From positions 1-38,268 of the forward strand of contig DUUV01000104.1 in NCBI GenBank assembly GCA_012841375.1: a DNA stretch of 38,268 nucleotides, read 5' to 3'. Numbering within the stretch: the first letter of the stretch is position 1; every line of letters begins with the position of its first letter. Below the pieces are notes generated by a model. That model was not told the DNA's origin and searched no databases. It saw nothing but the letters and a program-made list of their open reading frames with translations. Positions 1-38,268 of this stretch are shown here, piece after piece. A program made the position numbers and the translations under genes. The stretch is from Candidatus Fermentithermobacillaceae bacterium. Its GTDB lineage: Bacteria; Bacillota; Sulfobacillia; Fermentithermobacillales; Fermentithermobacillaceae.

Positions 1-1
1 A

Positions 2-577
2 GACGGTGTCGATGTAAGGAACGTAAAGCTCGCGTCGCTCCGCAGGAACATCAGCATGGTCTTGCAGGATGTCTTCTTGTTCAACGGTACCGTGGCGGAG
101 AACATAGCCTACGGGAGCCCCCACGCTTCCAGGCAGGAGATAGAGGAAGCCGCTAGAGTGGCCGGGGCCGACGAGTTTATCAGGGAGATGCCCCACGGGT
201 ACGACACCCACATTGGCGAGCGGGGAGTCCGCCTGTCGGGTGGGCAGAAGCAGAGGCTGGCCATCGCCAGGGCTCTCCTCTACGACGCCCCCATCCTTAT
301 CCTCGACGAGGCTACATCGTCGGTCGACACAGAGACCGAGGCGAAGATCGCCTCGGCGTTGCGCCGCCTGATGGAGGGCCGTACTACGGTGGTTATCGCT
401 CACAGGCTGTCGACCATCCGGAACGCCGACAAGATCGTCGTCTTGAGCGAGGGAGAGATCGTCGAGGAAGGCCGGCACGAGGAACTCCTGGAGAAAGGTG
501 GCCTCTACGCAAGGCTGGTGAAGATCGATGCCGACCCGGCGGGTGCCGCTAGCGAGGAATTGGCTCTGCAGCAGTAG
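2..577 (+). CDS. ABC exporter, C-terminal ATPase domain (5' truncated by window edge)
   Basis: The reading frame is open from base 2 to the TAG ending at 577, giving 191 residues of the nucleotide-binding domain of an exporter-type (MsbA/multidrug-like) ABC protein. The membrane domain and Walker A lie outside the window. Visible in order are a Q-loop ([19 protein letters not shown]), the signature LSGGQKQR, Walker B with D-loop ([12 protein letters not shown]) and the H-loop ([14 protein letters not shown]). The ending, with [12 protein letters not shown] and a short variable tail, is typical of fused half-transporters. Such proteins work as homo- or heterodimers in the cytoplasmic membrane and couple ATP hydrolysis to export of lipids, peptides or drugs. 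The substrate cannot be inferred. The ATG at 56 is internal and not the true start. Confidence 0.95.
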
Positions 578-901
578 CAGTAGATCGTCAATATAGAACA
601 GAGACATAGAATAGAGACGTAGAATAGAGACCCCGGCTCCTCTCCAGGCCTCCGTAGTCTTTCGAGCTCATGCACCGGGAGTCCGCGAAACGGGCTCCCC
701 GAACTCATGTCTTAGCGCATACACTTTCACACCATGGTTCCCCGGACACCGGTTCCTCGGCCACTTCTTGCCCCACCTGACGGCCTGATCTGAATAGACT
801 CTGTCCCGGCTTCGACGGGTCCTTGCATCATTCGGGCCTAACCTTAACAAACTACCTGCGGAACCATGAGATGCCATCTTCCAGAAAGCGAGTGAGAAAG
901 C
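578..901. other. Intergenic region with short tandem repeat and a hairpin, no gene seen
   Basis: No convincing coding sequence lies between the ABC exporter and the DUF378 gene. The stretch holds a 13-bp tandem repeat (593-631) just after the exporter stop codon and a hairpin at 677-699. The hairpin has eight-base arms, GGGAGTCC and GGGCTCCC, pairing with one T-G wobble, and no T-run follows. No confident promoter for the downstream gene was found. Confidence 0.5.
593..631. repeat. Three-copy 13-bp tandem repeat
   Basis: Three head-to-tail copies of RTAGAAYAGAGAC lie at 593-605, 606-618 and 619-631, with one or two differences between copies. The array starts 16 bp after the upstream stop codon and is not in a recognisable gene. 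Similar short degenerate arrays occur at 1173-1208 and 4733-4795. Confidence 0.8.
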
Positions 902-1126
902 ATGAGGATGTCAGCTGTGGACTGGATCGCCGCGATACTCACCATCATCGGGGGACTGAATTGGGGCCTCATCGGATTTATGGGCTTTAACCTCGTCTCC
1001 TCAATCTTTGGTGAGGGGACCGCGGCCGAGCGTGTTGTTTACTCGCTGGTCGGGTTGGCGGCCCTTTACCAACTCATCCGTCTACTGTTTAGGGATTCAG
1101 CGGCCGAGAGGGTCGAGAATCGCTAA
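902..1126 (+). CDS. DUF378 family small membrane protein
   Basis: This 74-residue protein has two predicted membrane helices, about residues 6-28 and 45-63. The first contains the family-typical string ILTIIGGLNWGLIGF, and the second carries VVYSLVGLAALYQLIRLL. Both features and the length match DUF378 (YuzA-like) proteins, which are common in Bacillota and have no established function. The charged tail (RDSAAERVENR) probably faces the cytoplasm. The ATG at 902 has only a weak SD (GAGAAAG). An ATG at 908, two codons further in, is a possible alternative. The gene stands alone and is followed by a good intrinsic terminator at 1290-1317. Confidence 0.88.
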   Translation: MRMSAVDWIAAILTIIGGLNWGLIGFMGFNLVSSIFGEGTAAERVVYSLVGLAALYQLIRLLFRDSAAERVENR

Positions 1127-1172
1127 CCAGGTTGGCCGTTCGCTAACCGGCGGACAGCGCCAAAGACGGACC

Positions 1173-1208
1173 AGCGAGACGAATAGCGAGAAGAACAGCG
1201 AGAAGAAG
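1173..1208. repeat. Three-copy 12-bp tandem repeat
   Basis: Three consecutive units of AGCGAGAMGAAN lie at 1173-1184, 1185-1196 and 1197-1208, downstream of the DUF378 gene. The unit is a multiple of three, but the frame it would encode starts inside the DUF378 gene and resembles no known protein, so it is treated as non-coding. Confidence 0.75.
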
Positions 1209-1289
1209 GCGGATATGCAGGCGGAAACGCCAACGAAGAAGAGGACGCCTGAGGGCAATCCCGGGTCTCATCCACTCGGTTTCGGTGAG

Positions 1290-1317
1290 GCCGCGAGGCT
1301 GCCCTCGGCGGCTTCTT
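1290..1317 (+). terminator. Intrinsic terminator after DUF378 gene
   Basis: The arms GCCGCGAGG (1290-1298) and CCTCGGCGGC (1303-1312) pair with a single bulged G and enclose a CTGC loop. They are followed by TTCTT. The GC-rich stem and T-rich tail fit a Rho-independent terminator. Confidence 0.7.
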
Positions 1318-1461
1318 AACTCCACGTGGCAATCTGAGCTTCGGCTTGGCGGGCACCCCCGGAGTGTACCGAAGTTGTCCTTTCGAACCATCCACCGGGA
1401 CGTGAGTCCGAGAGGACTCGACCCCCCGGTTTCCGAATACTGACTCCGGGAGGTGCTTTCA

Positions 1462-1548
1462 GTGAGAATTGCCATAGCAGGGTTTTCGGACGAGACGTGC
1501 ACTTTCTGCAAAGAACCTACGACAGTAGAGAGATTCGAGTAAGGTACG
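1462..1548 (+). pseudogene. 5' end of M81 peptidase gene, cut by in-frame TAA at 1540-1542
   Basis: A GTG at 1462, six bases after the strong SD GGGAGGTG, opens a frame coding for VRIAIAGFSDETCTFCKEP and seven more residues. This is the expected N-terminus of MlrC-like M81 proteins, which normally begin with an R-I-A-I-x-G-F-x-H-E-T motif. Here the usual His of HET is Asp. Codon 27 is TAA (1540-1542). The same frame then continues as GTVRGQAILERSRG, exactly as the family sequence would, so no bases are lost. A single G-to-T change (GAA to TAA) would explain it. Residues up to the stop plus the downstream frame add up to about 492 positions, the normal family length. Confidence 0.8.
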
Positions 1549-2940
1549 GTGAGAGGTCAAGCGATCCTTGAGAGAAGCCGCGGGATCCCTAACTACATAA
1601 ACGGCTTCATGCGTGTGTTGGAGGCGGAAGGCGCTGAAATCGTCCCCACCGTGGCCGCAAACAAAGGTCCGGGCGGGTTCTCCAGCTGGCTTACGACGGA
1701 GTGCTTTGACAAATATTCTTATGAGATAGCGGACGCGCTCAAGGCCGCAGGCCGTCTGGATGGAGTCCTCCTGGCCCTCCACGGCGCCATGGCCGTAACC
1801 GGGGTCCCCCGTCCCGAAGCAGAGCTAGTTCGGAGAGTCAGGAAGGCCGTGGGCGACATCCCAATCATGGTGACGTTGGACCTACACGCCAACGAGGATC
1901 AAGAGATGGCGGATGCCGCCGACGCCGTATTCATCCTCAAGACGTATCCCCACGTGGACTCCCAAGAGACCGGCGAGATAGCCGCCAGGTGCATGGTTGA
2001 GACCGTGAGAGGCAACTTCAAGCCGGCTATGGCCTGCAGAAGGCCGGGCATCATCTCCGCAAGCATCTATCAGGCTTCGGAATATCATCCGATGAAAGAC
2101 ATCTACGACCGCTGTCGCGAGTGGGAGAAGAAACCGGGCGTGTACTGTGTTTCCGTGGCGCCGGGTTACGCCTATGCGGATGTTGTGGACGCAGGGATGT
2201 CAGTCTTCGTCGTCACCAACAACGACCGGGCCTTGGCAGAGGAAATAGCCCAGGATATGTCGGATTTCGCATGGAGCCTCCGTGAATCCTTCGCGGAGCC
2301 CCTTCCCGGCGCGGAAGAGGCCACCAAGATGGCTATGCAGCTGGCAGCCGAAGGGAAGGGCCCGGTAGTGATAGCCGACGGTGCCGACCGGATCGGTGAC
2401 AGCACCCATATGCTCAAAGAGCTTCTTAGACAAGGGGCCAAGAACTGGGGTATTCCGGGCATCACGGACCCAAAGGCCGCCGCTTGGCTTGAAGAGAACG
2501 CCAAGGTGGGGGATACCGTTACCGTCAAGATAGGTGGCTGGTACGACGAGAACTCTGGCGAGCCCGTTGAGGTAACCGGCAAGGTTTCTTTCATGGGCAG
2601 GCCAATCTACAAGCTGATTGGGCCCATGGGTAAGGGCGCCACCGTCAGGGACGCGTTCATCGCCACGATCGATCTCGGAGACAACCGCCATGTTGTGGTG
2701 TCCCAGCGAATGCGCGGCGCAAACGACTCGGCTGGTTTCACCGCGGCCGGTATCGATTACACGAAACTCGACATCATCGTGCTGAAAGACAGGGTCCACC
2801 ACCGGGCTTACTGGGACAGCGTCGCCAAAGTGGACATCCGTACCAGCGTTCCCGGTCAGGGACCGTCTGACCTAAGTCTTCTCCACTACGAGAATATCCC
2901 CGAGGACATATATCCTGTGGGGAAGAAGTGGCGGAAGTGA
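1549..2940 (+). CDS. M81 family metallopeptidase (MlrC-like), lacking its first ~29 residues
   Basis: This 463-residue frame is the body of an MlrC-like protein, a metal-dependent hydrolase family named after the microcystin/linear-peptide hydrolase MlrC. The N-terminal M81 domain (to about residue 260) contains LDLHANEDQEM and YPHVDSQETGE, with the conserved His/Asp residues thought to bind metal. The C-terminal MlrC_C domain begins near PVVIADGADRIGDSTHMLKELL. The GTG at 1549 is only a possible reinitiation start, because its SD is weak (AAGG four bases upstream). The real start is probably 1462, but an in-frame TAA separates the two (see the preceding entry). The product is therefore a truncated protein made by reinitiation, the remnant of a dying gene, or a full-length protein if the stop is an assembly error. 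It stands alone between two long intergenic regions. The substrate is unknown. Confidence 0.85.
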   Translation: MRGQAILERSRGIPNYINGFMRVLEAEGAEIVPTVAANKGPGGFSSWLTTECFDKYSYEIADALKAAGRLDGVLLALHGAMAVTGVPRPEAELVRRVRKAVGDIPIMVTLDLHANEDQEMADAADAVFILKTYPHVDSQETGEIAARCMVETVRGNFKPAMACRRPGIISASIYQASEYHPMKDIYDRCREWEKKPGVYCVSVAPGYAYADVVDAGMSVFVVTNNDRALAEEIAQDMSDFAWSLRESFAEPLPGAEEATKMAMQLAAEGKGPVVIADGADRIGDSTHMLKELLRQGAKNWGIPGITDPKAAAWLEENAKVGDTVTVKIGGWYDENSGEPVEVTGKVSFMGRPIYKLIGPMGKGATVRDAFIATIDLGDNRHVVVSQRMRGANDSAGFTAAGIDYTKLDIIVLKDRVHHRAYWDSVAKVDIRTSVPGQGPSDLSLLHYENIPEDIYPVGKKWRK

Positions 2941-2985
2941 CCGGCGCAGTAAGCACGTTACGTCATGGACTTCGGTGAACCGGCA

Positions 2986-3009
2986 GAAAATGTACCATTC
3001 CGGAGGGGC
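2986..3009. repeat. Interspersed palindromic repeat, copy A
   Basis: The sequence GAAAATGTACCATTCCGGAG followed by GGGC is related to two copies at 6749-6771 and 6810-6833. The shared core is AATGCACCATTCCGGAGTGG, an imperfect palindrome centred on TCCGGA, with CCA on one side and TGG on the other. All copies are intergenic. Confidence 0.65.
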
Positions 3010-3039
3010 GGGACGCGCGCATGCGCGAAGCAATGGGAC
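3007..3039. repeat. GC-rich direct repeat, copy 1 of 2
   Basis: This copy matches 3074-3105 with few differences and one length difference. The shared pattern is GGCGGGACGCGC, CA, GCGCGAAG, AATGG, AC. Each copy contains a short GCGC-rich palindrome (GCGCGCATGCGCG here). It directly abuts the palindromic repeat at 2986-3009, so the two may form one element. Confidence 0.65.
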
Positions 3040-3073
3040 GTGCTTATCATCGACTCGCTGTCACACGCCAGGT

Positions 3074-3105
3074 GGCGGGACGCGCCCAAGCGCGAAGGAA
3101 TGGAC
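3074..3105. repeat. GC-rich direct repeat, copy 2 of 2
   Basis: This is the second copy of the repeat at 3007-3039, 67 bp downstream in the same orientation. It reads GGCGGGACGCGCCCAAGCGC and ends in GAAGGAATGGAC. It ends 14 bp before the -35 box at 3120. Confidence 0.65.
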
Positions 3106-3119
3106 TCGAAGCGATGGAA

Positions 3120-3148
3120 TTGACACTCAACTGTCGCCCGCATATAGT
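3120..3148 (+). promoter_or_regulatory. Near-consensus SigA promoter with embedded inverted repeat
   Basis: TTGACA (3120-3125) is separated by exactly 17 bp from TATAGT (3143-3148), one mismatch from the full vegetative consensus. An inverted repeat, CTCAACT (3126-3132) and AGTTGAG (3146-3152), starts directly after the -35 box and ends over and just past the -10 box, a typical placement for a repressor operator. The expected start site is near 3155, at the foot of a short hairpin. The first confident gene downstream is rsgA at 3471. Confidence 0.75.
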
Positions 3149-3219
3149 TGAGGAGCCGTAGTACGGCTAAAGACCTTACCACAATACTGAGAGTTGGGAT
3201 TACCGAAAGGGGGGAGTGC

Positions 3220-3303
3220 ATGTGGCATATAGCGCTACTATTGAAGGACACAGGCACAACCCCCGTTCCTCTACCTAAGTCCTTCGGGGATAGATGCTTC
3301 TAG
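3220..3303 (+). CDS. Possible 27-residue ORF in the rsgA leader
   Basis: An ATG at 3220, five bases after a run of six G (within GAAAGGGGGGAG), opens a 27-codon frame ending in TAG at 3301-3303. The peptide begins MWHIALLLKDTG and is not recognised. Its only support is the purine-rich SD-like stretch and its position about 65 nt into the transcript expected from the promoter at 3120. It could be a leader peptide, a small protein or chance. Confidence 0.25.
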   Translation: MWHIALLLKDTGTTPVPLPKSFGDRCF

Positions 3304-3470
3304 ATCCGGCGTCACGCCGCGACCGTTGGGAGATACCCTACCCGGTCAGGAGAACTCGGGTTGTGCCTTGTGGAAAACCGTAGTCTGTCCGTTATGTCAG
3401 GGAAGAGCACCCCTGCGCCGAGCTTTCAGGACAGAGCCCAGAGTTCAGAATGACTGGGAGGAATACCACA

Positions 3471-4715
3471 TTGCAGGAGACGCTTCGGGAGAGGCTTCAA
3501 CGGAGGCCTCAAGATAGGCCCCGAGAAGATAAGAACTCACTGTGTCGCGCAGTGATCGTCCGTACGGGGCCGGGACTCTACCTTGCCAGGACCGAGACCA
3601 GAGCCGGTGAGAGTGGCCACGAGGTCGGCCGCGGCTCCGTGTGGGCCTGCAGGCTGCGCGGCAAGCTGCGCGCCCGCTTGGAGCGAGAGCAGGACGCCGT
3701 CTATATAGGCGAGGAAGTTCTCGTCAGCCATTTGGTGCCCCGGGCAGGGGTTGTCGCCGGGATGAACACCAGCGGGACCGCACTGATCGAGTCGCTTCTC
3801 CCCCGGAGAACGACCCTTTTCCGGTTAGCGCCGCCCCCGTGGCCCGGGACCACGCTACTCAAGAAGACCCTGGCAGTGAACGTGGACCTTGTGGTTGCGG
3901 TGGTCGCGGCGGTGGCTCCGCCGCTCAAACAGGGCACCATTGACCGGTACCTCCTTCTCGCCGCTCAAGCGGGCATCGAGAGCGCCGTCTGCATCAACAA
4001 GATCGACCAGGTGGCTTCAGACCGGGAGCACCGGGAGAAGGTCCAGGAGATAAGATCAAATCTCGAGAACCGGGGTGTCCGGGTAGTCCTCACAAGCGCC
4101 GTCACCGGAGAGGGCATTCCCGGACTGCACGCTCTCATCTCCGGGAAGACATCGGTGTTCACAGGACCCTCGGGCGTAGGTAAGACGAGCATTCTGAAGA
4201 GCATGTGTCCCGACCTCGAAGCCAAGACCCTCACGATTAGCGAGTCTACCAATAAGGGAAGGCATTCAACGACATATTCGTCCCTCATCGACGTTGGGGG
4301 AGGCTATGTTGCCGACCTTCCCGGGCTCCGGGCGATCGGGTTTTGGAACCTTGAGGACGAAACGGTGAAGTCGGAGTTCGCCGACATCGAGGAGATCGCC
4401 CGGGGCTGTCAGTTCAGCGACTGTTCCCATAGAGGCGAGCCCGGGTGCGCTGTGAGGGCCGCGATAGAAGCGGGGGATCTATCCGGGGAGAGGTTCGCCG
4501 CATATGTCAAAGTCTTGAGGGACGCAGAGAAAAGCCGGGCCGGCCAGGACCGCAGTTCGCGGACAGGGAGGAAGTTCCGCCCAACGAGTAGGCGCGTTGA
4601 CCGCATGAAAGCGATTGAGGAGTCGCGAGAGGAAGATGAGCGGGTTTTGGGACATTGTCCGGATGCCTCAGGATCTGGAAGGCTCAAAATTCGGCAAGTT
4701 GAACATCCGCAATGA
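3471..4715 (+). CDS. rsgA: Small ribosomal subunit biogenesis GTPase RsgA
   Basis: RsgA is a circularly permuted GTPase that binds the maturing 30S subunit. The protein has an OB-fold N-terminal part with a basic, poorly conserved lead-in. Its G-domain motifs are in permuted order: NKID at residues 176-179, TSA near 208-210, P-loop GPSGVGKT at 232-239 and DLPGLR near 282-287. The zinc motif follows, with C313, C318, H320 and C326 within CQFSDCSHRGEPGCAV. The C-terminus is unusually long and charged. An ATG at 3450 is in frame, but the SD GGGAGGAA (3456-3463) lies seven bases before the TTG at 3471, which is therefore chosen, giving 414 residues. DLPG in place of DTPG in the G3 motif is a mild variation. 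The gene is transcribed alone, probably from the promoter at 3120. Confidence 0.93.
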   Translation: MQETLRERLQRRPQDRPREDKNSLCRAVIVRTGPGLYLARTETRAGESGHEVGRGSVWACRLRGKLRARLEREQDAVYIGEEVLVSHLVPRAGVVAGMNTSGTALIESLLPRRTTLFRLAPPPWPGTTLLKKTLAVNVDLVVAVVAAVAPPLKQGTIDRYLLLAAQAGIESAVCINKIDQVASDREHREKVQEIRSNLENRGVRVVLTSAVTGEGIPGLHALISGKTSVFTGPSGVGKTSILKSMCPDLEAKTLTISESTNKGRHSTTYSSLIDVGGGYVADLPGLRAIGFWNLEDETVKSEFADIEEIARGCQFSDCSHRGEPGCAVRAAIEAGDLSGERFAAYVKVLRDAEKSRAGQDRSSRTGRKFRPTSRRVDRMKAIEESREEDERVLGHCPDASGSGRLKIRQVEHPQ

Positions 4716-4732
4716 TGAAGATCGAAGATCTG

Positions 4733-4795
4733 AAAGTTGAAGGCCCCGGGAAGTCGAAGGCGTGGGAAGTTGAAGACCCGGAAGGATGAAGGGTC
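4733..4795. repeat. Degenerate 16-bp tandem repeat
   Basis: Units related to GAAGTTGAAGGCCCGG run head to tail at 4733-4749, 4750-4765, 4766-4781 and, partially, 4782-4795, between rsgA and the amidase gene. It resembles the short arrays at 593 and 1173 in layout but not in sequence. Confidence 0.65.
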
Positions 4796-4951
4796 TCATT
4801 GGAGGAACTAGGAGACGGAGTGTCTCCGGGCGCCCGGAGAAGCAGGTGCCCTTCCGAGGCGGTCTGAGCGGCCGGCGCTCTTCCGCGACCGCCCAGAGCA
4901 GCCGGCGCCTCTTGGAAACGGGCCAAAGTCTTTGCCGGGGGAGGCGTGAAT

Positions 4952-6406
4952 ATGGGCCAAAATCACGATTTGCCGGATGTATCGGAAGCCACTATCAAGG
5001 ATCTACAGCGGAGGATGTCCAGAGGCGAGACTGCTTCCCGGGAGCTTGTGAAGGCTTACCTCGACAGGATCGCCAGATACGATAAGGCGGGGCCGTGCCT
5101 CAACTCATTCCTCGAGGTCAACCCTGATGCCATGTTCATCGCGGAGGCCATGGACCTTGAGCGGGCACGAAGAGGTCCCCGCGGCCCCCTTCACGGGATA
5201 CCTGTCGTCTTGAAGGACAACATCGACACGGCGGACAAGATGCACACAAGCGCAGGGTCTTTGGCGTTGGCCGACTCCTTCGCCTCAAAGGACTCATTCG
5301 TTGCAGAGAGACTCAGAGAGGCAGGCGCGGTCATACTCGGCAAGAGCAACATGACCGAGTGGGCGAATTTCATGACTCAAGGCATGCCCAACGGATACAG
5401 TTCCCGGGGAGGACAGGTCCTGAACCCCTACGGTCCGGGGAGACTGGACGTCGGCGGTTCCTCATCGGGGTCAGGGGCGGCGGTTGCCGCGAGCCTGGTC
5501 GCTGCCGGCGTCGGCACCGAGACGCATGGATCGATCCTCAGCCCTTCTGCCAGTAACGGTCTAGTCGGAGTGAAACCGACCGTGGGCCTTATCAGCCGCT
5601 CCGGCGTAATCCCCATATCCCCTGTGCAGGACACGCCGGGTCCGATGACAAGGTGCGTAGAGGACGCGGCGATCTTGCTCGGCGCCCTCGCCGGGCCTGA
5701 TGAGAGGGATCCGGCAACTTGGCGCTCAGAGGGTTTCTACCATAAGGACTATACGCGATTCCTGGATAGAGACGGCCTGAAGGGCAAACGTATTGGGATC
5801 CCTAGAGACGATTACGGCAGGCTTGACAAGGAAAGGGCCGCGCTTGTGGAGGCGGCCGAGGAGGCACTCAAAGACCTCGGGGCAACCGTGGTCGATATGA
5901 GCTCCGATCGACCAAAGGGCTGGGCCTCAAGGAGCCTGACCTACGAATTCAAGCCGGCCATCAATGCCTATCTCTCCGGGTTGGCACCCCACGTACCGGT
6001 CCACTCACTTAAGGAACTCATCGAGTTCAACAGACAGAGGCCCTACGAGATGCTCCGGTACGGCCAGACCACGTTCTTGGCGGCGGAAGCGACTAGCGGC
6101 ACGCTGACCGAACCCGAGTACATCAGGTTGCGGGCCGAGGATGACCGCCTGTCTAGGGAAGAAGGGATAGACTATCTCCTTGGCAAGTACGACCTGGACG
6201 CCCTTGTGTATCCCGGCATTGGATGTACAACGCTGTCGGCGAAGTCCGGTTACCCGGCGATAACGGTTCCCGTCGGGGTGACGTCCGACTTCCGCCCGGT
6301 GGCCATCACTTTCACCTCCAAGGCTTGGTCGGAACCTCTTTTGCTGGCGATGGCCTACGCCCTTGAGGAGGCCACGCCTTTCCGGAAACCACCGGCTCTT
6401 GATTGA
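4952..6406 (+). CDS. Amidase signature family enzyme, peptide-amidase-like
   Basis: This is a 484-residue amidase signature hydrolase with the complete Ser-cisSer-Lys triad: Lys88 in VVLKDNIDT, the cis-Ser in the glycine/serine stretch GGSSSGSG (168-175) and nucleophile Ser194 in GTETHGSILSPS. The segments NMTEWANF, NGYSSRGGQ and GVIPISPVQDTPGPMTR resemble peptide amidases and related enzymes more than the GatA subunit of the tRNA amidotransferase, and no gatB or gatC lies nearby. It probably hydrolyses amide bonds of small peptides or carboxamides in the cytoplasm. No signal peptide is visible. The SD GGGGGAGG (4937-4944) is seven bases before the ATG at 4952. A GTG at 4946 is too close to that SD. 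A hairpin at 6441-6460 follows. Confidence 0.9.
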   Translation: MGQNHDLPDVSEATIKDLQRRMSRGETASRELVKAYLDRIARYDKAGPCLNSFLEVNPDAMFIAEAMDLERARRGPRGPLHGIPVVLKDNIDTADKMHTSAGSLALADSFASKDSFVAERLREAGAVILGKSNMTEWANFMTQGMPNGYSSRGGQVLNPYGPGRLDVGGSSSGSGAAVAASLVAAGVGTETHGSILSPSASNGLVGVKPTVGLISRSGVIPISPVQDTPGPMTRCVEDAAILLGALAGPDERDPATWRSEGFYHKDYTRFLDRDGLKGKRIGIPRDDYGRLDKERAALVEAAEEALKDLGATVVDMSSDRPKGWASRSLTYEFKPAINAYLSGLAPHVPVHSLKELIEFNRQRPYEMLRYGQTTFLAAEATSGTLTEPEYIRLRAEDDRLSREEGIDYLLGKYDLDALVYPGIGCTTLSAKSGYPAITVPVGVTSDFRPVAITFTSKAWSEPLLLAMAYALEEATPFRKPPALD

Positions 6407-6440
6407 TCGCTGCCATGTCGCCCGGAGCACGGTTTCGGTG

Positions 6441-6460
6441 CCTTCATTCCCGAATGAAGG
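6441..6460 (+). terminator. Hairpin after the amidase gene
   Basis: The arms CCTTCATT and AATGAAGG form a perfect 8-bp stem with a CCCG loop, 35 bp after the amidase stop. Only GTTT follows, so termination strength is uncertain. Confidence 0.45.
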
Positions 6461-6474
6461 GTTTCGGGACCCAA

Positions 6475-6505
6475 GTAACTCCGTCATGCATGTCAACATA
6501 ATATG
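6475..6505 (+). promoter_or_regulatory. Candidate sporulation-sigma promoter of the YjcZ-like gene
   Basis: The element CATAATATGTC begins at 6497, 40 bp before the start codon. CATAATA fits the SigG -10 pattern CATNNTA, and CATAATAT partly fits SigE and SigK -10 patterns. A possible -35, GTAAC (6475-6479), is a weak match at 17 bp spacing. The same element, CATATTATGTC, lies 43 bp before the start of the repeat-protein gene at 24527. Which sigma factor would read it cannot be decided here. Confidence 0.4.
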
Positions 6506-6536
6506 TCGCAGCGTACTTTGAAAGGAGGGTTCCTCC

Positions 6537-6629
6537 ATGGGAGGCTTCCGTGGCGGCAGCAGCTGGGCGTTCGTGTTGTTCCTTATACTGATCCTCCTGG
6601 TTCTTGGCATGTTCTGCGGCGTCTGCTAG
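6537..6629 (+). CDS. YjcZ-like sporulation micropeptide
   Basis: This 30-codon gene has a very strong SD, AAAGGAGGG (6521-6529), seven bases before the ATG. The peptide begins MGGFRGGSSWAFVLFLILIL, a Gly-rich head followed by a single hydrophobic helix, and ends GMFCGVC. This layout matches the YjcZ family of tiny sporulation-associated membrane proteins of spore-forming Bacillota, although two terminal cysteines are unusual. It is presumed to sit in a spore or mother-cell membrane; the family function is not established. It is monocistronic, with a sporulation-type upstream element (CATAATATG) and its own terminator at 6648-6685. The family assignment rests on length and composition, because so short a sequence gives little else. 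Confidence 0.78.
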   Translation: MGGFRGGSSWAFVLFLILILLVLGMFCGVC

Positions 6630-6647
6630 TAGACAAGGCGGAAACAG

Positions 6648-6685
6648 AGAGGGGACTGGGCAGCCGTCAGGCTGTCCTCTTCTTT
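6648..6685 (+). terminator. Intrinsic terminator after the YjcZ-like gene
   Basis: The inner stem CAGCC (6661-6665) and GGCTG (6670-6674) encloses a GTCA loop. The outer arms AGAGGGGA (6648-6655) and TCCTCT (6675-6680) extend it with a bulge. TCTTT follows immediately. Confidence 0.6.
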
Positions 6686-6748
6686 GCGCCACCTGAGGCT
6701 GTCCACCTACGCACCTTATCCCCGCCATCAGCAGCCGTGAACGTGCAG

Positions 6749-6771
6749 GAAATGCACCATCTCGGAGTGGC
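6749..6771. repeat. Interspersed palindromic repeat, copy C
   Basis: GGAAATGCACCATCTCGGAG followed by TGG matches the copies at 2986 and 6810. The spacing to the next copy is 61 bp in the same orientation. ATGCA recurs just downstream, at 6775-6779. Confidence 0.65.
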
Positions 6772-6809
6772 ATTATGCATTTTGTCCGCATGCCTGCAGA
6801 CAACCTGGA

Positions 6810-6833
6810 GAAAATGCACCATTCCAGAAGTGG
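6810..6833. repeat. Interspersed palindromic repeat, copy B
   Basis: GAAAATGCACCATTCCAGAA followed by GTGG is the best preserved copy of the family with 2986-3009 and 6749-6771. As in copy A, a GC-rich stretch follows (GGCGGACCGTGGGCGCACGC), suggesting that the element is longer than its palindromic core. Confidence 0.65.
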
Positions 6834-6899
6834 CGGACCGTGGGCGCACGCGTGATGGGCATAGGCCGGTGTGTCGCATAACCTGACCGGTACGTTTGG

Positions 6900-6928
6900 T
6901 TGAACCCGTCCTCCGGTGCGTGTAGAAT
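6900..6928 (+). promoter_or_regulatory. Promoter of the MATE exporter gene
   Basis: TTGAAC (6900-6905) and TAGAAT (6923-6928) are separated by exactly 17 bp. TTGAAC matches four of six -35 positions, and TAGAAT matches five of six -10 positions. The expected start site, near 6935, leaves a leader of about 110 nt containing two identical palindromes. Confidence 0.6.
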
Positions 6929-6991
6929 CAGGGACGTCCGGATCCCGAAGGGGGCAATCGGCAGGCCGCCAAGGAGAAAGCCGGCCATCGA

Positions 6992-7019
6992 GGCAGACTG
7001 CCACAAGGGCAGACTGCCA
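6992..7019. promoter_or_regulatory. Twin palindromes, candidate operator upstream of the MATE gene
   Basis: Two perfect copies of GGCAGACTGCCA lie at 6992-7003 and 7008-7019, exactly 16 bp apart. Each contains the palindrome GGCAG-A-CTGCC. The 16-bp spacing is not a multiple of three, which argues against a coding repeat. They sit between the promoter at 6900 and the likely start at 7047. They could bind a dimeric regulator as paired operators or form hairpins in the leader RNA. Confidence 0.6.
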
Positions 7020-7046
7020 TGGGGGCTGGGCCGCCGCGGAGAAGGG

Positions 7047-8471
7047 GTGCTTATACTGGCGACACAAGGAAGCTCGAGACAGGATTTTACCCAAGGCAGC
7101 ATACCCAGGCACCTCATCGCGTTTTCGCTTCCCATGTTTCTGGGGAACGTCTTGCAGGCCCTATACAACACTGTGGACAGCATCTGGGTCGGCCGCTACC
7201 TCGGCAAGGAAGGGTTGGCGTCCGTCTCTGTCAGTTTCCCCATCATATTCGCCGTTGTGGCGTTGGCCATGGGGATAGGCATGGCCACGACCACGCTGGT
7301 GGCCCAGTATTCGGGAGCCAGAGACACGGCCATGGTCAGGAAATCCATAGCAAACTCCCTACTGCTGACCTTGGTCGTGGGAGGGCTGAGCAGCGCGTTG
7401 GGCGTCATCTTCAGGCGTGAGCTCCTTGCCCTTATCAATACCCCTGCTGAGATCATGGATTGGGCCGCCGATTACCTGGGCATAATCCTGGGCGGCGTGT
7501 TCGCCACCTTTGTCTACAACCTGGTTTCTGCCGTAATGCGAGGTTTGGGCGACTCGCGGACGCCGCTCAAGTTCCTCGCCTACGCAACGGTCCTAAACAT
7601 CATACTGGACCCCTTGCTCATCTTCGGGATCGGACCGTTTCCCTACATGGGCGTCTCGGGAGCAGCCCTGGCGACAATCATCGCCCAGGCGTTCTCGGGG
7701 GCTCTGGGAATCCGCCACATGATGAGACTCGGCTATCTGACGCGGAACCGCGAGGACTGGCGAGTGGATTTTCGGCTGGTACGTCTCACTTTTGGGATCG
7801 GGCTTCCCGCAGGAGTCCAGCAAGTCATCGTGTCTCTCGGGATGCTGACCATGACGTCACTGGTGAACACGTTCGGCTCAACGGTCACCGCGGCCTTCGG
7901 AGTAGGCGGACGGCTGGATCAATTCGCTTTCATGCCTGCCATGACCATGGGCTTGGCCGTTACCGCTCTGGTAGGCCAGAACCTGGGCGCCCGGAAGTTC
8001 GAGAGGGTCAAGGAGGTTGTTCGATGGAGCATCCTCATGACCGTGGGCATCACAAGCGTGGTGAGCCTTGTGGCCCTCGTTTTTCCCGTACCTCTCCTCA
8101 GTACTTTCACGAGCGATCCTGAGGTACTCAAGGAAGGCATCGGATATCTGAGGGTCCTTGCTTTCGCCTATATCCCGTACGCTCTCATGTTCATGTTGTC
8201 AGGGATACTTCGGGGGGCGGGGGACACGGTCCCGTCAATGCTTATCTCCATCGTCACGTTGTGGTGCGTCAGGATACCTCTGGCGATGCGCTTCTCGAAG
8301 ACTATGGGGAGCAGGGGGATATGGCTGGGCTTGGCCATCTCTCCCGCCATTGGGGCAGGCCTCAACTACTTGTACTTCCTCTCAGGACGTTGGAGGACCC
8401 GTGCCGTGACCCGGAAGCCAGAAGAGGCAGCGCCTGTCGTTCAGGAAGGAGAGCCGGAGCGCGACGTCTAG
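7047..8471 (+). CDS. MATE family multidrug/Na+ (or H+) antiporter
   Basis: This is a polytopic membrane protein of about 474 residues with the family-typical opening PRHLIAFSLPMFLGNVLQALYN and its VDSIWVGRYLG. The second half repeats the fold (GLPAGVQQVIVSLGMLTMTS), giving the expected twelve helices. Members export cationic drugs or metabolites in exchange for Na+ or H+. The closest subgroup by eye is the DinF/NorM-like bacterial MATE branch. The start is uncertain. GTG 7047 gives the usual family length but has a closely spaced SD (GGAGAAGG), and CTG 7056 would be better spaced. The frame is open to 6900, but that stretch holds the promoter and twin palindromes. These palindromes suggest specific regulation. 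The C-terminal tail is hydrophilic. Confidence 0.88.
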   Translation: MLILATQGSSRQDFTQGSIPRHLIAFSLPMFLGNVLQALYNTVDSIWVGRYLGKEGLASVSVSFPIIFAVVALAMGIGMATTTLVAQYSGARDTAMVRKSIANSLLLTLVVGGLSSALGVIFRRELLALINTPAEIMDWAADYLGIILGGVFATFVYNLVSAVMRGLGDSRTPLKFLAYATVLNIILDPLLIFGIGPFPYMGVSGAALATIIAQAFSGALGIRHMMRLGYLTRNREDWRVDFRLVRLTFGIGLPAGVQQVIVSLGMLTMTSLVNTFGSTVTAAFGVGGRLDQFAFMPAMTMGLAVTALVGQNLGARKFERVKEVVRWSILMTVGITSVVSLVALVFPVPLLSTFTSDPEVLKEGIGYLRVLAFAYIPYALMFMLSGILRGAGDTVPSMLISIVTLWCVRIPLAMRFSKTMGSRGIWLGLAISPAIGAGLNYLYFLSGRWRTRAVTRKPEEAAPVVQEGEPERDV

Positions 8472-8550
8472 GACGTCCAGGTAGCACCTGCTTGTGACCC
8501 CTCCTGAGCCGGAAGCATACTCTGGCTTGACGGAGGGAGGCTCTGGGCTC

Positions 8551-9567
8551 ATGGATATAGCGCAGATCTGTGCTGCCGCCTGCAGGCAGGGCGCCTCGGA
8601 CATTCACATAACGGTGGAGTCACCTCCCGCGGCGAGAGTACATGGCGAACTGGTGCGGATGCCGTTACCATCGCTCTCGGCGAGTGAGACCGACAGGCTT
8701 CTCGGATCGTTTTGCCCCCCCGACAGGCTTCAAAGGTTTCGGGCCACAGGCCAAGTGGATTTCTCCTACAGCATCCCCGGTACAGGTCGTTTCCGTGTGA
8801 ATGCCTTCAGGCAGAGGGGCTCTACGGCCATGACCATCCGGATCCTAAGAGGCGAAGTCCCCCGCCTCAGCGACCTCGGACTGCCTCCCGTAGTCTACGA
8901 GTTCGCTGCTCTGCGGAACGGTCTTGTCCTGGTCGCCGGAGCCACCGGCTCGGGGAAGTCCTCGACGCTCGCCGGCATCGTGGCCGAGATAAGCAGTACG
9001 CGACCCTACCACATAATCACACTGGAGGATCCTGTAGAATTCCTGCACAAGCACGGCAAAGGTCTCGTCAACCAGCGTGAGATAGGATCCGACACGCCTT
9101 CGTTCGCGGATGGGGTGAGGGCAGCCCTTCGAGAGGACCCCGATGTGATCGTCATAGGAGAACTACGCGACCATGAGACGGCCGCCACCGCCCTGTCAGC
9201 GGCCGAGACCGGTCACTTGGTGCTCGCCACGGTGCATGCCCCGAGGGCGCCCGGGGCCGTCAACCGGCTTACGGACCTCTTTCCTTCCGAGTACCAACGG
9301 CAAGTCCGCGCCCAGATATCGGAGGTACTTGAGGGCATCATAGCGCAACAGCTCCTTCCCAGGGCCTCGGGAGCAGGCAGGGCAGCCGCCTGTGAAGTCC
9401 TGGCGGCCACTCAGGAAGTAAGGGGCATCATCCGCTCCGGCGAGATCCATCGCCTGCAAAGCGTCATCGCCCGACGTGCCGCCGGAATGGTGACCATGGA
9501 GCAGTCACTTGACGCGCTGTGCGCCGCCGGCGCCATCAGCCCGGAGGTCATGAGAGCCAGGTCTTAG
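8551..9567 (+). CDS. PilT/VirB11-family secretion ATPase, PilT-like
   Basis: This is a 338-residue hexameric secretion ATPase of the PilT retraction type. It has the PilT-style N-terminus (GASDIHITVESPPAARVHGEL), Walker A GATGSGKS (130-137), an Asp box (ITLEDPVEF), Walker B near 198-208 (VIVIGELRDHETA) and a His box (TGHLVLATVHA). The C-terminal AIRNLIR-type element seen in classical PilT is present in altered form, EVRGIIRSGEIHRLQSVI. PilT powers depolymerisation of type IV pili. No pilB, pilC or pilin gene lies in the window, so this copy is an orphan. The ATG at 8551 is preceded by GGAGGGAGG (8532-8540). A frame extension back to GTG 8494 lacks family similarity. It ends 77 bp from a convergent HD-GYP gene. 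Confidence 0.92.
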   Translation: MDIAQICAAACRQGASDIHITVESPPAARVHGELVRMPLPSLSASETDRLLGSFCPPDRLQRFRATGQVDFSYSIPGTGRFRVNAFRQRGSTAMTIRILRGEVPRLSDLGLPPVVYEFAALRNGLVLVAGATGSGKSSTLAGIVAEISSTRPYHIITLEDPVEFLHKHGKGLVNQREIGSDTPSFADGVRAALREDPDVIVIGELRDHETAATALSAAETGHLVLATVHAPRAPGAVNRLTDLFPSEYQRQVRAQISEVLEGIIAQQLLPRASGAGRAAACEVLAATQEVRGIIRSGEIHRLQSVIARRAAGMVTMEQSLDALCAAGAISPEVMRARS

Positions 9568-9644
9568 GAGTCTTGGAGACCGGTGCTCCCGTCTATGGAT
9601 GCTCCCGTATATGGACGTTTTCTGGAGGAGATAAAGGCCGAAAT

Positions 9645-10892
9645 CTAGGAGAAGCGGAATCGACGTTCCCTGAAGAGCCGCACACAGGCTTCGGCTACAT
9701 CCGGATCATAACCGGTTCGCGCCTTGTCGGAGATCTCGGAGAGGGCCGCCTCAATGCCCGGCGCGGGGCGGTACGGTCTGGCGTTGGACATGGCCTCAAC
9801 CGTGTCCGCCACAGCGATTATCCGGGCTTGAAGAAGGATTTCCTCCCCTGACAGCCCCATGGGGTAACCGGACCCGTCCATTCTCTCATGGTGCTGCAGG
9901 ACGGCTTGCGAGACCGGCCACGGAAACTCGATGTTCTTCAGGACTTCGTACCCCGCCTCGCTGTGCACCTTCACGAGGCTGTATTCCACCGGCGTAAGGA
10001 GAGACGGCTTGCTCAGTATCTGGATGGGGACGTAGACCTTGCCCAAATCGTGGACCCTGCCTGCTATTCCCACTCCGTCAACACAGTGGGACGACAAGCC
10101 CAGCTCGGCGGCTATGGCCTGGGCGAGAAGCCCGACGCGCTCTTGGTGGCCGGCGGTATACGGGTCCCTGAGTTCGGTCACCGTGGCCATCGCTTTGACT
10201 ATCCCGTCCAGCGTGACGCGAAGGGTCCGCCAGGAACGGAATACTTCCTCTTGAGCGCGGATCCGTTCGGCCCTCATCCTGATGGCCACTATGCCGAAGG
10301 ACATGACCGACGCTATCTCCGACAAGAGATCGATCTCATCGTCGTCGAACGCCTCCGGGTCTCCCGAATAGACGTTTAGAGCGCCTATGATCGCGTCATC
10401 GCATATGAGCGGGAGCGAGATGGACGAAACGTACCCGAGTTTGGCTGCTGCCTCTCTCCAGGGCGTGAAAAACGGGCTCGTGTAGATATCGCGGGAGACC
10501 GCAGGTTCGCCCGTCCTTATGGCCGTGCCTGTGGGCCCTTGGCCAAGGGGATTGTCACCCCAACTGAGCCGGATCCCGGCTGCGTAGTCCACTCCATTTC
10601 CGGCTACCGCCACGGGCTTTACCGACTTCTCCGGGTCGCAGGCGGCGTAGCCTACCCAAGCCAGCATGTATCCTCCCGCTTCCACTATGATCTTGCAGGC
10701 CTCTTTCAGGAGGGTGGTCTCATCGGTTGCCCTCTGGACGGCCTGAGTATATCCGCTAAGCATCTTGAAGGCTCTTGTCACCTTGGAAAGGTGTCCCCTA
10801 AAGCGACATACCGTGCAGCGGTCCTCGCGTTCACTCTCAAATTGTCCTTGGCATTGGCTCTCGTGCTGTTTCATAGCGATCACCCGGTTCAT
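9645..10892 (-). CDS. GAF domain / HD-GYP domain signalling protein
   Basis: This 415-residue cytoplasmic protein has a GAF sensor domain (about 45-205), a short helical linker and a C-terminal HD-GYP domain (about 225-400). The catalytic residues are present: the HD pair at 281-282 in HDLGK, HHE at 334-336 and GYP at 342-344, plus IIAVADTVEAM. HD-GYP domains with this full set hydrolyse cyclic di-GMP or related cyclic dinucleotides. The GAF domain probably binds a small ligand and controls this activity. The N-terminal 35 residues contain three cysteines (C14, C26, C29), two as CTVC. There is no receiver or membrane domain. The gene is divergent from the ABC operon at 11039 and convergent with the PilT gene. 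The start at 10892 has no strong SD; an internal ATG six codons later is possible. Confidence 0.92.
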   Translation of the reverse strand: MNRVIAMKQHESQCQGQFESEREDRCTVCRFRGHLSKVTRAFKMLSGYTQAVQRATDETTLLKEACKIIVEAGGYMLAWVGYAACDPEKSVKPVAVAGNGVDYAAGIRLSWGDNPLGQGPTGTAIRTGEPAVSRDIYTSPFFTPWREAAAKLGYVSSISLPLICDDAIIGALNVYSGDPEAFDDDEIDLLSEIASVMSFGIVAIRMRAERIRAQEEVFRSWRTLRVTLDGIVKAMATVTELRDPYTAGHQERVGLLAQAIAAELGLSSHCVDGVGIAGRVHDLGKVYVPIQILSKPSLLTPVEYSLVKVHSEAGYEVLKNIEFPWPVSQAVLQHHERMDGSGYPMGLSGEEILLQARIIAVADTVEAMSNARPYRPAPGIEAALSEISDKARTGYDPDVAEACVRLFRERRFRFS

Positions 10893-10933
10893 GATATGCT
10901 TGCGCAGCGTCTAGTTGACATAAGTAGTCTCAA

Positions 10934-10952
10934 GAGAAACTGAAGTTTTCTC
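10934..10952. promoter_or_regulatory. Inverted repeat in the divergent HD-GYP / ABC operon region
   Basis: GAGAAAC (10934-10940) and GTTTTCTC (10945-10952) pair with one extra T around a TGAA loop. The repeat sits in the 146-bp divergent intergenic region, shortly after an isolated TTGACA (10915-10920). It could be an operator or a weak rightward terminator. Confidence 0.35.
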
Positions 10953-11038
10953 TCCGGCGCGTCTCGAACATACCAAAGCGGGTCGATTTCGTAGGACTCA
11001 CCGTGTAGGTTGGATCCGGAAACGGAGGGGGAGTTCCG

Positions 11039-11973
11039 ATGAGCCTGATTGAGGTAAGAGGGCTACGTAAGGAGTACAAGGAGCTGGTCGCGGTTCATGA
11101 CATTGATTTCCGTGTTGATAAGGGCGAGGTCTTCGGCCTCCTGGGGCCCAACGGCGCCGGCAAGTCGACAACCATCTCGATGATAGCCGGTCTCGTGACC
11201 CGACATCGGGAACCCTTCTCTTGCACGGCCAAGACGTCACCAAGACTCCACATAAGATCAAAGAAGTCCTGGGCCTGGTGCCGCAGGACGTCTCCTTGTA
11301 TCCTACATTGACGGCCCGCGAGAACCTCTATTTCTGGGGGAGGATGTATTCTTTGTCGGGCGCCGTCCTCAGGGAGCGAGTGGAGGAAGCCCTTGAGTAC
11401 GCCGGACTTAAGGACCGGGCAAACCACCGTATCGACACCTATTCGGGCGGAATGAAAAGACGTATCAACATCGCCGCCGCCCTCCTTCACAAGCCTGAGT
11501 TTCTCATTATGGATGAGCCGACGGTGGGCATCGACCCCCAATCCCGCAACCACATCCTTGAGACGGTCCTGAACCTGAATAGGGAAGGCATCACGGTGCT
11601 CTACACAAGTCATTACATGGAGGAAGTCGAGTATCTCTGTTCCCGGATCGCCATTATGGACCGCGGAAAGATCATCGCTGAAGGCACCTTGGAGGAGCTC
11701 AGGACCACGGTTGGCGATGCTGACTCGGTGGAACTGGTCCTCAGCGATGCTCCGGACTCCCTGGTGGAAGAGATAGGAAATTTTCCGGGAGTTCTCCAAG
11801 CGAAGAAGGTTGACAACGCAATCACTGCGCTCGTCCAAAACGGCCACGAGAAAGTGGTGTCCATCCTCGAAGCAGTGTCCCGCTCGGGAGCCAAAGTCCG
11901 CTCGGTCAACATAGACGAACCCAACCTTGAGAGCGTGTTTCTGAAGCTTACCGGGCGCGCTCTGAGAGACTAG
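11039..11973 (+). pseudogene. ABC-2 type transporter ATPase, split by a one-base frameshift near 11197
   Basis: The gene starts at ATG 11039 with a strong SD (CGGAGGGGGAG) and encodes an ABC-2 type drug or lipid exporter ATPase. The first frame carries the A-loop region and Walker [10 protein letters not shown], and runs to AGLV. The family sequence then resumes in the -1 frame as [18 protein letters not shown] and continues to 11973 with the Q-loop VPQD, the signature SGGMKRR, Walker B LIMDEPTVGID and H-loop TSH. Inserting one G after 11197 would restore one frame of about 311 residues, normal for this family. The downstream half alone lacks Walker A and could not work. Both permease genes downstream are intact, which makes an assembly or sequencing error as likely as true inactivation. 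Confidence 0.88.
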
Positions 11974-11985
11974 GGGGTGGGGCGA

Positions 11986-13203
11986 ATGCGGGCCATTGAG
12001 ATAGCCCTCAAAGACGTTAAGACGATTGCTCGGGATTACAAGGCCCTGGCGATCATAATCGCCATGCCTATCATCCTGATCGTCATCTTGGGCGCGGCTC
12101 TAGGCGGCTTGTTCGAAGGGGCCGGGGGCATCGGCCTGATAAACGTGGCCCTCGTTGACCTTGACCGGGGGCAGGCTTCGGCCGAATTTCTGCAGGTCCT
12201 CGGCCATGAATCTATCGCGGACATCCTGAAGACGGTGCCGGCCGCCCGTGAAGAAGACGCGGTTGATCTCATAAGGACAGGAGAAGTGGCCGCTGCCGTC
12301 ATCATCCCTGAAGGCGCGTCAGACTTCGCTTCTCACGATACCAAGAGTTTCAAGGTCATTACCGACCCCGAGAGGGCCGTGAGCGGCCAGGTCGTGGCAA
12401 GCATAGTCCGGTCCTACACCGGGCAGTATTCGGCGGTGTCTGCCGCCATGCGGAATCTTTGGCCGCTCCTCGGGACGCCTGCCTCCGGGGCCCCGGGCAA
12501 TGTGGGCGGCTCCCCGACAACGGGCGGCTTCGTACAGAAGGTCCAGGAGAGGATCGTTTCGGCGACGATGCGCGCGTCGGGGCTTTTTTCCGTGACCGAA
12601 GAGAAGTCCACATGGATTACGGCCAAGCAGTACTATACCGCTTCCATGAGTGTGATGTTCGTTTTGTTCGGAGGCATGCTGGGCGCCAAGTCCATCATCG
12701 AGGAGAAGAACCAAAAGACCATGTCCAGGCTTTTCACTACGAAGGCAACACGTACGGATATCGTGGTGGGGAAGACCCTGGCTACCTACCTCATCGCCTT
12801 CTTGCAGCTCGTTGTCTTGGTGGCCTTTACTTCGCTGGCCTACCGGACTCAGTGGGGCGACTTGCGTGGAGTCTTTCTTGTCACCGCCTCTCTTGCCCTG
12901 GCCGCCACAGGCTTCTCTATGTTCGTAGCCGCCGTGGCAAGGACCGAACGGATGGCGGACGCTCTTCAGAATTTCGGCATTCAAATCATGGCGTTTCTTG
13001 GAGGGTGCCAGTACCCTTTCTACTTGTTCCCTCCCGTGCTGGACACTATCAGCAGGCTGACCATCACCCGGTGGGGACTGGATGGATACTTGCTCCTCAT
13101 GCAGGGACAGGCCTGGACCGCCGCATCCCGGCAGGCCGCTATCCTTGCCGCCATGGGGCTGGCTTACCTGGTAGTGGGCATCTGGCGACTGCGCCTGGAA
13201 TGA
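11986..13203 (+). CDS. ABC-2 type transporter permease (first)
   Basis: This 405-residue permease has one N-terminal membrane helix (about 20-40), a large extracytoplasmic loop of about 190 residues, and five C-terminal helices starting near SVMFVLFGGMLGA. This is the standard layout of ABC-2 permeases of the YhgE/LnrM/DrrB kind. The segment EKNQKTMSRLFTTKATRTDI is the conserved cytoplasmic coupling region, and the sequence GGCQYPFYLFPP marks the late extracytoplasmic turn. The ATG at 11986 is preceded by AGGGGGTGG (11972-11980); a GTG at 11977 lies inside this SD and is less likely. It starts 12 bp after the ATPase gene and ends just before the second permease, so the three form one operon. 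Confidence 0.9.
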   Translation: MRAIEIALKDVKTIARDYKALAIIIAMPIILIVILGAALGGLFEGAGGIGLINVALVDLDRGQASAEFLQVLGHESIADILKTVPAAREEDAVDLIRTGEVAAAVIIPEGASDFASHDTKSFKVITDPERAVSGQVVASIVRSYTGQYSAVSAAMRNLWPLLGTPASGAPGNVGGSPTTGGFVQKVQERIVSATMRASGLFSVTEEKSTWITAKQYYTASMSVMFVLFGGMLGAKSIIEEKNQKTMSRLFTTKATRTDIVVGKTLATYLIAFLQLVVLVAFTSLAYRTQWGDLRGVFLVTASLALAATGFSMFVAAVARTERMADALQNFGIQIMAFLGGCQYPFYLFPPVLDTISRLTITRWGLDGYLLLMQGQAWTAASRQAAILAAMGLAYLVVGIWRLRLE

Positions 13204-13214
13204 GGGGGGTTACC

Positions 13215-14405
13215 ATGAAGACCGCGCTCATCGTTGCAGGGCTGTCTCTACGCAAGACCGGCAAGGAACCAGGTTTTCTTGTGGTTATGCTCGGCATTGC
13301 TTTGGTTTTCACCATGGTGTTCGGTTCGGTTTTCGGGAGCATGGCTTCCGAGTCCAAGGTGTCTGTGGCAGTGACCGACTTGGACAACTCAGACCTCAGC
13401 TCGTCCATGATCCAATCCCTCCGGGACTCCGGGGTTTGCGACGCAGTGGTGCTTCCGGAAGGAGACCTATACTCATCGGTTAGAGAAGGAAAGGTGTCGG
13501 CCGGTATCGTCATACCGCGGGGGTTTGAGACGAGCCTTTCTTCTCAAGAGCCGCTCAAGGTGGATGTCTTGAGCCTTTCGTCGAGTTCCGGTTTATCTGC
13601 GGTTTTCGGGAAAACCCTTGAGAGGAAGGTTACCGAGTACCTCTTGGCCGGCGAGGTGAAGGGCTTGGCGCTGGACCTGGCAGCGCTCTCACCCCAACCT
13701 CTTCCCGTACAGGCGGACGCGCTGGTGCGGCAAGTTGTGGACGAGTTCACCAGGCGTCCCGCTCTCACTGTCGAGGTGGCAGGTCTGGCGGAGGGTGAGG
13801 GTAGGCAGCAAGATGACGCGATAGGCGTGCCGACGCTAGGGACATACCTGATGTTCACCATGTTCACGGTGATATTCGCGTCAGGCGATATCCTTAAGGA
13901 AAGGCAAGACGGCACCTGGATCAGGCTTATGGCGGCTCCCGTATCAAGGGGAGGCATCGTAGGCGGCAAGATCCTCGGCGCTTACGCCGTGGGAGTCTTC
14001 CAGCTGGGGGTGCTGCTCCTGTCCGGCCGGTATCTCAGGGACATGGACTACGGTCCCAACCCCTTCGCGTTCATCCTTGTCCTTGCGATCTTCCTCCTGG
14101 TAGTGACCGGGCTGGGCATAATGCTTTCAACGATGGTGAAGACCCTGCCCCAGCTACAGGCCCTTTCCCCTATTGTGATCGTGGCCAGTTGTATGCTGGG
14201 TGGGTGCTATTGGCCGCTGGAACTGGTACCCCCCTTCATGCAGACCGTCGCCAAGTTCACTCCGCAAGCTTGGGCCATGAGCGCCATGACCGGCTTGGTG
14301 TACGGGGGCGCGGATCTCCAGAGCGTGGTGCCCAACATCCTGATCCTCCTTGGGTTTGGGGCGCTTTTCTTCACGGTGGGCGTGGCCAGGGTCAAGTTCG
14401 AGTAG
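13215..14405 (+). CDS. ABC-2 type transporter permease (second)
   Basis: This is a 396-residue permease with the same topology as its neighbour: one N-terminal helix (FLVVMLGIALVFTMVFGSVF), a long loop, then five helices from about residue 210 (TYLMFTMFTVIFASGD). The coupling segment is ERQDGTWIRLMAAPVSRGGI, and the late loop GGCYWPLELVPP parallels GGCQYPFYLFPP in the first permease, so the two probably form a heterodimer. The ATG at 13215 has the SD GAGGGGGG (13202-13209) and starts 11 bp after the first permease gene. The frame is open far upstream, but only because it overlaps the first permease gene in another frame. Paired ABC-2 permeases with one ATPase, next to a two-component system, resemble lnrLMN-type resistance operons. 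Confidence 0.9.
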   Translation: MKTALIVAGLSLRKTGKEPGFLVVMLGIALVFTMVFGSVFGSMASESKVSVAVTDLDNSDLSSSMIQSLRDSGVCDAVVLPEGDLYSSVREGKVSAGIVIPRGFETSLSSQEPLKVDVLSLSSSSGLSAVFGKTLERKVTEYLLAGEVKGLALDLAALSPQPLPVQADALVRQVVDEFTRRPALTVEVAGLAEGEGRQQDDAIGVPTLGTYLMFTMFTVIFASGDILKERQDGTWIRLMAAPVSRGGIVGGKILGAYAVGVFQLGVLLLSGRYLRDMDYGPNPFAFILVLAIFLLVVTGLGIMLSTMVKTLPQLQALSPIVIVASCMLGGCYWPLELVPPFMQTVAKFTPQAWAMSAMTGLVYGGADLQSVVPNILILLGFGALFFTVGVARVKFE

Positions 14406-14470
14406 GGGCTTGCGTAGCCGGAAGCAGTGCAAGGATTGCCTGGATACTATAGTCGCACGGTGTTCCCGGA

Positions 14471-14499
14471 TAGTCATCCGGCCGCGGAGGCTTTATACT
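14471..14499 (+). promoter_or_regulatory. Candidate promoter of the histidine kinase/regulator genes
   Basis: TAGTCA (14471-14476) and TATACT (14494-14499) are 17 bp apart, matching four of six and five of six consensus positions. They lie 35 bp before the kinase start codon, so the two-component genes may be transcribed apart from the transporter genes. Confidence 0.45.
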
Positions 14500-14533
14500 G
14501 ATAGGTGGACAAGTATGCCTAAGGAGCGGTTGG

Positions 14534-15718
14534 GTGGACTGGGAAGCGGCAGTTCAGTTTCTGGCGGAAGCATCGATAGCGCTGATGGAGCCCGATCTTG
14601 ACCGGTCACTGGCACGACTGCAGGAAATCGCCGACCGTCAAGACTGGCTATCCTTTTTCTGTCTGAGAGGACGGGCGGCCGACGGTTCCGATATCCAGGT
14701 TAGAGCAGGTGAGATGGCATCAGTTGCGGACTGCGCTGCCGTAGCCGCAGGGACCAAGGACGCCGCCGGAGCCACAGATAGTGGTAGCCGGGCCACAGCC
14801 GAAGGCGCAGAGAACCGGGACGATGACAGGGTTGAGCTTATCGGTACCCGCGAGGGCGTCCCCGTCTCCTTAGTGGCCTATCTCAGGGCGCGCCCGGGTG
14901 CAGGCGACGGCTCCGGGAACAGGGACGAAGTGTTCAGAAGAGTTATGGGTCAAATCCTCAGGATGTTCGCCAAGCGCCTGAGTGTTCAGTACGCGGTTAC
15001 GAGAGTTAGGGAAAGAGAACTGGCCGATGCGGTTGGAGCCTTGTCACATGACTTTCGGACCCCTCTCGCATGCATCAAGGGTTACGTCTCGCTCCTGGCA
15101 GGAGGGAGGCATCCTCCGGGAACCCCCGAGTGGGATGAGTACCTGGGCACCGTCCTGGAAGAGTGTGAGAGGTTGGAGAGACTGGTCTCCGTTGTCCTGG
15201 AATCGGCCGTAGAGCCTCAGGTAAGTCTCTCGATGGAACCGGTCCTTCTGCCGCCCTTGGTGAAGAGGGTCTTGCTTGAGGAATCCGCCATCGCCAAGGA
15301 GCATCGTTTTTTTACCGACATAAGCCCCGAGGCCAGGGAGATCTTCGCCGACCCCACCCGGCTGGAGCAGGTACTTAGAAACCTTTTCGACAACGCGATC
15401 AAGTACTCCCCTGAGGGGTCGCTCATCGTCCTTAGAGTCAAAAAGACCGGCGAGGAATTCTTGTTCTCTGTAGCGGACCAGGGCGGCGGGATCGCTCCCG
15501 AGCACCTGAACCGCCTCTTTGAGAGGCATTACAGGGTGACAGGCGGGGGCACGGGAGAGGTCCAGGGGATCGGTCTCGGACTTCTTATCGCCAGGCAAAT
15601 AGTGAACGCCCACGGCGGGGATATATGGGCCGAAAGCGTTGTAGGGAAAGGATCAACCTTCTACTTCACCATACCTTGTCCCAAAGACCGGACGTTCGGA
15701 AAGGAGGTCAACGAGTGA
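14534..15718 (+). CDS. Soluble sensor histidine kinase
   Basis: This is a 394-residue kinase without membrane helices. The N-terminal 155 residues form an unassigned sensor region with a low-complexity Ala/Gly/Asp insert (about 60-98). The HisKA domain follows, with the phosphorylated His172 in ALSHDFRTPLA. The HATPase_c domain has its N box (NLFDNAIKYS, N287), G1 box (DQGGGI) and G2 box (GIGLGL). It phosphorylates the regulator encoded next to it. The start is GTG 14534, seven bases after AAGGAG. The stop overlaps the regulator start by four bases (GTGA). Because it lacks a membrane sensor, it may sense a cytoplasmic signal or the adjacent transporter. By eye the catalytic core resembles the KdpD/PhoR group, but the large KdpD sensor domain is absent. 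Confidence 0.92.
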   Translation: MDWEAAVQFLAEASIALMEPDLDRSLARLQEIADRQDWLSFFCLRGRAADGSDIQVRAGEMASVADCAAVAAGTKDAAGATDSGSRATAEGAENRDDDRVELIGTREGVPVSLVAYLRARPGAGDGSGNRDEVFRRVMGQILRMFAKRLSVQYAVTRVRERELADAVGALSHDFRTPLACIKGYVSLLAGGRHPPGTPEWDEYLGTVLEECERLERLVSVVLESAVEPQVSLSMEPVLLPPLVKRVLLEESAIAKEHRFFTDISPEAREIFADPTRLEQVLRNLFDNAIKYSPEGSLIVLRVKKTGEEFLFSVADQGGGIAPEHLNRLFERHYRVTGGGTGEVQGIGLGLLIARQIVNAHGGDIWAESVVGKGSTFYFTIPCPKDRTFGKEVNE

Positions 15719-16410
15719 GTTCGGACACGATTGTGGTCATCGAGGACGAACCCAAGCTGGCCAAGCTCATAAAGCTCAGCCTTGAAAGCGAAGGGTACAC
15801 CGCGCTCACGGCTCCTGACGGGCGGTCCGGCCTCAAACTCATCGAGGAGAGAACGCCCGCTCTCGTCATCCTCGACATAGTCCTCCCGGGAGACATGAAT
15901 GGTTTCGAGGTCGCGAGGGCCATAAGGAGTCACTCGAACCTCCCAATCATTATCCTGAGCAGCAGGATCAGCGAGGCCGACAAGCTTCAGGGGTTTGAAG
16001 CCGGCGGCGACGACTACGTTACGAAGCCCTTCAGCTGCCCCGAGCTCAACGCGAGAGTGCGGGCACTCCTGAATCGGGTCGCTCTTTCTGCGTCTACGCA
16101 GGGCACATCCACGTTCGTCCTGGACGATCTGAAGATCGACTTTACTCGCAGGCGCGTATGGCGGGGTGGGAAGGAAGTCAACCTCACCCAGACCGAATAC
16201 GGCGTACTGACTTTTTTGGCCCAGAACGCAGGCAAAGTCCTGCTCCACGAGGAGATCCTGGGCCGTGTCTGGGGACCCGAGTTCAGGGATGAGTACCAAT
16301 ACCTCCGCAACTACATCTCAAATCTCCGGCGCAAGATCGAGCCGGACCCGGCCAAGCCTCGCCTGATCTTGTCGAAGCCGGGCATAGGCTACTACATGCG
16401 CGAGAGCTGA
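15715..16410 (+). CDS. OmpR/KdpE-type response regulator
   Basis: This 231-residue regulator has a receiver domain (about 4-118) and a winged-helix DNA-binding domain (about 130-228). Receiver residues are complete: the acidic pair E10-D11, phosphorylated Asp54 in LVILDIVLPG, Ser82 and Lys104 in VTKPF. The C-terminal segment EYGVLTFLAQNAGKVLLHEEILGRVWG is typical of OmpR/KdpE proteins, including the winged-helix recognition region near YLRNYISNLRRKIE. The GTG at 15715 overlaps the kinase stop and has a very strong SD (AAAGGAGGTC). It forms a two-component system with the kinase, and by position the likely target is the ABC-2 transporter operon upstream. Confidence 0.94.
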   Translation: MSSDTIVVIEDEPKLAKLIKLSLESEGYTALTAPDGRSGLKLIEERTPALVILDIVLPGDMNGFEVARAIRSHSNLPIIILSSRISEADKLQGFEAGGDDYVTKPFSCPELNARVRALLNRVALSASTQGTSTFVLDDLKIDFTRRRVWRGGKEVNLTQTEYGVLTFLAQNAGKVLLHEEILGRVWGPEFRDEYQYLRNYISNLRRKIEPDPAKPRLILSKPGIGYYMRES

Positions 16411-16551
16411 TTTTATTGGATCTACTGGATCCCATTTGGCATGGCCATCATTACGTTTTCTTTACGCTCCCCGACCACTCTCTTATGCGCTGATTATACC
16501 GGGAGAGTTACCCTGCAGATGGAAGACATATGAGGGAGGGGTTATGGGTAT

Positions 16552-17796
16552 ATGTCACTTCTAGACAATGTCAAGGTGTTCTTTGACCAGGCAGCAAAGA
16601 AGATGGCGATTGATGACCATGTCCGCCAGATGCTCGAAGAGCCAGACCGGATTATTGAGGTCAAGATCCCCGGAACCGAGAACGGCAAACCCAAGGTGTT
16701 CAGAGGCTATCGTGTCCAGCACAACAACGCCCGCGGACCGTACAAGGGCGGCCTTCGGTACCACCCCACTGTTGAGATGGATGAGGTTGTAGCGCTCGCG
16801 GGTCTCATGACCTGGAAGTGCTCGCTCCTGAACGTCCCTTACGGGGGAGGCAAGGGAGGAATCTCCTGCGACCCGACCAAGATGACCAGACAGGAACTGG
16901 AGGCCATCTCACGGGCGTTCATCAGGCAGCTCATGCCGAACATCGGACCGACCGTAGACGTCCCGGCCCCCGACGTCAACACCGACGGCCAGATCATGGC
17001 CTGGATGGTTGATGAGGCTACCCAGATAGCGGGGGAGAGCATGCTCCCATTGCTCACCGGCAAGCCCGTCTCAATGGGCGGCTCCCTCGGGCGGACCGAG
17101 TCCACCGGATACGGAGTAGCCAGAGTCGGCGTTGAGGCCCTGAAGAAGATCGGCATCGAGCCCAAGGACGCCACCGCGGCAGTGCAGGGATTCGGCAAAG
17201 TCGGTGGGTGGACCGCCGCGAGGCTCTATAAGATGGGCGTCAAGGTGGTCGCCGTCTCAGACATCTCGGGCGGCTACTACTGCAAGGATGGCATCAACAT
17301 AGAAGACCTCATGAAGTACACGGCTACCTCCAAGGGCCACTTGATTGAGGGCTTCTCGGCCCCCGGCCTCACCAAGATCTCCAACGATGAGTTGCTCACC
17401 CTCGACGTGGATCTCCTCTGCCCCTGCGCCATGGAGAACCAGATCGATCCCGGAGTCGCCAAGCGCGTAAGGGCGAAGGTCATCTCCGAGGGCGCCAACG
17501 GTCCTGTCACCGCCGACGGCGACGCGGTATTGACCGAGCGCGGCATCGTGGTGATCCCCGACATCCTGGCCAACGCCGGCGGCGTGACCGTCTCCTACTT
17601 CGAGTGGGTCCAGAACTTCCAGCACATTTCCTGGACGTTCGATGAGGTCATAAACAAGATGGACAGCATGATGGTCAACTGCCTGAACGATGTCTGGGAG
17701 GTTTCCCAGAAGGAGAAGTGCAGCCTGAGGACTGCTGCCTTCATCCTCTCCATCACGCGAGTCATTGAGGCGATGAAGCTCACCGGAAAGATATAA
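16552..17796 (+). CDS. Glutamate dehydrogenase
   Basis: This is a 414-residue hexameric-type Glu/Leu/Phe/Val dehydrogenase that interconverts glutamate and 2-oxoglutarate plus ammonia with NAD(P). Visible features are the substrate segment GPYKGGLRYHP (Lys65), the catalytic lysine in YGGGKGGI (Lys101), the acid PAPDVNTD segment and the Rossmann motif GFGKVG. Coenzyme preference is not settled by eye. Length and sequence fit the shorter catabolic GDHs of Bacillota, such as RocG/GudB, and of thermophiles. In an amino-acid fermenter it would feed deaminated carbon into energy metabolism. The ATG at 16552 follows GAGGGAGGGG by ten bases. It probably shares a transcript with the small gene at 17815, which begins 18 bp downstream. 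Confidence 0.94.
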   Translation: MSLLDNVKVFFDQAAKKMAIDDHVRQMLEEPDRIIEVKIPGTENGKPKVFRGYRVQHNNARGPYKGGLRYHPTVEMDEVVALAGLMTWKCSLLNVPYGGGKGGISCDPTKMTRQELEAISRAFIRQLMPNIGPTVDVPAPDVNTDGQIMAWMVDEATQIAGESMLPLLTGKPVSMGGSLGRTESTGYGVARVGVEALKKIGIEPKDATAAVQGFGKVGGWTAARLYKMGVKVVAVSDISGGYYCKDGINIEDLMKYTATSKGHLIEGFSAPGLTKISNDELLTLDVDLLCPCAMENQIDPGVAKRVRAKVISEGANGPVTADGDAVLTERGIVVIPDILANAGGVTVSYFEWVQNFQHISWTFDEVINKMDSMMVNCLNDVWEVSQKEKCSLRTAAFILSITRVIEAMKLTGKI

Positions 17797-17814
17797 GCGA
17801 GAGGGCGAGATTGA

Positions 17815-18312
17815 TTGGGCGACGGGCGGCATGTCCCTCTATCGTTCGACGGTGCCGGAGTTGTCGACAGGGCTTTCGGGTACGTTGCCCGGAGGCTCGG
17901 GTCGGGCGACTCAGGTAGGGTCGAGGATCAGGTGCGGAGTGGGAAACTAGAGGCGTACCTGTACTTCCGCTATGCCCTGGCCAAAGAGGCGTCGAGGGAT
18001 ATTGCCGACGTCGCAGGCGGAGTAGAAAAAGCCCTCATCTTTCTGGAAAACAGGTGTGAAGAGTTCCCGGGAGAACCTGTCAGATTAGGTTTGGTCGTAG
18101 CGCGCAAAACGGCAGCGATGCAATCGCTGGTAGAAGCGGTGTGCGAAGCGGTTTCGCGCGAAGCGGCAGACAGGATCCCGGGACTTCGCTCTTTCGATAG
18201 ATTCCTCAGCGTAGAACTCATTGACGCGGAGGCCCTGCGCGCCGGGACGGGCCTTGCCGCGATGATCAACTCTATCTACGAACCGCCCATCACCGTGTGG
18301 CCGGAAGACTGA
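17815..18312 (+). CDS. Uncharacterised protein downstream of glutamate dehydrogenase
   Basis: This 165-residue soluble protein is not one I recognise. It is mostly helical, with an Arg/Lys-rich first half and an acidic end (PPITVWPED), and has no signal peptide or membrane segment. The segment YLYFRYALAKEASRDIAD is the most distinctive. The start is TTG 17815, preceded by the purine-rich GAGAGGGCGAG; this is the weakest part of the call. The short distance after the GDH gene suggests co-transcription, and a role linked to GDH is only a guess. Codon use is in line with its neighbours, supporting a real gene. It is followed by the promoter and leader of the ABC-F gene. Confidence 0.65.
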   Translation: MGDGRHVPLSFDGAGVVDRAFGYVARRLGSGDSGRVEDQVRSGKLEAYLYFRYALAKEASRDIADVAGGVEKALIFLENRCEEFPGEPVRLGLVVARKTAAMQSLVEAVCEAVSREAADRIPGLRSFDRFLSVELIDAEALRAGTGLAAMINSIYEPPITVWPED

Positions 18313-18330
18313 CCCGGTTACGGGGTGCGC

Positions 18331-18359
18331 TTTCCATGCACCTTGATACATGCTATAGT
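18331..18359 (+). promoter_or_regulatory. Extended -10 promoter of the ABC-F gene
   Basis: TGCTATAGT (18351-18359) is an extended -10 element (TGnTATAGT), with TTTCCA (18331-18336) as a partial -35 at 17 bp. The start site would be near 18366, giving a leader of about 145 nt that contains a short ORF and competing hairpins. Confidence 0.5.
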
Positions 18360-18401
18360 TGCCTGTAGGTATTTCCTCATTAGCGGAAGGGGTTCTCCTT
18401 C

Positions 18402-18446
18402 ATGATTAAGGGTTCGAGAGGTGTGGGGCTGCAGAGCGGCGTTTAG
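18402..18446 (+). CDS. Putative 14-residue leader peptide of the ABC-F gene
   Basis: An ATG at 18402 lies nine bases after GGAAGGGG and encodes MIKGSRGVGLQSGV before TAG (18444-18446). Its codons overlap the 5' arm of the hairpin at 18412-18481, so a ribosome stalled on it would change leader folding. This layout matches ribosome-dependent attenuators of antibiotic-resistance ABC-F genes. Support is positional only. Confidence 0.45.
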   Translation: MIKGSRGVGLQSGV

Positions 18447-18481
18447 CGTCTTTGGCCGCATTATGCCCTTTTACCTCGAAC
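18412..18481 (+). promoter_or_regulatory. Candidate attenuator with alternative hairpins upstream of the ABC-F gene
   Basis: A long-range stem pairs GTTCGAGAGGT (18412-18422) with ACCTCGAAC (18473-18481), leaving bulged bases. Inside it, GGGC (18425-18428) can pair with GCCC (18465-18468) around GCGGC (18436-18440) and GCCGC (18455-18459), followed by TTTT (18469-18472), which resembles an intrinsic terminator. The leader ORF runs through the 5' arms. Confidence 0.5.
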
Positions 18482-18511
18482 ACTTGATCGCTTAGGCAGG
18501 AGGACTCGACA

Positions 18512-20563
18512 ATGACCATTCTTAGCGTAAACAACCTCACCAAGTACTTTGGCGCCCACACGGTCTTCAAAGACGTGTCACTTACCGTGGGAGAGGGCGA
18601 AAGAGTCTGCGTCATCGGCCGGAACGGCGAGGGAAAGACAACTCTCCTTCGCGTTCTTGCGCGCGAAATGGAGCCTGATGGAGGCGAATTCGCGGTCATC
18701 GGCAAGAGGAGTTGGGGATATCTCTCCCAAGATGTCCCTACGTTCAAGGACACCGTTCTAAATGAGCTCCTTTCCTCTAGGCGCGATATCGTCAACCTCT
18801 ACAACCGGATGAGGGACCTGGAGGCTGAGATGGCCTCGGCGGGACACCAGGGTTCACCGGAACGGGTGATGGATGAGTACGCCCGCGTAACGGCCCGGTT
18901 TGAAGCCCTCGATGGGTACAACCTCGAGCACAAGGCAAAGGCTATCCTCGGGGGACTGGGTTTCACCCAGGACGCTCTCACCAAGGTGCCCGGTGTCCTC
19001 TCGGGAGGCGAGAAGATCAGGCTCGCCCTGGCCAAACTGTTGCTCCTTGGGCCCGAACTACTCCTACTCGATGAGCCCACCAACCACCTCGACCTATCGG
19101 GAGTGGAGTGGCTTGAGGGTTTTCTCAAAGACTACGCGGGAGCAGTCTTAATTGTCAGCCATGACAGGTACTTCATTGACCGGGTTGCCAACAAGGTCTT
19201 GGAGCTGGATCGGGGCGAAGGCCGGGTCTACACCGGAAATTACTCCGCTTACCTCAACCAACGGGAGATGGAACTCCGGCTGCAGACCGAACAATACGAG
19301 CGCCAGCAAGCTCTCATTGCGCGCACCAAGGCGTTCATCCAGAGATGGAAGGCGACGCCCACGAGAAAGCGGCAAGCCGAAAGCCGTGAGAAGATGCTCG
19401 AGCGGCTGGAGATCATCGAGAAGCCGAAACGGGCGAGGCGCGCCATGGGCATACGTTTCGAGATGGAGATGGAGTCAGGGGATGAAGTGCTCGAACTCAC
19501 TGACCTTGGGAAGGCTTTCCCCATCGAGCCCGAAGGCCGGAGGACCCTGTGGAGGGATTTTACCTGGCAGGTCAGGCGCGGAGACCGCGTCGCCCTCATC
19601 GGACCCAACGGTTGCGGGAAGACAACTCTCCTTCGATGCGTCCTTGGTCTGGATATGGACTACGAAGGAGAGATCAAGACCGGCCAAAACGTGCTTACCG
19701 GCTACTTCTCTCAGGGACTTGACGATCTTTGTGACGAGAACACCGTCCTTCAGGAGGCCATGTCCCTCGGACTAGAGTATCAGGACGCCCGGGACCTTCT
19801 GGGCAGGTTCCTCTTCTCGGGAGATGAGGTTGAAAAGCCTGTCAAGGTTCTATCGGGTGGGGAGAGAAACCGTTTGATGCTTGCAAAGCTCGTCATGAGC
19901 AAGGCGAACCTCATCATCCTGGACGAGCCGACAAACCACCTGGACGTGGCTTCGAGGGAGGCTTTGGAGAGCGCCATCAGGGATTTTCCCGGCACTCTCT
20001 TGTTCGCTTCCCACGACCGGTACTTCATCGATGCTCTGGCCACACACCTCTGGATATGGCAGGGTGAAGCAATCCGTGTTTTCAAGGGAAGCTACTCGGA
20101 GTACCGCGCCAAAGTCGAGAGCGGAGAGGACATCCTCTTTGAAGAGGACCTTCCCTCTTTTGCGCTCAGGCGAAAGGGCAGCGGGGCTTCCGGGTCAGGA
20201 GACCGCCGGCCTAATGAAGGCGGTGTGGCGGGCAGGGCCGGGCGTGGAAAAGGGATAGCAGGTCCCCGGGAGAAAAAGGTCAAGAAGGAGGGTGGTCCGC
20301 CGGACTCGTCCGCCAAGATGCGCGCTCTATCTGCCGAGATATCCAGCCTTGAGAGCGAGATAGAGGCACTCGAGCTGAAGAAGGAAGAGTTGATCCGTAT
20401 CTTCAACGATCCGTCTTCCTACGACGATGCCGGGTCCTTGCCTTGGAAGGAGTACGACAGGATTCAGAAAGAGTTGGAGTCTCTTTACGAGCGGTGGGAG
20501 ACGCTGGCTGACGAGGTTGCAGGAACCGTTGATGGCAGGGAGAAGACATCCAATCAGGCTTAG
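18512..20563 (+). CDS. ABC-F family ribosome-associated ATPase, YdiF/Uup-like
   Basis: This 683-residue protein has two ABC domains and no membrane part. Domain 1 has Walker A GRNGEGKT (36-43), signature LSGGEKIRLALAKL and LLLLDEPTNHLD. Domain 2 has GPNGCGKT (364-371), LSGGERNRLMLAKL and IILDEPTNHLD. The P-site tRNA-interaction linker (about 240-320) is long and basic, with RWKATPTRKRQAESREKMLE. After a Gly/Arg/Lys-rich stretch (about 560-600), the C-terminal 80 residues form a coiled coil, as in YdiF, YheS and Uup. ABC-F proteins bind the ribosomal E site and relieve stalled or drug-bound ribosomes. The sequence looks more like a housekeeping YdiF/YfmR-type member than a Vga/Lsa resistance factor. 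The SD GGCAGGAGG lies eight bases before ATG 18512. The leader suggests inducible expression. Confidence 0.93.
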   Translation: MTILSVNNLTKYFGAHTVFKDVSLTVGEGERVCVIGRNGEGKTTLLRVLAREMEPDGGEFAVIGKRSWGYLSQDVPTFKDTVLNELLSSRRDIVNLYNRMRDLEAEMASAGHQGSPERVMDEYARVTARFEALDGYNLEHKAKAILGGLGFTQDALTKVPGVLSGGEKIRLALAKLLLLGPELLLLDEPTNHLDLSGVEWLEGFLKDYAGAVLIVSHDRYFIDRVANKVLELDRGEGRVYTGNYSAYLNQREMELRLQTEQYERQQALIARTKAFIQRWKATPTRKRQAESREKMLERLEIIEKPKRARRAMGIRFEMEMESGDEVLELTDLGKAFPIEPEGRRTLWRDFTWQVRRGDRVALIGPNGCGKTTLLRCVLGLDMDYEGEIKTGQNVLTGYFSQGLDDLCDENTVLQEAMSLGLEYQDARDLLGRFLFSGDEVEKPVKVLSGGERNRLMLAKLVMSKANLIILDEPTNHLDVASREALESAIRDFPGTLLFASHDRYFIDALATHLWIWQGEAIRVFKGSYSEYRAKVESGEDILFEEDLPSFALRRKGSGASGSGDRRPNEGGVAGRAGRGKGIAGPREKKVKKEGGPPDSSAKMRALSAEISSLESEIEALELKKEELIRIFNDPSSYDDAGSLPWKEYDRIQKELESLYERWETLADEVAGTVDGREKTSNQA

Positions 20564-20589
20564 GCGATTACAGAGGAGGTCGCTTTACA

Positions 20590-21384
20590 ATGGTAACCCC
20601 GGGAGCCGGCAATCCTTACATCGACTTGATCCTTAAGAGGTCTACGGTGAGGTCATATACAGAACAGGATGTCTCCGACGAGGTAATGGAGACTCTGGCC
20701 AGGGCAGCCCAGCAAGCCCCGTTTACGGGCCAGATGTATGCTTTCATATACACCCGTGACGCCGCGAAGAAAGAGGAAGTGTCGCGGTACCTGGGGCGGT
20801 TCATAGCCAAGGCCCCGGTGTTCGTGCTCTTCTGCATGGATTTCCGGAAACTTGAGAAGTTCATCGCTTTCAAAGGCAGAAAGAACAAGGCCAACGATGT
20901 GGAGATGTTGTTCTTGGGTATCCAAGATGTCTCTTACGCTGCCATGAATTTCGTCATGGCTGCGGAGGCGATGGGGCTTGGCACCTGCTTCTTCGGCGGG
21001 GCGCCCATGATAGAACCAGTCCTCAGCAAGTTGTTCGGCCTGCCTGAACGCGTCTATCCCGTGGTCGGCATGGTCGTCGGTTACCCGGCAAAGAAGAGTC
21101 CGCCCAGGCCCAGGATACCGACTTTCTGCGTCCTCATGAAGGATGAGTACCACGACCTCTCTCAAGAGGAAGTTGAGGACGCCATGAAAATCATGGACGC
21201 GGGGCTTATCAGGGAAGGGTACTACGTGAACCTGGGAGCCAAGATCCCCAAACCCGAAGAGGGCGAAGACGACGTGGACTATGACCGGTATGGGTGGAGC
21301 GAGCACATCTCCAGGAAATACGCCAGGCGCGACCCTGCAGGCGTCATAAAGGAACAACTCCGCATGAAGGGTATAGTCATCTAA
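20590..21384 (+). CDS. Nitroreductase family FMN oxidoreductase
   Basis: This 264-residue protein is a flavin-dependent nitroreductase of the NfsA/FRP-like group. Typical parts are the N-terminal RRSTVRSYTEQDVSDE-like segment (here LKRSTVRSYTEQDVSDE), AAQQAPFTGQ, the central DVSYAAMNFVMAAEAMGLGTCFFGG and VGMVVGYPAKK. These enzymes reduce nitro compounds, quinones or flavins with NAD(P)H. The physiological substrate is unknown. The tail is longer than average and ends in a charged YARRDPAGVIKEQLRMKGIVI. The SD AGAGGAGG is well placed before ATG 20590, and the gene begins 26 bp after the ABC-F gene, so it may share its transcript. A 6-bp inverted repeat (TAAGAT/ATCTTA, 21382-21402) covers the stop codon. 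Confidence 0.9.
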   Translation: MVTPGAGNPYIDLILKRSTVRSYTEQDVSDEVMETLARAAQQAPFTGQMYAFIYTRDAAKKEEVSRYLGRFIAKAPVFVLFCMDFRKLEKFIAFKGRKNKANDVEMLFLGIQDVSYAAMNFVMAAEAMGLGTCFFGGAPMIEPVLSKLFGLPERVYPVVGMVVGYPAKKSPPRPRIPTFCVLMKDEYHDLSQEEVEDAMKIMDAGLIREGYYVNLGAKIPKPEEGEDDVDYDRYGWSEHISRKYARRDPAGVIKEQLRMKGIVI

Positions 21385-21441
21385 GATTTCGCGGCGATCT
21401 TAAGCGGCATGGTCACCGGCGATAACAGAGAGGTGTGTCCA

Positions 21442-22716
21442 TTGAAGACCGAGAGGCTGTACTGGGAAGACCCCCTGGGGCGCGATTTTGAGGCAAGGAT
21501 TTTAGAGATCACCGGCTCCGAGGGCCGGATCGGGGTTTTCTTGGACCGCACCCTTTTCCACCCCGAAGGTGGAGGACAACCTGCCGACAGGGGATTCCTC
21601 ACCCTATTGTCGGATGAAGCCGTGGTAGCCTTTGGGCGGAATGACCTTAGGGTCGAAGAGGTAATAGAGGAAGGAGAGCGGATACTCCACCTGATTAGCG
21701 GTGAGGTATCCTCCGAGAGCTTGCCCCATGGACTTCCCAAAGCGCCTGAAGGAGGGTGGCCTGTCAGAGGGAAGATAGACTGGGATCACCGGTTCGACCT
21801 CATGCAGCAGCATACCGGGCAGCACATCCTCTCCCGGGCCTTTGAAGAACTGCTTGACGCCCGGACGGTCGGCTTCCACCTGGGCAAAGACTACGTAAGC
21901 GTCGATCTCGACATCCCGGCCCTTTCAGAAGAAGAGAGAGACAGGGTCGAGGACAGAGCCAACCGGGTGGTCTTCGACGACCTCCCCGTGACAGGCCGGG
22001 AATATCCTAAGGACCAATTACCCGGTGGGATACGCGCCCGGTTCAGCATAGACGCCGAGAATATCCGTGTTGTGTCCGTAGGAGGATACGATTCTTGCCC
22101 GTGCGGGGGTACCCACGTCGTGAGTTCGGGACAGGTGGGACTCATAAAGGTGAACCAGGTTGACCGGGCCCACGGGGGAGTCCGGGTGCTCTTCCGGTGC
22201 GGCAACAGGGCGCTATCCGACTACAGGGAGAAGGAACGCCTGCTTAGCCAAGCAGCCGGCGTTCTCTCTATGCCTCTAGGAGACCTGCCTTCGGCCGTGC
22301 AATCGACCCTCGCGCGTCTTCGCGACCTTGAAAAGGAGCTGGAGGAAGCCTGCCAGATGGTCTTGGATTCTCAAATCGAACGCCGTCTCCGGGCGTTTTC
22401 CGAATCGGGCGAGCCGGTCGTTGTTGAGGCCTTTGAGTCGCTCCGGCCCGACAGGCTCAAGTATGCCGCGCGAAAGCTCAGCGAGGCTTCAGGCAAGCTC
22501 ACCGTCTGCTTTTCCCGGGCGCCCAGGTTTTCAGTTGTTGTGATGTCGCCTTCCGGCTCCCATGATGCCCGGGCCGTAGTCTCACTGATCGCCTCCAGGT
22601 GGGGAGGCCGTGGCGGCGGGACGGCGGGATACGCCCAGCTCGGTTCCAAGGAACCTCTTGACGTTCCCGATGACGAAGTCATCGCCGGCGTAAAGGAACT
22701 CTTGGCCGGCGGATGA
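21442..22716 (+). CDS. AlaX-type alanyl-tRNA editing protein
   Basis: This 424-residue protein resembles the editing and C-terminal parts of alanyl-tRNA synthetase without the catalytic core. The zinc-dependent editing domain has FHPEGGGQPADRG, the HTGQH motif with its two His ligands, and CPCGGTHV providing the Cys and His ligands. A helical linker leads to a DHHA1-type domain with GGRGGGTAGYAQLGSKEP. It hydrolyses mischarged tRNA(Ala) carrying Ser or Gly, in trans. The start is TTG 21442, with SD AGAGAGGTG six bases upstream. An ATG at 21409 is in frame but has no SD. It converges with the D-aminoacylase gene. Confidence 0.9.
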   Translation: MKTERLYWEDPLGRDFEARILEITGSEGRIGVFLDRTLFHPEGGGQPADRGFLTLLSDEAVVAFGRNDLRVEEVIEEGERILHLISGEVSSESLPHGLPKAPEGGWPVRGKIDWDHRFDLMQQHTGQHILSRAFEELLDARTVGFHLGKDYVSVDLDIPALSEEERDRVEDRANRVVFDDLPVTGREYPKDQLPGGIRARFSIDAENIRVVSVGGYDSCPCGGTHVVSSGQVGLIKVNQVDRAHGGVRVLFRCGNRALSDYREKERLLSQAAGVLSMPLGDLPSAVQSTLARLRDLEKELEEACQMVLDSQIERRLRAFSESGEPVVVEAFESLRPDRLKYAARKLSEASGKLTVCFSRAPRFSVVVMSPSGSHDARAVVSLIASRWGGRGGGTAGYAQLGSKEPLDVPDDEVIAGVKELLAGG

Positions 22717-22773
22717 TGTCCGCGCGAGGGCCCACCGGCGACACCTGCCGATACCCCATCAAGGGCGGCGTAA

Positions 22774-24408
22774 TTACTTCCTTCTCAGTACCTTTCCCGC
22801 GTAAACCGGCTTGACTTCGCCTTTCTCCATGGCCACTTTCCCGTTCACCAGCACGTAATGGATGCCTGCCGGCTTCCGGTAAGGCTCTTTCCCCGTGGCC
22901 GTGTCCATGAGCTCGGCGGGGTCCAGGACAACAAGGTCAGCCCAGTAGCCGACCTCGACGAGCCCTCTGTCGGGAATCCCCATGGTCCTGGCGGGCATGA
23001 ACGTGCACTTTCTCACGGCTTCTTCGAAGGAGAACAGGCGGTCCTCTTTCACGAACCTCCCCGCGATTCTTGGAAACGTGCCGAAGTGCCTCGGGTGTAT
23101 GGGCGTGGGCGATAGTGGCCTGTCGACGTTGAAGGCATCCGTCCCGGCCATGACGAATTCGGCTTTCACAACCGTACGTACATCATCGGCTCCGATGGCT
23201 GCAGCGGCCCATACGTCCAACCCGTCACTGAAAATGAGGTCCAAGAGGATATCGACTGCGGGCTTGCCGGCCTCTTCTGCGTACTCGCCCAGAATCCGTC
23301 CCTCAACTTGAGGGATCGACGGCGCCTTCACGATCACGTAGTTTGAAAGGCGCGGCATGGCTGCGGCCAGTTCGGGCAGGGCCCTGACCTTTTCTTTGTT
23401 GGAGGTGTCTCTGAAGAACGCGCGGATGTCCTCCACCGAAGGGAACCTGGGATACTCATCATTGTCGCCTGCGATTAGTTTCCTCCAGACATCGCCGGCG
23501 ATCGAGGCAAGTGAACTGGCCTGGGCGAACTCGTAAGGATAGACGTCCGCGGTGATGCGTAGACCTTGCTTCCGGGCCTCCGCGATCATCTCGAGACTCC
23601 TATTCACCTTGCCGAAGTGCTTCTTGCCGGTGGACTTGTGATGGGAGATCTCGGCCTTTACTCCTGACTTCCGGGCGATCTCAATTACTTCCTGAACCGA
23701 GGGGAACAGGTTCTCCCCTTCGTTCTTCATGTGCGTCGAGTACATGCCGTCGTATTTCGCGACCACTTCGGCAAGGGCGATTATCTCATCGGTGTCGGCA
23801 TGCCCGCCGGGCCGGTAGCTCCTTCCCGTGGACATCCCCCAAGCGCCTGCCTCCATGGCGTCTTCCAGCAGGACCTTCATTGCCGGAAGTTCCCCCGGAG
23901 CCGGAGGGCGCTTCTCGGTTCCCACAACGTGGGCCCTAAGCAAGCTTTGGCCTACGAGCGGCGCGATGTTGACGCCGATGCCGGTAGCATCTACGGTGTC
24001 CATCCACTCACCGAAAGAGTGCCACGACCAACTCATATCATTGTAGGTGTCCCGGTCTACGAGCCCCGATATGAGGCCCCTCAGCACGCTCTTGCGGGTC
24101 TCATCTTTTGAAGGCGCGACCGACCACCCGCAGCTTCCCACTACTTCGGTGGTGATACCCTGGGACAACGAGCTCTCGCCTTTTCGGTGAGACAGAATGG
24201 AGAGGTCGGAATGGGAGTGCATATCGATGAATCCGGGAGTCACGCATAAGCCGGGTACATCCAGCACGGTTTTCGCGGCGGCCTGAGACAGGTTCCCTAC
24301 GGACACTATTCTTCCCGATTTCACGCCGACGTCGGCCCGGAACGCGCTTCTGCCCGAGCCGTCCACAACTTGGGCCCCACGTATCACAAGATCCAACAAC
24401 CGGTCCAC
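22774..24408 (-). CDS. N-acyl-D-amino-acid deacylase (D-aminoacylase)
   Basis: This 544-residue protein belongs to the amidohydrolase superfamily and removes the acyl group from N-acyl-D-amino acids, or an equivalent group from a related D-substrate. Visible metal and substrate motifs are DMHSHSD (His64, His66), GSCGW (Cys93, the conserved metal-bridging Cys of D-aminoacylases), STHMKNEG, ISHHK and GTDAF. The C-terminal beta part contains GYWADLVVLDP and VLVNGKV. The annotated start is GTG 24408. A TTG four codons in is better spaced from the SD AGGGGGTGG and may be the real start. It is cytoplasmic and would recycle D-amino acids from peptidoglycan or peptides. Confidence 0.9.
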   Translation of the reverse strand: MDRLLDLVIRGAQVVDGSGRSAFRADVGVKSGRIVSVGNLSQAAAKTVLDVPGLCVTPGFIDMHSHSDLSILSHRKGESSLSQGITTEVVGSCGWSVAPSKDETRKSVLRGLISGLVDRDTYNDMSWSWHSFGEWMDTVDATGIGVNIAPLVGQSLLRAHVVGTEKRPPAPGELPAMKVLLEDAMEAGAWGMSTGRSYRPGGHADTDEIIALAEVVAKYDGMYSTHMKNEGENLFPSVQEVIEIARKSGVKAEISHHKSTGKKHFGKVNRSLEMIAEARKQGLRITADVYPYEFAQASSLASIAGDVWRKLIAGDNDEYPRFPSVEDIRAFFRDTSNKEKVRALPELAAAMPRLSNYVIVKAPSIPQVEGRILGEYAEEAGKPAVDILLDLIFSDGLDVWAAAAIGADDVRTVVKAEFVMAGTDAFNVDRPLSPTPIHPRHFGTFPRIAGRFVKEDRLFSFEEAVRKCTFMPARTMGIPDRGLVEVGYWADLVVLDPAELMDTATGKEPYRKPAGIHYVLVNGKVAMEKGEVKPVYAGKVLRRK

Positions 24409-24460
24409 CCCCTAGTTTGTTCCTAAGGATATTCTCCTGAACCGGCGCCCGAGTCCTGCC

Positions 24461-24492
24461 GCAGTCACGTCTCTCGCTGCCTGCATATTATG
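24461..24492 (+). promoter_or_regulatory. Candidate sporulation-sigma promoter of the repeat-protein gene
   Basis: CATATTATGTC begins at 24484, 43 bp before the GTG start, and differs at one base from the element upstream of the YjcZ-like gene (CATAATATGTC). It fits a SigG -10 (CATNNTA) and partly fits SigE/SigK -10 patterns. GCAGT (24461-24465) is a weak -35 at 18 bp. Confidence 0.4.
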
Positions 24493-24526
24493 TCACCGAG
24501 GTATTCACAAAAGAGGTGACAGTGGG

Positions 24527-26149
24527 GTGAGCAACTGCATTAGCGCATGTCTCGTTAAGGTCCTGCAACAGCAGCTGCGGAGAATCGAGGCCAAACTCGA
24601 CAACCCGCGGACCGGGCTTTGCGAGATCAAGTCTGAGGTGGCCGTAGTTGAGGGAGCTGTGACCGATCCGTGTTTCGGACTCAAGCAGATTGCCGAGGGT
24701 GTGGCGAATCTTGAGGATATCCTGTGTGACATCGAACCGAAAGAACTCGCTTGCGTGTTGGAAGCCATCCAGGATGGAGTAGAGCATATTGAGGCCAAAC
24801 TGGACGACCCGTGTTTCGGTCTGGAAGAGATCAAGGACGAAGTAAGAGGCATAGAGGAAGCCGTCCAAGCCATAAAGGACATACTCAAGGACGCGCCCAA
24901 GGACGGACGTAAAGACAATGATCTTGACGAGATCAAGGAGATCGTCGAAGGCATCGCCGATGAAGTGGATGACATCGAGGATAAGCTTGACAGTCCGGAG
25001 TTCGGTCTGGCGGAGATCAAAGAAGAGGTAAAGGAGATCGAGGACCAACTCAAGAGGCTGGACCTGGAGGATATCCGCTGCCTGCTCAGGGACATCAAAG
25101 AAGCGGTAGATGACATTGAGGACGAGGTCGAGGACGAAGAGCACGGCCTGGCGGAGATCAAGGACGAGGTAAAGGGGATCGAGGACCAACTCAAGAGGCT
25201 GGATCTGGAGGATATCCGCTGCCTGCTCAGGGACATCAAAGAAGCGGTGGGTGACATTGAAGACGAGGTCGAGGACGAAGAGCACGGCTTGGAGGAGATC
25301 AAGAAGGAAATAAAGGAGATCGAGTGCCTGCTCAAGAGCCTGGACGTGGAAGACCTGAAATGTTTCCTGGACCGGATCAAGGAAGCGGTAGGCGACATCG
25401 AGGACGCGATTGAGGACCCGGAGTTCGGCCTTTGCGAGATAAAGAAGGAGATCCGGGACATAGAATGCCTTCTCAGAGAACTGGACATGAGAGACCTCCT
25501 GTGCCTGCTTGCGCGCATCAAGGCAGACATCTGCGACGTGCAGGCCGCTCTGAACGATCCTTGCACGGGCCTTCTCGAGATCAAGAACGAGGTAAGGGAC
25601 ATCGAATGCAAGCTGGATAACCCCGAGTACGGCCTTGCCGAGATCAAGCGCGAAGTCAGGGACATTGAGGATAAGCTGGATAACCCCGAATACGGTCTGG
25701 CCGAGATAAAGGCCGAGGTAAGGCAGATCCTGGAGGAGTGCTGCGACGGTAACGGAAATGGACCGGTGGACGAGGAGGCTCAGACGTCAGGCCCGATGTT
25801 CAAGGCAAATCAGGCCAGTTCGGTCATCGTTCAGGTCCTAAACTACTTCAGCGAACCGGTAGAAGTGAGTATCTCTGTCCTGAACCTGCCGCTCAGCGGG
25901 ACGAAGGAAGACGTCCCCGGGTCGCCGGTCACGGTGACCATAGATGCCGACGAAACCTTCGCCCAGGCGTTCGACATATCGGATTCGGTCGCCTACGAGG
26001 TCCAGATTTTCACCGATAACCCGCAATGGGTGAGGTACTGGTCCGGGTCCAGGACACAGCCGGCCAACGTGGCCCTTACTGCGAGTACCATCCTTCCTGA
26101 GAACATCGTGCTTCACGCCGACTTTGTCCGGCAGCCGCTCGCCCCTTAG
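24527..26149 (+). CDS. Large acidic repeat protein with coiled-coil units and a C-terminal beta domain
   Basis: This 540-residue protein is dominated by ten copies of a motif of the form LDxPxxGLxEIKxEV (about residues 20-425). Successive copies are spaced 21, 47, 62, 47, 47, 47, 47, 21 and 21 residues apart. Twenty-one is three heptads, and the 47-residue form adds a 26-residue helical insert such as QLKRLDLEDIRCLLRDIKEA. The units are highly acidic and carry many cysteines. The N-terminus has no signal peptide. A final domain of about 115 residues, from VIVQVLNYFSEP on, looks beta-rich. Two 141-bp units at 25036 and 25177 are almost identical, showing recent duplication. The start is GTG 24527 with SD AGAGGTG. 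I know similar EIKxEV repeats in clostridial proteins but no function. The upstream element suggests sporulation, perhaps a spore-surface role. A strong terminator follows. Confidence 0.8.
   Translation: MSNCISACLVKVLQQQLRRIEAKLDNPRTGLCEIKSEVAVVEGAVTDPCFGLKQIAEGVANLEDILCDIEPKELACVLEAIQDGVEHIEAKLDDPCFGLEEIKDEVRGIEEAVQAIKDILKDAPKDGRKDNDLDEIKEIVEGIADEVDDIEDKLDSPEFGLAEIKEEVKEIEDQLKRLDLEDIRCLLRDIKEAVDDIEDEVEDEEHGLAEIKDEVKGIEDQLKRLDLEDIRCLLRDIKEAVGDIEDEVEDEEHGLEEIKKEIKEIECLLKSLDVEDLKCFLDRIKEAVGDIEDAIEDPEFGLCEIKKEIRDIECLLRELDMRDLLCLLARIKADICDVQAALNDPCTGLLEIKNEVRDIECKLDNPEYGLAEIKREVRDIEDKLDNPEYGLAEIKAEVRQILEECCDGNGNGPVDEEAQTSGPMFKANQASSVIVQVLNYFSEPVEVSISVLNLPLSGTKEDVPGSPVTVTIDADETFAQAFDISDSVAYEVQIFTDNPQWVRYWSGSRTQPANVALTASTILPENIVLHADFVRQPLAP
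25036..25317 (+). repeat. Near-identical 141-bp tandem repeat within the repeat-protein gene
   Basis: Copies at 25036-25176 and 25177-25317 encode the 47-residue unit and match closely at the DNA level, including the stretch from GAGGACCAACTCAAGAGGCT on. Silent and conservative differences are few, which indicates recent duplication or gene conversion inside the gene. Confidence 0.75.
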
Positions 26150-26169
26150 GAAGCAGCGTGCGGCATCAC

Positions 26170-26203
26170 GAGGGGCGCCGGGCTCGGGCGCCCCTCTCCT
26201 CTT
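26170..26203 (+). terminator. Strong intrinsic terminator of the repeat-protein gene
   Basis: GAGGGGCGCC (26170-26179) and GGCGCCCCTC (26187-26196) form a perfect 10-bp stem with a 7-base loop, followed by TCCTCTT. Confidence 0.75.
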
Positions 26204-26279
26204 GGCTAGGGAAGCCCCCGAAGATGAATCGCTGGATGATGTGAGGCTCGACCCCTCTCCTCTTGGCCAGGGAAACCCC
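26191..26279. repeat. Imperfect 28-bp direct repeat between repeat-protein and sigma-factor genes
   Basis: CCCCTCTCCTCTTGGCTAGG with AAGCCCC (26191-26218) recurs with two differences at 26252-26279, 61 bp apart. The first copy includes the 3' arm of the terminator at 26170, so the second looks like a partial duplication of the terminator tail. Confidence 0.6.
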
Positions 26280-26419
26280 TCTGACTTCTGATAGTCGCCT
26301 CTTGGCGTCACTGGTAGAATGAGGCTGGATTTCACTCATGTACCGTGAGACCTATTCCGCCTTCCTGCCGTATTCCTTGGTTGAAGGCCGGGTCGGCTGA
26401 TCAGGGGGATTTCTTCCCG

Positions 26420-26986
26420 GTGGAAGACAGAAAGCTCGTAGAGAGCGCCCAGCGAGGCGACAAGGACGCGTTCGCCACCCTGGTGCAGAGATACCATAGG
26501 AATATATACAGCCTGGCTTACCGGATGACCGGCAATCGCGAGGATGCGATGGATGTAACCCAGGAAGTCCTCCTGAGAGCTTACAGGGCGATTGCTTCGT
26601 TCCAACCGGATAAGCCGTTTTTGCCTTGGATCTACAGGATTACCTGGAATATCTGTGCGGACAGAGGGAGGAAGATCGGCAGGACTCCAAGCGAGGAGTC
26701 GATTGACGATGCAAACGCCGGCGCTTCGAGGCTCGCCAGTTCGGCGCCGAGCCCGGACAAAGAGTTTGAGAGGCAAGAGGTTGCGCGTGTCCTTCGAGGG
26801 GCCATTGATCAGTTGGCCGAAGGGTACCGCGAGCTCATTATTCTTTTTCACCTGGAGGGCCTTTCGATTAGGGAGATATCAGATGTGACCGATATGAAGG
26901 AAACGGTTATAAAGAACAGACTCTACAGAGGAAGACAGATGCTCAAGAGAATCCTTGAGGCGGGTGGGCTTGTATGGACAGTGTGA
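26420..26986 (+). CDS. ECF-type RNA polymerase sigma factor
   Basis: This 188-residue sigma-70 factor of the extracytoplasmic function class has region 2 (VQRYHRNIYSLAYRMTGNREDAMDVTQEVLLRAYRA, about 23-58, then PFLPWIYRITWNICAD) and region 4 (LAEGYRELIILFHLEGLSIREISD), ending in a helix-turn-helix with TVIKNRLYRGRQMLKRIL. It would direct RNA polymerase to stress promoters and is held inactive by the anti-sigma factor encoded next. The start is GTG 26420, nine bases after AGGGGGAT. A GTG at 26345 gives an extra 25 residues without family similarity. It opens a four-gene operon with anti-sigma, PspC and LiaF-like genes, which marks a cell-envelope stress response. No own-type promoter was identified. 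Confidence 0.92.
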   Translation: MEDRKLVESAQRGDKDAFATLVQRYHRNIYSLAYRMTGNREDAMDVTQEVLLRAYRAIASFQPDKPFLPWIYRITWNICADRGRKIGRTPSEESIDDANAGASRLASSAPSPDKEFERQEVARVLRGAIDQLAEGYRELIILFHLEGLSIREISDVTDMKETVIKNRLYRGRQMLKRILEAGGLVWTV

Positions 26987-27031
26987 CTCAAAGTACGGGC
27001 GCCGGAGAGCCTTGTCAGGGGGTGAGCGGTT

Positions 27032-27673
27032 ATGCCGGTACTCAGGTGTCCTGACGACATAAGGCTCGAAAGCTATTTCTATGGGGACCTGGCTCCGCTT
27101 GAGGAATCACTAATCAGGCTCCACGTGGGCACGTGCCCGAAGTGCCGAGCAAAGATCGAAGAGCTACGACAGTTCAACGCTTTTCTCCGGCTGTACCCGG
27201 TCGAAGAGCCGCCTATGGGATTTGAAGATGACCTTTTGAGGATGGTCAGATCGTGGGACTTCGGCCCCGACCCGGTTCCTTCCGGCACAGAAGAGGATCT
27301 GGAAGAAGAGAAAATCGAGATGTCTTGGGGCTACAAGGTACGTTGGGCGGTCGCCTCGCTTGTCCTGGCCCTGGGTTCGATCCTTCAGTACAAGTACGGG
27401 TCGTTCTTGCCTACCGCGTTTGGAAAGGGCACGAACCTCCTCTCATCCCTGCAAGACATGGGTGCCCTATGGAGGCAGATCGTGTCGGGAGCCTGGTGGG
27501 ATGGCTTGGTCTCGGTGGCAACTGCCCTCCGGACCGACGGACTCGCTTCACTGGAGATCCTTCAATCCGCATTACCTTCCCAAATCGCTAGCGTACTTGT
27601 ATTCGGCGGGATAACGATGGTGGTTTTTCTGAACCAACGCAAAGCTTCCAAGGACGGAGGAGAGGGTACCTAA
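27032..27673 (+). CDS. Membrane anti-sigma factor with zinc-finger (zf-HC2) domain
   Basis: This 213-residue protein begins with a zinc-binding anti-sigma domain. The ligands His31, Cys35 and Cys38 are visible in HVGTCPKC, preceded by LESYFYGDLAPLEESLIRL. A hydrophobic helix follows at about 104-120 (WAVASLVLALGSI), then an extracytoplasmic region of about 65 residues, and a second helix near 191-205 (IASVLVFGGITMVVFL). The cytoplasmic N-terminus would bind the ECF sigma factor, and the outer part may sense envelope damage. Two membrane helices are one more than in the simplest RsiW-like proteins. The gene lies 45 bp after the sigma gene, and its stop overlaps the PspC start by one base (TAATG). 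Confidence 0.88.
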   Translation: MPVLRCPDDIRLESYFYGDLAPLEESLIRLHVGTCPKCRAKIEELRQFNAFLRLYPVEEPPMGFEDDLLRMVRSWDFGPDPVPSGTEEDLEEEKIEMSWGYKVRWAVASLVLALGSILQYKYGSFLPTAFGKGTNLLSSLQDMGALWRQIVSGAWWDGLVSVATALRTDGLASLEILQSALPSQIASVLVFGGITMVVFLNQRKASKDGGEGT

Positions 27674-28272
27674 TGAAGAAGGTATACCGGTCGAGACACA
27701 CTAAAGTTTTGGGCGGAGTGGCAGCCGGCTTGGCCGACTATTTCGGTATGGATGTAACGATCATGAGGCTCCTTTTCGCCCTCCTGCTCGTTACTGTCCC
27801 CAACGTCGTCATCGCCTACATTCTCGCTTGGATTATCATTCCTGAGGAACCCGCCGGGACGACGCAAGACGTATCTCCGGCGAGAACTGCTGACGCGACG
27901 AGTATGGAAACCGGTGGACAGAGTTCGACGGGCGGTATGACCGCCGAAGAGATTCTGCGAAGCAGTGGCGAGTCCCAGTCCCCCGGCTTGCCCGGCGAGG
28001 AGGTTCAAAAGGCCGAGACCCCGGCGGCATCCACACCTAAGGGAGCCGACACCGTGTCTCCATCACCGGCGGGCAACGCACAGGGCTCAAGCATGAGAAG
28101 CCGCCAGTTCACCGGTTTCGTCTTGATAGCCGTGGGCTTAGCGGTCATATTCCGGAGATACGTCCCGAGTTTCGTGTGGAGGCTTCCGTTCAACCTGATT
28201 GGACAGGGTTGGCCTGTGCTCATCATCATAGCCGGCGTCGCTATCATCCTGAGTGCCGTGCGGGGGAGGTAG
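27673..28272 (+). CDS. PspC domain membrane protein with C-terminal LiaF-type membrane segment
   Basis: This 199-residue protein has an N-terminal PspC domain (about 1-57: RSRHTKVLGGVAAGLADYFG and a membrane helix VVIAYILAWIIIP), a Ser/Gly/Pro-rich linker of about 80 residues, and two C-terminal helices (FVLIAVGLAVIFRRYVPSF and WPVLIIIAGVAIILSA) resembling the DUF5668/LiaI-like membrane module of the next protein. PspC proteins help regulate responses to membrane stress. The start at 27673 overlaps the anti-sigma stop (TAATG), and the gene is followed at once by the LiaF-like gene, so the genes are tightly coupled. Confidence 0.88.
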   Translation: MKKVYRSRHTKVLGGVAAGLADYFGMDVTIMRLLFALLLVTVPNVVIAYILAWIIIPEEPAGTTQDVSPARTADATSMETGGQSSTGGMTAEEILRSSGESQSPGLPGEEVQKAETPAASTPKGADTVSPSPAGNAQGSSMRSRQFTGFVLIAVGLAVIFRRYVPSFVWRLPFNLIGQGWPVLIIIAGVAIILSAVRGR

Positions 28273-28277
28273 TAGAG

Positions 28278-29225
28278 TTGACCGGCAGGTTGGTGAACGG
28301 GCTCGTCCTGGTTGTCGTGGGAGCCATCCTTCTCATGAACACCTCGGGTTACCTCCCCTGGAGTGTGTGGGACTCGGCCGTGTCGTTTTGGCCGATACTG
28401 GTTATCGGCCTAGGCCTGCAGCTCTTGTCTACCAGGTGGAGAATCCCCTGGTTCGCTGTGGCCGCCATAGTCATCCTGATCCTCGGCGCGATGTTCCCCC
28501 ACGGGGGTTGGGGCGGGTCCTGGAGGAGGACCAACGGCATTCAGTGGGAGTACCGCGGCCCGTCCTGGAGGCCTTTGGAGAACTCAAAAGACTACTCGGT
28601 GCCTCTCCGGCCGTCAGTATCCAGACTGAAAGTGGAGCTCAGCGCTCCCTCACTTGAGATTGAGGCCAGGGGCGACTCTGGCCTCAACAATCTTGAGTCT
28701 CCACATGCCATGACCGCGCGTATTACTTGGGACAGGTACGAGCCGTCGACTTCATGGCACGACGTCGGCGACGAAGCCCGGGTCTCGGTCAGGGCGCCCG
28801 ATCTGAGCGGGTCTCAGACAGGGAAACAAGTGTGGGACCTCAACCTGAACTCCTCACTCCCCACTTCGATCAACGTGACCGGCGGAGTCGCCAACGCCAC
28901 CCTCGACTGCGGCCTGGTCTACCTGGACAACGTGGATATCTCGGCAGGTGTTGTCGACCTTGATCTGACTCTGGGACTCACGGGTAAGGACACCAGAGTA
29001 ACGGTTTCCGGCGGCGCGGCGTCGGTCGATGTCTCACTGCCCCGTGCCGCAGGTCTTCGGGTTTCCCTATCAAGCCCCCTCACCATCACGCACGATTTCG
29101 ACGACCAAGGGCTGACGCGTTCAGGCAATGTATGGGTCACCCCGGACTATGAGGAGGCCTCAACCAGGGTTGACCTCGTCGTGAATTGCGGCGCCGGCAA
29201 GGTCAAGGTGCAGAGGACCGAGTAG
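28278..29225 (+). CDS. LiaF-like protein with toastrack domain
   Basis: This 315-residue protein starts with a membrane module of three to four helices (GLVLVVVGAILLMNTSGYLPW, FWPILVIGLGLQLL, WFAVAAIVILILGAMF). A beta-helical toastrack-type domain follows (from about residue 100), rich in repeated turns such as VANATLDCGLVYLDNVDIS and GGAASVDVSLPRAAGLRV. This architecture matches the LiaF/DUF2154 family, whose members inhibit or tune envelope-stress signalling. Its membrane module resembles the C-terminal helices of the preceding PspC protein. The start is TTG 28278 with SD GGGGAGG. The frame is open further upstream only by overlap with the PspC gene. It ends the four-gene ECF operon. Confidence 0.88.
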   Translation: MTGRLVNGLVLVVVGAILLMNTSGYLPWSVWDSAVSFWPILVIGLGLQLLSTRWRIPWFAVAAIVILILGAMFPHGGWGGSWRRTNGIQWEYRGPSWRPLENSKDYSVPLRPSVSRLKVELSAPSLEIEARGDSGLNNLESPHAMTARITWDRYEPSTSWHDVGDEARVSVRAPDLSGSQTGKQVWDLNLNSSLPTSINVTGGVANATLDCGLVYLDNVDISAGVVDLDLTLGLTGKDTRVTVSGGAASVDVSLPRAAGLRVSLSSPLTITHDFDDQGLTRSGNVWVTPDYEEASTRVDLVVNCGAGKVKVQRTE

Positions 29226-29309
29226 CCCCCTCTTCCGTAGTTCCGTTTACTTCCGCCACATTTTGGGAACATTACCAGCATCACAGTGTAAAGGCGGTAT
29301 TATGTCGTA

Positions 29310-31484
29310 ATGCCTGTGGGTGTTCCCAGGAGTCTGAGCTTCTTCTATCTCTTCCCCTTGTACCGCACATTCTTGAACGAGCTCGGGGTAGAGTGGATGG
29401 AATCGCCTTTTACCTCGGAAGCGGATCTGAACCATCTCGACTTGTGTCCGACCGACGAGCCGTGTGTCGCCGTCAAGGCGGCGTTCGTCCACGTCGATCA
29501 CCTGCTCCGCAAAGGCTGTGAGAAGCTGTTTGTGCCGGCCGTTGTCTCCCTCTCGCGTACGGCCTATTGCTGTCCAAAGATGATGGGTCTTCCCGGAATG
29601 CTCAAATCTGCGTTTGGAGTGCCTGACGACGCGTTCGTGAGTCCCGTCATTGACATGCGCGACGACCCGAAGGGGTGGCCCCGGACATGGATCTCTGCCG
29701 CTCGCCGCCTGGGGGTCTCTCGGGAAGACACTGCCAGAAAGGCACTGGCAAAGGCTGTGCAAGCCTGGAGAGAGCATGAGGCTACGTGCGCAAGCACCGG
29801 CCTTTCCGCATGGGACATCCTCCGGGGCGGAACCCGGAAGCCGTCTCCATCCTTGGGGACAGACAAGTCTACTACTCCCGGACTGCACGCCAACCGCACG
29901 GGAGTCATGGGTCATTCCTACATCCTCCACGACGTATTCGGCAGGAGGCTGGTGGAACGGGTGAGGCAGTACGGGCCGGTTGTCACCGCAGAGAATGTGC
30001 CAGAAGACGACGCCGGGGCGGCTCTGGAGGGGATATTTGAGGCAGAGAAGCTCTGGTCGATCGAAGGCCATATCCTAGGCGCGGCTCTACACCTCATTCG
30101 CTCGGGAAAGGCCAACCGTCTGGTCTTCGTATCGGCGTTCTCGTGCGGTCCGGCATCGATCATAGAGAACTACATAGCAAAAGAGGCCGACGCCCGGGGC
30201 ATACCGCTTCTGAACCTGGCGGTTGACGAGCATTCGGGCGAGGCAGGGCTTTTCACGCGACTTGAGGCGTTCATGGATGCGACACATGTCCCTGAGCGGA
30301 GGTGGGCGTCGGCGTTGCCTGACTCACTTCAGCCCTGGGGAAACCCGGCACCTGAGGCACGCGGGCATAACCCGGGTCCCATCGGCCTCGTGGACATGGG
30401 CAATCTGCGCTATGCCTTGAGAAGCCTCTTCGCGGAGATGGGGTGCAACATGGTGATGCCTCCACCCCTCACCGAAGACATAGTGAGGCTCGGAAAGGAG
30501 ATCGCTCCTGAGTTTATCTGCTACCCGATGGTCACGCTCATCGGACAGATGAGGAAGCACGCCGAGGACGGGGTGCGCAAGATCGTGATGGTGCAGGGAA
30601 AGGGCAAGTGCCGGTTGGGTTGGTACGCTCAGGTAATGGAAGAGATCCTCCGGAAAAACGGTTACCCGGTCCGGGTGCTTTCGGTCGATTCGCCGCTTCC
30701 ACTGGGGAAGAACTGGCGGCCGTTTGTGGACTCCTACAGGGCTCTATCGGAGGGCGCGCCTTTCACCAAGGGGCTCAATGGGCTCAGAATCGCTCTCACC
30801 AAGATCGCGGCATCTGACAGGGCGGAGGATATCCTCCGGGAGACAAGAGCTTACGAGGCCGAACGGGGGCAGGGCGATAGGAGGTATGCCCGGTTCGCCG
30901 GCGAGCTGGATGAGGCCGGGACTCCCAGGGAAGTCAAGGCTGTGTTCAATGACTATTGTCGGGACATGCGACGGATTCCCAGGCTTCACGTGAACCCCCT
31001 CCGTGTGGCGGTCGTGGGCGAGGTTTATGTGGTGAACGAGCCCTTCGTCAACAAGGACGCCGAAAGGATTCTCGGTTCACTGGAGCAGCGGGTTAGGGTA
31101 TACAGGACTCTCAGCGTGAGTTCGTGGGTCGACTACCACCTCTTCAAGCTTCCTAGAGCGGTCAGGCAGTACAACGAAGTGGTCAAAGCCGCGGCCCCGT
31201 TTCTGGCGGTCAACGTCGGGGGGCACGGTCAGGAATCGGTCGGCGAGGCCGTGCTCGCCAAGACACTTGGGATGGACGGCGTCATCCACCTGTTTCCCTT
31301 CACCTGCATGCCGGAAATAATAGCCCAGAACATACTTGTCACGGTATCGAGGGAGCTGGATATCCCCGTCTTGTCGCTCATGATCTCGGAACAGACCGGG
31401 GTGGCAGGGCTAGAGACCAGGTTTGAGGCGTTCTGCGATCTGCTGGAAGGAAGGAGAAAGCAGCATTCGGCCAATGAGAGGTAG
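29310..31484 (+). CDS. Tandem DUF2229-like protein associated with acyl-CoA dehydratase activase
   Basis: This 724-residue protein consists of two related halves. The first (about 1-355) opens MPVGVPRSLSFFYLFPLYRT and has the Cys-rich LCPTDEPCVAVK and YCCPK. The second (about 356-715) opens GPIGLVDMGNLRYALRSLFA. Both resemble DUF2229/HgdB-like domains found next to or fused with activators of 2-hydroxyacyl-CoA dehydratases. The cysteines (46, 52, 87, 88) may bind an iron-sulfur cluster. In many Bacillota these domains are fused to the activator ATPase in one long polypeptide; here they are a separate subunit, with the ATPase encoded next. No dehydratase subunit genes (hgdAB, fldBC) are visible. 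ATG 29310 matches the family start; its SD AAAGGCGG is 12 bases upstream. Confidence 0.8.
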   Translation: MPVGVPRSLSFFYLFPLYRTFLNELGVEWMESPFTSEADLNHLDLCPTDEPCVAVKAAFVHVDHLLRKGCEKLFVPAVVSLSRTAYCCPKMMGLPGMLKSAFGVPDDAFVSPVIDMRDDPKGWPRTWISAARRLGVSREDTARKALAKAVQAWREHEATCASTGLSAWDILRGGTRKPSPSLGTDKSTTPGLHANRTGVMGHSYILHDVFGRRLVERVRQYGPVVTAENVPEDDAGAALEGIFEAEKLWSIEGHILGAALHLIRSGKANRLVFVSAFSCGPASIIENYIAKEADARGIPLLNLAVDEHSGEAGLFTRLEAFMDATHVPERRWASALPDSLQPWGNPAPEARGHNPGPIGLVDMGNLRYALRSLFAEMGCNMVMPPPLTEDIVRLGKEIAPEFICYPMVTLIGQMRKHAEDGVRKIVMVQGKGKCRLGWYAQVMEEILRKNGYPVRVLSVDSPLPLGKNWRPFVDSYRALSEGAPFTKGLNGLRIALTKIAASDRAEDILRETRAYEAERGQGDRRYARFAGELDEAGTPREVKAVFNDYCRDMRRIPRLHVNPLRVAVVGEVYVVNEPFVNKDAERILGSLEQRVRVYRTLSVSSWVDYHLFKLPRAVRQYNEVVKAAAPFLAVNVGGHGQESVGEAVLAKTLGMDGVIHLFPFTCMPEIIAQNILVTVSRELDIPVLSLMISEQTGVAGLETRFEAFCDLLEGRRKQHSANER

Positions 31485-31506
31485 AGAAGGAAGAGGGGCA
31501 ACTCCC

Positions 31507-32577
31507 TTGAGAGAGATCCCGGGGAAGGAGCATCCGGTCGGGCAGAGAACCCGGCAAGTGACGGCGACCGGTGACGTTCGGTTCCTCGGTGTAGACGTGG
31601 GTAGCGTCACCACGAAAATCGTGTTGACCGACCGGGATGGTCACATCATTTTCGAAGACTACATCCGGAACGAGGGCGGACCCATCTGGGCGATGCAGGA
31701 GGGGTTCAGGCGCCTTACCGAAGGTGGCTGGGTCGAAGGGATACGGGCTGTCGGCACCACGGGCTCCGGGCGCGAACTGGCCAAGGTCATAGTAGGGGCC
31801 GACGTGGTGAAGAACGAGATATCCAGCCACGCCAAGGCTGCCTCGTTCCTGTTTCCCGACGTTGGTACCCTAATCGATATCGGCGGCCAGGACTCCAAGA
31901 TCGTTTTCTTCAAGAACGGGTACCCTGTAGGCTTCAACATGAACACCGTCTGCGCGGCCGGTACGGGGTCGTTCCTGGACCACCAGGCTGCGAGACTGGG
32001 CATTCCCATCGAGGAGTTCGGCGATTGGGCCCTACGCTCTCGGACGCCCGCCAGGATAGCGGGGCGTTGCGGTGTCTTCGCCGAGTCCGACCTAATCCAC
32101 AAGCAGCAGATGGGCTACCGCAAGGAGGACCTTATCGCCGGCTTGTGCGCGGCCCTGGCCGCCAACTACATGAGCAACGTGGCCAGGGGACAGAAAATCC
32201 GCCCCAAGGTCGTCTTTCAGGGTGGGGTCGCGGCCAACGCCGGCATCCGCAAGGCTCTCGAAGAAAAACTGGGGCTCCCCATAACCGTGCCTCCGCACTT
32301 CAAAGTAATGGGGGCCTGGGGCGCGGCTCTCTTGGCTAGAGAGCGGGCCCTGGAAAACCCGTCGCGGCCCACGGCGTTTCGGGGAGTCGCCCGCATCGCC
32401 CTGTCAAGCGCCCGAAGCCGGGGATTCGAGTGCTCCGACTGCGCCAACTCCTGCGAGATCCAGGAGATCATCCTCGACGACAGGGTCGCTGCCCGGTGGG
32501 GCTCCAAGTGTGGGAAATGGGAGGACCTGGGCAGACGGTCTCCGGTAGCCCTGGAGGAAGCCGGAACTTGTCGCTGA
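31507..32577 (+). CDS. BadF/HgdC-type acyl-CoA dehydratase activase (ATPase)
   Basis: This ASKHA-fold ATPase of about 356 residues uses ATP to inject an electron into its partner enzyme. Visible features are the phosphate loop GVDVGSVTTKIVL, IDIGGQDSK, and the two cysteines that bind the bridging [4Fe-4S] cluster of the homodimer, in VCAAGTGSFLDH and RCGVFAESDLIH. GVAANAGIRKAL marks the adenosine-binding region. A C-terminal extension adds CSDCANSC and KCGKW, a possible second cluster site usually seen in the longer activases. Starts in frame are ATG 31474, TTG 31507 and GTG 31558. TTG 31507 has the best SD (GAAGAGGGG, eight bases away) and is preferred. The partner is presumably the tandem protein encoded just upstream. 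Confidence 0.87.
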   Translation: MREIPGKEHPVGQRTRQVTATGDVRFLGVDVGSVTTKIVLTDRDGHIIFEDYIRNEGGPIWAMQEGFRRLTEGGWVEGIRAVGTTGSGRELAKVIVGADVVKNEISSHAKAASFLFPDVGTLIDIGGQDSKIVFFKNGYPVGFNMNTVCAAGTGSFLDHQAARLGIPIEEFGDWALRSRTPARIAGRCGVFAESDLIHKQQMGYRKEDLIAGLCAALAANYMSNVARGQKIRPKVVFQGGVAANAGIRKALEEKLGLPITVPPHFKVMGAWGAALLARERALENPSRPTAFRGVARIALSSARSRGFECSDCANSCEIQEIILDDRVAARWGSKCGKWEDLGRRSPVALEEAGTCR

Positions 32578-32645
32578 GGTAACAGGCAAGTTCCTCTTTC
32601 CCGACGCCGCAACTCCTGCCGCGCCGCCAGGTCGTGCAAATGTTC

Positions 32646-33257
32646 TCAACAAGGCTTTTTCGCCACGAGTCCCTCCACATACTCGAGCAAGGCGCCTTCA
32701 ACGTACCGTGCGTATCCGCCCGGAGAGTCGATGAAGGTTACTACTCCTCCTTCGGGCACTTCTTCACCGGCGGCGCTTTCTATCCGCACGCCTTTCTTGA
32801 GGAGATCGCCCACGGTCATCTGACCCAAAGCGATCTCCTTGAGAAGCCTTAACGGCATGAAGAACAGGTGGCGCATTTTCTCGATGGGCTTTGGGGGTGT
32901 CCCGAGCCGGGCAGCGAAGACGCGTATCTCCAGATCCAGCGGATATCCCGGTGTGCGCTTGTGGACCGTTATCAGGGACCCGTCTGCGGAAAGGCCGGCT
33001 TCGGGCGTCATGCCTTCCGTCATCACCCAGGTCTTCGCGGACAAGACTATCTCAGGGCTCACCCCGGTCTCTTCGATACACTCGCGTACTGCGCATTCTT
33101 CGAACGATTCACCGGGCTCAACCTTTCCTCCGATCCCGGTGAGTTCAAGGGAGACTGTGCCGTCTTCGACGACGGTTCTCTTCAGGCCAAATACAGTGAG
33201 ACCTTCATGGAAGAGCATGAGCCCTGCTCCTCTGGGCCTCATGGGCTCATTGTCCAC
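32646..33257 (-). CDS. Nudix hydrolase
   Basis: This 203-residue protein has a complete Nudix box, GGKVEPGESFEECAVRECIE followed by ETGV, in which the RE..EE residues bind Mg2+. The opening PRGAGLMLFHEGLTVFGLKRT and the position of the box (about 44-66) match MutT/ADP-sugar-type enzymes that cleave nucleoside diphosphates linked to another group. The substrate cannot be told. The C-terminal 60 residues are longer than in the smallest MutT proteins. The start is GTG 33257, with SD GAGGAGG ten bases upstream on this strand. It is divergent from the YhaO/YhaN pair and convergent with the dehydratase activase gene. A house-cleaning role fits its DNA-repair neighbours. Confidence 0.9.
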   Translation of the reverse strand: MDNEPMRPRGAGLMLFHEGLTVFGLKRTVVEDGTVSLELTGIGGKVEPGESFEECAVRECIEETGVSPEIVLSAKTWVMTEGMTPEAGLSADGSLITVHKRTPGYPLDLEIRVFAARLGTPPKPIEKMRHLFFMPLRLLKEIALGQMTVGDLLKKGVRIESAAGEEVPEGGVVTFIDSPGGYARYVEGALLEYVEGLVAKKPC

Positions 33258-33421
33258 CGTTCGATCGCCTCCTCACGCCGAGGCGGGCTACCACGCCGTG
33301 GTGGAACAATGATTTGCACGCCTGGTTCGACAACTCCTGCGACCGCTTCGTGCCAGTCTCGTGTCGGCTTCGGGGCATACCGGGTTTGTCCCGCTAGGTC
33401 ACTGAATTGACCTCTGGGGTT

Positions 33422-33483
33422 ATAGATGGCCCTGGAGGGAAAGGATCTCTCAGAGTCGAAGTCTTTCCTCTGATGCCATCTAT
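33422..33483 (+). promoter_or_regulatory. Long stem-loop in the leader of the yhaO-like gene
   Basis: A perfect 9-bp stem pairs ATAGATGGC (33422-33430) with GCCATCTAT (33475-33483). Further inside, GGAAAG (33438-33443) pairs with CTTTCC (33463-33468), enclosing a small CTCT/AGAG hairpin. The structure ends 26 bases before the SD of the nuclease gene. No T-run follows, so it is more likely a regulatory or stabilising element than a terminator. Confidence 0.5.
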
Positions 33484-33523
33484 TTCGGCCAACCGTTTCC
33501 ATTCTGTTCGGAGGCACAAACCC

Positions 33524-34711
33524 ATGCTGAAGATCGTACATGCTGCCGATATCCACGCCGGGCGCCCGGCTTCCAGGGAACTGGATAGAGAGAAAGCATC
33601 CGTGAGGCGCAGGGAGATCGAGACCGGCCTTTCGCGCATCGCGGACCTGTGCAAGCGCGAAAAGGCGGACTTGCTGCTTCTCTCAGGGGATCTGTTCGAG
33701 CATTCCCACGTAAGAGCCACATGGGCCAGAGAGGCCAGGGAGGTCTTCCGGTCCCTGGACCAAACGAGAGTGTTCATAAGCCCAGGGAATCATGATCCCC
33801 TGGTCAGGGATTCTCTCTACAAGACAGCGGCATGGCCGGAAAACGTGACGGTGTTTGAGGGAGATGGGATGGGTGAAGTCGTCCTCCAGGACCTCAACAC
33901 CGTGGTCCACGGGCTGGGCTGGCGGACGTACCTGGAACACCGGAGACTCCTCAAGGGCTTTCGCCGGGTCCGGGAGGGTTCTTTCAACATACTGGTCATC
34001 CACGGCGATGTGGTGTGGAATCCTGCAGCTTCGGACAACGGCTCCCAGTATCTGCCCATCCATCCTGAGGACCTGGAAGGGTCGGGGATGGATTATGCCG
34101 CGCTAGGTCACATCCACGTACCGGGCCATTTCAACCTGGGAAAAGTGACCGCTGTTTACCCGGGGTGTCCCGAGCCGCTGGACTTCGGCGACAAGGGCGA
34201 GCGAGGGGTGTACCTTGTGAATGTGGGCGAACGAGCCGGCAGCGGCGACTCTCGCGTCTCGACCGAGTTCATACCAATGGCTCTCCGGCAAATGAGAAGC
34301 GAGGACCTGGACATTACGGGTTTGGACACGGTGGAACGCGTCCGAAATGCAGTCCTTGCCATCGGAGACGAAGCTTGCAGGAAGCGTGACCTTTGGGCAA
34401 TAAGGCTTACGGGTGTGGTGGAGCCGGAAATCGTGTTCGATATGTCTCTCTTGGAGCGGGAGTTGGGAAGCGATTTCTTCTTCCTCAGGCTCATTGCGGA
34501 CTACTCTCCCGGCTACGACCTGACGACCCTGAGCGATCCGCGGAATACCAGCCTTGAGGGACGTTTCGCCAGGCACCTCATGAGCCTCAGGGATGATCTG
34601 GCTAAGAGGGGAGAGGAGCGTTCGGCCCTTGTGGCGGACCTCGCGCTTCAATACGGTTTGGACGCGCTACGGCAGGGCAAAGTCATGCTTCGGAGGGGGC
34701 GGCATCGATGA
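33524..34711 (+). CDS. YhaO/SbcD-like DNA repair exonuclease (metallophosphoesterase)
   Basis: This 395-residue calcineurin-like phosphoesterase belongs to the Mre11/SbcD/YhaO group. Metal-binding motifs in order are DIHAGR (Asp9, His11), SGDLFEHSH, SPGNHD, VIHGD and LGHIHVPG. It would cut or resect DNA ends as the nuclease subunit of an Mre11-Rad50-like complex with the ATPase encoded next. The C-terminal 150 residues are the capping and partner-binding part. ATG 33524 is preceded by CGGAGG nine bases away and starts directly on the family sequence. The frame is open back to 33407 but crosses the stem-loop and lacks similarity. The stop overlaps the next start (ATGA), so translation is coupled. 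Confidence 0.92.
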   Translation: MLKIVHAADIHAGRPASRELDREKASVRRREIETGLSRIADLCKREKADLLLLSGDLFEHSHVRATWAREAREVFRSLDQTRVFISPGNHDPLVRDSLYKTAAWPENVTVFEGDGMGEVVLQDLNTVVHGLGWRTYLEHRRLLKGFRRVREGSFNILVIHGDVVWNPAASDNGSQYLPIHPEDLEGSGMDYAALGHIHVPGHFNLGKVTAVYPGCPEPLDFGDKGERGVYLVNVGERAGSGDSRVSTEFIPMALRQMRSEDLDITGLDTVERVRNAVLAIGDEACRKRDLWAIRLTGVVEPEIVFDMSLLERELGSDFFFLRLIADYSPGYDLTTLSDPRNTSLEGRFARHLMSLRDDLAKRGEERSALVADLALQYGLDALRQGKVMLRRGRHR

Positions 34712-37509
34712 AGATAAAGGCGCTTACTCCGTCGGCGTTCGGCAAGTTCCACGTATCCAGGCCCTTCGAGTTGTCTCACGGCCTCAACATCGTACGGGGC
34801 GACAATGAGGCGGGAAAATCGACCTTGGGCGCGTTCATACTCGGCATGTTCTACGGGTTCAAGAAGGAAGGCAGGACAAGGATATCGAGGCATCCGGAGT
34901 ACGAGCGTTACCGGCCGTGGACCGGGAACGACTACCGGGGAACGATTGTCTATGAGGACGGCTCCCGGACTTACCGGGTCGAGCGGTCTTTTGATCCGGA
35001 CATAGTACGCATCTACGACGACACGACCGGCGAGGACCTGACCCATCTATTCTCCCAGGACTCCAGGAAGGAATACGATTTTGCCCGCAGGCACCTTGGC
35101 CTGACCGCCAAGGAATTCCGCAACACCGTGTGGATCGCCCAGTTGGGGAGTCCCCAGGAGCCGGGGCTTGGAGCCGAGATCCAAGGCAAGCTTGAGGACA
35201 TCCTTCAAGGTGGGACCCAGGATGTCTCGCTGGTGCGCGCGCTGTCGGTCCTCACCGACGAGAGATCGAAGATCAAGGCCCCACGGAGCGTCAAAGCCAA
35301 ACTGGACCTTGTCCAACAAGAGATAGCCGAGCTCAATCAAGAGCTCAAGGCCGCCAATGAACGGGCAGAGGAGCTCAGGGGCTGGCTCATCGAGGCCTCG
35401 GACCTCGCGAAGGAGAAGGAACGCCTGGAAGACACGGTTGCGCAGGGAGAGAGGGAACTCGCGCGACTCCGCTATGTAATGCTGAAGAGGCTCCTCACAG
35501 AGACCGAAGAGATTGAAGGCCGCATGGACGAAGCCAAGGCTCGTCTGGCGGAGATCGAATGGGCGAAGGACGTCCCGCCGGGGGCCGAGCAGCAATATCA
35601 GGCTCTCAAGCAGGAGAGAGATATCATCTCCAGGCGGGCGGCGGAGGCCAGGGATGAGATCGCGCGGCTGGAGGGAAGGGCCAAGGAGATAGAGGCCGGA
35701 CTGGCTGCACCCGGTTCTGCCTCCCAAGGCGGCATTGATGAGGCGACCCTGGTGTCGCTACATTCCAGGTACTCCACTGCGAAAGCCGCTGCCTCACGGA
35801 GTGAGCGCGCCGCCAACGACGCCCGAAGGGAGCTCAGGGCCCTCGAAGAGGAGGGCAGGGCCAAGGGGTATCCGGACGAAGAGTTCGACAAGGACATACT
35901 CAAGGAAGCCGAAGACCTCCAAGAGACCGTGCTATTGGCCGAGAGGACGAAATCCCAGATGGATGTGGAGGTCGAACGGGCAAGGTCTCTGGTGGCCTCG
36001 AGAAGGTCGGGAAGCCCGGCCGGATGGCTCTATGTCCTCGCGCTGGCGTCCCTGGGCATCGCAGTGGCCCTGACCGTAATGGCCATGCCGATGAGCTGGG
36101 CAGCGTTTGGGGTCTCCCTGGTTCTCTTGGCTGCAGGGGTTTACCGTCAGAGCGCGGCAACCAGGCTGCGACGCGAGGATGAGGCGGCTCTTGCTCAGAA
36201 GGAACAAGAGGTAGAGGAGCAAGTGGGGCGGGTCCAATCGGCCAAGAGGGCGCTCCAGGAGTATCTGGCAGTCCTTGGCGCCCGGTCGGTAGAGGAACTC
36301 AGGGCGGTGGCCAGGGAGTTGGATGCCTTCCGCGCCCGGCTGGCTGCTGCCAAGGACCGGTATGAGATGGCCCACAAGTACTGGTTCGAAGCTTCCCAAG
36401 AGTTCTCCACGATAGAGCAGGAACTGGTGGGCATACTTAAGACTTTGGGATGCCTGGAGGGAGGCGAGGCGGTCAACGACGGCGCGGTGAACTTGGGGAG
36501 GCGCAAGTTGGCCAAGGTTGCCTCTGACAAGAGAAACCTTGAGGTGCTGAGGGAGCGGATCGGCGAGACCCGGGAGCTCCTGAGCGGGTTGGAGGAGCGG
36601 CTTTCCGGCGTAGAAGTGAAGGAAAAGGCTGTACTTGCCGCCTGTAGAGCCAGCTCAGTCGCCGGATTGGAAGAGAAGTTGGCCGCCAAGGAGGAGTACG
36701 ACGAGGTCGCCAGGACGCTCTCCGAGTATGCCGGCAGGAGAGACGCCCTCCTGTCCGGGCGTGATACGGCCGAGATCCTTGAGGAAGTGGCCGCCCTGGA
36801 GGCCGACCCGGCGATTGGCTCTCAAGAAGTCCTGGAAGACGAGGTCTTGCAGGGCTCTTTCTCGGAAAGTGACTATGAGGTCAAGAGGAGGGCTCAGGAC
36901 GGGCTCAAGTCGCGTCTGGGAGAGCTGAGGTCGAGGCTGGCGGCTCTCGAAAACGGCATCCGCCTGCGGACCGAGGACGGTAGACCGGTCTCTGAGATAG
37001 AGGAAGACCTAGCCCGAAAGCAGGCCGTCGAAGAGGCACTCATGCTGGACCGTGAAGCCCTCGACTTGGCCCACGACACGCTCTCGGAACTATCCAAGCG
37101 TTTGCGGCGCGAGTTCGCTCCGGCGCTCAACAAGCGTGTAGGTGAGATCTTGGGCAAGATCACGTCGGGCAAGTACTCCGACATCAGAATATCGCCCGAT
37201 CTCGAGATGAGCGTGGTCCATCCTGAGACAGGCAGCCAGAGAGAGGCGTCGCTCTTGTCCGGAGGCACCGTGGACCAGTGCTACTTCGCTCTACGTGTGG
37301 CCATCGCCGAGGCGATCACGAAGAAGGACGAGCTCCCGTTCTTCCTCGACGACTCTTTCGTGCAGTATGACGACACCAGACTGGCCGGGGCGCTGGAAGT
37401 ACTCGCCACGCTGGCCGTCAAACATCAGATCGTGATCTTCTCCTGTCACGGCAGAGAGGAGACCATAGCCAAGAGTCTCGGGATCGAGTACCGGAGGATC
37501 GAACTGTGA
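34708..37509 (+). CDS. YhaN/Rad50-like SMC-type ATPase with membrane hairpin
   Basis: This 933-residue partner of the exonuclease has the ATP-binding head split between the two ends. N-terminal Walker A is GDNEAGKST (about 32-40). The C-terminal signature is LLSGGTVDQCYFALR, followed by Walker B LPFFLDDSF. Between them lies a long coiled coil of about 700 residues. Unlike Rad50, it carries two membrane helices at about residues 439-480 (GWLYVLALASLGIAVALTVM and WAAFGVSLVLLAAGVY), as described for YhaN-type proteins, and would tether the complex to the membrane. The Walker B end is DDSF rather than the DEPF-like form with a catalytic Glu. Its ATG overlaps the yhaO-like stop by four bases. Confidence 0.9.
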   Translation: MKIKALTPSAFGKFHVSRPFELSHGLNIVRGDNEAGKSTLGAFILGMFYGFKKEGRTRISRHPEYERYRPWTGNDYRGTIVYEDGSRTYRVERSFDPDIVRIYDDTTGEDLTHLFSQDSRKEYDFARRHLGLTAKEFRNTVWIAQLGSPQEPGLGAEIQGKLEDILQGGTQDVSLVRALSVLTDERSKIKAPRSVKAKLDLVQQEIAELNQELKAANERAEELRGWLIEASDLAKEKERLEDTVAQGERELARLRYVMLKRLLTETEEIEGRMDEAKARLAEIEWAKDVPPGAEQQYQALKQERDIISRRAAEARDEIARLEGRAKEIEAGLAAPGSASQGGIDEATLVSLHSRYSTAKAAASRSERAANDARRELRALEEEGRAKGYPDEEFDKDILKEAEDLQETVLLAERTKSQMDVEVERARSLVASRRSGSPAGWLYVLALASLGIAVALTVMAMPMSWAAFGVSLVLLAAGVYRQSAATRLRREDEAALAQKEQEVEEQVGRVQSAKRALQEYLAVLGARSVEELRAVARELDAFRARLAAAKDRYEMAHKYWFEASQEFSTIEQELVGILKTLGCLEGGEAVNDGAVNLGRRKLAKVASDKRNLEVLRERIGETRELLSGLEERLSGVEVKEKAVLAACRASSVAGLEEKLAAKEEYDEVARTLSEYAGRRDALLSGRDTAEILEEVAALEADPAIGSQEVLEDEVLQGSFSESDYEVKRRAQDGLKSRLGELRSRLAALENGIRLRTEDGRPVSEIEEDLARKQAVEEALMLDREALDLAHDTLSELSKRLRREFAPALNKRVGEILGKITSGKYSDIRISPDLEMSVVHPETGSQREASLLSGGTVDQCYFALRVAIAEAITKKDELPFFLDDSFVQYDDTRLAGALEVLATLAVKHQIVIFSCHGREETIAKSLGIEYRRIEL

Positions 37510-37570
37510 CGTCTGGAGAGGACGTGGCCAAGGGGGCTGAAGACGCGGACGTATTCCCCCGGTGAGCGAC

Positions 37571-38248
37571 CTACTCCGGGTAGTCCACTTTCAGCCTGGC
37601 AGGCGGGGTGCCTTTCATCACAAATCTCCACGGGTAGTGCTTTGCCTCCCCTGAGTTGCCGATTCCCACTCGCTTTGTCACCAGGTACTCAGGTCGTTTG
37701 TCCATCCCGTCCGGCGGCCTCGCTACGAAGAGGTCGCATTCATCCTGGCCAGGCTTGTTGACGTCCGCCGGCGTCCGGCCCTCTGCCGTCAGGACGGTCC
37801 CATTGTCGGCTCCCGTGATGGCCAGAGCCTGACACAGTCTCCCAGGTCCTTCGGCAAGGGGAAGCATGCCGTTTCGGCGTTTGGTCATGAGAGGAATCCC
37901 GCACACAGGCTCGATGGCACGTATGAGCACGGCGTGGGGAATTCCTTCGGGGGCCGCCACCACATTCAGCATCCAGTGCATGCCGTAGGTGAAGTAGACG
38001 TAGGCGCGTCCCGGGGGGCCGTACATGACCTCATTCCGCTTTGTCCTCCGCCCTCCGAAGGCGTGGCACGCCCGGTCTTCGGGAGCCTCATAGGCTTCAG
38101 CCTCGATTATCCTGCCGGCCGTCAAGCCTTCGGCTGTCCGTCGTGCCAGTATCATGCCCAGGAGCCGCGGAGCCAGTTCCAGGGCGCGGACAGAGCAAGA
38201 TTCCGCCGTGAGGCGAGGGAGAGCCAGGATGTCGTCCTCTGCAAACAC
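37571..38248 (-). CDS. DNA-3-methyladenine glycosylase, AAG/MPG family (5' end near window edge)
   Basis: At least 225 residues of an alkylated-purine DNA glycosylase are encoded. The family core is clear: GRIIEAEAYEAPEDRACHAF, with the catalytic Glu51 (in EAEAY), then RRTKRN, MYGPPGRAYVYFTYGMHWMLNVV and EGPGRLCQAL. It flips out damaged purines such as 3-methyladenine or hypoxanthine and cuts the glycosidic bond. GTG 38248 is the last start visible, but the frame stays open to the window end (RRAKHI upstream), so the true start may lie outside. No SD is evident at 38248. It converges with the YhaO/YhaN genes; with the Nudix gene these form a small DNA-maintenance neighbourhood. Confidence 0.9.
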   Translation of the reverse strand: MFAEDDILALPRLTAESCSVRALELAPRLLGMILARRTAEGLTAGRIIEAEAYEAPEDRACHAFGGRRTKRNEVMYGPPGRAYVYFTYGMHWMLNVVAAPEGIPHAVLIRAIEPVCGIPLMTKRRNGMLPLAEGPGRLCQALAITGADNGTVLTAEGRTPADVNKPGQDECDLFVARPPDGMDKRPEYLVTKRVGIGNSGEAKHYPWRFVMKGTPPARLKVDYPE

Positions 38249-38268
38249 GATGTGCTTCGCCCGCCTTG

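Follow-up and report, generated by a model that had tools for sequence, protein, structure and literature searches.

A periodic stalk-and-head protein of a Candidatus Fermentithermobacillaceae bacterium as a candidate spore-layer component

What is the role of a 540-residue protein built from a long series of short repeats and a terminal beta domain, encoded in the 2.37 Mb MAG of a Candidatus Fermentithermobacillaceae bacterium? The window, i.e., the whole stretch of DNA analyzed (38,268 nucleotides), carries its open reading frame on the forward strand, starting with GTG. The features referred to in the following are:

24467-24492, forward strand: sigma-K/E-type promoter box (AC at 24467-24468, 15-nt spacer, CATATTATG at 24484-24492), conserved in orthologues
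24512-24518, forward strand: ribosome-binding site AGAGGTG, by direct reading, identical in orthologues
24527-26149, forward strand: EIK-repeat stalk/beta-head protein, 540 aa, orthologues 87, 81, and 71% identical
24527-24613, forward strand: N-terminal arm, residues 1-29 (MSNCISACLVK...), Cys4 and Cys8 invariant among orthologues
25004-25567, forward strand: four 47-residue units, residues 160-347, the first two with 94% DNA identity
25568-25756, forward strand: three C-terminal 21-residue units, residues 348-410, from core positions and orthologue alignment
25778-26146, forward strand: C-terminal beta-sandwich head, residues 418-540, from the TSGP motif, eight strands, from the AF2 model and as a domain shared by the family

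The repeats are defined by 10 GLx(E/Q)I cores at residues 30, 51, 98, 160, 207, 254, 301, 348, 369, and 390, corresponding to spacings of 21, 47, 62, 47, 47, 47, 47, 21, and 21 residues. This is exactly the pattern described by the original prediction and lies far above chance, with shuffled stalks yielding a mean of 0.04 cores (maximum 2). Self-identity of the stalk peaks at lags of 47, 94, and 21 residues, amounting to 0.42 at lag 47 and 0.24 at lag 21 in comparison to at most 0.15 in shuffles. The full string LDxPxxGLxEIKxEV, claimed for all ten copies, is by direct reading matched exactly in five, the others being degenerate (e.g., VEDEEHGLAEIKDEV). Owing to the 94% DNA identity between the units at residues 160 and 207, the sequence suggests a recent unit duplication. 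The protein is strongly acidic (pI 4.2) and cysteine-rich, as predicted; all 19 Cys fall within residues 1-408, leaving a cysteine-free head. Ser and Thr contribute 1.3% and Asp and Glu 32% of the stalk, and no signal peptide is apparent by eye (MSNCISACLVKVLQQQ), likewise in agreement with the earlier reading. Three orthologues (L039, L046, and L065), all from Ca. Fermentithermobacillaceae MAGs, allowed the comparison of copy numbers, and the expected length variability was found, the differences amounting to complete units of 47 or 21 residues. From the core at residue 160 to that at residue 348 (window numbering), L065 has seven 47-residue spacings, compared with four each in the window protein and the two other orthologues, while the terminal 21-residue spacings number two in the window protein and L039, one in L046, and zero in L065.

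Modeling of the last units together with the head by AF2 resulted in an eight-stranded sandwich with a pLDDT of about 95, preceded by three helices of 13-17 residues interrupted at NPEYG. The full-length model, of low confidence (pLDDT 42.5), places one helix of 17 and one of 22 residues in each 47-residue unit. Within the family, 337 of 405 spacings (83%) are multiples of seven and fit a heptad register, whereas 47 and 62 do not, and AF2 interrupts the helices at (D/N)PxxG. An elongated rod is a plausible shape for the window stalk. No Pfam family was assigned to the head in a scan of three heads. Its fold matches, namely a carbohydrate-binding module (Z 7.7), Thermotoga TM1070 (7.3), and a rhodopsin transducer (about 6), were set aside and no function was drawn from them, since unrelated sandwiches also score in this range. 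Whole-protein Pfam/NCBIfam matches to DUF1664, P10, laminin, SMC, and Rad50 were rejected as generic coiled-coil hits, and sequence matches in the PDB were mostly designed or generic coiled coils.

A scan of ~85,000 species genomes with the seed [FY]GLxEIKxE[VI] provided 62 loci, all from Bacillota according to their record titles save one Acetothermia protein, which was rejected; a vWA protein (L069) and a match of the head profile in genome G154 were likewise discarded as non-members. The clostridial relatives mentioned in the original prediction do exist, accompanied by others elsewhere in the Bacillota. Where the C-terminus is complete, most members have a common head that starts at (T/S)(T/S)GP and contains an invariant G and an invariant N; the description of this domain as unrelated therefore did not hold. 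Because the beta-sandwich usually follows the repeats across relatives, it represents the constant partner of the family. The window gene combines tandem (D/N)PxxGLxEIKxE(V/I)xxIE repeats, besides its 47- and 62-residue spacings, with the C-terminal (T/S)(T/S)GP beta-sandwich and an upstream AC-N14-17-CATAnnnT box. The head is rare, with a true member in only one of 245 Clostridia genomes, the seed genome itself, and it is absent from the fetched sequence of some members (e.g., L027 and L064), in several cases owing to contig ends. Relatives were found neither in phages nor in plasmids or viral contigs. A literature search with the motif strings of the family returned no paper on it, and this EIK-repeat/beta-head family of spore-forming bacteria is apparently undescribed. 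Four loci (L064, L027, L035, and L047) are repeat-only, rich in Lys, Arg, and Glu, and headless in the fetched sequence, possibly forming a separate stalk-only branch. In L034 and L072, a strongly hydrophobic stretch immediately ahead of the first repeat is possibly a membrane anchor.

Evidence on the time of expression comes from the upstream region. The AC-N15-CATATTATG box sits 43 nt ahead of the gene start, and the upstream DNA of four orthologues has diverged apart from TCAC...CATATTATGTC and the ribosome-binding site. At most 130 nt from the start, an AC-N14-17-CATAnnnT box was detected in 26 of 43 non-redundant family genes (1.4 expected by shuffling) compared with 15 of 195 other genes of the same loci. 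For the stricter CATATNAT box, defined after the sequences had been seen, the counts were 19 of 43 and 2 of 195; of the two, only the AC/CATAnnnT form came from prior knowledge. An AC was found in 26 of the 30 boxes, AC-bearing sites having been preferred at selection. In C. difficile, the -10 element is common to sigma-E and sigma-K, while AC at -35 is the mark of sigma-K (PMC3789822). We infer that the window gene would be transcribed via sigma-K; a sigma-70-type site was not found for it. A conserved CATATA -10 element also precedes spoIVA of the genus. Scanning the host genome for the box yielded 13 sites in comparison to three in a reversed control, most of the 13 looking fortuitous once the downstream ORFs were read. 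One further AC-N17-CATATTATGTC box (L086, G000:C38:35059) lies ahead of three ORFs, one of 105 residues, one small and hydrophobic, and one YbaB-like, which on sequence grounds are a candidate sporulation operon.

SpoIVA is encoded in 33 of the 39 genomes holding relatives, including all 13 isolates. Since 174 of 245 Clostridia genomes have SpoIVA as well (Fisher p = 0.08 for enrichment), its presence provides weak support. The few family genomes devoid of it are all MAGs and may be incomplete; a frequent occurrence of homologues in non-sporulating genomes, which would have spoken against the original prediction, was not observed. The host genome contains a sigma-K-like gene and adjacent sigma-E/sigma-G-like genes, while its spoIVA is only a contig-edge fragment, being whole in close relatives. 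Sporulation was predicted from the genome for Ca. Fermentithermobacillus carboniphilus of the same bacterial family (PMC10215811). Within this bacterial family, three genomes of genus g3 (G005, G008, and G010) gave no SpoIVA match and no EIK-repeat/beta-head member, and G005 and G008 gave weak sigma-K/E matches only; this genus apparently is a lineage that lost sporulation.

As the promoter and the gene neighborhoods of the family point to the coat or spore surface, we consider it probable, at roughly two in three, that the window protein is a spore-layer stalk-and-head protein made by the mother cell, analogous to BclA and equipped with a helical repeat stalk. The first interpretation, a variable repeat stalk with a head, with relatives and an association with spores, is retained in part, the head not being unrelated and the models not showing an extended coiled coil; its spore association is backed by the sigma-K/E-type promoter, the SpoIVA distribution, and a spore-type glycosyltransferase adjoining the genes of relatives. 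For the window protein we infer location in a spore layer, oligomeric state, cross-linking, and display: A structural protein would be produced in the mother cell during late sporulation and incorporated in an outer spore layer, either the coat or the exosporium surface. Short alpha-helices in 21-residue units, with the 47-residue unit as an elaboration, would fix the length of the stalk, which may grow or shrink via duplication or deletion of whole units. The constant beta-sandwich head would be displayed, or docked, at the stalk end, and the stalk cysteines would probably cross-link the protein. Its function would be that of BclA-type collagen-stalk proteins, with a helical, heptad-phased stalk instead.

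The glycosyltransferase link concerns the relatives. Of ten downstream genes that were tested, nine code for a GT2 glycosyltransferase with TPR repeats and the remaining one for a polysaccharide pyruvyl transferase; in a wider neighbor set, GT2 was the commonest family (28/120). When members were divided by a stalk Ser/Thr content of at least 10% or below, a GT2+TPR gene was located within 300 nt downstream in 17 of 21 rich members versus 0 of 17 poor ones (Fisher 2e-7). The SgtA protein of C. difficile (358 aa) shares this GT-plus-TPR architecture and, encoded beside bclA3, puts O-GlcNAc on threonines of the collagen-like BclA3 stalk (PMC7157674). By analogy, the S/T-rich stalks of many relatives are probably O-glycosylated by the adjoining SgtA-like enzyme. 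The window protein, judged by its stalk composition and the lack of an adjoining glycosyltransferase, belongs to a naked, acidic, S/T-poor subtype.

In an unlikely alternative, the protein is sporulation-specific and buried as an internal coat or inter-layer scaffold, its cysteine-rich stalk being cross-linked and its head binding another coat protein. The promoter evidence would fit equally, and the acidic, S/T-poor stalk, the absence of a glycosyltransferase beside the gene, and the 19 Cys agree with it; against it stand the link of relatives to an SgtA-type enzyme that acts on a known surface stalk and a variation in repeat number resembling that of surface fibers.

The preferred reading, a BclA-like stalk-and-head protein, shares with BclA-type proteins such as BclA3/SgtA of Clostridioides difficile the stalk of variable length, the C-terminal beta head, and spore-related control, and in the relatives also the S/T-rich stalk with an adjacent GT+TPR glycosyltransferase. 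It differs in that, by direct reading, EIK repeats predicted to be helical replace collagen Gly-X-Y, the head has no Pfam relationship, and the window member combines an acidic stalk with the lack of an adjoining GT+TPR gene. Concerning a C1q/TNF-like head, no BclA chain appeared among the matches listed, the best being the carbohydrate-binding module (Z 7.7). Because collagen repeats are absent, the window protein is, by its sequence, not a member of the BclA family despite a putatively like function. Many cysteines and presumed spore-layer cross-linking are shared with CsxA/B/C of Clostridium sporogenes (PMC4942563), which, by description alone, are not portrayed as EIK-repeat stalk proteins.

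Quite improbable is a role in an endospore appendage, be it as a subunit, as an anchor, or at the tip, comparable to the F-ENA anchor with its collagen stalk and terminal head. A terminal beta domain on a stalk of variable length is common to both, and such anchors are known Bacillota-wide (PMC11952670); however, F-Anchor stalks consist of collagen or DUF11, Pfam scans of three heads listed neither DUF4183 nor DUF3992 among their matches, and no appendage-like neighbor was recognized at the window locus.

The surroundings of the gene bear on the last alternative. About 195 nt downstream, an ECF sigma gene begins on the same strand; anti-sigma, PspC, and LiaF-like genes follow it in an order that is conserved wherever the orthologue contigs extend far enough. 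Although this order could suggest that the protein is regulated together with the ECF sigma/anti-sigma/PspC operon and acts as a coiled coil in the vegetative envelope or the cytoplasm, the conserved sporulation-type box of the gene itself, the different neighbors of relatives elsewhere, and the failure to find a sigma-70-type site make this very hard to sustain. A terminator scan at the window gene found none, and a GC hairpin beyond the stop codon, at about 26170-26196, was not significant in the window. Upstream, a D-aminoacylase-like amidohydrolase (22774-24408, reverse strand) has no match in the orthologue loci, in all three of which an AlaX-like gene directly precedes the repeat gene, reflecting either an insertion in the window lineage or a loss from those of the orthologues. 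The window locus lacks a neighboring glycosyltransferase or known spore gene.

The spore surface governs adhesion, spread, and recognition of spores, and to our knowledge its proteins are largely uncharted except in a handful of species of Bacillus and Clostridium. By its repeats, head, promoter, and link to glycosyltransferases, the family can be recognized and supplies candidates from Desulforamulus, Neobacillus, Clostridium, Thermovorax, and uncultured Bacillota, suggesting that non-collagen stalks can fill the purpose of BclA. A more far-reaching proposal, to which we give slightly less than an even chance, is a new class of spore-surface fibers across Bacillota, in which a heptad-phased helical rod replaces collagen and a conserved head is combined with glycosylated and naked forms.

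The same genome also encodes a short paralogue (L002, G000:C154:12032-12139), in which a single repeat is combined with a related, cysteine-rich head; a CATACCATGG box lies upstream in all three of its orthologues (L068, L076, and L078).
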